DNA of 38,103 bases from Oscillospiraceae bacterium. Its GTDB lineage: Bacteria > Bacillota > Clostridia > Oscillospirales > Oscillospiraceae. Under the pieces are notes generated by a model. The model saw nothing but the letters and a program-made list of their open reading frames with translations. It did no database searches and was not told where the DNA came from. Of this stretch, positions 1-38,103 are shown piece after piece. Position 1 is the stretch's first letter; each line of letters starts with the position of its first letter. The stretch lies in assembly GCA_902795195.1 (NCBI GenBank), contig CADBKF010000019.1, positions 1 to 38,103 of the forward strand. Reading direction: 5' to 3'. Made by a program: the position numbers and the translations under genes.

Positions 1-20
1 GAGAGTTGGCAGGGGAACGG

Positions 21-53
21 ATTGCCACACCAGTGTGCGCACTGGTTCGCAAT
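21..53. repeat. REP-like palindrome
   Basis: Nested inverted repeat: ATTGC (21-25) pairs with GCAAT (49-53), and inside it ACCAGTG (29-35) pairs with CACTGGT (40-46) around a TGCG loop. It lies downstream of the GIY-YIG gene, outside any convincing reading frame. It looks like a short dispersed palindromic repeat; only one copy is seen here, so the family assignment is inference. Confidence 0.5.
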
Positions 54-77
54 GACGGGGTTGGGAATGCGCTCGGT

Positions 78-356
78 TCAACGAACTGCACTGCTCCCGA
101 CAGCTTTTTGCGATGTGGGCCTTGCGATCAGGGCCAGCTTCTCGGCGCGCGGCAGGCGCTTGAGGTGCCACTCCCGGCTCAGGGCCTCGTGCCGGTCGGA
201 GAAACACTCGTGCCAGACCAGCTCCACCGGCAGGCGGGAACGGGTGTATTTTGCTCCTTTTCCGCTGTTGTGCGCGGCCAGGCGCCCGGCCAGATCCGTC
301 GTCCAGCCGCAGTAGAGCGACCCGTCCGCGCAGCGCAGCAGATAGACGTAGTCCAT
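78..356 (-). CDS. GIY-YIG nuclease domain protein (UPF0213/YhbQ type)
   Basis: 92-residue single-domain GIY-YIG protein. The paired motif is visible as YVY (residues 3-5) and YCG (15-17), followed by R25, H29, a KYT segment (36-38) and E57, in the order expected for the family. Members of the YhbQ/UPF0213 group are small and lack a DNA-recognition domain; their substrate is usually unknown. The in-frame ORF extends upstream to 470, but that part overlaps the flavodoxin gene and does not look like the family, so the ATG at 356 is chosen. It starts 4 nt after the flavodoxin stop, so it is the last gene of a flavodoxin/aldo-keto reductase operon. Function in this operon is unknown. Confidence 0.85.
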   Translation of the reverse strand: MDYVYLLRCADGSLYCGWTTDLAGRLAAHNSGKGAKYTRSRLPVELVWHECFSDRHEALSREWHLKRLPRAEKLALIARPTSQKAVGSSAVR

Positions 357-360
357 GCGC

Positions 361-831
361 TCAGAGCGACTCGACCCAGCTGCGCAGGGCGGCCGCCGTG
401 TCGCGCCCCGTGAGGCGCTTGCCCGCCAGCACCTTGGCCCCGGGGGCCAGCGCGCGGAAATTGTCGGCACTCTCGCCCAGGCCGCTGCCGCCCGAGGTGC
501 AGAACGGGATCAGGGTCTTGCCGGAGAAGTCGCCGCTTTCGAGGAAGGTGTCGATGATCGACGGCTCGCGGTACCACCACACCGGGAAGCCCACGAACAC
601 GCGGTCGTACTGCGCCAGATCCGGGACCCCGGCGGCCATCGCCGGGCGGCAGCTGCGGTCGTTCATCTCCACGGTGGAGCGGCTCTTCTTGTCCATCCAG
701 TTGAGGTCCGCGCGGGTGTAGGGCACGGCGGGGGCGATCTCAAACAGGTCAGCCCCTGCGGCCTCGGCAAGGCGCTTTGCGGCTCTGGCGGTCACGCCGC
801 TGGCGGAAAAATAGGCAACTAGGGTTTTCAT
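361..831 (-). CDS. flavodoxin
   Basis: 156-residue short flavodoxin-like protein, the usual size. The N-terminus has the beta strand and phosphate loop that bind FMN (MKTLVAYFSASGVTARAA); a WWY segment near residue 87 and a GSGLG stretch near 118 fit the FMN-ring loops. Flavodoxins are soluble one- or two-electron carriers. The ATG at 831 overlaps the aldo/keto reductase stop by 4 nt (ATGA), so the two are translationally coupled and probably act together: the neighbour carries two [4Fe-4S] cluster motifs that could exchange electrons with a flavodoxin. That partnership is inferred from context. Upstream in-frame sequence to 996 is overlap with the reductase gene and is excluded. Confidence 0.9.
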   Translation of the reverse strand: MKTLVAYFSASGVTARAAKRLAEAAGADLFEIAPAVPYTRADLNWMDKKSRSTVEMNDRSCRPAMAAGVPDLAQYDRVFVGFPVWWYREPSIIDTFLESGDFSGKTLIPFCTSGGSGLGESADNFRALAPGAKVLAGKRLTGRDTAAALRSWVESL

Positions 832-2066
832 ATCGGGTTCTCCTTTCGTTTTGTCCTGCGGAACATCAGCCTGCGGGCCAGCCCGATCCCCAGCCGGTAC
901 GGCAGCGGGCGCAGGGCCTTGTCTGCCTCCTTCAGCTTTTCGCGGATCGGCAGCCCCTGCGGGCAGTGGGCCTCGCATTTGCCGCAGCCGACGCACTGGC
1001 TGGCAAAGGCCGGCTCCTTGGTGAGTCCGACGGTCTGGGCATACTCGAAGCGGCCTTGGCCGGGCGACTCAAGGAACATGGCGTTGTAGCAGCGGAAGGT
1101 GCCGGGGATGTCCACGCCCTTGGGGCAGGGCATGCAGTAGCGGCAGCCGGTGCAGCCCACCTTGTCTTTCTCCCGGATGCGCTCGGTGACCTCGCGCAGC
1201 ACGTCCAGATCCGCGGCCGTGAGCTGGCCGGGGCCGGCCTCGGCTGCGGTGCGGCAGTTCTCGCGGACCATGTCCATCGAGTTCATGCCCGAGAGGACCA
1301 CCGTGACCTCCGGCTGGTTGTAGAGCCAGCGGAAGCCCCAGGCTGCCGGGGACCAGTCGCGCCCGCTGCGCTGCATGGCCTCCTTCGCGCGCTGGGGCAG
1401 CATGCCCACCAGCTTGCCGCCCCGCAGCGGCTCCATGATGACGACCGGGATACCCTTTGCCGCCGCTGCCTTCAGGCCGTCCACGCCCGCCTGGGCGTAT
1501 TCGTCGAAGTAATTGTACTGGATCTGACAGAGGTCCCAGTCATAGTCGTTGAGGATCTTCAGAAAGCCCTCGGTGTTGCCGTGGTAGGAAAAGCCTACTG
1601 CGCCGATGGCGCCGCTTTGCTTCTTCTCCTCGAGCCAGGAGATCACGCCCACGGCCTTGAGCTTCTCCCACATGGCGATGTCCGTCAGGTGGTGCATGAG
1701 GTAGTAGTCGATGTGATCCGTGCGCAGCCGGGAGAGCTGCTCGCCGAAATACCGGTCCAGCGCGGCCCGGCTGCCCACCAGATACTGCGGCAGCTTCGTG
1801 GCGATGCGGATGCTGTCGCGGATGCCGTTGCGCTCTACGATCTCGCCCAGGGCCGCTTCGCTGCCGCTGTAGATGTAGGCGGTGTCAAAATAGTTCACCC
1901 CCAGACGGTAGGCCTCCATGATCTCGCGCTCGGTCTCTTCCAGGTCGATGCTTCTGCCCTTCTGGGGCAGCCGCATGCAGCCGAAGCCCAGCACGGAGAG
2001 GCGGTTTCCGGCCTTGTCCCGGCGGTATTGCATGGTGTCTGCGCGGCTGGTTTCGCTGTGCTCCAT
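828..2066 (-). CDS. aldo/keto reductase with C-terminal 2x[4Fe-4S] ferredoxin domain
   Basis: 412 residues: an aldo/keto reductase barrel (about 15-285) followed by a ferredoxin-like tail. The barrel has the FDTAYIY segment (catalytic-type D61 and Y), a lysine in ATKLP (K91) and a histidine pair near 125. The tail has two cysteine sets, C305/C308/C311/C314 and C358/C361/C364/C368, each C-x2-C-x2-C-x2/3-C-P, typical of two [4Fe-4S] clusters. This architecture is common in anaerobic Clostridia; the physiological substrate is not known. The start at 2066 is preceded by GGAGG with a 5-nt spacer; the in-frame sequence to 2096 lies beyond that site. It overlaps the flavodoxin start by 4 nt. A palindromic repeat occupies its upstream region. 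Confidence 0.92.
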   Translation of the reverse strand: MEHSETSRADTMQYRRDKAGNRLSVLGFGCMRLPQKGRSIDLEETEREIMEAYRLGVNYFDTAYIYSGSEAALGEIVERNGIRDSIRIATKLPQYLVGSRAALDRYFGEQLSRLRTDHIDYYLMHHLTDIAMWEKLKAVGVISWLEEKKQSGAIGAVGFSYHGNTEGFLKILNDYDWDLCQIQYNYFDEYAQAGVDGLKAAAAKGIPVVIMEPLRGGKLVGMLPQRAKEAMQRSGRDWSPAAWGFRWLYNQPEVTVVLSGMNSMDMVRENCRTAAEAGPGQLTAADLDVLREVTERIREKDKVGCTGCRYCMPCPKGVDIPGTFRCYNAMFLESPGQGRFEYAQTVGLTKEPAFASQCVGCGKCEAHCPQGLPIREKLKEADKALRPLPYRLGIGLARRLMFRRTKRKENPI

Positions 2067-2098
2067 ATCTGCCTCCAACTTAAGGCAACACCGCACAA

Positions 2099-2228
2099 TT
2101 CCCGGCGTACATCTTGCTTGCTGAATATTCCGTCATATCGCCCAAAAATCCTCGGAAATCCGACAGGATTCCCTGCGGCTTTTGAACGATCTGACGAAAA
2201 TTCCGACGGCGCAATCTGCACGCCGGAA
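2099..2228. repeat. MITE-like palindromic element, 42-bp imperfect inverted repeats
   Basis: Left arm 2099-2140 and right arm 2187-2228 are imperfect reverse complements over their whole length (left TTCCCGGCGTACATCTTGCT, right reversed TTCCGGCGTGCAGATTGCGC). The 46-bp centre contains a smaller palindrome, AATCCT...AGGATT. It sits between the anti-sigma stop (2234) and the aldo/keto reductase start and has no plausible gene. The left side continues as AAGGCAACACCGCACAA with no partner on the right, suggesting a right-end truncation. I read it as a non-autonomous mobile repeat. Confidence 0.6.
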
Positions 2229-2233
2229 GGTTC

Positions 2234-3421
2234 TCAGTTCGCCTTGCAGGTCTCGTTCAGCCAGGCAGCCCAGGCGGAGGCGGCCTGCTTGTAGGGGGCG
2301 CCGAAGGCCTCCTTGAAGCTCATCTGGTCGAAGCAATAGGCGCTCACGGCCTCGAAGCCGTACTGCTCGCTCAGCCAGGCGATGAAGGACGTGGCCTGCG
2401 CGGGGCTCAGGGCGTTGCCCTGCCGCGCCTGCTCGGGCCCGGTGTAGAGGCCGAAGTACGTGACGGGCAGGCTGTCAAAGGTGGTGTCCCAGCCGGTCAG
2501 GCCCTTTTGCAGACCGAGCCAGGCCGTGATGTGGATCAGCCGCAGATTGTCCTCCGGCGTGCCGTCATTCTTCCAGCCCAGGCTGCGATAGGTTTCTGCG
2601 TCGCTCGCTTCCTCCGTGCCGATGAACTGGGCCTCGCCGTGGGGGTTGACGCAGAAGGTCAGATAGCTGCTGTAGCCGATCTGCTGCCACTGCACCGTCT
2701 CGGTGTCCATGAGCGCGAGCAGGTACAGCGTGTCGCGGTGCCAGTAGAAACTCCCGATCTCCAGAATGATGCGGTCCTCGTCGGTCGTATAGCCGTAGCT
2801 GCCGTCCGCGCGGATGGTGAGCTCGACAAATTTCGCTGCGTTTTCCTTCGGGTCGCAGTCCGGCGCATTCTTTGCCAGATACTCCCGCAGGAAGGCCAGG
2901 CTCTTGTCGGTGCGCTCGAGGAAGGCCGGCAGGAACTCCGCCGCGCTCTGCCCCGTGCGCTCCTCGATGCGCAGCGCCGGCACGTAGACCGAAAGATGGA
3001 ACTGATCGTCCTGCGCGTCGAGGTTCTTGGCCTCGTCCGTCTGCACCGGGAGGGTCAGCTTGTCATAGCCGGACTTGCCGTAGATGATCACGGTCTTGGT
3101 CTGCGCGTCGTAGTCGACCGTCGGGCGGGCGGCCCGGATCGCGGCCCAGGCAAAAACGCCCAGGCAGATGACCAGCACTGCCGCAGCCGCGCCGATCAGC
3201 AGCCGCTTTCTCGAGCGCTTCACCTTTTTGAGATAGTCGATCTCCGCCTGATCCGCCTGAGGCTCCGGCTCTGCGTTGGTCATCTGCCGCCAGATCGCGC
3301 GGCAGTCCTCGCAGCTTTGCAGATGCGCCTCAATGGCCCGGCTGCTCTCCTCGCCGGTCAGCCGGTCGGCGTACAGCGGCAGAAGGTCTCTCACAATGCC
3401 GCAGGTCAGATTCGTTTTCAT
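2234..3421 (-). CDS. anti-sigma factor, zf-HC2 type
   Basis: 395 residues. The N-terminus is a zinc-binding anti-sigma domain (C7, and H33-x3-C37-x2-C40 in HLQSCEDC), followed by a charged linker, one membrane segment at about 73-95 and a roughly 300-residue extracytoplasmic part of no family I recognise. Proteins of this layout hold an ECF sigma factor at the membrane and release it on an envelope signal. The ATG at 3421 overlaps the sigma stop by 4 nt, giving tight coupling. The in-frame extension toward 3751 lies within the sigma gene and is rejected. The signal sensed by the outer domain is unknown. Its stop lies 6 bp from the palindromic element. Confidence 0.85.
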   Translation of the reverse strand: MKTNLTCGIVRDLLPLYADRLTGEESSRAIEAHLQSCEDCRAIWRQMTNAEPEPQADQAEIDYLKKVKRSRKRLLIGAAAAVLVICLGVFAWAAIRAARPTVDYDAQTKTVIIYGKSGYDKLTLPVQTDEAKNLDAQDDQFHLSVYVPALRIEERTGQSAAEFLPAFLERTDKSLAFLREYLAKNAPDCDPKENAAKFVELTIRADGSYGYTTDEDRIILEIGSFYWHRDTLYLLALMDTETVQWQQIGYSSYLTFCVNPHGEAQFIGTEEASDAETYRSLGWKNDGTPEDNLRLIHITAWLGLQKGLTGWDTTFDSLPVTYFGLYTGPEQARQGNALSPAQATSFIAWLSEQYGFEAVSAYCFDQMSFKEAFGAPYKQAASAWAAWLNETCKAN

Positions 3422-3900
3422 TCCTCGCTCAGCTCCTTTGCAATTTTTGTTTTCGCCCGGTAATAGGTGACTCTGGCCCAGTTCTCGGACTGGCCCATGA
3501 CGCTGCCGATCTGGGCGAAGGACAGGCCGCCCAGCAGCCGCAGATGCAGCAGCTCCCGGGCCGGCTCCGGCATCCGGTGGATGGCCCGGAGCACCGCCTC
3601 CTGGCCAAGGCCCTCGAGCACCGCATTCTCGGCGGAGGGCACGGCGGGCTCCGGCGCCTGCTCCATCGGCAGCGGCGTCTGTTCGCCTCTGCGGTACTCG
3701 GCGTACAGGAGGTTTTTCGCAATGCCGCACAGCCAGGTGGAGATCCGGCACGAGCCGTCGTAGCGGTCGATCGAGCGCACCGCCTGGTAGAAGGTCTCCT
3801 GTGTCAGCTCCTCGGCCAGCTCCCGGGAGCCGGTCTTTGCGAGCAGGAATCGGAACACCGTCTGCGCGTGCTCCCGATAGACCTGATCCATATCCGCCAT
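3418..3900 (-). CDS. ECF-family RNA polymerase sigma factor
   Basis: 160 residues. Region 2 spans about 10-75 (AEELTQETFYQAV and STWLCGIAKNLLYAEYRR are the core-binding and -10 elements); region 4 spans about 105-155 with a helix-turn-helix (GLSFAQIGSVMGQSENWARV). No region 1 or 3, as in ECF factors. Candidate starts are GTG 3909, ATG 3906 and ATG 3900; 3900 is best spaced (about 8 nt) from AGAGG, while 3909 lies inside that site. It is cotranscribed with its zinc-finger anti-sigma. Upstream, TGTAAC and CGACATA (around 3925-3950) resemble ECF promoter elements, but the spacing is short, so autoregulation is only possible. Confidence 0.92.
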   Translation of the reverse strand: MADMDQVYREHAQTVFRFLLAKTGSRELAEELTQETFYQAVRSIDRYDGSCRISTWLCGIAKNLLYAEYRRGEQTPLPMEQAPEPAVPSAENAVLEGLGQEAVLRAIHRMPEPARELLHLRLLGGLSFAQIGSVMGQSENWARVTYYRAKTKIAKELSEE

Positions 3901-3975
3901 CACCATCACCTCTTTCGTCTGGTCTATGTCGCAGAGGCCCGGTTCGTTACAAAAATTGCAAAAAAAATTTTTCAG

Positions 3976-4001
3976 CGGCGCTCCAGAATGCCGGAGCGCC
4001 G
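3976..4001. terminator. bidirectional terminator hairpin
   Basis: CGGCGCTCC (3976-3984) pairs perfectly with GGAGCGCCG (3993-4001) around an 8-nt loop. A T tract follows on the plus strand, and AAAAATTTTTTTT follows on the minus strand after 3 nt. It lies just past the ybaK stop (4005), so it ends the RidA-YbaK operon and insulates the ECF sigma gene. Confidence 0.85.
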
Positions 4002-4004
4002 TTT

Positions 4005-4481
4005 TTATTCGCAGAGCTCCGCCCAGGAAAACGGGATCAGCCTTGCCAGATCCGCGGGCGCCAGCTCCACCTGGTAGCCGACTTTGCCGGCGCTGCAGAG
4101 AATGGCGCTCTGCGCGCGGGCGCTTTCGTCGAGGAAGGTGGGAAAGGGCTTTTTCATGCCCACCGGCGAGCAGCCGCCGTGGATGTAGCCGGTCAGCGGC
4201 AGCAGCTCCTTGGACTTCACCATGGCGATGCTCTTCTCTCCGGCGGCCGCGGCGGCCTTTTTGAGGTCCAGCTCCTGCAGCACCGGGATCACGAACACAT
4301 AGTGCTGCCCGGATTTTCCCACGGTCACGAGCGTCTTGAAGACGCGCGCGGGGTCTTGCCCCAGCACCTGCGCCACCTCCGCCCCGCTCACCGCGCCGGT
4401 ATCGAGGTAGCAGTGGCTCTCATAGGCCACCTTGTGCTGGTCCAGCAGGCGCATCACATTGGTCTTTTCCTGCTTCTTCAT
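4005..4481 (-). CDS. ybaK: Cys-tRNA(Pro)/Cys-tRNA(Cys) deacylase, YbaK/EbsC family
   Basis: 158 residues, normal family length, one YbaK/prolyl-tRNA-editing domain. It shows the conserved lysine in VFKTLV (about K49) and the glycine-rich loop GYIHGGCSPVGMKK (about 105-118), both typical of the family that hydrolyses Cys mischarged on tRNA(Pro) in trans. The ATG at 4481 overlaps the RidA stop by 4 nt (ATGA), so it is the second gene of a two-gene operon. RidA clears reactive enamines and YbaK clears mischarged tRNA, so both are quality-control enzymes, though a functional link is not established. Confidence 0.92.
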   Translation of the reverse strand: MKKQEKTNVMRLLDQHKVAYESHCYLDTGAVSGAEVAQVLGQDPARVFKTLVTVGKSGQHYVFVIPVLQELDLKKAAAAAGEKSIAMVKSKELLPLTGYIHGGCSPVGMKKPFPTFLDESARAQSAILCSAGKVGYQVELAPADLARLIPFSWAELCE

Positions 4482-4852
4482 GGCAGCTCGGCGATGACCT
4501 CGATCTCGCAGCGCATGTTCTTCGGCAGGGTCTTCACCGCCACGCAGGAACGGGCGGGGTTGCCGGTGAAATACTTCGCGTAGACCTGGTTGAAGGCCGC
4601 AAAATCGTTCATGTCGGCCAAAAAGCAGGTGGTCTTGACGACCTGGGCATAGCCGATGCCCGCAGCCTCCAGGATGGCGCCGACGTTCTTGCAGCTCTGC
4701 TCGGCCTGGGCTTCGACCGTGTCGCCGGCGCTCAGACCGGTGGCGGGGTCCAGCCCCAGCTGGCCGGAGGTGAACAGCAGGCCGCCTGCGCTGAAGGCCT
4801 GGGAATACGGGCCGATGGCGGCCGGGGCGTTGCTTGTCGTGATTTTTTCCAT
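4478..4852 (-). CDS. ridA: RidA family reactive imine/enamine deaminase
   Basis: 124 residues, exactly typical. N-terminal IGPYSQA (13-19) and C-terminal NPARSCVAVKTLPKNMRCEI (98-117) match the family signature; R101 is the substrate-carboxylate-binding arginine. RidA hydrolyses 2-aminoacrylate and related imines formed by PLP enzymes and acts as a trimer in the cytoplasm. The ATG at 4852 follows GAGAGGAG with good spacing; sequence upstream to 4900 in frame is low-complexity and not part of the family. First gene of a RidA-YbaK operon. Confidence 0.95.
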   Translation of the reverse strand: MEKITTSNAPAAIGPYSQAFSAGGLLFTSGQLGLDPATGLSAGDTVEAQAEQSCKNVGAILEAAGIGYAQVVKTTCFLADMNDFAAFNQVYAKYFTGNPARSCVAVKTLPKNMRCEIEVIAELP

Positions 4853-4883
4853 TGTATGAACTCCTCTCTTTTTTTTCGAAAGT

Positions 4884-4928
4884 AAAGGCCCGCAGGCCAA
4901 CCCGCAATGGGCTGATCTGCGGGCCTTT
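4884..4928 (-). terminator. terminator-like hairpin after the SPDTG gene
   Basis: AAAGGCCCGCA (4884-4894) pairs perfectly with TGCGGGCCTTT (4918-4928); the arm ends form an A/T tract. It lies 13 bp past the stop of the small surface protein and before the RidA start. The T tract is short, so read-through into ridA is possible. Confidence 0.6.
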
Positions 4929-4941
4929 GCCGCTTTTCAAA

Positions 4942-5181
4942 TTATTTGAACAGCTTCTTGGTGGACACCACAGCGCCGCAGGCGCCGAACGCAGCCGCGC
5001 AGGCGAGCGCACAGACGCTCAGACCGGTGTCGGGCGAAACCATGCTCTTGTCGCCTTCCGGTTCGGGAACATCCCCGCCGACGGGGCTGTCGCCATCCTC
5101 GTAGCCCTTATCTGCGAAGCAGACCGTCGCCAGAGCAGCGAGCAGGAAAACCACCAGTAAAATTGCAATCAGCTTTCTCAT
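4942..5181 (-). CDS. small secreted protein with SPDTG cell-wall sorting-type signal
   Basis: 79 residues. Residues 1-23 form a signal peptide (MRKL, hydrophobic core, cleavage near CFA-DKG). A short acidic Gly/Pro-rich stretch (25-46) follows. The C-terminus has S49-P50-D51-T52-G53, then a hydrophobic segment (54-73) and a positive tail KKLFK: the three-part layout of a sortase sorting signal, with SPDTG replacing LPXTG. Only about 25 residues would remain exposed. The ATG at 5181 has AGAGGTG about 8 nt upstream, and a good promoter lies at 5222-5249. No sortase is encoded in the window. Alternatively it could be a two-segment small membrane protein. Confidence 0.75.
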   Translation of the reverse strand: MRKLIAILLVVFLLAALATVCFADKGYEDGDSPVGGDVPEPEGDKSMVSPDTGLSVCALACAAAFGACGAVVSTKKLFK

Positions 5182-5221
5182 TTGTGATCACCTCTGTGTA
5201 AGAATAAAGCTTACCATGCTT

Positions 5222-5249
5222 AGTATAGCACAAAAAACGGATTTGTAAA
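5222..5249 (-). promoter_or_regulatory. sigma-A-type promoter of the SPDTG gene
   Basis: On the minus strand TTTACA (5244-5249), a 16-bp spacer and TATACT (5222-5227). Transcription would begin about 35 nt before the start codon. The T/A-rich stretch between it and the flavodiiron gene stop (5276) has no clear hairpin. Confidence 0.55.
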
Positions 5250-5275
5250 TAGGTTTTTTCGTTTTTTTCTGTTTT

Positions 5276-7840
5276 TTACCGCCCGAAGAGCTGTGCAAAG
5301 CCTGCTCCTTCCTCCATAGCCTTGGTCATTTCGGTCATCTTCTCGGTGTCGCCCACCAGGATCACGCCGGCCAGCACGCCGCGTTTGAAGATGTACTTCT
5401 CGTAATTGCCGCGCTGCGGATCCCGGAATTCCACGGTGCGCAGCGTCCGGGGATCGTCGTCCGGGCCCTTGCCGTTGGTGCCCAGGGAGAATACGCCGGT
5501 GTTCATGGCGCTGATGGACAGGGCGCTGCCGATCGGCTCGAAGCAAAGCGCCTCGCCGGCGGCGTTCGCGCCGGCAATGCGGCCGGTCTCCGCAGCCTGC
5601 GACCAGAAGCCGTGGGGCGTGCCGGCAAACTCCGAGGCGTCGCCGCACACCCAGATGTCCGGGATCGAGGACGCGCAGTGCGCGTCGATCTTCAGCAAAA
5701 TCCTGCTGTCCAGGCCCGCCGCCTGGCCCACGGCGATGTTGCCGCGCATGCCCGTGGACATGATGACCAGCTGCGCCGGGAAGCGGCTGCCGTCCGCCAG
5801 CAGCACGGCGTCGTCCGTGATCTCGGTGATCTTTGCGCCGGTGACGATGTGCACGCCGGCCTTCTCGCAGAGCTCCGCCAGCAGCGCCGAGGCGTTGTCG
5901 TCCAGCTGCCGGGGCAGCAGGCCGGGCGCCGTCTCCAGCACGGTCACGTCCAGGCCGCCGCTGCGCAGGGACCAGGCGCTCTCCAGGCCCATGACGCCGC
6001 CGCCGATCACGACCGCCTGCTTTGCGCTGCGGCTGCGGATGATTCTTTGCACCTTTTCGCAGTCGGAGGCCGACCGGATGGAGGCCACATGAGGCCGGTC
6101 CGCGCCGGGGATCGGCGCGACAAAGCAGCGCGCGCCGAGGGCGTAGATCAGCTTGTCATAGGCAAACTCTGCCGCTTTGCCGTCCGCGTCCGTGCAGAGG
6201 ACCTTCTTTGCCGCCGGGTCGATGGACTGCACGGTGGTGCCGAAGCAGAATTCGATGCGCCGCTCGGCATACCAGGCGGCGGACTCGATGGCCAGCCGGT
6301 CTCCGCTCAGATCCTGCAGCAGCACCTTGGTCAGCATCGGCCGGTTGTAGGGCAGGCGGTCCTCGGCGGTGAGGATCCGGATGGAGGCGGTCTCGTTCCG
6401 CTCCCGGATCGCTGCGGCGGCATAGTGCGCCGCCGGCCCGCCGCCCAGGATCAGGAAGCGCTCGTCGGTGTTTTTGCGGAAGTCGGTGGCCGTATCCTCC
6501 ACCGGGACGAACTTGTCCGGCCCCACGCCGCAGACCGGGCAGCTTTCCATGGATGAATCAAAGATCGCGCCGCAGACCAGGCACTTGACCAGCGACCGCC
6601 CGCCCTTGCGGCTGCTCAGCACCTGAAGCTCCGCCTTCTGCTTCAGCAGCCTGGTGCCGAAGCCGTAGCCGTATTCGTAGGCGTCCAGCAGCTGGCGCTC
6701 CGACGGCTTGAAGCGCACGCGGAAGCCCTCGTCCGGCACCCGCATCCGCAGCTGCCGAAGGCGCCCAATCAGATGCGGCACGCCCTCGCCGGACCAGCCG
6801 TAGCTGCCGAAGGCGCTGGCCAGCTTGCCGCCGTGCACCGGGGCGAACAGCCCCAGCGTCAGACTCCAGATCGGCGCGAGCGCCTCGCCGATGATCGTCG
6901 GCGTGCCGAGCAGGATGCCGTCGGCATCCGCCAGCTCCCCGGCCACCTCGGCCGGGTCCGCCGTGACCATGTCGTAGCGCTTGACCGTAATGTCACCCGC
7001 GTCCTGCACGCCGGCGGCGATGCGCTCGGCCAGCTGCGCGGTGTAGCCGTAGGCGCTCACATAGGGCATGACCACCTTCTTGCCGGCCCGCGCTGCGGGC
7101 GCCGCGCACCAGTCGCGGTAGAGCGCCATCAGCTCGTCCAGCCGGCAGTCGTGCACCGGGCCGTGGCCGGTGCAGATGAGGCCGATGTCCAGATCGCGGA
7201 TGTGCTCGAGCGCATTGCTCATATAGGGCCGGCGGAAGGGGCCGATGATGTTGTCAAAATAGTATTTTGTGGCGCGCAGATAGCCGTCCTCGTCCGGCAC
7301 GTTCGAGCGCAGCACGCCCTCGTGGCTGTAGTGGCTGCCGAAGCTGTCGCAGGTGAAGAGGGCCTTGCACTCGGGAACATAGGTGTACATCGTGTCGGGC
7401 CAGTGCAGCTGCGGCAGCACCATGAACTGCAGCGTCCGCCCGCCCAGGTCCAGGCTGTCCCCCTCTCCGACCGCCAGCGAGGCAAAATCCCGGTTGACGA
7501 TCTCCCGGAGGAAGCTGACGGCGGTGCCGGTGGCCACGATCACCAGGCCGGGATAGCGCTCGATCAGCTTTTCCACGGTGCCGGCGTGGTCCGGCTCGGT
7601 GTGGTTCATGACGAGGTAGTCCAGCCGGCTGCCTGCGAGGGCCGCATCCAGCTTGTTCCGGTATTCGTCCCAGAATTTCAGCTTGCAGGTCTCAAACAGG
7701 GCGGTCTTCTTCTCTCCCTTGAGCAGATAGGAGTTGTAGGTGGTGCCGAATTCGGTGTGCATGATGATGTCAAAAACGCGAAGCTCCGGGTCCTGAACGC
7801 CGACCCAGACAAGCCCCTTTGCCAGTTCCAAGGTGTTCAT
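5276..7840 (-). CDS. flavodiiron protein - rubredoxin - NAD(P)H:rubredoxin oxidoreductase fusion
   Basis: 854 residues in one frame with four modules. (1) Metallo-beta-lactamase-fold diiron domain, 1-245, with ligands H80-x-E82-x-D84-H85, H146, D165 and H226. (2) Flavodoxin domain, about 253-400 (VSAYGYTAQLAE; GTPTIIGE; SYGWSGEG). (3) Rubredoxin-like knuckle with C420-x2-C423 and C434-x2-C437. (4) FAD/NAD(P) oxidoreductase, 460-854, with GGGPAA (466-471), a second Rossmann motif GGGVMGLESA and an FAD-closing CGDASEF. Flavodiiron proteins reduce O2 to water or NO to N2O; fusing rubredoxin and its reductase makes a self-contained NAD(P)H oxidase. Cytoplasmic oxygen/NO defence is expected in an anaerobe. 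AAAGGAG lies 7 nt before the ATG; promoter at 7879-7907. Monocistronic. Confidence 0.93.
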   Translation of the reverse strand: MNTLELAKGLVWVGVQDPELRVFDIIMHTEFGTTYNSYLLKGEKKTALFETCKLKFWDEYRNKLDAALAGSRLDYLVMNHTEPDHAGTVEKLIERYPGLVIVATGTAVSFLREIVNRDFASLAVGEGDSLDLGGRTLQFMVLPQLHWPDTMYTYVPECKALFTCDSFGSHYSHEGVLRSNVPDEDGYLRATKYYFDNIIGPFRRPYMSNALEHIRDLDIGLICTGHGPVHDCRLDELMALYRDWCAAPAARAGKKVVMPYVSAYGYTAQLAERIAAGVQDAGDITVKRYDMVTADPAEVAGELADADGILLGTPTIIGEALAPIWSLTLGLFAPVHGGKLASAFGSYGWSGEGVPHLIGRLRQLRMRVPDEGFRVRFKPSERQLLDAYEYGYGFGTRLLKQKAELQVLSSRKGGRSLVKCLVCGAIFDSSMESCPVCGVGPDKFVPVEDTATDFRKNTDERFLILGGGPAAHYAAAAIRERNETASIRILTAEDRLPYNRPMLTKVLLQDLSGDRLAIESAAWYAERRIEFCFGTTVQSIDPAAKKVLCTDADGKAAEFAYDKLIYALGARCFVAPIPGADRPHVASIRSASDCEKVQRIIRSRSAKQAVVIGGGVMGLESAWSLRSGGLDVTVLETAPGLLPRQLDDNASALLAELCEKAGVHIVTGAKITEITDDAVLLADGSRFPAQLVIMSTGMRGNIAVGQAAGLDSRILLKIDAHCASSIPDIWVCGDASEFAGTPHGFWSQAAETGRIAGANAAGEALCFEPIGSALSISAMNTGVFSLGTNGKGPDDDPRTLRTVEFRDPQRGNYEKYIFKRGVLAGVILVGDTEKMTEMTKAMEEGAGFAQLFGR

Positions 7841-7878
7841 ATGCGCGCTCCTTTCGTGTTTTTTGGTTTCCTGTCTTA

Positions 7879-7907
7879 ATTATACAATGATGCATGTGAA
7901 AAGGCAA
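7879..7907 (-). promoter_or_regulatory. promoter of the flavodiiron fusion gene
   Basis: Minus strand TTGCCT (7902-7907), 17-bp spacer, TATAAT (7879-7884). It diverges from the citXG promoter about 35 bp away. Confidence 0.75.
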
Positions 7908-7939
7908 TCGCTTTTTCTTCAGTTTTGAAAATCGGGGCT

Positions 7940-7994
7940 TTGCAAAGCGGTCGGGAGGGTGTATAATGGAAAAAAAATCCGGTCGAACGACCGG
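7940..7994 (+). promoter_or_regulatory. citXG promoter with 5'-leader hairpin
   Basis: TTGCAA (7940-7945), 16-bp spacer and TATAAT (7962-7967). The expected transcript begins just before a compact palindrome, CCGGTCG AA CGACCGG (7979-7994), ahead of the AGGAGG ribosome site. The palindrome could be an operator or an RNA hairpin; no regulator gene is nearby. Confidence 0.65.
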
Positions 7995-8011
7995 GCGCAG
8001 GAGGATGCAGG

Positions 8012-9355
8012 ATGGAGCAGGCGGTGGAATTATCCCAGGTGCTGGCGGCAAGAGAGCGGCGCGTCTGGCGGCAGAATGCGCTGCTGGAACAATACCGGCA
8101 GCCGCTGCTGTCGTTTACCATGAACATCGCCGGCCCCGTCAAGAACAGCCCCGAGATCCGCCGGGGCTTCCATCTGGGCGAGTCGCTGCTGCTGGGGCAG
8201 CTGGAACGCGAGGGCGCCAGGCTTCTGCACGCCGAGCAGATCGACGAGATTACCGGCTGCGAGGGGCTCTATGTGGTCGCGCTCTCACCCGCGCGGCTCA
8301 AGGCCATCGCCCTGGACATTGAGGAGGGCACGGAGCTGGGCCGACTGTTTGACATGGACGTGCTCACGCCCGCGGGCGAAAAGCTCGAGCGCGGGCAGCC
8401 CCGGCGCTGCCTGATCTGCGGCGGGGAGGCCAAGGCCTGCGCCCGAAGCCGCGCCCACGGCGTGGCCCAGCTGCAGGAAAAAACCGCCCTGCTGCTGCGC
8501 GCCGGCATCGACCGGGACGACCGGCAGACCGCCGCGTCCCTGACGGTCCGGGCGCTGCTGTACGAGCTTGCCACCACGCCCAAGCCCGGCCTGGTGGACC
8601 GGGAAAACAGCGGCAGCCACACCGACATGGACTTTTTCACCTTTCTGCGCAGCAGCGCGGCCCTCTGGCCCTATTTTGATGCGTGCGTGACGATCGGCCG
8701 CGAGAGCGCTGCGCAGCCTGCGCCCGAGACCTTTGCCCGGCTGCGCCGGCCCGGCAAGCTGGCCGAGGCCGACATGCTTCGGGCCACCGGCGGGGTCAAC
8801 ACCCACAAGGGCGCGATCTTCTGCCTGGGCCTGGCCTGCGGCGCGCTGGGCCGCCTGGACCGTGCGCTCTGGCGGCAGCCGGAGCGCATCCTCGCCGAGA
8901 TCGCCGCCATGACGGAGGGCGCCGTCGCCCGGGAGATGGCCTCTGCCGGAGAGGACGCCGCCAAAACCGCGGGCCTGCGCCTGTATCAGCGCCACGGCGT
9001 CACCGGCGCCCGGGGCATGGCCGAGGCCGGCTATCCCGCAGTGCTGCAGCACGGGCTGCCGATTTTGGAAGCCGGGCTGGCGCGGGGCCTTCCCCTCGAG
9101 CAGGCCGGCGCCTGCGCGATGCTGCATCTGCTGGCCCACACCGACGACACGAATATGATCTCCCGCGGCGGCCTTGCGCGCCAGCAGGAAACGACCCGGC
9201 AGCTTCGGGCGCTGCTGGGTGAGACTCCCTTCCCCGCGCCCGAGACCATCCGGGCGCTCGACCGCGCCTATATCGCAGACCACCTCTCCCCCGGCGGCAG
9301 CGCGGATCTTCTGGCGCTGTGCTACCTGCTCCATTTTTTGAAGGAGGCGGAATAG
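8012..9355 (+). CDS. citXG: CitXG: apo-citrate lyase phosphoribosyl-dephospho-CoA transferase fused to triphosphoribosyl-dephospho-CoA synthase
   Basis: 447 residues, two domains. CitX, about 1-155, has TMNIAGPVK (36-44), LFDMDVLTP (112-120) and RRCLICGGEAKACARSRAH (131-149), the pattern for the enzyme that attaches the prosthetic group to the acyl carrier subunit. CitG, about 165-447, has TTPKPGLVDRENSGSHTDMD (188-207), GGVNTHKG and HTDDTN, typical of the synthase that makes the precursor from ATP and dephospho-CoA. Fused CitXG occurs in several Firmicutes. The ATG at 8012 follows AGGAGG at 7 nt; citC starts immediately after the stop. The lyase subunits CitD, CitE and CitF are not in the window, and the next gene downstream is a tRNA. 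Confidence 0.93.
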   Translation: MEQAVELSQVLAARERRVWRQNALLEQYRQPLLSFTMNIAGPVKNSPEIRRGFHLGESLLLGQLEREGARLLHAEQIDEITGCEGLYVVALSPARLKAIALDIEEGTELGRLFDMDVLTPAGEKLERGQPRRCLICGGEAKACARSRAHGVAQLQEKTALLLRAGIDRDDRQTAASLTVRALLYELATTPKPGLVDRENSGSHTDMDFFTFLRSSAALWPYFDACVTIGRESAAQPAPETFARLRRPGKLAEADMLRATGGVNTHKGAIFCLGLACGALGRLDRALWRQPERILAEIAAMTEGAVAREMASAGEDAAKTAGLRLYQRHGVTGARGMAEAGYPAVLQHGLPILEAGLARGLPLEQAGACAMLHLLAHTDDTNMISRGGLARQQETTRQLRALLGETPFPAPETIRALDRAYIADHLSPGGSADLLALCYLLHFLKEAE

Positions 9356-10345
9356 ATGGCATACTACATTTCCCAGGTCCGGGCGGGCGATCTGCGCACG
9401 ATGGCGCAGGTCGACGCGCTGCTGGCCGCTGAGGGCCTGCGGCGCGACCGCAGTCTGGACTACACCTGCGCCATGTTTGACGACGACGGGCAGATCGCCG
9501 CCACCGGCAGCTGCTTCGGCAACACGCTGCGCTGCTTCGCGGTCAGCCGCGCCCACCAGGGCGAGGGCCTGCTCAATGAGGTCATCTCCCACCTGAGCGC
9601 CGTGCAGGCCGAGCGCGGCAACACCCATCTGTTCCTCTACACCAAGCCGGACTCGGCCAAGTTCTTCCGCGACCTGGGCTTCTATGAGATCGCCCGGGTC
9701 GAGGGTGTGCTGGTCTTCATGGAAAACCGAAAGACCGGCTTTTCCGGCTATCTGCGCGCGCTCGAGGGCACCCGCCGCCCCGGCAGCGCCGCGGCCGTTG
9801 TGATGAACGCCAACCCCTTCACGCTCGGCCACCAGTACCTGGCCGAGCAGGCGGCGGCCGCCTGCGACACGCTGCACCTGTTCGTAGTGAGCGAGGACAA
9901 GAGCGAGTTCCCCTTCCGGGTCCGCCGGCAGCTCGTCGCGGCCGGCACGGCCCACCTGCCCAACGTGGTGCTCCACGACAGCGGGCCCTACATCATCAGC
10001 TCGGCCACCTTCCCCAGCTACTTTCTCAAGGACGAGACCGCCGTGGTCGAGGGCCAGGCCCGGCTGGATCTGACGGTCTTCACCCGCATCGCCGAAGCGC
10101 TGGGCCTGCAGGCCCGCTTTGTGGGCGATGAGCCCGCAAGCCCCACCACCCGGATCTATAACCAGGTCATGGCAAGCGAGCTGCCCAAAGCCGGGATCGC
10201 CTGCCACATCCTCCCGCGCAAGGAGCTGGGCGGCGTACCCATCAGTGCCAGCCGCGTCCGCGCCTGCCGCAGGGCCGGCGACTATGAGACCATCGCCAAA
10301 CTCGTCCCTCCTTCCACCCTCGCCTACCTGCTGGAAACCCGCTGA
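9356..10345 (+). CDS. citC: [citrate (pro-3S)-lyase] ligase CitC
   Basis: 329 residues, full length. The N-terminal GNAT-like domain (about 1-125) precedes a nucleotidyltransferase-like domain with the HxGH-type motif NPFTLGHQYL (about 157-166) and the ISASRVR motif near the C-terminus, both standard for CitC. The enzyme acetylates the thiol of the citrate-lyase prosthetic group using ATP and acetate, activating the lyase. Its ATG begins directly after the citXG TAG, with AAGGAGG inside the end of citXG, so the two are one operon. With no lyase subunits adjacent, it must serve a lyase encoded elsewhere or be a relic; both frames are intact. Confidence 0.93.
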   Translation: MAYYISQVRAGDLRTMAQVDALLAAEGLRRDRSLDYTCAMFDDDGQIAATGSCFGNTLRCFAVSRAHQGEGLLNEVISHLSAVQAERGNTHLFLYTKPDSAKFFRDLGFYEIARVEGVLVFMENRKTGFSGYLRALEGTRRPGSAAAVVMNANPFTLGHQYLAEQAAAACDTLHLFVVSEDKSEFPFRVRRQLVAAGTAHLPNVVLHDSGPYIISSATFPSYFLKDETAVVEGQARLDLTVFTRIAEALGLQARFVGDEPASPTTRIYNQVMASELPKAGIACHILPRKELGGVPISASRVRACRRAGDYETIAKLVPPSTLAYLLETR

Positions 10346-10477
10346 GCCAACAGCCCGCTGCGCAGGAACGGTCTGCCTTGAAGAAGCTGGCTGCTCAAAA
10401 TCGAATTGGCTGGCTGCGTTTTATCAAAAACCGCCCATGGCGAAAAGCGGAAAAACCCGCCTTCAACGAAAAAAATC

Positions 10478-10506
10478 TTGCTTTTTCCCCCCGCCTGTAT
10501 TATAAT
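10478..10506 (+). promoter_or_regulatory. promoter of tRNA-Leu
   Basis: TTGCTT (10478-10483), 17-bp spacer and a perfect TATAAT (10501-10506), 15 bp before the mature tRNA 5' end. The preceding stretch from citC (10346-10477) shows no gene. Confidence 0.8.
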
Positions 10507-10521
10507 AGTTATCGCAATCAC

Positions 10522-10608
10522 GCCGGTGTGATGGAATTGGCAGACGTACGGGACTCAAAATCCCGCGGTGGCGACACCGTGCGGGTTCGACCCCCGCCAC
10601 CGGCACCA
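10522..10608 (+). tRNA. tRNA-Leu (anticodon CAA)
   Basis: 87 nt including encoded CCA. Acceptor stem GCCGGTG (10522-10528) pairs with CACCGGC (10598-10604), discriminator A, CCA 10606-10608. Anticodon stem CGGGA/TCCCG encloses loop CTCAAAA with anticodon CAA at 10556-10558 (decodes UUG). The long variable arm CGGTG-GCGA-CACCG is diagnostic of a class II tRNA, and the T arm GCGGG-TTCGACC-CCCGC is intact. It has its own promoter and terminator. An integrase tail lies 70 bp past its 3' end, so the 3' half may be an old attachment site. Confidence 0.97.
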
Positions 10609-10610
10609 CC

Positions 10611-10650
10611 CGAAACCCTTGATTCTTCAAGGGTTTCGGTTTTTTCTTCC
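10611..10650 (+). terminator. intrinsic terminator of tRNA-Leu
   Basis: CGAAACCCTTGA (10611-10622) pairs perfectly with TCAAGGGTTTCG (10627-10638) around TTCT, followed by GTTTTTTCTT. Confidence 0.95.
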
Positions 10651-10676
10651 CCTCGCGGAGGTCGAAATTTAAGGAT

Positions 10677-10751
10677 TTAGCCCGGGAAATAGTCCATGAT
10701 CGCCTCCGCGGAGGCCACCTTCGAGCTGTAGTCCAGGTGGGTGTAAATGAA
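10677..10751 (-). pseudogene. C-terminal remnant of a tyrosine recombinase (integrase)
   Basis: The minus-strand frame ending at TAA 10677-10679 reads IYTHLDYSSKVASAEAI followed by MDYFPG. IYTHL is the box that carries the nucleophilic tyrosine at the end of tyrosine recombinases, followed by the usual short tail. Everything upstream (higher coordinates) is lost: the frame runs straight into the palindromic element at 10758. Its place just downstream of a tRNA gene is typical for integrases of tRNA-targeted elements. Too short to function. Confidence 0.6.
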
Positions 10752-10757
10752 AACAAG

Positions 10758-10878
10758 GGGCCTGTTGCAAAATGCTCTGTCATTTCGAGCGAAGCGAGAA
10801 ATCCGTTTCTATTTCACACTTTTTCACGTGAAAAGTACGGATTTCTCGGTCGCAAGTCGTGCATTTTGCAACAGGCCC
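10758..10878. repeat. palindromic repeat element, copy 1 (121 bp)
   Basis: Terminal inverted repeats GGGCCTGTTGCAAAATGC (10758-10775) and GCATTTTGCAACAGGCCC (10861-10878) are perfect complements over 18 bp. The interior has GAGAAATCCG and its counterpart CGGATTTCTC, so it can fold into one long hairpin. A second, longer copy with the same termini lies at 13092-13254. No coding capacity: a MITE-like element. Confidence 0.85.
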
Positions 10879-10886
10879 TTTGTGCT

Positions 10887-11594
10887 TTATTCATCCGTTC
10901 GCGCGGCGCACATGACGTCGTGGGCCATTTCGGCGGCGGAAATGTCCATGTTGCAGCCCATTTTCCACACGGGGGTGCTGCGCAAAAAGCCGTCAAGCAG
11001 CGACAAAAACTCTAGCAGCCGGCCGGTGTCCTTCGGCCGGTAGACCTGGTGGAAAATGGCCGAGATCAGCTCCTCCGCGCTCGCCGGGCGGATCGAGTTC
11101 TCCTGCGCCCGCTCCAGCAGGCACAGCCCCGCCACCGGGACGCAGCGCGTGCTGGTCAGCCCCTCCTTGCCGCACCAGGGCGTGCCGCAGGCATACCAGA
11201 GGCCGTCCTGCTTCCAGATGATCGGCTTGTCGCCGTTCACGACGCGCACCCGCTCGCCGTAGCGCTCCAGCCAGAGCAGGATGTGGGTGGACTTGCCGGT
11301 GCCGCTCTTGGCCGTGAAGATGTAGGCCCCGCCGCCGGTCTCGATCGTCGCCCCGTGGAGCACGAAGCGGTCATAGTCCGGCAGGCGCTCGGCGATGGCC
11401 CGATAGAGGCAGACAAACTCGGCAATCGCCGCACTGCAGCCGTGGATGGCGCGCTCGTCGGCGATCTGCGCGGGCGTCGCCTCTACGGTAAACTCCGGCG
11501 GGGCGGCGGTTTCAAAGGCCGCGCAGGCGCGCAGCACATAGGGCGTTTCGGTTTCCAGGCCGATGTTCAGCCCGGCCATGTGGATCGTGATCAT
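10887..11594 (-). CDS. HPr kinase-like P-loop protein
   Basis: 235 residues. A Walker A motif, AKSGTGKS (95-102), is followed by VVNGDKPII (118-126) with an aspartate where HprK-type kinases place a catalytic acid, then a GTPWCGKEG loop (137-145). The layout matches the C-terminal kinase fold of HPr kinase/PEP carboxykinase-like proteins that lack the HprK N-terminal domain. Such stand-alone proteins have no single established role. The ATG (11592-11594) abuts the DUF5662 stop, and sigK lies upstream in the same direction, so the three are probably cotranscribed. Mother-cell expression is inferred. The substrate is unknown. Confidence 0.75.
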   Translation of the reverse strand: MITIHMAGLNIGLETETPYVLRACAAFETAAPPEFTVEATPAQIADERAIHGCSAAIAEFVCLYRAIAERLPDYDRFVLHGATIETGGGAYIFTAKSGTGKSTHILLWLERYGERVRVVNGDKPIIWKQDGLWYACGTPWCGKEGLTSTRCVPVAGLCLLERAQENSIRPASAEELISAIFHQVYRPKDTGRLLEFLSLLDGFLRSTPVWKMGCNMDISAAEMAHDVMCAARTDE

Positions 11595-12161
11595 TCAGAA
11601 TTCCTCCGCCCGGCGTTCCCATTCCGCCTCGGGCACGTTCTTCAAAACCACCCGGCGCACAAAGGCGTAGGTCCGCTGTTCGCCCTTGTCCTGCAGCATC
11701 GTGAGCAGGAATTTCAGCTGGCGGAAGGTCTCTGGGTGGAGCAGATTGCACTCCTCGGTGCGCATCAGGTAGGCCAGCCCGTCGCCGTCGCGATAGGCCT
11801 TGCCGCGGTAGATCTTGCAGGCGGCGATCCGGTCCATGAAGGACTCCACCATGTAGCGGGTCGGCATGGGCACAGCCACATACTGCCGCGTCTCGGCGGA
11901 CAGGTCCGTCCAGTATTCATAGTGGTGCTTGTTGCGGCCCTTGTGGTGCATCCAGGCGGTGGAATAGCCCACCTGTTCCCGGGCCACCGCGTTGGGGCTG
12001 CGGGTCCCCTGCCAGTATTTGGCGCCTTGGAGGAACTCCGTGGGCGAATACTTGCTCAGATCGTGCAGCAGCCCCTGCCGGATCAGCCCCACGCGGAAGC
12101 AGCCCAGCATCACCTTGTGCCGGTGGGCGGTAATTGTCATAAAATGGCGGATCGGGTGCAT
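11595..12161 (-). CDS. DUF5662 family protein
   Basis: 188 residues. Histidine-rich pattern: HRHK (13-16), HDLSKYSPTEF (33-43), MHHKGRNKHH (about 71-80). The HD...SKYS and HH spacing resembles a metal-binding HD-like fold and matches what I know of DUF5662, common in Firmicutes and phages; biochemical function is unknown. AAGG lies about 8 nt before the ATG. It starts 19 bp after sigK and its stop directly adjoins the HPr-kinase-like start, giving one operon. Confidence 0.75.
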   Translation of the reverse strand: MHPIRHFMTITAHRHKVMLGCFRVGLIRQGLLHDLSKYSPTEFLQGAKYWQGTRSPNAVAREQVGYSTAWMHHKGRNKHHYEYWTDLSAETRQYVAVPMPTRYMVESFMDRIAACKIYRGKAYRDGDGLAYLMRTEECNLLHPETFRQLKFLLTMLQDKGEQRTYAFVRRVVLKNVPEAEWERRAEEF

Positions 12162-12180
12162 CGGCTGACCTTCTTTGCAG

Positions 12181-12915
12181 TTATTTTTTCTCTGTATCCA
12201 GTATACCCTTCCCGCCGGGTTTTTGCAAGTGCGAATCTTCCAGCGCGCTCTGCAATTTGGACAGGGCCTTCTTCTCGATGCGCGAGACGTAGCTGCGGGA
12301 GATGCCCAGCTGCGCGGCGATCTGCCGCTGGGTCTGCGGCGTGCGATCGCCCAGGCCGTAGCGTCGGACGATCACCAGCCGCTCCCGTTCGTCGAGCACG
12401 CGGTCGACGGCCGCGTGCAGCTTCTTCGCCGTCTCCTTCTGGGCCAGATTGTCGAACAGGTCCTCCTCCGAGCAGACCACGTCCATGAGCGAAAGCGCCG
12501 TGCCGTCCTTGGCGGTCTCAATGTACTCCGAGAGCGACACGTCCCCCGCCGTCTTCCGCTGCGCCCGGAAGTGCATCAGGATTTCGTTTTCCACGCAGCG
12601 TGAGCAATAGGTGGCAAGCCGCGCGCCCTTGTCGGGATCGAAGGTCTGGATGCCCTTAATGAGGCCGATCGTCCCGATCGAGATCAGATCCTCCTGATCC
12701 GCTGTCTGGGTGTAGTATTTTTTCATGATGTGGGCCACCAAGCGGAGATTGCGCTCGATGAGGACGTTGCGGGCAGCCAGGTCGCCCTGCCTGGCCAGGG
12801 CCAGATAGCGGCGCTCCTCGGCGGCGCTCAAGGGCTTTGGAAAGGAGCCAGCGTTGTCCAGCCGCAGCGCGTAGAGCATCGAGCTCAGCATCAGCCAAAC
12901 TGCTGCAGTCAGCAT
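12181..12915 (-). CDS. sigK: sporulation sigma factor SigK (pro-sigma-K)
   Basis: 244 residues. Residues 1-20 form a hydrophobic pro-sequence (MLTAAVWLMLSSMLYALRLD), which in pro-sigma-K tethers the factor to the membrane until the SpoIVFB protease removes it. Then FPKPLS, LIERNLRLVAHI, DLISIGTIGLIKGI (region 2), ENEILMHFRAQRKTAGDVSL and a region 4 helix-turn-helix (TQRQIAAQLGISRSYVSRIEKKAL). The EILMH/DVSL pattern fits SigK better than SigE. The gene is continuous, with no skin-type insertion. GGAGG lies about 8 nt before the ATG. A TATAAT box sits at 13002-13007, but its -35 (TTGAAT) is only 15 bp away; a sporulation promoter is expected and not recognised. Late mother-cell expression is inferred. 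Confidence 0.93.
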   Translation of the reverse strand: MLTAAVWLMLSSMLYALRLDNAGSFPKPLSAAEERRYLALARQGDLAARNVLIERNLRLVAHIMKKYYTQTADQEDLISIGTIGLIKGIQTFDPDKGARLATYCSRCVENEILMHFRAQRKTAGDVSLSEYIETAKDGTALSLMDVVCSEEDLFDNLAQKETAKKLHAAVDRVLDERERLVIVRRYGLGDRTPQTQRQIAAQLGISRSYVSRIEKKALSKLQSALEDSHLQKPGGKGILDTEKK

Positions 12916-13022
12916 AAAAACACCTCCGCAGCAGTTTATTCCGGGCCGGTTTGTCCAAATTCCGGCAGATATGTTTCATTTGATCATCCGGCTTCTGCAG
13001 TATTATACTAGAATGCAATAAG

Positions 13023-13042
13023 ATTCAATGAAAGCATTGAAT
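13023..13042. repeat. small hairpin upstream of sigK
   Basis: ATTCAATG (13023-13030), AAAG loop, CATTGAAT (13035-13042), perfect. It lies between the sigK promoter region and palindromic copy 2. No T tract; role unknown. Confidence 0.45.
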
Positions 13043-13091
13043 TGTATTCCGGCATTCGTAGGAAGGATACAGACCGGGAAAAAAGAACAAT

Positions 13092-13254
13092 GGGCCTGTT
13101 GCAAAATGCTCTGTCATTTCGAGAGACCGCGACACCGAAGGCGTGCCTTGTGCAGAAATCCGTTCCTTTTTCGCAGCTGTCTGCGGTGAGAATACGGATT
13201 TCTCGGTCGCAAGCTCCCTCGAAATGACGGGTTTGTGCATTTTGCAACAGGCTC
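13092..13254. repeat. palindromic repeat element, copy 2 (about 163 bp)
   Basis: Same termini as the copy at 10758: GGGCCTGTTGCAAAATGC (13092-13109) versus GCATTTTGCAACAGGC (13237-13252). Both copies share the next block, TCTGTCATTTCGAG, and the inner CGGATTTCTCGGTCGCAAG. This copy is longer in the middle and keeps a CTCGAAATGAC counterpart on the right, so it may be the fuller form. Its right end abuts the coding remnant at 13258. Confidence 0.85.
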
Positions 13255-13257
13255 CGT

Positions 13258-13425
13258 GATCCGCCATTCCTTCTGCCAGCGGATGACGGGCTTCTCCCCT
13301 TCCCACTCGATGGGCAGCCACACATAGCGGGAGAGGCAGGTGTTTTCGCTGTGCTTCTGCAGCGTGCCGGGGACCGAAGTGATCTCCTTGGGCGAGGTGT
13401 CCGGCTTGTAGGCCTTCAGGCGCTG
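13258..13425 (-). pseudogene. C-terminal remnant, possibly of a GH43-like glycosidase
   Basis: About 55 codons on the minus strand with protein-like content: ITSVPGTLQKHSENT, then SRYVWLPIEWEGEKPVIRWQ and KEWRI. The SRYVWLPI...VIRW...W pattern reminds me of the C-terminal end of GH43-like glycosidases; the family call is tentative. The 3' end is cut by palindromic copy 2 (the frame reads through into TEPVAKC, which is repeat sequence). The 5' side ends at about 13425, where the opposite-strand AraC remnant begins. A dead fragment. Confidence 0.35.
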
Positions 13426-13437
13426 GGGCACACGAAG

Positions 13438-13671
13438 CACCCGTCCTACCTGCATTTCGAGACCGGCGGTGATCGCGTGCTCGAAGACATCCTGGCAAAC
13501 ATCGACCGGGAACGCCAAGCGCCGGAACGCTACAGCAGTCAGTACCTCAACCTTTTGATGAGCGAGTTCTTCCTGCTGATGTTCCGGCGCTATGAGGGCA
13601 CGGCACGCTTGCCGCGCACCGGCAGTTTTTTCTGGAAGCATGAGTTTTCGGCCATCTTCAGCTATAAGCAA
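13438..13671 (+). pseudogene. AraC-family regulator remnant
   Basis: About 78 codons on the plus strand: HPSYLHFETGG, IDRERQAPERYSSQYLNLLM, then SFFWKHEFSAIFSYKQ. This matches the linker region of AraC-type regulators just before the DNA-binding domain (the FxxIxxYI helix normally leads into the first helix-turn-helix). Both the ligand-binding N-terminus and the whole DNA-binding domain are missing; the frame runs into the 3' end of the sirtuin gene. Orientation relative to the glycosidase-like remnant suggests an old divergent regulator/enzyme pair collapsed by a deletion near 13430. Confidence 0.5.
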
Positions 13672-13681
13672 GCAGCTTTTT

Positions 13682-14599
13682 TCAGCCCAGCACCCGGAGC
13701 ACTTCTCCAATGTCCCCGTTGATGCAGATGGACTGCTTCTCGATCTCTCTCGGACAGGCCGCCTCGCCGTAGTTCAGGCAGGCGTAGATCGCCTCCCGGT
13801 TGCCGGCGGTCATGCGCCAAAAGGGGTATTTGATGATGACCGGCGTGTTGTAGCCCACGCCCAGCTCCAGAAACAGCACCTTCCCGCCCCGGGTGCGGAG
13901 GAAATCGGAATACCGGGCGGAGGCCTCTGCCCAGCCGTCGTCCTCCACAAAGCGGTCGTCGGAGCGCAGGTTCATGGTCATGGGCCTGCCGCACACCGGG
14001 CAGTTGGGCAGAAGCTCGGTCGGGACCGTCATCTTCAATGGGGCGCCCGCCGGTGCGGTCAGCGCGTTGTCCGGGCCGAGCTCCCAGCCCTGGGCGAGCA
14101 CCATGGCGCGGACCGTCTCATAATTGTCATAGGTCTTGCGGTGGCAGGGCTCGCTGCACTGGAAGAGGCCGTAGTCGCCCTGGGTGTAGAACAGGCGCTT
14201 TTTGTCGAAGCCCGCCTTCTGGAAGCAGTGGTCCACGTTGGTGGTCAGCACGAAATAGTCCTTGCCGTCCACCAGCTGCAGCAGGTCCTCGTAGACCGGC
14301 TTCGGCGCGTCCATATAGCGGTTGACCCAGATATTGCGGCTCCAATAGGCCCAGAATTCCTCCCGGGTGGGATAGGGATAAAAGCCCCCGGAATACATGT
14401 CGGAAAAGCCGTATTTCTGCCCGAAATCGGCAAAAAACCGTTCAAAGCGCTCCCCGCTGTAGACAAAGCCCGCGGAGGTGGAAAGTCCCGCGCCCGCGCC
14501 GATGATCACGGTGTCGGCCTCCCGGAGCGCCTGCTTCAGCTTTTGGATCGCTTCGGCTTTGGGCGCCTCCGGCGTTGTGTTGATTCGTTTGGAAAACAT
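13682..14599 (-). CDS. Sir2-family protein, macrodomain-linked (SirTM-like) class
   Basis: 305 residues. GAGAGLSTSAGF (34-45) is the NAD-binding loop, TTNVDHCF (119-126) carries the conserved Asn (N121), and C148/C152 with C200/C203 form the zinc site. At the place of the usual catalytic histidine the sequence is YTQGDYG (Q140). Gln there, together with DMYSGGFYP (67-75), is what I associate with the SirTM class, which ADP-ribosylates a lipoyl-carrier protein rather than deacetylating. SirTMs normally sit beside a macrodomain, GcvH-like and lipoate-ligase genes; none is here. AGAGGTG precedes the ATG, and a good promoter lies at 14706-14734. Sir2 membership is firm, subclass probable. Confidence 0.88.
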   Translation of the reverse strand: MFSKRINTTPEAPKAEAIQKLKQALREADTVIIGAGAGLSTSAGFVYSGERFERFFADFGQKYGFSDMYSGGFYPYPTREEFWAYWSRNIWVNRYMDAPKPVYEDLLQLVDGKDYFVLTTNVDHCFQKAGFDKKRLFYTQGDYGLFQCSEPCHRKTYDNYETVRAMVLAQGWELGPDNALTAPAGAPLKMTVPTELLPNCPVCGRPMTMNLRSDDRFVEDDGWAEASARYSDFLRTRGGKVLFLELGVGYNTPVIIKYPFWRMTAGNREAIYACLNYGEAACPREIEKQSICINGDIGEVLRVLG

Positions 14600-14705
14600 G
14601 CTTGGTCACCTCTGGTATTTCATGCTGCCGATCAAGCTGGCCTGACGATTGCTCCGTTGACCCCGCGCTCGTCCCGGACAGCGATCGCGTCCCGGACCTG
14701 TTCAA

Positions 14706-14734
14706 ATGATACACCCTGCCGCGGACCGGTGCAA
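14706..14734 (-). promoter_or_regulatory. promoter of the sirtuin gene
   Basis: Minus strand TTGCAC (14729-14734), 17-bp spacer, TATCAT (14706-14711), giving a leader of about 100 nt. Confidence 0.65.
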
Positions 14735-14831
14735 GCCATTTTTTGCTCCGTCGGGTGAAAAAATCATCGGCGCACCGACCCCTGCGGGTGTACCCCGGAT
14801 CGGCTTAAGAAGTTCAGCATGTCATTTTTCG

Positions 14832-14918
14832 GCTGCACGTTTCCGTGCAGCTTTAAGGAATTGATCTTTATATAATTTCAAATAACGGACGGTACAGGTT
14901 CGCTTCTGTACCGTCCGT
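14832..14918. terminator. two consecutive hairpins at the edge of the mobile-DNA remnant region
   Basis: Hairpin 1: GCTGCACG (14832-14839) with CGTGCAGC (14844-14851), followed by TTTAA. Hairpin 2: ACGGACGGTACAG (14885-14897) with CTGTACCGTCCGT (14906-14918), a perfect 13-bp stem with an A/T-rich upstream flank. They lie in the gene-free stretch 14735-15111, downstream of the integrase remnant; the rest of that stretch shows nothing I can support. Probably terminators left by the integrated element. Confidence 0.55.
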
Positions 14919-15111
14919 TTGCCGGTAGTGTAATCAAGCACTGATTATTGAAAAGCGCCATACGGTGTTAATCTGGTGCTATCTCGTGCTATTTTGTTCG
15001 GAAAATTCCTTGGTTTCCATGAAAACAGTGAACTTTTTTGTGGAAAAGAAAAAGGCTTCATTTTGCAATTTCCGCAGTTTGTTAGAACTCATGTTAGAAC
15101 AGAATGAGGCT

Positions 15112-15414
15112 TTACCCAGCCTTCTTCTGCCCGCTCCAGAGAGCGTTGGCCATGTCTGCTTTGGACTCATCGAGCACATGGCTGTAGATGTTGGCGTGGT
15201 GCTTCTGAATCGTGACCGGGGAGAGGGTTTGCAGCTTCCTCCGGTCGTATTCCTCCAGATGCATTGGCTTGAGATCCCGCACTTTGATGCCGGTGTTCTT
15301 GAAATACGGGATGATGTGCGCCTCCATCACAGTTTTGTAATTGCGGTAGGTGGATTCCCGCAGCCGCAGCTTGGAGGCCTCCAGCCACTGCTCCAGCAGC
15401 TCGTAGAACTTCAT
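15112..15414 (-). pseudogene. tyrosine integrase with internal deletion of the catalytic core
   Basis: 100 codons. Residues 1-70 are a SAM-like core-binding N-terminus (FYELLEQWLEASKLRLRES; LRESTYRNYKTVMEAHIIPY). At residues 72-77 the frame passes from HHANI directly into IYSHVLDESKADMANALW, which is the C-terminal box containing the nucleophilic tyrosine, and then stops. A full protein needs about 250-300 more residues carrying the Arg-Lys-His-Arg catalytic residues; they are absent. So both ends of one integrase are joined in frame. It lies just downstream of an excisionase-like gene, the normal order in clostridial elements. Not expected to be active. Confidence 0.7.
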
Positions 15415-15421
15415 GCTGCTG

Positions 15422-15604
15422 TCAAAGCTGACGTTCTGCGCTTCCAGAATCCCGCGGAATCAAGAATTTTCCGACGGGATTTTTGAATGCCGGAATGGCG
15501 CCGGTGCGGATCAATTTGTAGACGGACTGGCGGTACAGATGGAACATGGATGCAAACTGCTGTACCGTGAGCAGATCAGGGATTGCAGGATTCGCCATGT
15601 TCAT
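15422..15604 (-). CDS. excisionase-like small helix-turn-helix protein
   Basis: 60 residues: LLTVQQFASMFHLYRQSVYKLIRTGAIPAFK (about 11-41) is a MerR/excisionase-type winged helix typical of Xis proteins encoded next to tyrosine integrases. It starts at ATG 15604, with AAAGG upstream, and ends 7 bp before the integrase start. The tail after GKFLIPRD is unusual and may reflect a frameshift. Likely a relic of the same element, though the DNA-binding part is complete. Confidence 0.65.
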   Translation of the reverse strand: MNMANPAIPDLLTVQQFASMFHLYRQSVYKLIRTGAIPAFKNPVGKFLIPRDSGSAERQL

Positions 15605-15660
15605 GTGCCTGCCTTTCGTGGCCGGACTTGCCGCTATAGTAGGACAGGATTTCCAGTAAC

Positions 15661-15960
15661 CGGATTCATCGGGATATAGATGGGATTCTTGCCGACATTC
15701 GTGAAGCCCACCGTGGCAGAAGCGAAAGCGCGCCGAACACCTCAGTTTCTGAAAGACTGAAAGCCGATCTGGAAGAGGCTGCAAGCTTCAAGGGCAGCAA
15801 GCTGGAGCAGTATTTGATCCTTTTCTGCAAGTAGACACAGATCAATTACAGCAAGCTGACCGAGGAAGAGAAGCAGTGGCTGATTCGCATCGCCCACAAG
15901 TCGAAGCTCCTCAGCAGCGGCGTTTTCCAGCGTGGGAAGAAGCGAAAAAACAGCACCGCC
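15661..15960 (+). pseudogene. unidentified coding remnant with in-frame stop
   Basis: Plus-strand frame with protein-like content: SERLKADLEEAASFKGSKLE, then QYLILFCK, a TAG at 15832-15834, then INYSKLTEEEKQWLIRIAHK. Composition fades to noise after about 15950. Not recognised. Placed among integrase debris it is probably part of the old element. The remainder of 15605-16254 shows no other supportable gene. Confidence 0.3.
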
Positions 15961-16254
15961 CCATTCTGGCACGTCATTCAAGCTGTCAGAATAAGGCGGT
16001 GTTGTTCTGCCCTGCGGGGGACGGGAGCTTTTATATACCTTCCCCGGCAGCGGCAGGACGTTTTTTCCTCCGCTGTGCCCCCGAAAAAGTACCCCCCTGC
16101 CTTCGACGCCCAGACGGATTTTGCTATATGCAAATCCCGTCTTTTCCGTCCAGCCTGCCCGCAAAAGCCGCCTGTGCTGCGTCGTGAAAATCGCTGTGTC
16201 TCAAAAGTCGACACCCCGATTTCCCCGCCGCCCTGCCGTGGAAGGTATAACACA

Positions 16255-16440
16255 CTAGACCTTGATTGGCAGTTTGTCAAGGGTATTTTTCACCTTTTCC
16301 AAGGAATCTTTCTTGCCGTAGCGTTGAGATAACAAGCGAAGCAAACCAGACAAATCCAAATCCGAAGGCGATTTTGCCACGGATTTGGACTTGCCTGATT
16401 TTTTACCACTATCCACATCTTTCAATACCGGTTCTTTTAC
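16255..16440 (-). pseudogene. C-terminal remnant of unknown protein
   Basis: Minus-strand frame ending at TAG 16255-16257: a Lys/Ser-rich linker (KKSGKSKSVAKSP), then DLDLSGLLRLLSQRYGKKDS and KVKNTLDKLP. A/T-rich codons, unlike the neighbours. No start of its own; the upstream side runs into the acyltransferase 3' end in another frame. A truncated mobile-element gene is the simplest reading; family not recognised. Confidence 0.3.
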
Positions 16441-17243
16441 GAAGAATGCCCGCCTGCGTTCTTCTGCCTTCTTTCCCGGTATTCATAGTAGGCATAATTG
16501 CCCGGTGCAGAGCTGACGCGACACATAAACCCGTACACCTCGTCCCGCAGCTTTTTCCGGGCCGCACGGGGCGGCAGCGTGGGGTCCGGGTAGAAGGGCT
16601 CTGACAGCGTCACGGTCATGCAGGGCCAGAGCTGTTTGAAGATCCTGCGCTGTCGATAGGTCGTCACGTAGGCCACCACCGGAACGTTTTCCCGGACGGG
16701 ATAGGAGAAGCTGCCGTCTGGAAAGGGTCGAATCCCTGTGTACCAGGGCCAGATGTGCGCCTCGGGATAGATGGCCACGGTGCGCTTCTGCCGGATTCTC
16801 AGATGCAGCGCCTCTGAAAATGGACGGTAGCCATGGACGGTGCCGGGCAGCGGGATTCCGCCGAGAAGCTGCACCAGTCTGCGCAGCACTGGCACCGAAA
16901 CCGCCTCCGGGCCTGTAACGATATGGGCGTGCCGAGGGAAGCTCACCAGGGTGGGGGTATAGGCGTCCATCATCCCCTGAGTGTGGTTGCCATAGAGAAA
17001 ATACCCGGTGCCGCGAAGTCCCCGAAGGGCTTTGCGGTTTTTGATTTTGAGGCCGAAGCCCAGCTTTCCGATCAGCCACACCAGGGGTGTCGCAATCAGC
17101 CGGTAGAGCACGAACTCCAAAATGAGCCAGAAAGGATTGCGGATCGAAAAGGGAAAATCGGCGGGAACTGTTTTGGCCCGGATATTGTTGCCCGCGAAGT
17201 CGTCGTGGACGGCATCCTCGTAGTAAATGATCTTATTTGCCAT
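16437..17243 (-). CDS. PlsC-like lysophospholipid acyltransferase family protein
   Basis: 268 residues. A hydrophobic stretch at 35-62 (membrane anchor) precedes the acyltransferase motif region: GNHTQGMMDA (85-94), a His/Asp pair spaced one residue wider than the canonical HX4D, then a glycine/proline block (LGGIPLPG) and AIYPEAHIWP (the EGTR-equivalent region). Such enzymes esterify glycerophospholipids or glycolipids at the inner membrane. It begins 1 nt after the glycosyltransferase stop and is the last gene of the lipid kinase-GT4-acyltransferase operon driven from 19.3 kb. The substrate is inferred to be a glycolipid or lysolipid. Confidence 0.8.
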   Translation of the reverse strand: MANKIIYYEDAVHDDFAGNNIRAKTVPADFPFSIRNPFWLILEFVLYRLIATPLVWLIGKLGFGLKIKNRKALRGLRGTGYFLYGNHTQGMMDAYTPTLVSFPRHAHIVTGPEAVSVPVLRRLVQLLGGIPLPGTVHGYRPFSEALHLRIRQKRTVAIYPEAHIWPWYTGIRPFPDGSFSYPVRENVPVVAYVTTYRQRRIFKQLWPCMTVTLSEPFYPDPTLPPRAARKKLRDEVYGFMCRVSSAPGNYAYYEYRERRQKNAGGHSS

Positions 17244-17244
17244 G

Positions 17245-18387
17245 TCATCCTTCTTTGTGCTTTGCCGCGTGGGTTTCCAGAATCATCTGCTCCATTCGAT
17301 CCATGCAGGCATCGAAATCAAACTGCTTTGTGTAGCCCAGATAGGCCTTACTGCAGGCTTCCTGTTCCGCCGGGTGCTCCAGCCACCAGTCGATCCGCTC
17401 CGCCAGCGCCTTGCTGTCGTTGCTGTGGAAGAGATTCTGTTCCCCCAACGCAAAAAAACGCGTCGCACTGCGGGGCGAATCGGAGATGACCGGCACCAGG
17501 CCGCAGGAAATCGCCTCCAGGCAGGAAATCGCCTCGATCTCGATCTCGGCAGGATGGACGTAGAGATCCGCGCTGTTGATCGTCTTCACCAGCTCCTCCC
17601 GGGAGAAAAAGTGGAAAATCGGCGGGTTCTTCAGGGCCTTACCGCGTTTCATCAGCTTCTCCTTTAAGGGGCCGTCGCCCGCAAAAACCAGCTGGAGCTC
17701 CTCCGCATGTCGGCTTTGCTTTGCCGCGTCGATGAGTACACGGTGGGACTTTTCCTTGCTCAAACGCCCGATGAACAGGATCACATACTTCCCCTCCAGC
17801 TCCTCCGGGCGGCTGACGGGGATTGGACGGAACTGCCGGTTCACTCCGTTGGAAATCACCCAGGCGTTGGTTTTGCCGCCGTACCGCTCAAACACCTTCC
17901 GAATGAATTCTGTCGGATAGTGCACGGCGTCTACGTAACGGTAGCAGTGTCGGAAGAAAGCCTTGTAGACCAAGCGGTTTACCAGCCGGCTGTCCTTCAT
18001 AAAAATGTGGCTGGTAAAGTTCTCCGCCTGGCAGTGGAAGCCTGCGGTAACTGAGATGCCCCGTTCTCTTGCCAGACGCAGCATCGCGCAGCTCACCGGG
18101 AAGGGCAGCATCAGATGCACGTGATCCACGCCGCTCAGCGCCGCCTCCAGAACCTTGCGGGACGGTCTTGCAATCACAACACCGTTTTTGCGGACGTACC
18201 CGTTTAGCGGGCCGAGGGGCAGCGTGGGTACGATGTAGCAATCCGGCTCTCCGCTGCGTTCCCTGTCCGGGCAGACAATGCGAACGCTGTGACCCTTCGC
18301 CCGCAGAGCGCGGATCAGATTCATAGCCGCGATGGTGGTGCCGTTGTTTTCCCGGCCAAGCACGTCGCATACGATACAAATGGTCAT
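17245..18387 (-). CDS. GT4-family glycosyltransferase
   Basis: 380 residues, GT-B fold. N-terminal domain begins VCDVLGRENNGTTIAAMNLI (donor/acceptor loop); the C-terminal domain has GRLSKEK (207-213), FAGDGP (235-240) and the EX7E retaining-GT motif E283...E291 (EIEAISCLE). It resembles clostridial diacylglycerol or mannosyl glycosyltransferases. Start chosen at ATG 18387 (MTICIV), since upstream in-frame codons to 18444 overlap the kinase gene; the ribosome site there is weak. With a diacylglycerol-kinase-type gene before it and an acyltransferase after it, a glycolipid product is the best inference. Confidence 0.85.
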   Translation of the reverse strand: MTICIVCDVLGRENNGTTIAAMNLIRALRAKGHSVRIVCPDRERSGEPDCYIVPTLPLGPLNGYVRKNGVVIARPSRKVLEAALSGVDHVHLMLPFPVSCAMLRLARERGISVTAGFHCQAENFTSHIFMKDSRLVNRLVYKAFFRHCYRYVDAVHYPTEFIRKVFERYGGKTNAWVISNGVNRQFRPIPVSRPEELEGKYVILFIGRLSKEKSHRVLIDAAKQSRHAEELQLVFAGDGPLKEKLMKRGKALKNPPIFHFFSREELVKTINSADLYVHPAEIEIEAISCLEAISCGLVPVISDSPRSATRFFALGEQNLFHSNDSKALAERIDWWLEHPAEQEACSKAYLGYTKQFDFDACMDRMEQMILETHAAKHKEG

Positions 18388-18421
18388 TTCCTGTTGCACT
18401 CCAAAAGCAGAATCGTGAAAA

Positions 18422-19312
18422 TTATCCCGCTGTCTCCCTCTCAAGATTTTCCCCGGGTTCGGCTGCGGTCACGCTGTAGCTTGTGACCCCGGGAATTGTC
18501 TCTCCGTCGATCTGCAGCGGCGTCGGTCGGTCAAACTCCACAGTGATGTGTTTCCCGGACAGCACCTCCGCCATCTCGGTGTGCTTGATATGCGTGCCTT
18601 TAAAGATTGATGGGAAGACCATCAGGGTTTTCAGCTTTCCGGAGCCATGCATGACCAGCGTAGACACGGTATCGTTCTGCAAGCGATCCTGTTTCGGCGT
18701 TGGGATCATACCGCCGCCGTAGTACCGGCCGTTCATGGTTGGCGCAAGCCAGACTTTTTTGTAATGCTTTTCCACTCCGTCCACTGTCACGACGGCATTG
18801 ACCGGCTTGTAATGGAACAGTAGACCCTTGATGGCAATTGCGGTATAGTTGACAGGCTTTTCCGATGTTCCGCGGAGCCTGTCACCCTCCTCGCAGCAAT
18901 ATCCGTCGATGCCGAATCCCACACCGTTGAGGAACCGATAGTTCTTTCCGTTTACAGTTACAGTGGGAAGCATGTCGAGGTAATGCCGGATCGAAACCAG
19001 CCCAGTCCCAGCAGAAGCTCTGATGTCCTCCAAAAAATCGTTTCCGGTTCCGGTTGCGTAGTAGAGAATATCATTTGGCAGCGTCAGCCCCTGTGTTTCG
19101 TTCACAAATCGGTTCAGCGTACCGTCTCCGCCGCACAAAACGAGCGCATCCTCCGGCATAAGGAACGAAAACAACGCAGCATAATCATGTATGGTCATCA
19201 TGTCAAGATACCGGGCTTCCTCGTCGTCAAATAACAGCGTGAGCTCCTCGGCGCGCTCCTTTCCACGACCGTTTCCTGCCTTTGGATTATAAAGAATGTA
19301 ATATGTCTTCAT
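18422..19312 (-). CDS. diacylglycerol kinase-family lipid kinase (DagK/YegS/BmrU)
   Basis: 296 residues, normal length. N-terminal YNPKAGNGRG (8-17), the ATP-binding GGDGTLN (61-67), ATGTGNDF (about 86-93) and a GVGFGID segment define the soluble lipid-kinase family. These enzymes phosphorylate diacylglycerol or related lipids at the membrane surface, feeding phosphatidate back to lipid synthesis. The ATG at 19312 follows GAGAGG at 8 nt. First gene of the minus-strand operon; the box and -10 at 19339-19372 lie directly upstream. A lysine/serine-poor C-terminus gives no extra domain. Confidence 0.9.
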   Translation of the reverse strand: MKTYYILYNPKAGNGRGKERAEELTLLFDDEEARYLDMMTIHDYAALFSFLMPEDALVLCGGDGTLNRFVNETQGLTLPNDILYYATGTGNDFLEDIRASAGTGLVSIRHYLDMLPTVTVNGKNYRFLNGVGFGIDGYCCEEGDRLRGTSEKPVNYTAIAIKGLLFHYKPVNAVVTVDGVEKHYKKVWLAPTMNGRYYGGGMIPTPKQDRLQNDTVSTLVMHGSGKLKTLMVFPSIFKGTHIKHTEMAEVLSGKHITVEFDRPTPLQIDGETIPGVTSYSVTAAEPGENLERETAG

Positions 19313-19338
19313 GTGACGACCTCTCTGTTTTTTGGTAT

Positions 19339-19372
19339 ATCGTATCAGCCGATTCTAAACTGAAACGAAACT
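19339..19372 (-). promoter_or_regulatory. regulator box A and -10, driving the lipid kinase operon
   Basis: Minus strand GTTTCGTTTCAGTTTAG, 10 nt, then TACGAT (-10, 19339-19344). It is the left arm of a perfect 20-bp inverted repeat (TTCTAAACTGAAACGAAACT, 19353-19372). The box contains GTTTCG-N5-GTTTAG, an 11-bp-period direct repeat, in the place of a -35 element, as at OmpR/PhoB-activated promoters. Confidence 0.8.
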
Positions 19373-19400
19373 GGCTGAAAAACAGGCAAAGGCGCCTCGG

Positions 19401-19434
19401 AGTTTCGTTTCAGTTTAGAAACACGCAGTACCAT
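19401..19434 (+). promoter_or_regulatory. regulator box B and -10, driving the radical SAM operon
   Basis: Plus strand GTTTCGTTTCAGTTTAG (19402-19418), 10 nt, then TACCAT (19429-19434). Right arm of the same inverted repeat (19401-19420), separated from box A by 28 bp, giving a divergent control region. No sigma-A -35 is visible for either direction. Confidence 0.8.
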
Positions 19435-19490
19435 CTCAGTATCAACCAGCAATATGGATTGCTGACTATACAAAAAACGGGAGGATACAC

Positions 19491-20894
19491 ATGATGAAAG
19501 ACAACTTTGTTAACCGCGCTATGGTGCGGCATGCAATCCGTGCTGCAATCAAGGACCCTGACAAAAACATTCCCAAAATCCTCGCTCTGGTCGAGCGGGC
19601 AGATGCCAATGGAAATAACGCTACCGCCTACGCCAATCTCAGAAGGGGATTTGAAGACCCGAAGAACAACTGGAACATCATGGTGCACAATCTGATCCGG
19701 AATGTCGACCCGGATGTTCTGGAGAGTATGATGATGTCATTGGGGTTCCATTCCGCCGTTGCCAGCGCATATGACAGGATGGAGAATATTGAAAAATATA
19801 ACTGCAACATCCCCTGGGCGGTGCTGATGGACCCGACTGCGGCGTGCAATCTGCACTGCACAGGCTGCTGGGCAGCAGAGTACGGCAAAAACACATTCTT
19901 AACCTATGAGACGCTGGATCGCATCATCCGCGAGGGCACGGCGCTCGGCACCTACACCTACATCTTCTCCGGCGGCGAGCCTACCATGCGGAAGAAGGAC
20001 CTGATCCGGCTGGCCGAGGTGCACCCCGACTGCGCTTTTCTTGCCTTCACCAACGGCACCCTTGTGGACGAGGAATTTGCGGACGAACTAAAGCGCGTGG
20101 GTAATTTTGCCCTTGCCTTCTCCATCGAAGGCAGCGAGGAGGATACAGATTTCCGTCGCGGAGCCGGTACTTATCAAGCAGTGATCCGCGCCATGGATAT
20201 TCTGCGAGAAAAGGGAGTTGTTTTTGGCTTCTCCGCCTGCTATACCAGTAAGAATCTGGGTACCATCGGATCGGACGAGTTTGTGGATCTGATGATTGAA
20301 AAGGGCTGTCTGTTCGGGTGGTACTTCACCTATATTCCTGTCGGGAAGGATGCCGTAACTGATTTGATTGCATCCGCCGAACAGCGTGCCTATATGTATC
20401 AGAAGGTTCGTGAGTGGCGCGGCACAAAGCCTTGCTTCCTGCTGGATTTCTGGAACGACGGCGAATATGTGCACGGCTGCATCGCGGGCGGACGCCACTA
20501 CCTTCATATCAACGCCAACGGCGACGTGGAGCCCTGTGCCTTTATCCACTACAGCAACGTGAATATCCATGACTGCAGCCTGTTGGAGGCGCTGCAAAGC
20601 CCACTCTTTATGGAATACCGGAAGAATCAGCCCTTCAACGAAAATATGCTGCGCCCCTGCCCCATGCTGGACAACCCGGAGAAGCTGCGAGAGATGGTGA
20701 AGAACTCTGAGGCTCATTCCACAGACCTCCTTGCGCCGGAAAGCGCGGAAGAGCTCACAGCAAAGACAGAGCAGGCGGCCCAGGCCTGGGCTGTGAAAGC
20801 AGGCGAGCTTTGGGACGCTGTGGACGAAGGGTCCAAAAAATCCCACCGGAATGTAATCTACGGGGGATCGGGCAAAGCATCGGCAGGAGGTTAA
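19491..20894 (+). CDS. radical SAM protein of unknown function in a lipid gene cluster
   Basis: 467 residues. An N-terminal helical region (1-105; includes NWNIMVHNLIRNVDPDVLES, 60-79) precedes the radical SAM core: C119-x3-C123-x2-C126 (CNLHCTGC) for the [4Fe-4S] cluster and GGEP (161-164) for S-adenosylmethionine. The C-terminal part has further cysteines at C330 (HGCIAGG), C349 (DVEPCAFIHYS) and C390 (RPCPMLDNP), suggesting an auxiliary cluster of SPASM type. No precursor-peptide gene is seen nearby. GGGAGG lies 6 nt before the ATG; box B lies upstream. Genes for lipid kinase, glycosyltransferase, acyltransferases and PAP2 share the same regulator boxes, so a lipid substrate is inferred. 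Radical SAM enzymes such as Tes and bacterial MSS join lipid tails, but membership here is untested. Confidence 0.85.
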   Translation: MMKDNFVNRAMVRHAIRAAIKDPDKNIPKILALVERADANGNNATAYANLRRGFEDPKNNWNIMVHNLIRNVDPDVLESMMMSLGFHSAVASAYDRMENIEKYNCNIPWAVLMDPTAACNLHCTGCWAAEYGKNTFLTYETLDRIIREGTALGTYTYIFSGGEPTMRKKDLIRLAEVHPDCAFLAFTNGTLVDEEFADELKRVGNFALAFSIEGSEEDTDFRRGAGTYQAVIRAMDILREKGVVFGFSACYTSKNLGTIGSDEFVDLMIEKGCLFGWYFTYIPVGKDAVTDLIASAEQRAYMYQKVREWRGTKPCFLLDFWNDGEYVHGCIAGGRHYLHINANGDVEPCAFIHYSNVNIHDCSLLEALQSPLFMEYRKNQPFNENMLRPCPMLDNPEKLREMVKNSEAHSTDLLAPESAEELTAKTEQAAQAWAVKAGELWDAVDEGSKKSHRNVIYGGSGKASAGG

Positions 20895-20902
20895 AGCAGC
20901 AA

Positions 20903-21874
20903 ATGAAGCAGCAGACCTTTGCAGCAGTGGCCGGAAGCGCGTTGCTGGTCCCGGTGCTTGTGTCAGCGGGGACGGCGGAGTATCTGACCCGAGCCGCCGT
21001 AGACCGGGAGCCGCCCCGTTCCTTTGCCCGGCGCAGGGAAAAGGCAAAGCCGATGCCCGATCCCGCGCTGGACAGCGCCCGGGAACGCCTTCGGCAGAGT
21101 CCCCATCAAAGGGTGGAGATCAGCGCCTATGACGGAACCCGGCTGACAGGGCACTGGTTCCCACACCCAGACGCAAAAAGGGTAATCGTTGCCATCCACG
21201 GTTGGCGGTCCCATTGGTATCGGGACTTTGGCGCAATCTCAGAATTTTGGAAAGAGCAGGGCTGCAGTGTGCTCTATGTGGAGCAGCGGGCCCATGATAC
21301 CAGCGGAGGGCAGCACATGACCTACGGCGCTGTGGAGCGTTACGACTGCCAGGCCTGGCTGTGTTGGGCCTGTAAACGTTGCGGGCTAAAACTGCCGATT
21401 TATCTTGCAGGCGTCTCCATGGGCGCAACAACGGTCTTGATGGCCGGGGCACTGTCTCTGCCGGGCAATCTGCGTGGAATTATCGCCGACTGCGGTTTTA
21501 CCTCCGCAGATGAGATCTGGTGCCACCTTGCCCGGGACAGCCTGCACATGCCTTATCGGATGGTACGCCGTTTCGCAAACGCGAAGTATCTCCGACGCAC
21601 CGGCCAGACCTCTGGGCTCTCTACTGTGGACGCGCTGAAGAATTGCCAGCTGCCGGTTCTGCTGATCCACGGAGAAGCAGACGATTTCGTCCCTCCGGAG
21701 ATGAGCCGCAGAAACGAAAAGGCCTGTGCCGGGCAGAAGCGGCTTGTGATGGTGCCCGGTGCCGGTCACGGTATGAGCAGCTTTGTAGGGAAGGAGCTCT
21801 ATGAGCAGGAGCTTCTGGCGTTTTGGGCGGCTCATGACGCAGACAGCGGAGAACCGGGGCAACAACCTGTGTAA
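20903..21874 (+). CDS. alpha/beta hydrolase with N-terminal membrane anchor
   Basis: 323 residues. A signal anchor at about 4-25 precedes an alpha/beta-hydrolase domain (about 70-320): oxyanion HGW (99-101), nucleophile elbow G170-V-S172-M-G174, acid in HGEADDF (D260/D261) and H289 in GAGHGMS. This gives a complete Ser-Asp-His triad. The predicted active site would face outside if residues 4-25 cross the membrane. The ATG is 8 nt after the radical SAM stop, with AGGAGG overlapping that stop, so the two are cotranscribed. Its role could be an esterase or lipase acting on the product of the radical SAM step; that is inference. Confidence 0.85.
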   Translation: MKQQTFAAVAGSALLVPVLVSAGTAEYLTRAAVDREPPRSFARRREKAKPMPDPALDSARERLRQSPHQRVEISAYDGTRLTGHWFPHPDAKRVIVAIHGWRSHWYRDFGAISEFWKEQGCSVLYVEQRAHDTSGGQHMTYGAVERYDCQAWLCWACKRCGLKLPIYLAGVSMGATTVLMAGALSLPGNLRGIIADCGFTSADEIWCHLARDSLHMPYRMVRRFANAKYLRRTGQTSGLSTVDALKNCQLPVLLIHGEADDFVPPEMSRRNEKACAGQKRLVMVPGAGHGMSSFVGKELYEQELLAFWAAHDADSGEPGQQPV

Positions 21875-21900
21875 GTTGGAATACCCTGCCGTAATACCAT

Positions 21901-21941
21901 CAATGCCTCAAGACAGCAAAGCATACTGTCTTGAGGCATTG
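21901..21941. terminator. convergent hairpin between hydrolase and histidine kinase genes
   Basis: CAATGCCTCAAGACAG (21901-21916) pairs perfectly with CTGTCTTGAGGCATTG (21926-21941) around a 9-nt loop. It lies between two convergent stops; T tract weak. Likely a bidirectional terminator. Confidence 0.75.
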
Positions 21942-21961
21942 CGATTTCCATGCCGGATGGT

Positions 21962-23044
21962 TTACGGCAAATCCTCCGCGTTCTCCTTCGGCAGCGTCAC
22001 GGTAAACGCGGTTTTCCCGTTGGCACTGGAATAATCTACGCTGCCATGATGCAGCTCGACGATCCGCTGCACGACGGCAAGGCCGATCCCGTTGCCCTGC
22101 GCGGCGTGGGACTCGTCTGCCTGGTAGAATTTCTGGAAGATGCGGTCTCCGGCCTCCGGCGGGATGGCCTGGCCGTAATTCGTAATTGTCACATGTGTGG
22201 CGTCTGGAGCCTCGTTGATTTCAACGCCCAGCTCCGCGCCGAAGTCCGAGAACTTGACGGCGTTGTCCAGCAGATTGATCCAGACCTGCCGCAGCAGCTC
22301 CTCGTTGCCCCGCACATAGACCTCGTCGAAGCGAAGGTCCAGATCCAGCTGCTTTTTGGTCCAGGCCTCCTCCAGCAGCAGAACGCAGGCCCGCAGCTGC
22401 TCGGAGAGGTTGAAGCGGGTCACGTCAGACAGAATCGTCTGGTTTTCCACACGGCTCAGATTCAGCACGTTGGTTGCCATATCGGACAGACGCATGGACT
22501 CCTCCGCGATCACGGCGGTGTATTCCTGTCGCTGGGCCTGGGTCAGATTACCCCTGCGGAGCAGCTTGGCAAAGCCCGCGATGGAAACGATGGGCGTTTT
22601 GAATTCGTGGGAGAAATTGCTGACGAAATCCGAGCGCAGGATCTCCGTCCGCCCCAACTCCTCCGCCATTTTATTGAAGCTGTCGGATATCTCCCGCATG
22701 GTGGGATGTCTGCCCAGGAATTTCCCCAATTGCAGCCGGACGCCGAAGTTTCCGGCTGCCAGCTCATTCATGGCGTTGATAATGTTGTTGATGGGCTTCA
22801 TTGTGATCCTGCTGATGAAAAATGTAATGCCCGCGCCGATGAGCAGACTCAGCAGCCCAAGGCCGATGGTGGCAAGAATCCGGCCCGCGGACCGGGACTC
22901 CAGGCGGGTAATCCAGTCGAATTTGACAGCCGCGTAGACCAAGGCTCCCACCACCAGGATCACCGCCAGCAGAATGAGAAAGGTCACGCCGCCAAACAAA
23001 AGCGTCAGCGCCCTGCGGCTCTTCCGCTGTTCCGATTTTTTCAT
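21962..23044 (-). CDS. sensor histidine kinase (HAMP-HisKA-HATPase)
   Basis: 360 residues. Two membrane segments (about 12-42 and 56-78) are separated by only about 13 residues, so there is almost no outer domain: an intramembrane-sensing layout. HAMP at about 79-131, phosphoacceptor FSHEFKTPI (H146), N box NLLDNAVKF (near 258) and G box GNGIGLAVV. Kinases with such short loops often sense membrane state or need a partner membrane protein. The ATG overlaps the regulator stop by 4 nt. Its cognate regulator is the preceding gene, and the regulon appears to be lipid enzymes, so a membrane-lipid or envelope cue is inferred. Confidence 0.93.
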   Translation of the reverse strand: MKKSEQRKSRRALTLLFGGVTFLILLAVILVVGALVYAAVKFDWITRLESRSAGRILATIGLGLLSLLIGAGITFFISRITMKPINNIINAMNELAAGNFGVRLQLGKFLGRHPTMREISDSFNKMAEELGRTEILRSDFVSNFSHEFKTPIVSIAGFAKLLRRGNLTQAQRQEYTAVIAEESMRLSDMATNVLNLSRVENQTILSDVTRFNLSEQLRACVLLLEEAWTKKQLDLDLRFDEVYVRGNEELLRQVWINLLDNAVKFSDFGAELGVEINEAPDATHVTITNYGQAIPPEAGDRIFQKFYQADESHAAQGNGIGLAVVQRIVELHHGSVDYSSANGKTAFTVTLPKENAEDLP

Positions 23045-23715
23045 AGCTTTTTGACCACCTTATACCCAAGTCCCCGGACGGAGACGATCTCAAATTCCGG
23101 CCAGCACTCAAAGCGCTTCCGCAGCCGCCCGATGTGGACGGTCACGGTCTCCCAGCCCGTCTCGCTTTCGCTGCCCCAGATCTCATCCATCAGCTGGATG
23201 CGGGTAAAAATTTTCCCCGGGAAGGAGAGCAGCTTGTAGAGCAGCAGAAACTCCTTTTGCGGGAGCTGCTGGGTTTCCGTGCCGCGGGTGACGCACTGGC
23301 TGTCGTAGTCCAGTGTCACGTCGCCCACAACGATTTTCCGCTCCGCCGCGATTTTGGCCCGCCGCAGCAGGGCCTTGATCCGCAGCAGCAGCTCGGTCTC
23401 GTCGATGGGCTTGGTCATATAGTCGTCGGTGCCCGCCCGGAAGCCCTCGTGCCGATCCCGGGGAAGCTGCCTGGCGGAGAGCATCAGAACGGGCAGATTG
23501 CTGTTTCCCTCCCGCAGCTCCCGGGTAAAGGCATAGCCGTCCATCTCCGGCATCATCACGTCCAGCACCACAAGGTCCACGTATTCCCGGTCCAGCAGCG
23601 CCAGGGCCTGCTTTCCGTTTTCAGCGGTAGAGACGGTATAGCCCTCCGGCTCCAGCACCGACCGCAGCAGCAGCCGGGTATTCTTATCATCGTCCACCAC
23701 AAGAATGTGAAACAT
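23041..23715 (-). CDS. OmpR/PhoB-family response regulator
   Basis: 224 residues. Receiver domain with the acidic pocket VVDDD (7-11), phosphoacceptor D52 (in VVLDVMMPEMDG), a Ser in MLSARQ and K102-P in DDYMTKPID. C-terminal winged helix (about 128-222) ends in the typical RGLGYKVVKKL. The start is ATG 23715, 8 nt after AGGAGG; the in-frame GTG at 23724 lies inside that site. It probably binds the GTTTCG-N5-GTTTAG boxes, because OmpR-type dimers recognise 11-bp direct repeats and one such box precedes this gene. Two promoters appear to serve it: the box C promoter and a consensus one at 23808-23836. Confidence 0.94.
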   Translation of the reverse strand: MFHILVVDDDKNTRLLLRSVLEPEGYTVSTAENGKQALALLDREYVDLVVLDVMMPEMDGYAFTRELREGNSNLPVLMLSARQLPRDRHEGFRAGTDDYMTKPIDETELLLRIKALLRRAKIAAERKIVVGDVTLDYDSQCVTRGTETQQLPQKEFLLLYKLLSFPGKIFTRIQLMDEIWGSESETGWETVTVHIGRLRKRFECWPEFEIVSVRGLGYKVVKKL

Positions 23716-23737
23716 CCGATTCACCTCCTACCGGCTC

Positions 23738-23770
23738 ATTATGGCATGAAAACCTAAACTGAAACGAAAC
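23738..23770 (-). promoter_or_regulatory. regulator box C and -10, autoregulatory promoter of the two-component operon
   Basis: Minus strand GTTTCGTTTCAGTTTAG, 10 nt, then CATAAT (23738-23743). Transcription from it would start almost at the Shine-Dalgarno site, giving a very short leader. Confidence 0.75.
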
Positions 23771-23807
23771 AAGCACGCAGACCGGCAGGCTTTTCCGGTC
23801 TGTGTCT

Positions 23808-23836
23808 ATTATACGGGAACTCCGGGCGGGGGTCAA
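23808..23836 (-). promoter_or_regulatory. consensus promoter of the two-component operon
   Basis: Minus strand TTGACC (23831-23836), 17-bp spacer, TATAAT (23808-23813). It sits between boxes C and D and likely gives basal expression. Its transcript carries box C and a CAGACCGG/CCGGTCTG hairpin (around 23779-23802) in its leader. Confidence 0.8.
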
Positions 23837-23859
23837 TCCCGCTTTTCCGCTTTCCCTCA

Positions 23860-23892
23860 GTTTCGTTTCAGTTTAGGTTTCTCGTGTATATT
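23860..23892 (+). promoter_or_regulatory. regulator box D and -10, driving the YjdF-like/acyltransferase/PAP2 operon
   Basis: Plus strand GTTTCGTTTCAGTTTAG (23860-23876), 10 nt, then TATATT (23887-23892). Forms a perfect 20-bp inverted repeat with box C (AACCTAAACTGAAACGAAAC, 23751-23770) across 89 bp. Confidence 0.8.
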
Positions 23893-23927
23893 CAATCCAA
23901 TCACCCCGGAAAGGAATAGGAACCGCC

Positions 23928-24782
23928 ATGAAAAAGCCTCGAGCGACAGAACAGTCCCTGCAATGGCAGTGGCAGAATAACCGGCCAGCTTTCCTCACCT
24001 GGGCGGTGCTGCGTCTGCTGGTGCTGCTGGTGCTGATTCGTTCCGCCATAAACGGTCTGTGGGAGAACGTATTCATCTGTTTGCTGGTGCTGGCGCTTTT
24101 TCTCCTCCCATCCCTGATCTCCAGACGGCTGAAAATCACCTTTCCCACCGGGCTGCAGATCGTGATCCTGATCCACATTTTTGCCTGTGAGATCCTGGGC
24201 GAACTGGAAAGCTATTACGTGCGCTATCCCCATTGGGATACCGTCACCCATACGGTCTGGGGCTTCCTGTGCGCAGCCATCGGCTATGGCTTGGTGGACA
24301 TTCTGAACCGGGAGAGCTCCGCCCATTTCCATCTTTCTCCGGCGTTTCTGGCTCTGGCTGCCTTCTGCTTTTCCATGACCGTCGGCGTGCTGTGGGAATT
24401 CTTTGAGTTCGCGGCGGACCGGCTGCTCCTGCTGGATATGCAGAAGGACACGGTGATCTCGCAGTTCTCCAGCGTGATGCTGGACCCGACCAACAGCAAC
24501 ATTCCGATCCGGGTCGCGGATATCACAGACGTGGCTGTGAACGGTGAGAGTCTGGGTCTGGGCGGCTATCTGGACGTAGGCCTCTATGATACCATGGAGG
24601 ATCTGTTTGTGAACATGATCGGTGGGCTGGTGTTTGCGGTCATTGGCTTTTTCCGTTCCCGCAGCCAGCAGGCGGAAAGAATCGCGGTCTCCTTCATCCC
24701 TCGGCCCGGGAAACAGCCAAACCGCGGCGAAGCAAATCAAGGCGAAGCAAAACTAAGCGTAGCAAATCAAGCGGAACTCTGA
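23928..24782 (+). CDS. multi-pass membrane protein, DUF2238/YjdF-like
   Basis: 284 residues with about six hydrophobic segments (roughly 22-42, 45-62, 72-92, 105-125, 137-160, 224-244). Between them are HWDTVTHTVWGF (102-113) and GVLWEFFEFAADR (about 152-164), the paired charged motifs I associate with YjdF/DUF2238 inner-membrane proteins; function of that family is unknown. The C-terminus is a soluble tail with a near-repeat (GEANQGEAK...SVANQ). AGGA lies 7 nt before the ATG. First gene under box D, cotranscribed with an acyltransferase and a PAP2-type protein, so involvement in lipid handling, or partnership with the short-loop kinase, is possible. Confidence 0.7.
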   Translation: MKKPRATEQSLQWQWQNNRPAFLTWAVLRLLVLLVLIRSAINGLWENVFICLLVLALFLLPSLISRRLKITFPTGLQIVILIHIFACEILGELESYYVRYPHWDTVTHTVWGFLCAAIGYGLVDILNRESSAHFHLSPAFLALAAFCFSMTVGVLWEFFEFAADRLLLLDMQKDTVISQFSSVMLDPTNSNIPIRVADITDVAVNGESLGLGGYLDVGLYDTMEDLFVNMIGGLVFAVIGFFRSRSQQAERIAVSFIPRPGKQPNRGEANQGEAKLSVANQAEL

Positions 24783-24799
24783 CCAAGCGGGAGGCACAC

Positions 24800-25576
24800 A
24801 TGGAAGAGAAACGGACAAGTCGGCTCTATCGGGGAATCCGTTGGGGCGTCAAGCTGGTTTTCCCAAAATTCCGGCTGGTAGAGGCAGAGCAGCTGCCGGA
24901 GACTCCCTGCGTCATCGTGGGAAACCACAGCCAGACCTACGGCCCTGTGGCGGGTGAGCTCTACATCCCCGGGAAGCACGAAATCTGGTGCGCTGGGGAA
25001 ATGATGGACCGGAAGGAGGTGGCGGACTACGCCTACCGGGATTTCTGGTCCGGCAAGCCCTGGTGGAACCGCTGGTTTTATTGGCTGCTGAGCCGGTGCA
25101 TCGGGCCTCTGGCGGAGCTGGTCTTTACCAACGCCCACACCATCCCCGTCTACCATGATACACGGATCGTCTCCACCTTCCGACAATCCATCGAAAAGCT
25201 GCAGCAGGGCAGCAGCATCGTGATCTTCCCGGAGCATTATCAGGAGCACAACAACATCGTCCATGAATTTCAAGAGAACTTCGTGGACCTGGCCCGCTTC
25301 TACTATACGAAAACGGGAGAGATTTTGTCCTTTGTCCCCCTCTACCTGGCGCCGCGGCTGAAAACCATGTATTTCGGTGCGCCGATTGCCTTTGATCCAA
25401 AAGCCCCCATTGCCCGGGAGCGGAAGCGGATCTGCAGCGCGCTGATGGACGCTATCACCGCAATGGCCGTCTCCCTGCCGGAGCACGTTGTGGTGCCCTA
25501 TCCCAACGTCCCGAAGAAACAATATCCAAAGAACATTCCCCTGGAGGTCCGAGTCCATGAAGAGACAGCCCGTTGA
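24800..25576 (+). CDS. lysophospholipid acyltransferase family protein
   Basis: 258 residues, second PlsC-type enzyme of the island. VGNHSQTYGPVAGEL (40-54) is the catalytic-His region, without a canonical HX4D aspartate; IVIFPEHYQEHNN (about 140-152) is the acyl-acceptor region and FVPLYL matches motif IV. These features place it in a clostridial branch of the family with relaxed motif I. GGGAGG precedes the ATG; it starts 17 nt after the YjdF-like gene and overlaps the PAP2 gene by 20 nt, so the operon is tight. Likely acylates a lysolipid or glycolipid at the membrane. Confidence 0.82.
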   Translation: MEEKRTSRLYRGIRWGVKLVFPKFRLVEAEQLPETPCVIVGNHSQTYGPVAGELYIPGKHEIWCAGEMMDRKEVADYAYRDFWSGKPWWNRWFYWLLSRCIGPLAELVFTNAHTIPVYHDTRIVSTFRQSIEKLQQGSSIVIFPEHYQEHNNIVHEFQENFVDLARFYYTKTGEILSFVPLYLAPRLKTMYFGAPIAFDPKAPIARERKRICSALMDAITAMAVSLPEHVVVPYPNVPKKQYPKNIPLEVRVHEETAR

Positions 25577-26252
25577 TTACAGCGGTTTTTCTCTGCGGCG
25601 TCTGAAGGAGCCGCGCTTTTCTCATATCCGGCTGCTGGGCGGCTGGCTCGTCTATTTCGCCCTGTATTTTTTGACAGAGAATCTGATCCCGGCGGAGCGC
25701 TGCCACGTGATTCACTGCCGTCTGGACGATATGATTCCGTTCCGTGAGGGCTTTGTGGTTTTCTATGTGGGCTGGTATCTATTTGTCGCGGGTGCAGTGG
25801 CTTATACCCTCTTCTACGATGTGGATCGCTTCAAACACCTGCAGACCTACATCATCGTAACGCAGATCGCGGCTATGCTCTGCTATATTTTCTATCCCAG
25901 TATCCAAACCGTACGCCCGGCGGAGTTCCCGCGGCAAAACGTGTTCACCTGGGTGCTGGGTATCATCTATGCCTTTGACACCCCCACCGGCGTCTGTCCA
26001 TCCCTGCACGTTGCCTACTCTATTGCCATCGTCTCGGTGACGCTGAAGGAGAAAGCCCTCAACGGGTGGGTCAAGGCAGCGGCAGCGGGCTTTGCTCTGA
26101 TGGTGTGCCTGGCGGTCTGCTTCGTCAAGCAGCACTCCGTCCTGGACGTCCTTGCGGCCCTGCCGGTCTGCCTGCTGGGTGAAATCCTCGTCTATGGGAA
26201 GGACTACTGGATGCCAAAGCTGCGCCGGGCTGCTTCCCGAGGAAATCCATAA
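25557..26252 (+). CDS. PAP2-superfamily membrane phosphatase/transferase
   Basis: 231 residues with about six membrane segments. The second and third PAP2 motifs are visible: PSLHVAYS (148-155, H151) and KQHSVLDV with H193-x3-D197. Motif 1 (KX6RP) is degenerate, keeping only R120-P121, a pattern shared with PAP2-like inositolphosphotransferases. It could dephosphorylate phosphatidate-type lipids or transfer a headgroup. The ATG lies within the 3' end of the acyltransferase gene, with GGAGG 9 nt upstream. A lipid kinase in the same regulon performs the opposite chemistry, so together they could set a lipid-phosphate balance. Confidence 0.82.
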   Translation: MKRQPVDYSGFSLRRLKEPRFSHIRLLGGWLVYFALYFLTENLIPAERCHVIHCRLDDMIPFREGFVVFYVGWYLFVAGAVAYTLFYDVDRFKHLQTYIIVTQIAAMLCYIFYPSIQTVRPAEFPRQNVFTWVLGIIYAFDTPTGVCPSLHVAYSIAIVSVTLKEKALNGWVKAAAAGFALMVCLAVCFVKQHSVLDVLAALPVCLLGEILVYGKDYWMPKLRRAASRGNP

Positions 26253-26305
26253 AGATTGCCGCGCTTCCGGATGCCTGCGCGAGTCACGTTTCCCACATAA
26301 CAAGA

Positions 26306-26326
26306 ATCCGGCTGCGACTGCCGGAT
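26306..26326 (+). promoter_or_regulatory. hairpin just before the degV ribosome site
   Basis: ATCCGGC (26306-26312) pairs with GCCGGAT (26320-26326); AGGAGG begins 2 nt later. It could be an intercistronic stabilising hairpin or a weak attenuator. Confidence 0.5.
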
Positions 26327-26338
26327 CAGGAGGTTATT

Positions 26339-27241
26339 ATGTCTGAACAATTTATTCTGTCCTGTGAGTCTACGGTGGACCTGCCCTACGCCTATGTGAA
26401 CGGGCGGGGCCTGCCGGTGCTGTTCTATTCGTACCTTGCAGAGGAGAAGCTGCATGTGGACGATATGCTGCGAGATCCCGCAGCCCTGCCGCACTTTTAC
26501 GCCATGCTGGAGGGCGGCGCGCTGCCCTCGACCTCCCAACTGACAACCTACGACTATGAAGCCTTCTTTTCCCCACTGCTGGAGCAGGGGAATCTGCTGC
26601 ACATCGCCTTCGGCACCGGAATGACAGGCTCTTATTATCATGCGGAGGAGGCTGCCGAAAAGCTCCGCAAGAAGTACCCCGAACGCACGATTCGGGTGAT
26701 CGATTCCTTGTGCAGCTCCTCCGGGTATGGACTCCTGGTGGACTACGCTGCCGATCTGCGGGATGCCGGCAGGACGCTGGAGGAAACCGCCCAGTGGGTC
26801 GAGGCCAACCGCAAGCTGGTGCATCATCAGTTCTTCTCTACCGAACTGAAATTCTACCGGCGCAGCGGAAGAATGTCCGGTGCCGCTGCTGCCGTGGCGA
26901 CCATTCTGAATATCTGTCCCATCATGCGACTCGACGACGGCGGCCGGATCATCGCCTATGATAAGGTGCGCGGGAAGCGGAAGGCCATGGATCGCACGGT
27001 TCAGACGGTACTGCGTCATATTCAGAACGGGTCCGACTACGACGGCAAATGCTATATCAGCCACTCCAACTGCCTGCCGGAGGCAGAGCAGCTGCGTTCC
27101 CTGCTGCAGCAGGCATTGCCCCGGGTTCCGGAGATTCCCATCTGGGACATCGGTACCATCATTGCGTCTCACTGCGGTCCGGGAACCGTCGCGGTATTTT
27201 TCCTGGGAGACGAGCGGGTCCCCGATGGCAAAGCCGTTTAA
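26339..27241 (+). CDS. DegV family fatty-acid-binding protein
   Basis: 300 residues, typical length. N-terminal CESTVDLP (9-16, the SxxDL-type loop), PSTSQLT (63-69), a FGTGMTGSY loop (about 91-99) and a C-terminal GPGTVAVFFLGDE are DegV hallmarks. DegV/FakB proteins bind a fatty acid and present it to the kinase FakA, making acyl-phosphate for PlsX/PlsY. No FakA gene is in the window. AGGAGG lies 6 nt before the ATG. It follows the PAP2 gene at 86 bp in the same direction and probably extends that operon, supplying acyl chains to the lipid enzymes (inference). Confidence 0.9.
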   Translation: MSEQFILSCESTVDLPYAYVNGRGLPVLFYSYLAEEKLHVDDMLRDPAALPHFYAMLEGGALPSTSQLTTYDYEAFFSPLLEQGNLLHIAFGTGMTGSYYHAEEAAEKLRKKYPERTIRVIDSLCSSSGYGLLVDYAADLRDAGRTLEETAQWVEANRKLVHHQFFSTELKFYRRSGRMSGAAAAVATILNICPIMRLDDGGRIIAYDKVRGKRKAMDRTVQTVLRHIQNGSDYDGKCYISHSNCLPEAEQLRSLLQQALPRVPEIPIWDIGTIIASHCGPGTVAVFFLGDERVPDGKAV

Positions 27242-27256
27242 GCTTGACTCGTCAGT

Positions 27257-27309
27257 CTGTGCAGGGCTTTTACACCTTGCGGTCCTGCCGGCGGAGCTTT
27301 CGTGCACAG
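27257..27309 (+). other. candidate structured leader before the KamA-like gene
   Basis: In the 137-bp gap, CTGTGCA (27257-27263) pairs with TGCACAG (27303-27309), enclosing G/C-rich self-complementary sequence. It does not match a lysine riboswitch that I can recognise. Role unknown. Confidence 0.25.
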
Positions 27310-27378
27310 GAAAGGCCCCCGGCAACTCAGGCCGCGTACGGCACTGGAAACTCAGAAAAAACGAAAGGAGCAATCAAA

Positions 27379-28488
27379 ATGGCATGGCAGGATGAACTGA
27401 ACCACAGCATTACGACAGCGGAACAGCTTTGCAGACTGCTGAAGCTGCCTGCGGCGGAGCAGGAGCGTTATGAGCAAATCATCTCCCGGTTTCCGATGAT
27501 GATTACGCCATACTATTTCTCGCTGATTGATCCCAACGACCCAAACGATCCCATCGCGCGGATGTGCATTCCCTCCGAAGCGGAATTATCCCCGGAGGGC
27601 TCCTTCGACACCAGCGGAGAGGCCGGGAACACCAAACAGGAGGGCGTCCAGCACAAATACCGGCAAACAGCGTTGATCCTTTCCACCAACGTCTGCGCTA
27701 TGTACTGCAGGCACTGCTTCCGCAAACGCCTTGTGGGGCTGTCTGACACAGAGCTGAACAAGCAGGTGGACAATGCGGCCGGATATGTGCGAGCCCACCC
27801 GGAGATCACAAACGTCCTGATCTCCGGCGGCGATTCGCTGATGAATCCCAACGCGATCATCGGCAGATATCTTGCGGAATTCTGTGAGATCCCAACGCTG
27901 GATCTGATTCGCTTCGGCTCCCGGGTCCCGGTTACCTTTCCCCAGAGAATCTACGAGGATCAAGAGCTGCTGGACCTGTTTGCCGCGTATGCCCGCCGCA
28001 AGCCCATCTACCTGATTACGCAGTTTAACCATCCCCGTGAAATCACGCCGGAATCTATCCGCGCGGTCCGGGAATTCCAGGCCAGAGGCGTCCAGGTACG
28101 AAACCAGACGGTGCTGCTGCGTGGGGTAAACGACGATTCCGAAACCCTTGGCACGCTCCTGCTGGCGCTGACCAGAATCGAGGTCGTGCCCTACTATATT
28201 TTCCAATGCCGCCCTGTTACCGGCGTAAAGGGCCGCTTCCAGGTCCCGCTGCGGGAGGGCGTCCGGCTCGTAGACGATGCAAAAGCCATGCAAAACGGAA
28301 TTGGGAAGGGTGTCCGGTACGCCATGAGCCATCCCCGTGGGAAGATTGAAATCCTTGGAGAGCCGGAAGCCGGGACCATGCTCTTCAAGTTCCACCAGAA
28401 CAAAGAGGAGGCGGACAGCGCCCGGATCTTTACGGCCAGGATTACCGACAGCACAACCTGGCTCGACGACAAGCTGGAGGCAATATAG
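27379..28488 (+). CDS. KamA-family radical SAM protein, divergent from lysine 2,3-aminomutase
   Basis: 369 residues. C106-x3-C110-x2-C113 (CAMYCRHC) binds the radical SAM cluster; SGGD (149-152) is the SAM-binding segment. It resembles lysine 2,3-aminomutase in the barrel, but the C-terminal signatures differ: where the aminomutase has QCD, here is QCRP (276-279), and the PLP-lysine region PGGGGK is replaced by HPRGKIEILG (K322). The C-terminal zinc domain is absent. So PLP may still bind at K322, while the aspartate that holds the lysine amine is missing; another amino substrate is likely. AAAGGAG precedes the ATG at 27379. Annotation as lysine 2,3-aminomutase would be over-specific. Confidence 0.85.
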   Translation: MAWQDELNHSITTAEQLCRLLKLPAAEQERYEQIISRFPMMITPYYFSLIDPNDPNDPIARMCIPSEAELSPEGSFDTSGEAGNTKQEGVQHKYRQTALILSTNVCAMYCRHCFRKRLVGLSDTELNKQVDNAAGYVRAHPEITNVLISGGDSLMNPNAIIGRYLAEFCEIPTLDLIRFGSRVPVTFPQRIYEDQELLDLFAAYARRKPIYLITQFNHPREITPESIRAVREFQARGVQVRNQTVLLRGVNDDSETLGTLLLALTRIEVVPYYIFQCRPVTGVKGRFQVPLREGVRLVDDAKAMQNGIGKGVRYAMSHPRGKIEILGEPEAGTMLFKFHQNKEEADSARIFTARITDSTTWLDDKLEAI

Positions 28489-28505
28489 GCTTGAAAGGAA
28501 AAAGA

Positions 28506-28545
28506 CGGCGCTGTTTTGGCATCAACCAAAGCAGCGCCGCTTTTG
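28506..28545. terminator. convergent terminator
   Basis: CGGCGCTG (28506-28513) pairs with CAGCGCCG (28532-28539), extended inward by TTTTGG/CCAAAG with one bulge-like mismatch, followed by CTTTTG. It lies between the KamA-like (+) and thioesterase (-) stops. Confidence 0.8.
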
Positions 28546-28554
28546 AACTTGGTT

Positions 28555-29283
28555 CTATTCATTCGTTTCGGCTGTGCCAGCAAGGCAGAAGCTGCAGTTC
28601 ACCGACGGCTGGCCGGTCTTCCGGATAGAATATCGGTTTTCGCCGCAGCTGTAGATTTGCAGTCGGTCGCCCTCGAAGGTTTGATTGACGTACTGCACTT
28701 CCACAGCGACTACCGGCATCCTTGCCAGTTGCTCTACAGAATACTGATTGACCAAATAGCGAATGTAAGAAATGTTGTTGGTATGGTGACAGAAATCGAT
28801 ATCCGCGCTGCGGACCGTCAACTCCTCCAGCAATTGCTGCGGCTCGAAGCGTTCCCGGCGAAAGACGAGGTCGATTTCCGCTTTCTCTGGGGGTGTGTTC
28901 TCGCCCAAACCGACTGTGCCGCTCCTTCGAATCTTCCCGGTCTCCAAATCCACCGCGCAGAGCTCCAGGCGGGAGGCAACCGCGATCTCGCCGCCGGATT
29001 TCAGCACCGTGTCAATGACAAGCTTTACCCCGGTGAAGGAGCTGATATAGCACTCCGCGGTGTAGGCATCCATCCAGAGCAGGGGCTTGCGCAGCTCCAC
29101 CCGGTTGCGGACAAAGACCCACATGGCTCCGTATTTCCGCATACAGGTAACGCCGTCGATGTGAAGCGCGCCCATCATCTCGGTCACCATGTCCTCCACA
29201 AGCTGGAAAGCTCCGACTACAGAGAGCCGTACCGACGCGTCACACAGGCTGGCAGGCAGCTTTTCCTGTTTGATCAGCTTCAT
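28555..29283 (-). CDS. acyl-ACP thioesterase-like double hot-dog protein
   Basis: 242 residues, two tandem hot-dog halves. The first half has GAFQLVEDMVTEMMG; the second has RSADIDFCHHTNNISYIRYL (about 158-177), which corresponds to the catalytic SDIDxNxHVNN...Y segment of bacterial FatA-like thioesterases. These enzymes release free fatty acid from acyl-ACP. The start is ATG 29283, overlapping the upstream gene stop by 4 nt; in-frame sequence beyond it belongs to that gene. With DegV across the terminator and several acyltransferases nearby, it fits fatty-acid supply or chain-length editing in the same island. Confidence 0.85.
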   Translation of the reverse strand: MKLIKQEKLPASLCDASVRLSVVGAFQLVEDMVTEMMGALHIDGVTCMRKYGAMWVFVRNRVELRKPLLWMDAYTAECYISSFTGVKLVIDTVLKSGGEIAVASRLELCAVDLETGKIRRSGTVGLGENTPPEKAEIDLVFRRERFEPQQLLEELTVRSADIDFCHHTNNISYIRYLVNQYSVEQLARMPVVAVEVQYVNQTFEGDRLQIYSCGENRYSIRKTGQPSVNCSFCLAGTAETNE

Positions 29284-29540
29284 TCGTGCGTCAAACAGGC
29301 GGCGGGGCAATGGGAGCCCTTCGGCGGGACGGGCAGCGGTTCGCCCTTGATATACGCTTCAATCACGCGGTGATGTACACCGAGGAAATACCCGGTGCCA
29401 AGCAGGCAGACCCCGCTCACGCAGGCAAGAACCGTCCGCCGGATTGCTCGCTTTACCTTCTTTCTCTCCGCCTTCTTCTCTTGCTCAATCTCGTGCTCAA
29501 GCTTCTGTTCGAGCTTTTCTTCGATGAATTCCTTGCCCAT
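29280..29540 (-). CDS. small membrane protein with charged helical N-terminus
   Basis: 86 residues. Residues 1-35 are a highly charged, probably coiled-coil helix (alternating E/K: EKLEQKLEHEIEQEKKAERK); one membrane segment at about 36-53 (LACVSGVCLLGTGYFLGV) and a short Pro-rich tail follow. No family recognised. AGGAGG lies 7 nt before the ATG and a strong promoter is at 29577-29605. Translationally coupled to the thioesterase by a 4-nt overlap, so it may tether or regulate that enzyme at the membrane (inference). Confidence 0.7.
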   Translation of the reverse strand: MGKEFIEEKLEQKLEHEIEQEKKAERKKVKRAIRRTVLACVSGVCLLGTGYFLGVHHRVIEAYIKGEPLPVPPKGSHCPAACLTHE

Positions 29541-29576
29541 GCGAGAACCTCCTTGTATGTATGATTGGATAAAACC

Positions 29577-29605
29577 ATATTACCTGAAAACTATGAACAA
29601 TTCAA
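29577..29605 (-). promoter_or_regulatory. promoter of the small membrane protein/thioesterase operon
   Basis: Minus strand TTGAAT (29600-29605), 17-bp spacer, TAATAT (29577-29582). No GTTTCG box is present here. Confidence 0.7.
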
Positions 29606-29683
29606 CCGTTGCAGCAAAGGTTTTCATCAATTCGAAGGGATGGATCGAGATGAAGTCATGGAGAGGGCCTTCCCTGCAGGCAT

Positions 29684-30664
29684 TCAAAGGAGGGAATTCT
29701 TCTCCGCCTCGCAGGTCCGATTTGCCATGCGCTGGGCCAGCGGTCTGGATTCCAGGCGGGCTTTTTCCGCCTCGATCTCCGCCATCAGTGCCTTCGTTTC
29801 CTCGTCAGCAGTCTCCTCACGGTAGAGCGCTTGAATCAGCCTGTCCTGTCTTGCAATAATGCCGCTCTGGATCATCACAGTAGGCTCCGCGGCAGACAGC
29901 GCCCGTCTGGCGCCGGACTCGATGCGCTGCTCGGCCTCCCTGCGGATGCGCTCGGACTCCGCCTTCAACGCAGCCAGGCGCTGCTTGACCCGGTCCGTGC
30001 GGTAGATCACCTCAGGATAGGCATCGGCAAAGCGTCGATAGAAGTAGGAGCGGTTGGTGAGAAGGCGGCGGACCTCCGTGCTGATCTCCTCGGTGCTGTC
30101 CGCCTGGCTGCTTTCCACACCCCGCTTGACCAGCCGCAGCACGAAGTGGGTCATAACGTAGTCGGCGGCAAAAACGGCCACCAGCGCAGCCGCAAGGATT
30201 TCCTTCGTCGGTGTCGACAGCAGCGCGAACAGCCGCTCGATCAAGGGGTTGAGCAGATGCAAAATCGCCACTCCACCCAGGCCGAAAAGGATCAGATTCC
30301 CGATCCAGACTCGCCCGTGCAGATTCATGGGCTTCCGGCTGTAATCCCACCAGCGGGCGTGGAAGCGCTTTTCCATCACATAACTCGTCAGATACTCCAC
30401 TGTACCGCAGAGCAGGAAGGACAGCAGAAAGCTGGTCCCATAGGAGGCTGCTGCCCGGGGAAAAGCCAGACCCGCAAGGGTAATCAGCAGCGCGCCGCTT
30501 CCGTAGATTGGGCAGATGGGGCCGGTAAAGAAGCCTCGGTTAATGAACCGGTGGAACTGTATGTATTTCAGCGTCACCTCAATCAGCCAACCTGCCAGGG
30601 AATACAGGAAAAACAACAGCACAAGCTGGCTCATAGTTGCCATAGTATTCTCTTGGATGATCAC
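29684..30664 (-). CDS. CmpB-like membrane protein (putative ABC-transporter type IV family)
   Basis: 326 residues. The N-terminal half (1-185) has about five membrane segments with the family hallmarks GWLIEV (25-30), NRGFFTGPICPIYG (42-55), and RWWDYSRKPMNLHGRV (about 105-120). The C-terminal 140 residues are charged and coiled-coil-like (AALKAESERIRREAEQRIES). Despite its family name, no transport activity is established for such proteins. GTG at 30664 with GAGGAG 6 nt upstream is the best start; ATG at 30643 is the alternative. Promoter at 30763-30791. Probably the last gene of the island before the transposon. Confidence 0.75.
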   Translation of the reverse strand: MIIQENTMATMSQLVLLFFLYSLAGWLIEVTLKYIQFHRFINRGFFTGPICPIYGSGALLITLAGLAFPRAAASYGTSFLLSFLLCGTVEYLTSYVMEKRFHARWWDYSRKPMNLHGRVWIGNLILFGLGGVAILHLLNPLIERLFALLSTPTKEILAAALVAVFAADYVMTHFVLRLVKRGVESSQADSTEEISTEVRRLLTNRSYFYRRFADAYPEVIYRTDRVKQRLAALKAESERIRREAEQRIESGARRALSAAEPTVMIQSGIIARQDRLIQALYREETADEETKALMAEIEAEKARLESRPLAQRMANRTCEAEKNSLL

Positions 30665-30762
30665 ATTTGTCTCCTCACTCTCTCGATTTCAATCGGTAAC
30701 GCTCGGATATGTTTTCCGGGAAACGACGCGCAGCCTTTTCATATCTAGTCTCTGTCAAATCT

Positions 30763-30791
30763 ATTCTAACATAGATGTCCCTGCGTTACAA
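30763..30791 (-). promoter_or_regulatory. promoter of the CmpB-like gene
   Basis: Minus strand TTGTAA (30786-30791), 17-bp spacer, TAGAAT (30763-30768). The A/T-rich sequence between it and 30930 shows no gene and probably contains the transposon boundary. Confidence 0.7.
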
Positions 30792-30929
30792 GAAAAATGA
30801 TTTTCAATTTCACGGTCCCGATACTTTGAAAATGATTTGCAATTCTTTTGAAATGTGATATTTCATCTCAATAAAAAGTGCAGAAGGTATAGGAAATCGT
30901 CACAGCGCAAAAAACGAACCGTCAAAACA

Positions 30930-32675
30930 TCACCGGGCTGCATGGGGCAGTCTGCTTTTCTTTTGCTCCGGCTGCAGATGTTCCGATTTCTGACGATTGC
31001 GTTGATGGGTTGCGCGATCCTCCAAATCAACCTCATGAAGATCCGCATCCACTGTTGTGATTGTGTCACGCCTTGCAAAAACCGGCAGCTTTTCCGGGGA
31101 GGCCTTGCGGATCTCGTCAAAGGCAGCGTTTTCCTTTTCGAGACGGATCGCCAGACGCGCGGCGGCGAGGGCTGATTGGTCGAGAGCTTCCGCTTCGGGG
31201 CGGAGCTCGTCGAAGCGCTGCAGCTCGGAGCGGTATTCTGCCTCAAATGCGGACTCTCTCCCGGCATGATGCCGGGCCGCTGCGTCGGCAGCGGAAAGCA
31301 TCTCGGAGATTTCCTTTCGCGCCTGTTTTGCAATCGCGGCGCGCTTGTTTGGCTGGGCCGCCATGCTTCGGATGGCTTCCTCCTTGGCGAAGCCCCGGAG
31401 GATGGAGGTCTCTTCGTTTTTCAGCTCCTCGATTTCCTCGGTTAGGCCCTGGATCTTTTCTGTTAGCTCCCGCTTTTTGGAAATTGCCAGCAGCGGCAGA
31501 GCGTCCCGTTCCTCGGTCAAGGCCTTGCGCTGCCTGCGCTTTGCCTGCAATGCCGTCAGCAGCTCATTGTAGCTTGCAAACATCAGCCTCGCCTTCGAAA
31601 GATAAGCTTCGGCTTTTTCCTTGTGTGTCCTGGCGTGGTTTGCGCTGAACCGCAGGACCAGCAGCCGGGCGCGGATGGATTCCAGCAGTTCGGCCATGGC
31701 CGGGATCGAGTGCTTCACCGCGTCAGTCAGCTTCGTGATTGCGGCCTTGAGCGATTTCAGCAGAGCGTTGTCCTGCTTGATTTGCCGGTTCAGCTCGCAG
31801 CGGTCCGAGACGATTCCGTTCTTTTCCAGTGCTCTTGCGACAACACCCTCGTGGATCGTGGGTTGTTCGTCCCGGCCCTGATCCGCAAAGCTGCGATGGT
31901 CGATGCGCTCCTCCCGGCCTGCTGCTTCCAGAAATCGGTTCACGTGCTCCGCCCAGGCCTCCCGCCAGAGGCAGAGCTGTTCTTCGCTGTTCCAGCGCTC
32001 GGCAATCGGGTTTTGCCTTCCGTACTTGGTACTCTTCGGGTACTTTGATGCACGCTCAAGGTCCTGAGCCTCAGCGGCAGAGGGCGTCATGTAAACCTTC
32101 TTTTTGCCGACCTTATACGGATATTGCTTCTCCCAGCCGTCATGCTGTGCCGTTTTGAACTCTGACGCGGTGAAGCCTTTTTCGATTCCATCCTTCACGC
32201 AGAGATATTCTTTTTCCGTTTTCGCCTGCCAAGTGCCGTCGGGATTCAACGGACGTACCGTCAGCAGAATATGCGCGTGGGGGTTGTGCCCGTCGGTGTC
32301 GTGGATCGCCATGTCAGCGCACATGCCCTGAGCTACAAACTGCGTTTGAATAAACTCCGACAGGAGCCGCATCCATTCCGTTTTGCCCAGCTCCACCGGC
32401 AGGGCCACAACAAATTCCCTGGCCAGCCTGCTGTCCTTCGTCTTCTCCGCCGCCTCCACGGCATTCCAGAACGTTTCCCGGTTTTTCCATTCCGGCGGCG
32501 CATTGGGCGGAAGAAAAACCTGTTGCGCGACCAATCCGCGTTTGCGGGTATAGTCATGCTGCACGCCGTCATAATTGTTGTAGATCCTGGAACAGCTCAG
32601 ATAGGCTGCCGCTGCGCAGGCGGACCGTCCCGCCCCGCGACTGACGACCTTTGCCTCCAGGTGGTAAATTGCCAT
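30930..32675 (-). CDS. MobA/MobL family relaxase
   Basis: 581 residues. The relaxase domain (1-about 210) begins MAIYHLEAKVVSRGAGRSA and has the three-histidine metal site HDTDGHNPHAH (H125/H130, H133, H135). The rest (about 280-560) is long charged coiled coil, as in MobL-type proteins. It would nick the element at its oriT and lead the strand into a recipient, using a conjugation machine supplied by another element, since no type IV secretion genes are here. AAGGAGG lies 8 nt before the ATG. Upstream is a hairpin-dense non-coding region, the natural place for the oriT. Confidence 0.92.
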   Translation of the reverse strand: MAIYHLEAKVVSRGAGRSACAAAAYLSCSRIYNNYDGVQHDYTRKRGLVAQQVFLPPNAPPEWKNRETFWNAVEAAEKTKDSRLAREFVVALPVELGKTEWMRLLSEFIQTQFVAQGMCADMAIHDTDGHNPHAHILLTVRPLNPDGTWQAKTEKEYLCVKDGIEKGFTASEFKTAQHDGWEKQYPYKVGKKKVYMTPSAAEAQDLERASKYPKSTKYGRQNPIAERWNSEEQLCLWREAWAEHVNRFLEAAGREERIDHRSFADQGRDEQPTIHEGVVARALEKNGIVSDRCELNRQIKQDNALLKSLKAAITKLTDAVKHSIPAMAELLESIRARLLVLRFSANHARTHKEKAEAYLSKARLMFASYNELLTALQAKRRQRKALTEERDALPLLAISKKRELTEKIQGLTEEIEELKNEETSILRGFAKEEAIRSMAAQPNKRAAIAKQARKEISEMLSAADAAARHHAGRESAFEAEYRSELQRFDELRPEAEALDQSALAAARLAIRLEKENAAFDEIRKASPEKLPVFARRDTITTVDADLHEVDLEDRATHQRNRQKSEHLQPEQKKSRLPHAAR

Positions 32676-32693
32676 TCACTTTGCCTCCTTTTC

Positions 32694-33095
32694 TGTAGTG
32701 GCCGCAGACCCCTGCGGCCATAACCGTTTTGATAAGTGCTTCGCGCCATGGCCGGTCAGGTGACCGGCCACTACGGCAAACGCCATTCTTTAAGTGTTTC
32801 GCAATATGATAGGACGTAGTGCGTAAGCCCATAGATTTGCAAAACCAGCCTTTGACAGGTTTTGCAAACAGCAGGTGTCGGGCGGCGCAATGCACCGCAG
32901 CATCCCGGACAATTCCGGGATGCGCTGTCCAGGACAGCGCCGACAGCTGCGCGGACGAGAGGAGCGCAGCCCGCATCGTCCGTCGTTCTCCGCATAGAAC
33001 GAAATCCGCCTCGCAGAGCGCACGGCCCGATTGGGTGGGTACCACCCGGTCGGGATACCACCACCTCCAAAATGCAGCGCATTTCGGAGGTGGTG
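32694..33095. other. hairpin-dense region, candidate oriT
   Basis: The 578-bp gap between relaxase and DUF3847 genes holds at least six near-perfect hairpins: 32699-32720 (TGGCCGCAG/CTGCGGCCA), 32749-32770 (TGGCCGGTCA/TGACCGGCCA), 32836-32868 (TTTGCAAAACC/GGTTTTGCAAA), 32902-32921 (ATCCCGGA/TCCGGGAT), 32922-32940 (GCGCTGTCC/GGACAGCGC), 33059-33095 (CACCACCTCC...GGAGGTGGTG). GTAGTGGCC (from 32694) also mirrors GGCCACTAC beyond the second hairpin, nesting the first two. Open frames across it lack ribosome sites or family signals. Position beside a MobA/MobL gene supports an oriT; the nick site is not identified. Confidence 0.5.
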
Positions 33096-33253
33096 AGTAA
33101 GTGCGCCCTTCGGGAAAAAGAAACTGACGGGACAGCCTGCTTCCCAGCCATCCCGCCGCGTTGGATTTCGCGCCGTTTTCCGTTTTTCGTCTTCTGTCGC
33201 AATTCTGGTCGCTGCAGGTTTGAATTCCTGCCGCAACAACAAAAGAACCGTTT

Positions 33254-33487
33254 TCAAGACAAGTCACCCCGCAGCTCCAGCGCCTTCGTGATCTTCGTCA
33301 GAAATGTCTCTAACTCCGCCAAGGTCATCCCGTTCGTGAACGGCATCGCTTTCTCAACAATTGCACCCTTCTGAATTAAGCGCCTCGTCCGTTCCTTCCG
33401 CTCCCGCACACGGTCCCGTGCCTGGGCTTCCTCATAACGGTGGCGCATTTGCATAAGTTCCTTCTGGAGGTCCGTTGGTTTATCCAT
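33254..33487 (-). CDS. DUF3847 family small protein
   Basis: 77 residues, mostly charged helix (DLQKELMQMRHRYEEAQARD), then ALPFTNG-like KAMPFTNGMTLAELETFL (about 48-65). Matches DUF3847, found almost only on clostridial mobilizable elements between recombinase and relaxase genes; function unknown, possibly a relaxosome accessory. Start ATG 33487; the in-frame codons to 33532 fall within the preceding terminator. Only a G-rich AAAGGGGA lies about 11 nt upstream, a weak ribosome site. Confidence 0.8.
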   Translation of the reverse strand: MDKPTDLQKELMQMRHRYEEAQARDRVRERKERTRRLIQKGAIVEKAMPFTNGMTLAELETFLTKITKALELRGDLS

Positions 33488-33519
33488 GATTTTAAAGTCC
33501 CCTTTCCTGTAAAAATGCA

Positions 33520-33563
33520 AAACGGGCCGCAAGGGAATTGCTTCATCCCCTTGCAGCCCGTTT
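33520..33563 (-). terminator. terminator after the serine recombinase gene
   Basis: AAACGGGC (33520-33527) pairs with GCCCGTTT (33556-33563), continued by GCAAGGG/CCCTTGC inside, with one unpaired base between. It lies 12 bp after the recombinase stop. Confidence 0.8.
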
Positions 33564-33575
33564 GCTGTCGTTTTG

Positions 33576-35387
33576 TTATTCTGTTGTCGCCGGGAGTTCC
33601 GCTTCTGCTAATGCCGCAGCTGCTGCCTCCGCTGCTTCCTTCGCTTTTCGCTCCTTGCGCCGGTAATACTTTTCCCGATTCGCTGCCCGCTTCTTTCGCT
33701 CAGCCTCCAGCTGTGCCAGCTCCTCCGGGGTGGGCTCTGGCGTTGGCACCTCAAAGCGCCCGATGAAGTTCAGATAGATCTCCACCTCCTGGCAGCGGTC
33801 ACCGTACTCGTCCTTCGTCGGAGCGTGCACCAGGATGCGATCAATGAACTCGTTGATCATGGGCGTGGTCAGCTCCGTGAAGTCCCGGTACTTTTTTGCC
33901 AAAGCCAGAAACTGCTCCACACGATCTGTGTCAGCCTCATAAGCCGCAATCTGTGATTCTTCGGAGGCGATCAGCTTTTCCAGCCCGGCCTGCTCAGCTT
34001 CGTATTCCTCAGACAAGGCCTTGTAGCGCTTTTCGGGAAGATCCTCCAGCACGTAGGATTCATACAGCTTTTTCAGCAGCCGGTCCAGCTCCTTGCAGCG
34101 CTTTTTCGCCCTCTGCACCTTGCGTCGAAGCTCCTTTGCGGAAGCCTCCTGCCGAATGCTGGAAGCCTCCCGGACCTTCCGCACGAATTCCGCTTCATTC
34201 TGAATGGCGTAAACGCTGACTGTGCGAATTGTTTCTAGAATCAGTTGCCGCAGCGCCTTTGTACTGATTTGATGAGAACAGCATTCGTTGCGCTCATGTT
34301 CCATGGTCATTTTATAGGTGGAGCAGTTGTATCCATCTATAAAATATATCTTACCATTTGCGCCGGTTCTCCTGATACGGTGGTTGTACATCTTTCTTCC
34401 GCAGTCTGCGCAAAACACCAATCCCGTCAGGGGATTTGCTTCGCCAATTGTATCTGTCCTCCGCCTGGTTTTGCATACTTTCTGTGCGATGTCCCATGTC
34501 TCCTGATCAATAATTGCCTCATGCATGTTTTCAAAAATGGCCCACTCCGACGGCTCATTCATAATTCGTTTGTCCTTGTAGGATTCTTTAGAGGATCGGA
34601 AATTGACTGTATGGCCTAAGTATTCCGGCTTCGAGAGAATACGCCTTACAGTATAGCTGTACCAATCGTGCGGCCTACTCATGTCGTAGGTGTTCCGATG
34701 CGCACCAATTCCTCTAATTGCAAGATAATATCCGGGACACTCAATCTTCTCCGCAGTAAGCTGTTTCGCTATTTCATATGGACCTTTTCCGTTGACTGCA
34801 AGTTGATAAATCTTTCGGACAACCGCCGCTGCCTCTGGATCAATGATCCAGCGATTCTTATCCTCCGGGTCCTTCTTGTAGCCATAAATCGGCGTGTTTG
34901 TAATTGGCTTCCCGGATTTGCCCTTGACCTTGTATGCCGCTTTGATTTTTCGGCTCTGGTCCCGCAGATACCACTCGTTCATGATATTCAGAAACGGCGC
35001 GAACTCGCTGCTGTTCTGGTCCTCGCTGTCCACGTTATTTGCGACAGCAATAAAATGAACCCCATGCTCCCGGAAGAATACCTCAGTGTAGAAGCCCGTC
35101 TGCAGATAGTTTCTGCCGATCCGGCTCATGTCCTTGACCAGCACGGTTCCGACCTTCCCGGCCTCAATGTCCGCGATCAACCGCTTCCAGTCCGGGCGGT
35201 CGAAGTTGCCGCCGGACCAGCCGTCGTCGGTATAGTGGTGCAGGTTCGTGTAGCCGTGCTGTGTGGCGTAGGTTTCGAGGTAAAGCTTCTGGTTTGCAAT
35301 GGAGCTTGAGTCGCCCGACAGCTCATCGTCGCGCGACAGCCGCTCATAGAGAGCGGTGATCTTTTCTTCCGTCTGTCTGCTGGTCAT
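33576..35387 (-). CDS. large serine recombinase, TnpX type
   Basis: 603 residues. Resolvase domain with nucleophile S18 (in YERLSRDDE), ANQK (about 31-34) and KDMSRIGRNYLQTG (about 85-98); recombinase domain (about 165-290); zinc-ribbon with CADCGRKMYNH and a downstream Cys pair (NCS...CCSH); coiled coil (about 400-500) and a charged Ala-rich tail. This is the full layout of TnpX-like recombinases that excise and insert Tn4451-type elements, usually at GA dinucleotides. AAAGGAG lies 6 nt before the ATG. The start overlaps the tnpW stop by 4 nt. Frame intact, so mobility is plausible. Confidence 0.94.
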   Translation of the reverse strand: MTSRQTEEKITALYERLSRDDELSGDSSSIANQKLYLETYATQHGYTNLHHYTDDGWSGGNFDRPDWKRLIADIEAGKVGTVLVKDMSRIGRNYLQTGFYTEVFFREHGVHFIAVANNVDSEDQNSSEFAPFLNIMNEWYLRDQSRKIKAAYKVKGKSGKPITNTPIYGYKKDPEDKNRWIIDPEAAAVVRKIYQLAVNGKGPYEIAKQLTAEKIECPGYYLAIRGIGAHRNTYDMSRPHDWYSYTVRRILSKPEYLGHTVNFRSSKESYKDKRIMNEPSEWAIFENMHEAIIDQETWDIAQKVCKTRRRTDTIGEANPLTGLVFCADCGRKMYNHRIRRTGANGKIYFIDGYNCSTYKMTMEHERNECCSHQISTKALRQLILETIRTVSVYAIQNEAEFVRKVREASSIRQEASAKELRRKVQRAKKRCKELDRLLKKLYESYVLEDLPEKRYKALSEEYEAEQAGLEKLIASEESQIAAYEADTDRVEQFLALAKKYRDFTELTTPMINEFIDRILVHAPTKDEYGDRCQEVEIYLNFIGRFEVPTPEPTPEELAQLEAERKKRAANREKYYRRKERKAKEAAEAAAAALAEAELPATTE

Positions 35388-35596
35388 ACCTGACTCCTTT
35401 CAGACTGACGGCTCATTTGTGGCACGTTCAGTATAGCACATTTTGACTCCGATTCCAACCCTTCATTTTGAATTAAGTGAAAAATCTTGTCCTCGAAGGT
35501 CTCCGCCGCGTTCTCGCTGAAATGGGCGTTGACCCGGTAATTGGTCGAGCCGATCCGTCGGCTCAAGGTAAAGGTGTTGCTGGGTGTTTTCTCCAT
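35384..35596 (-). CDS. TnpW family transposon-encoded protein
   Basis: 70 residues: FTLSRRIGSTNYRVNAHFSE (about 8-27) and TFEDKIFHLIQNE are characteristic of TnpW-type proteins that accompany TnpX recombinases; function undetermined. The start at 35596 has AAAGGAG 4 nt upstream; earlier in-frame codons to 35674 are not family-like. It overlaps tnpX by 4 nt and is preceded by minigenes. Confidence 0.85.
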   Translation of the reverse strand: MEKTPSNTFTLSRRIGSTNYRVNAHFSENAAETFEDKIFHLIQNEGLESESKCAILNVPQMSRQSERSQV

Positions 35597-35655
35597 AGAG
35601 CTCCTTTCCGCGCATGCTGCGCTCTGTAATGATGTGTTTGGTGTTGTAATTTCAT
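35563..35655 (-). CDS. 30-residue minigene overlapping the tnpW start
   Basis: ATG at 35653-35655 with a perfect AAGGAGG 8 nt upstream encodes 30 residues rich in His/Arg (MKLQHQTHHYRAQHARKG then ALWRKHPATPLP). It passes over the tnpW ribosome site and ends 34 nt inside tnpW in another frame. Translation of it would open or block the tnpW site, so it may be a leader peptide. Confidence 0.45.
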   Translation of the reverse strand: MKLQHQTHHYRAQHARKGALWRKHPATPLP

Positions 35656-35726
35656 TGCGTTTGCCTCCTTGCAAAGTCGTTTTGATTTGGATGGATAGAG
35701 TAGATTTCCGGTATAAACGGCCTTGC

Positions 35727-35744
35727 TCAAATTGTGATAACCAT
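35727..35744 (-). CDS. five-residue minigene MVITI
   Basis: AAAGGAGG lies 7 nt before ATG 35742-35744; the frame is MVITI then TGA (35727-35729). Too short for homology; judged only from the strong ribosome site and its place between two other minigenes. Confidence 0.3.
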   Translation of the reverse strand: MVITI

Positions 35745-35758
35745 GCTGTCGCCTCCTT

Positions 35759-35812
35759 TCAAAAGATTGTTTTCAGTTGATTCCGTCTGCAGTGGCGCAT
35801 ATTGTGTGCCAT
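35759..35812 (-). CDS. 17-residue minigene
   Basis: GGAGG-CAG-ATG (35810-35812) encodes MAHNMRHCRRNQLKTIF, ending in TGA that overlaps the next minigene's AAAGGAGG region. Spacing to the ATG is short (3 nt). Part of a minigene chain leading to tnpW. Confidence 0.3.
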   Translation of the reverse strand: MAHNMRHCRRNQLKTIF

Positions 35813-35828
35813 CTGCCTCCGACAAAAA

Positions 35829-35903
35829 ACTGCCTCCACGAAAAAGTGGAAGCAGTTATCATAAAATGCGAAACGCCCGGTGAATCGCGCTTGTTCACCG
35901 GGC
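35829..35903. other. two leader hairpins upstream of the minigenes
   Basis: AACTGC-CCAC/GTGG-GCAGTT (35829-35858) and GCCCGGTGAA/TTCACCGGGC (35875-35884/35894-35903), both nearly perfect. In the otherwise gene-poor 35656-36002 stretch these and the minigenes are all I see. Confidence 0.5.
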
Positions 35904-35977
35904 CCTCTACCTATAGGAAAATCAGAGGTCGTTTTCGGAACTGTTTTCAGAAAAAACCTCAAAAATGCAAATAGAAA

Positions 35978-36018
35978 AGCCGCACAACCCAAGGACTGTT
36001 CCCTAAGGCTGTGCGGCT
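35978..36018 (-). terminator. terminator of the sigma-like gene
   Basis: AGCCGCACA (35978-35986) pairs with TGTGCGGCT (36010-36018); on the minus strand it is followed by TTTCTATTT. The right arm overlaps the last codons and stop of the gene. Confidence 0.8.
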
Positions 36019-36857
36019 CTCGCCCCTCCGTATTCGTAATATCGCTTCATGATGCTGTCGACTCGTTTCAGCACCCCGCTGTGGCTGGCGTAGCCAAGCT
36101 GCTGCGCAATCTCCGCCCAAGTATAGCCCCGCTGTCGCAAATCCAGCAGCCTGCGGTCCTGCTCTGTCAGCGTTTTCAGAAAGGATTCCAGAAACACCTT
36201 GGAGATCACGTGCTCCTCCACATGGCTGGATGCGTCCGGGATGAAGAACATAAGGCCGAAGTACTCGTCTCCGTAGGTCTGCTCCAGAGAAACCTCCTGT
36301 ACCTTCTTGGATCGCGTATGATACCACTCCCGAAGGAAATCCGTCCGCACGTTGGAGCGCACTGGCTCAAAGTCCTCGTGGCATGGCATCTCCTTTACCA
36401 CGTCCAGCACCGGCTGCCAGTTCTGATCCACGATCACCCGCTTGACGATCCGTTCAAACAGGGTGTCGACCTCCTCTTTGCCCGGATAGGCAAACGGCAG
36501 ATTCCGCGGATGATGAATCAGCCGCGGCAGGTTCATGCCGGTTTCCTTCTCCACCTCTTTTGCCCAGATAGGCAGGCTGTAGGAGAAAATCCACACAGGG
36601 CAGAAGCCGGAGTAATGCTCCTTCCAGCCCCGGAAGCCGAAATGGGGAAAGGCCAGATCGGACACGGCGTCCAGGATCTCCTTCCGGAATTCATCCCCGT
36701 CGATGATATCCAGTTGCTCGTTGGCAGAAAAGATATCGCCCGGAATCCGGGGCAACTTTGCAAGTACCGGGTACTTTGAGATCACTTCCCAGGGCAGAAT
36801 GTACACCAGCGGCAGATACCGCAGATTGCTGTCCGCCGGGATGCGGAGCATTGCCAT
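36003..36857 (-). CDS. sigma-70 region-4-like regulator of the transposon
   Basis: 284 residues. The N-terminal 220 residues have no domain I recognise (YILPWEVISKYP; LPRLIHHPRNLPFAYPGKEE). The C-terminus (about 228-280) is a sigma region-4-like helix-turn-helix: LTEQDRRLLDLRQRGYTWAEIAQQLGY, here HTH after a TEQDRRLL lead. Similar proteins occur in clostridial integrative elements and are assumed to be regulators. The start is ATG 36857 with AGGAGG 8 nt upstream; in-frame codons to 36887 precede that site. Transcribed toward tnpW/tnpX but separated by a terminator. Confidence 0.75.
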   Translation of the reverse strand: MAMLRIPADSNLRYLPLVYILPWEVISKYPVLAKLPRIPGDIFSANEQLDIIDGDEFRKEILDAVSDLAFPHFGFRGWKEHYSGFCPVWIFSYSLPIWAKEVEKETGMNLPRLIHHPRNLPFAYPGKEEVDTLFERIVKRVIVDQNWQPVLDVVKEMPCHEDFEPVRSNVRTDFLREWYHTRSKKVQEVSLEQTYGDEYFGLMFFIPDASSHVEEHVISKVFLESFLKTLTEQDRRLLDLRQRGYTWAEIAQQLGYASHSGVLKRVDSIMKRYYEYGGARAAQP

Positions 36858-37034
36858 TTGACCACCTCCTCCACGATTTGACTGCAAGGACTATGTTCTA
36901 CTTATTAACGACACTTCGACAGGTGAAATGTCACCAAAACAAGAAAAATTTTTCCAAAGCTGTTTTTTGTGCATTTACCCATAGCCCCAGCATGATCCTA
37001 TCACAAGATATGTCCCATAAACCGGGCATAAAAA

Positions 37035-37076
37035 TCCCCCGGCGCACGGGACACATAAATCCTTGCGCCGGGGGGA
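37035..37076 (-). terminator. terminator of the XRE regulator gene
   Basis: TCCCCCGGCGCA (37035-37046) pairs with TGCGCCGGGGGGA (37064-37076); on the minus strand TTTTTATG follows. It ends 10 bp after the regulator's stop. Confidence 0.85.
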
Positions 37077-37085
37077 CAGCTTCAA

Positions 37086-37391
37086 TTACATTTTCTCAAT
37101 CAGCTGGAAGACAGCGGCCTGCTTTTCCTCATCCAGCCTGGACCAGCTTTCCAGGAGCTTTCGCTGGGTGGATGTCAGCGACACCAACTCGTTCTCATTC
37201 GCAAAAAGCTGGGATATGGTTATTCCAAAGGCAATGCAGATTTTCTCCAGCGAAGGAATCGTGGGCATCATCCCCTTGCGGAACCAGGAGGAAATTGTCG
37301 ATTGCGGGAGGCCGGATCTCTCGGCAAGCTGATACTCTGTCCAGCCCCTTGCTTCCCGATACTCTGTTATTCTTGCAAGAACGTCAACCAC
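37086..37391 (-). CDS. XRE-family helix-turn-helix regulator
   Basis: 101 residues. Cro/C1-type helix-turn-helix at about 6-63 (ITEYREARGWTEYQLAERSG, then LPQSTISSWFRKGMMPTIPSLEKI), followed by a helical tail (TSTQRKLLESWSRLDEEKQ) likely for dimerisation. The GTG at 37389-37391 is chosen because GGAGG lies 8 nt before it and no ATG fits. Divergent from the SLOG gene with overlapping promoters, so it probably controls that gene and itself. Confidence 0.88.
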   Translation of the reverse strand: MVDVLARITEYREARGWTEYQLAERSGLPQSTISSWFRKGMMPTIPSLEKICIAFGITISQLFANENELVSLTSTQRKLLESWSRLDEEKQAAVFQLIEKM

Positions 37392-37423
37392 AGCACTCGC
37401 CTCCGCCCATCGATTTCTCGTTT

Positions 37424-37453
37424 ATTATACTTGCGTTTATCGTTGCAATTTAA
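37424..37453 (-). promoter_or_regulatory. promoter of the XRE gene
   Basis: Minus strand TTAAAT (37448-37453), 18-bp spacer, TATAAT (37424-37429). Its -35 overlaps the plus-strand promoter, so the two compete. Confidence 0.6.
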
Positions 37454-37471
37454 TAGTTTCTATCGTATTAT
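37443..37471 (+). promoter_or_regulatory. promoter of the SLOG gene
   Basis: TTGCAA (37443-37448), 17-bp spacer, TATTAT (37466-37471). The spacer is the likely operator for the divergent XRE protein. Confidence 0.7.
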
Positions 37472-37506
37472 TTTAACGAGATACACAAGCATAATGGAGG
37501 CAGTTT

Positions 37507-37938
37507 ATGACAGTAACTTTTTGTGGGCACAGAGAACTGAACAATCCCGGAGCAATCCGATGCTGGCTGGAGAAAACGGTAGAGGGTTTGATTGAAGAAG
37601 GAGCGTACCGGTTCCTGCTGGGAGGCTATGGAGCCTTTGACGCCTTAGCAGCAAGCGTCGTGTTTCAGGCAAAGAAAAAGCATCCTGCAGTCCGGTCCAT
37701 GTTGGTTCTTCCATACCTGAATCGAAAAGTGGATGCTTCGTTATATGACAGTACCATGTATCCTCCGTTGGAAGCAGTGCCGCGGCGCTTTGCCATCGTA
37801 AAGAGGAATGAATATATGGTAGCGCAATCCGATGTTATCGTTGCCTGCGTTCTCTACTCCTGGGGTGGAGCCGCCGCAACCCTGCGGTGCGCGGAAAGAC
37901 AGCAAAAACGGATTATCCGATACCAAGAATCCGGCTGA
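37507..37938 (+). CDS. SLOG-family (YpsA/DUF1273-like) protein
   Basis: 143 residues. FCGHRE (5-10) at the first strand, FLLGGYGAFDALAA (36-49) at the nucleotide-binding glycine loop and a C-terminal WGGAAATLRCAE match the SLOG Rossmann-like fold of YpsA-type proteins, which bind nucleotide-derived ligands; some act in signalling or defence. GGAGG lies 6 nt before the ATG. Its only neighbour is the divergent XRE gene; downstream an IS3-type element begins 68 bp after the stop. Confidence 0.8.
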   Translation: MTVTFCGHRELNNPGAIRCWLEKTVEGLIEEGAYRFLLGGYGAFDALAASVVFQAKKKHPAVRSMLVLPYLNRKVDASLYDSTMYPPLEAVPRRFAIVKRNEYMVAQSDVIVACVLYSWGGAAATLRCAERQQKRIIRYQESG

Positions 37939-38005
37939 TTCACGCACCCGATTCTCGCGCCTCCCATGGGTATCATTCCCTGATCCGGAGGGGGGTAGTA
38001 TAGGT

Positions 38006-38103
38006 TGAACTGGCCCCCAGATAGTGGACAAAATGCGTAAAATCATGTATAAAGAATTTGGGGGTGCTAATCATGAAAAAGAAGCTGACAGAAGAGCAAA
38101 AAG
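38006..38103 (+). mobile_element. left end of an IS3-family (IS150-like) insertion sequence, cut by the window edge
   Basis: TGAACTGGCCCCCAGATAGT followed by GGACA (38006-38030) is the kind of terminal repeat found at IS150-group ends (TGxxCTGxCCCCxxxxAGTGGACA). A transposase-like start follows about 43 bp later. Only about 100 bp are visible, so the right end and orfB are outside. Confidence 0.6.
38073..38103 (+). CDS. IS3-type transposase orfA, 5' fragment
   Basis: ATG 38073-38075 after a G-rich GGGGGTG site; the visible codons are MKKKLTEEQK, a common start of IS150-group orfA proteins leading into a helix-turn-helix. Truncated by the window end. Confidence 0.5.
   Translation, partial: MKKKLTEEQK

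Follow-up and report, generated by a model that had tools for sequence, protein, structure and literature searches.

A 17-bp box with fixed promoter spacing as candidate operator of an OmpR/PhoB-type two-component system facing lipid-related operons in Clostridia

Which protein reads a 17-mer that recurs in front of four operons of an Oscillospiraceae bacterium, and what does it control? The window analyzed here, i.e. the whole stretch of 38,103 nucleotides (contig CADBKF010000019.1), contains four exact copies of this sequence, termed boxes A to D, arranged as two divergent pairs. A first-pass annotation of the same DNA had described two inverted pairs; both exist, at coordinates that differ by 2-3 nt from those it gave.

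19355-19371, minus strand: box A, exact match to the 17-mer, facing the lipid kinase operon; -10 TACGAT at 19339-19344; the same in genome G020
19402-19418, plus strand: box B, exact match, facing the radical SAM operon; -10 TACCAT at 19429-19434
23754-23770, minus strand: box C, exact match, facing the regulator's own gene; -10 CATAAT at 23738-23743
23860-23876, plus strand: box D, exact match, facing the membrane protein/acyltransferase/PAP2 operon; -10 TATATT at 23887-23892

As that annotation had also stated, the box consists of an 11-bp direct repeat (GTTTCG-N5-GTTTAG), and reading of the sequence confirmed that exactly 10 nt separate each copy from the downstream -10-like hexamer listed above. 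These hexamers are of the housekeeping type, none of the four promoters has a good -35 element, and the repeat covers about -39 to -23. Boxes A to D are the sole matches to the 17-mer in the window at up to three mismatches (n = 4), while 100 dinucleotide-shuffled windows gave a mean of 0.08 matches and a maximum of 1. A genome-wide search, the check suggested in the first-pass annotation, returned no other copy within two mismatches in the 2.39-Mb genome (2,389,338 bases on 94 contigs, 92.8% complete), that is four matches vs one for the reversed pattern. A much looser pattern yielded 11 sites (including the four boxes) vs 17 for the reversed control, and we claim no extra targets from it. 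One more promoter-like element was found upstream of box C.

23808-23836, minus strand: near-consensus housekeeping promoter TTGACC-17-TATAAT (11/12 positions in a consensus scan), reading towards the regulator

Judged by its sequence, this element is a possible basal or constitutive second promoter for the regulator.

The gene faced by box C and its neighbor encode a two-component pair.

23041-23715, minus strand: OmpR/PhoB-family response regulator P0001 (Pfam Response_reg, 1.1e-31; Trans_reg_C, 1.9e-16)
21962-23044, minus strand: histidine kinase P0002 (Pfam HAMP, HisKA and HATPase), with two membrane helices and a very short outside loop predicted from hydropathy

The receiver and winged-helix Trans_reg_C domains place P0001 in the OmpR/PhoB family. 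Its score against the NCBIfam PhoB equivalog is 181.1 bits, below the cut-off of 296.2. Of 98 NCBIfam entries matched, 25 named regulators were listed, and P0001 scores under the cut-off for every one of them. The hydropathy segments of P0002 span 10-46 and 52-82; among 39 kinase orthologues, analyzed by hydropathy only, two segments with a short gap were predicted in 30 and a single merged stretch in 9. The predicted layout of P0002, two N-terminal helices separated by hardly any outside loop, fits that of an intramembrane-sensing histidine kinase.

If P0001 reads the box, both should be found in the same genomes. In a family sample, the box with its spacing was present in 20/22 genomes with a close regulator orthologue vs 5/378 others (Fisher 4e-27), and in a class-wide sample in 7/12 genomes with an orthologue vs 0/339 others (Fisher 6e-12, or 2e-10 without the own genome), these statistics ignoring shared ancestry. 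The reversed control matched 2/400 genomes of the family sample. In the class-wide sample it matched 14/351 genomes, once each, more than the 7/351 of the real pattern; what distinguishes the latter is that its 15 sites were all in genomes with the regulator. The bare 17-mer, allowing two mismatches and requiring no -10, is not a usable marker, since its reversed control matched 28/59 relatives and the 17-mer itself 17/59 (own genome included). In relatives, where the first-pass annotation had suggested a search, the loose 17-mer is widespread, and the box with fixed spacing tracks the regulator. Specificity resides in exact or near-exact copies that keep the -10 at its fixed distance.

The exceptions run in both directions. 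No box within two mismatches was found in 2/22 family genomes with an orthologue (G091 and G299) and in 5/12 class-level ones; all seven display a divergent site at the regulator promoter, with 3-6 mismatches, the weakest being near chance. Conversely, the five family genomes with a box and no close orthologue hit comprise G369, where the regulator is cut by the contig end, G411, where a regulator fragment remains, G422, where the contig ends soon after the box, and G186 and G201, for which we have no explanation. When about 85,000 species genomes were scanned for exact matches, 96 stretches with the box came up. Of the 80 that were listed, 79 carry a Bacillota or clostridial title, and for 76 the regulator or its kinase was detected in the genome; in 53, regulator and/or kinase lie within the stretch itself (≤8 kb). 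For 26 further listed loci, from 25 genomes, the regulator is located elsewhere in 21/25 and four genomes show none. Box-containing records without a MAG label include Ruminococcus sp. Marseille-P6503 and Lachnospiraceae bacterium AC2029.

Loci fetched by protein alone, independently of the box, point the same way. In 35 such loci, TANNNT stood at exactly +10 in 26/33 box-like sites, while no more than two sites shared any other offset between 0 and 26 and the reversed pattern gave one site. A box-like site was found upstream of the regulator in 24/35 orthologues vs 6/35 for the reversed pattern, and inside the regulator gene, taken as control, the figures were 1/35 and 4/35. Distant paralogues showed weak box-like upstream sites in 6/18 cases vs 1/18 reversed. 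The extended consensus, GTTTCGTTTCA|GTTTAGAWTTC, comprises two 11-bp units and is weak at its end; a weak TG precedes the -10. The regulators concerned form one side of a tree branch with support 100/98 and occur in several clostridial families. The recognition helix of the box-linked regulators is ETVTVHIGRLRKRF or a close variant, and that of more distant regulators is mostly of the TVDVHI(N/G)RLR type.

Taken as a whole, these sequence comparisons make boxes A to D strong candidate operators of the regulator encoded at 23041-23715, which very probably activates its own operon and three further operons. The first-pass annotation had proposed that the regulator activates all four promoters including its own. 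The link between box and regulator, the box at the regulator's own promoter, the activator-like geometry and the lipid targets in other genomes all agree with this proposal; activation as such is deduced from position. An alternative in which P0001 acts through the box as a repressor and obstructs polymerase at about -39 to -23 is unlikely. The overlap of the box with the core promoter would suit such a role, but the missing -35 and the fixed 10-nt phase to the -10 correspond to PhoB-type activation geometry, and for a repressor one would expect the spacing to vary more freely.

One could also imagine that a different protein, such as an alternative sigma factor or another regulator, reads the box and that the two-component system is merely one of its targets, given that the boxes resemble a -35/-10 promoter and that the regulator's own gene has one. 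We regard this as very unlikely, for the box and its spacing are found mainly in genomes with a P0001-type regulator, the regulator helix and clade go with box presence, and the -10 is of the housekeeping type. As to a structural or mobile repeat (hairpin, bidirectional terminator or recent local duplication), it could be suggested by four identical copies in 5 kb in two inverted pairs and by a terminator-like hairpin on the minus strand between boxes A and B (19397-19384). However, none of the terminator-like stems found includes a box, and elsewhere the box is often single, lies beside other genes and has varied flanks with a conserved +10 hexamer, which makes this last reading highly improbable. 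The genes that P0001, the putative activator, would control are the following.

18422-19312, minus strand: diacylglycerol-kinase-family lipid kinase P0005 (Pfam DAGK_cat, YegS_C)
17245-18387, minus strand: GT4-type glycosyltransferase P0006, perhaps lipid-directed (Pfam Glycos_transf_1; NCBIfam IagA/BgsA and GlcN-PG synthase matches, both under cut-off)
16437-17243, minus strand: acyltransferase a, P0007 (Pfam Acyltransferase, 6.7e-05, at cut-off)
19491-20894, plus strand: radical SAM/SPASM protein P0003 (Pfam Radical_SAM, 2.6e-22; SPASM, 9.4e-06)
20903-21874, plus strand: alpha/beta hydrolase P0004 (Pfam Hydrolase_4, 9.6e-15)
23928-24782, plus strand: hydrophobic protein P0008, weakly DUF2238-like (Pfam DUF2238, E 0.015, below cut-off)
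24800-25576, plus strand: acyltransferase b, P0009 (Pfam Acyltransferase, 7.7e-05, at cut-off; TIGR00530, 2.7e-05, below cut-off)
25557-26252, plus strand: PAP2-like protein P0010 (Pfam PAP2, E 0.013, below cut-off)
26339-27241, plus strand: DegV-family (FakB-like) protein (Pfam DegV, 1.7e-49)

The labels "YjdF-like" and PAP2 of the first-pass annotation correspond to the sub-threshold matches given above, and the DegV gene had been left out. This gene is a probable further member and the end of the rightward box D operon, because the 86-nt gap before it is free of plus-strand terminator-like sites and because, regulators aside, no family occurs more often than DegV as the first gene behind a box in other loci (12/86). 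Other recurrent families behind boxes are FakA, PlsX/PlsY, acyltransferases, PAP2, DAG kinase, FtsH and ABC exporters, and acyltransferase b and/or PAP2 homologues are faced by boxes in other genomes. Recognized lipid genes lie behind boxes in 34/80 loci listed (37 with the hydrolase), a lower bound and not a majority; some targets, such as a RelA/SpoT-domain protein, DnaJ and exporters, do not belong to the lipid enzymes. Gene content behind the boxes varies from locus to locus, and the predicted system, with its varying targets in several families, is wider than the window suggests.

We propose that the kinase, which probably detects a perturbation in the membrane itself, would phosphorylate the regulator. 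Two regulator molecules would then occupy the direct repeat, which takes the place of a good -35, and bring the housekeeping polymerase to the -10 that lies 10 nt further on. The two-component operon would thereby be switched on together with the DAG kinase-glycosyltransferase-acyltransferase, radical SAM-hydrolase and membrane protein-acyltransferase-PAP2 operons, the last of these probably extended by DegV. Where this regulator and the box occur in further Clostridia, other gene sets lie behind the box: fatty-acid kinase, PlsX/PlsY, acyltransferase, FtsH and exporter genes. Binding, activation and a membrane-derived signal are what we infer, activation being read from box position only. A broader and tentative hypothesis, to which we give somewhat less than even credence, is that of a membrane-homeostasis system in which a kinase devoid of outside domain could read the bilayer directly, and one promoter module could match acyl-phosphate and phosphatidate supply (FakA/DegV, PlsX, PlsY, acyltransferases, DAG kinase), lipid turnover, FtsH proteolysis and export to membrane stress, with targets rewired from genus to genus.

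A parallel can be drawn with the pho box, in which 11-bp direct repeats replace the -35 at about 10 nt from the -10. The PhoB/OmpR family and the present system share the receiver and winged helix, the repeats, the spacing and, as predicted here, auto-control; the half-site here is GTTTCG/GTTTAG and the targets are other. LiaS-type kinases also have two helices and little outside domain, as P0002 does, and LiaSR outputs concern membrane or envelope defence. However, LiaSR and DesKR regulators are of the NarL/LuxR type with palindromic boxes, whereas P0001 is OmpR-type with a direct repeat, and DesK has more membrane helices. PMC10128005 deals with two Bacillota two-component systems that, like the present pair, have small sets of lipid or membrane genes: HexRK-hexSDF of Clostridioides difficile, in which hexS is predicted to encode a monogalactosyldiacylglycerol synthase, and YrkPQ of Bacillus subtilis. 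The outside domain of HexK, about 120 residues in the same paper, contrasts with almost none predicted in P0002, whose layout leaves no room for a HexRK-like sensor domain; a word search of that paper found neither "direct repeat" nor "autoregulat".

A literature search for the box and near variants returned a single, unrelated paper, and among the matches listed, which covered few subscription papers, none describes P0001/P0002 as a clostridial two-component system connected with Fak/PlsX, phospholipids or membrane stress. The kind of system, an OmpR/PhoB-type activator with an 11-bp repeat, is known; the literature searched contained no description of this particular regulator, of its box or of its regulon. 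To our knowledge, little is known about how membrane lipid supply is controlled in gut and rumen Clostridia. A regulator and a 17-bp box with fixed promoter spacing offer a testable handle, with regulon prediction from sequence across many genomes.

They also give a functional context to orphan genes, namely those of the radical SAM protein, the hydrolase and the DUF2238-like protein. An assignment of P0003 as membrane-spanning-lipid synthase (Mss/Tes-like; PMC13274423) was unsupported, with only weak matches to other radical SAM enzymes. In G369 (L168), a box with one mismatch immediately precedes a radical SAM gene of 85% identity, and homologues of the hydrolase P0004 are found behind boxes in loci L182, L200, L202 and L169.

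Our sequence comparisons make it highly probable that the four copies of a 17-bp direct repeat (GTTTCG-N5-GTTTAG, the box) in the window are operators of a conserved regulon under the OmpR/PhoB-type response regulator encoded at 23041-23715. The first-pass annotation had counted the 17-mer four times, and exactly four exact copies were found; the constant gap of 10 nt that it had described ahead of a -10-like hexamer was seen at all four:

19355-19371, minus strand: box A, facing the DAG-kinase operon; exact 17-mer, 10 nt, then TACGAT
19402-19418, plus strand: box B, facing the radical SAM operon; exact 17-mer, 10 nt, then TACCAT
23754-23770, minus strand: box C, facing the regulator/kinase operon; exact 17-mer, 10 nt, then CATAAT
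23860-23876, plus strand: box D, facing the hydrophobic protein/acyltransferase/PAP2 operon; exact 17-mer, 10 nt, then TATATT

No additional copy with up to three mismatches was detected in the window (shuffles give 0.08), nor any with up to two mismatches in the source genome (2.39 Mb, 92.8% complete), where the reversed pattern, used as a control, matched once at this tolerance. A genome of the same genus (G020) carries the same four boxes, together with counterparts of all ten genes that are 97-100% identical.

Box A precedes genes for a DAG-kinase-family lipid kinase, a GT4 glycosyltransferase and an acyltransferase; box B, a radical SAM/SPASM protein and an alpha/beta hydrolase; box C, the OmpR-type regulator and its histidine kinase; and box D, a hydrophobic protein (DUF2238-like, below cut-off), a second acyltransferase and a PAP2-like protein. 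Both acyltransferases are at the Pfam cut-off and the PAP2-like protein is below it. A DegV-family gene follows the box D operon after 86 nt, a gap that contains no forward terminator-like site. Relatives of the radical SAM protein (19491-20894) occur in 89 of 200 Oscillospiraceae genomes (E up to 1e-30, weak ones counted), at most 12 of which also carry a close regulator orthologue. An acyl-ACP thioesterase-like gene (28555-29310, minus strand) and a gene for a CmpB-type membrane protein (29684-30664, minus strand) adjoin the outer edge of the regulon; in other genomes, genes of the CmpB type occur among the box targets, and the one in the window has no box.

For the spacing, 35 loci were retrieved with the regulator protein as query, excluding the source genome and G020, and no spacing of the sites was required. 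Of these loci, 24 yielded a total of 33 distinct box-like sites; the reversed pattern gave a single one. TANNNT lay at offset 10 in 26 of the 33, and no other offset between 0 and 26 had more than 2. When all fetched loci are pooled, the source genome's own copies among them, offset 10 was found in 138 of 162 distinct sites (up to two mismatches) and the next most frequent, offset 12, in 12, many of these sites having been gathered with the spacing already required. Among the 145 sites followed by a -10, the consensus extends to GTTTCGTTTCA-GTTTAGAWTTC, two 11-bp units, and the 11-bp direct repeat proposed initially is correct; the end of the extension is weak, a weak TG precedes the -10, and no good TTGACA-like -35 is seen.

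A search of relatives, also suggested by the first-pass annotation, shows that the box tracks the regulator. With the pattern box-N10-TANNNT and up to two mismatches, 44 sites were found in 25 of 400 Oscillospiraceae genomes, and the reversed pattern matched in two, once each. The regulator search, taken to cover the same 400 genomes, returned 26 at E up to 1e-90, 22 of them with an orthologue of at least 71% identity; the box is present in 20 of these 22 versus 5 of the 378 others, and the pattern is absent from the four with a 63-67% orthologue. In a sample of 351 Clostridia genomes, which shares the source genome and at least two others with the first, the box occurs in 7 (15 sites), all among the 12 that bear the regulator, and in none of the 339 without it; here the reversed pattern matched once each in 14 genomes by our count, more than the real one. 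The regulator is found in 22/400 family and 12/351 class-wide genomes. Fisher tests, which ignore shared descent, gave 4e-27 for the family and 6e-12 for the class (2e-10 minus the source genome).

There are exceptions. Two family genomes with the regulator (G091 and G299) have only more divergent sites at its promoter, with 3 and 6 mismatches. In the five regulator-bearing genomes of the class-wide sample that gave no box match, the sites at this promoter carry 3 to 6 mismatches, and the weakest of them are near chance level. Five family genomes have a box and no full regulator match. In G369 the regulator is truncated by the contig end, in G422 the contig stops about 150 nt past the box, and G186 is 67% complete. 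G411 has an exact box (L157:9369-9642), behind which the match to the regulator covers residues 1-69 alone; the next gene is acyltransferase-like, and this copy of the circuit may be decaying. The two-mismatch site of G201 may be due to chance. At the G422 site (L156:3698-3751), close to the contig end, two boxes stand in tandem at a 21-nt step, and the first of them carries 2 mismatches.

An exact-pattern search of about 85,000 species genomes gave 96 stretches, of which the 80 listed are considered here. By their titles, 79 come from Bacillota, from clostridial or related groups, or from a genus taken as clostridial (two candidate genera were checked); L231 is titled merely "bacterium". The regulator (at least 60% identity, 49 loci) and/or the kinase (at least 42%, 50 loci) is encoded within the same stretch, up to 8 kb, in 53 loci, including four with the kinase alone and L219 with a regulator fragment alone (residues 1-69, same contig as L157). 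L179 shares its contig with L242, which carries both. The remaining 26 loci represent 25 genomes; in 21 of these (22 loci) a regulator gene of 69-80% identity lies elsewhere in the genome, in one case with an internal stop codon, and the regulator was not found in the genomes of L200, L205, L213 and L218. Therefore, 76 of the 80 loci lie in genomes with the regulator or kinase.

In these loci a mechanical chain finder assigned 97 boxes to 86 first genes and 69 further second genes, and all first and 60 second genes entered the Pfam scan (E up to 1e-5; nine short or doubtful ORFs dropped). Among the 25 commonest families listed, with raw counts inflated by near-duplicates, first genes comprise 13 Response_reg, 12 DegV, 10 ABC ATPases, 5 FakA/DAK2, 5 acyltransferases, 4 FtsX, 4 HlyD, 3 FtsH (M41), 3 CmpB, 3 patatin, 3 RelA/SpoT and 2 YegS_C, and second genes 10 kinases, 8 ABC, 6 FakA, 3 GT8, 2 each of PlsX (FA_synthesis), DnaJ, acyltransferases and PAP2, 1 PlsY and 1 cytidylyltransferase. 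By similarity to representatives (loci, after 80%-identity collapse in brackets), DegV was found in 15 (12), FakA in 12 (9), acyltransferase b in 7 (7), PlsY in 4 (4) and FtsH in 4 (1). A lipid gene (DegV, FakA, PlsX, PlsY, acyltransferase b, PAP2, DAG kinase, PgsA or patatin) is among the first three genes in 34 of the 80 loci, or 37 counting the hydrolase; 34 is a lower bound because the ORF picker sometimes misframed and locus ends cut chains. The initial four-box lipid-regulon account is correct in substance, and in other genomes the regulon extends further than it claimed. The target functions, namely fatty-acid activation, phosphatidate synthesis, DAG recycling, glycosyl transfer, membrane proteolysis and export, suggest membrane repair or homeostasis.

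In a 54-row regulator tree, the 32 rows grouped by identity (the window regulator and 31 of 35 orthologues) fall together on one side of a branch supported at 100/98, and all have a recognition helix of the ETVTVHIGRLR type or a close variant. The helices of the four 63-67% orthologues read NVHINRLR or NVHITRLR; in most of the 18 more distant regulators the helix takes a TVDVHINRLR or TVDVHIGRLR form. The 250 bp ahead of the gene contain a box-like site in 24 of the 35 orthologues, which include near-identical genomes, and a match to the reversed pattern in 6 of 35 (within the gene, 1/35 and 4/35); 22 of the 24 are 51-74 bp from the start, and a hexamer A....T at the right distance is also found in 20 of the 35. 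Upstream of the more distant regulators the counts are 6/18 versus 1/18. Since box-like sites precede both orthologues and more distant regulators, auto-control looks ancient. Boxes at regulator promoters often diverge more than do boxes at other genes; the comparison is unfair, as the latter were mostly gathered with a stricter pattern. The 58% and 54% regulators of G089 (L102:9747) and G101 (L087), with other helices, have GTTTA-type repeats and the +10 hexamer at their own promoters; such sites may indicate that related box-regulator pairs make up a family.

The regulon is of a known kind, and we did not find this one described: judged by title and opening of the abstract, none of the papers listed appears to describe a clostridial two-component lipid/membrane system of this type, and the box sequence is absent from the searched literature but for one unrelated paper. 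For each of the 25 named regulators listed, the window regulator scores below the NCBIfam cut-off. The nearest functional parallels found are HexRK of C. difficile and YrkPQ (PMC10128005); HexK has a large outside domain, whereas the window kinase has hardly any loop.

Hydropathy places two N-terminal hydrophobic segments in this kinase (10-46 and 52-82) with almost no loop between them, and the layout recurs in 30 of 39 orthologues, the segments being merged in 9. The near-absence of a loop makes a signal arising within or at the membrane the simplest guess. Taking the -10 to end at -7, the box would span about -39 to -23. PhoB-type activators substitute for -35 recognition, and the regulator would act as one of them, the box position agreeing with this geometry. 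A near-consensus housekeeping promoter (TTGACC-17-TATAAT, 23836-23808, minus strand) lies upstream of box C and is directed at the regulator gene, whose expression would combine a basal level from this promoter with auto-amplification. Box C would fall inside the transcript of this promoter, and regulator binding might alter its output too.
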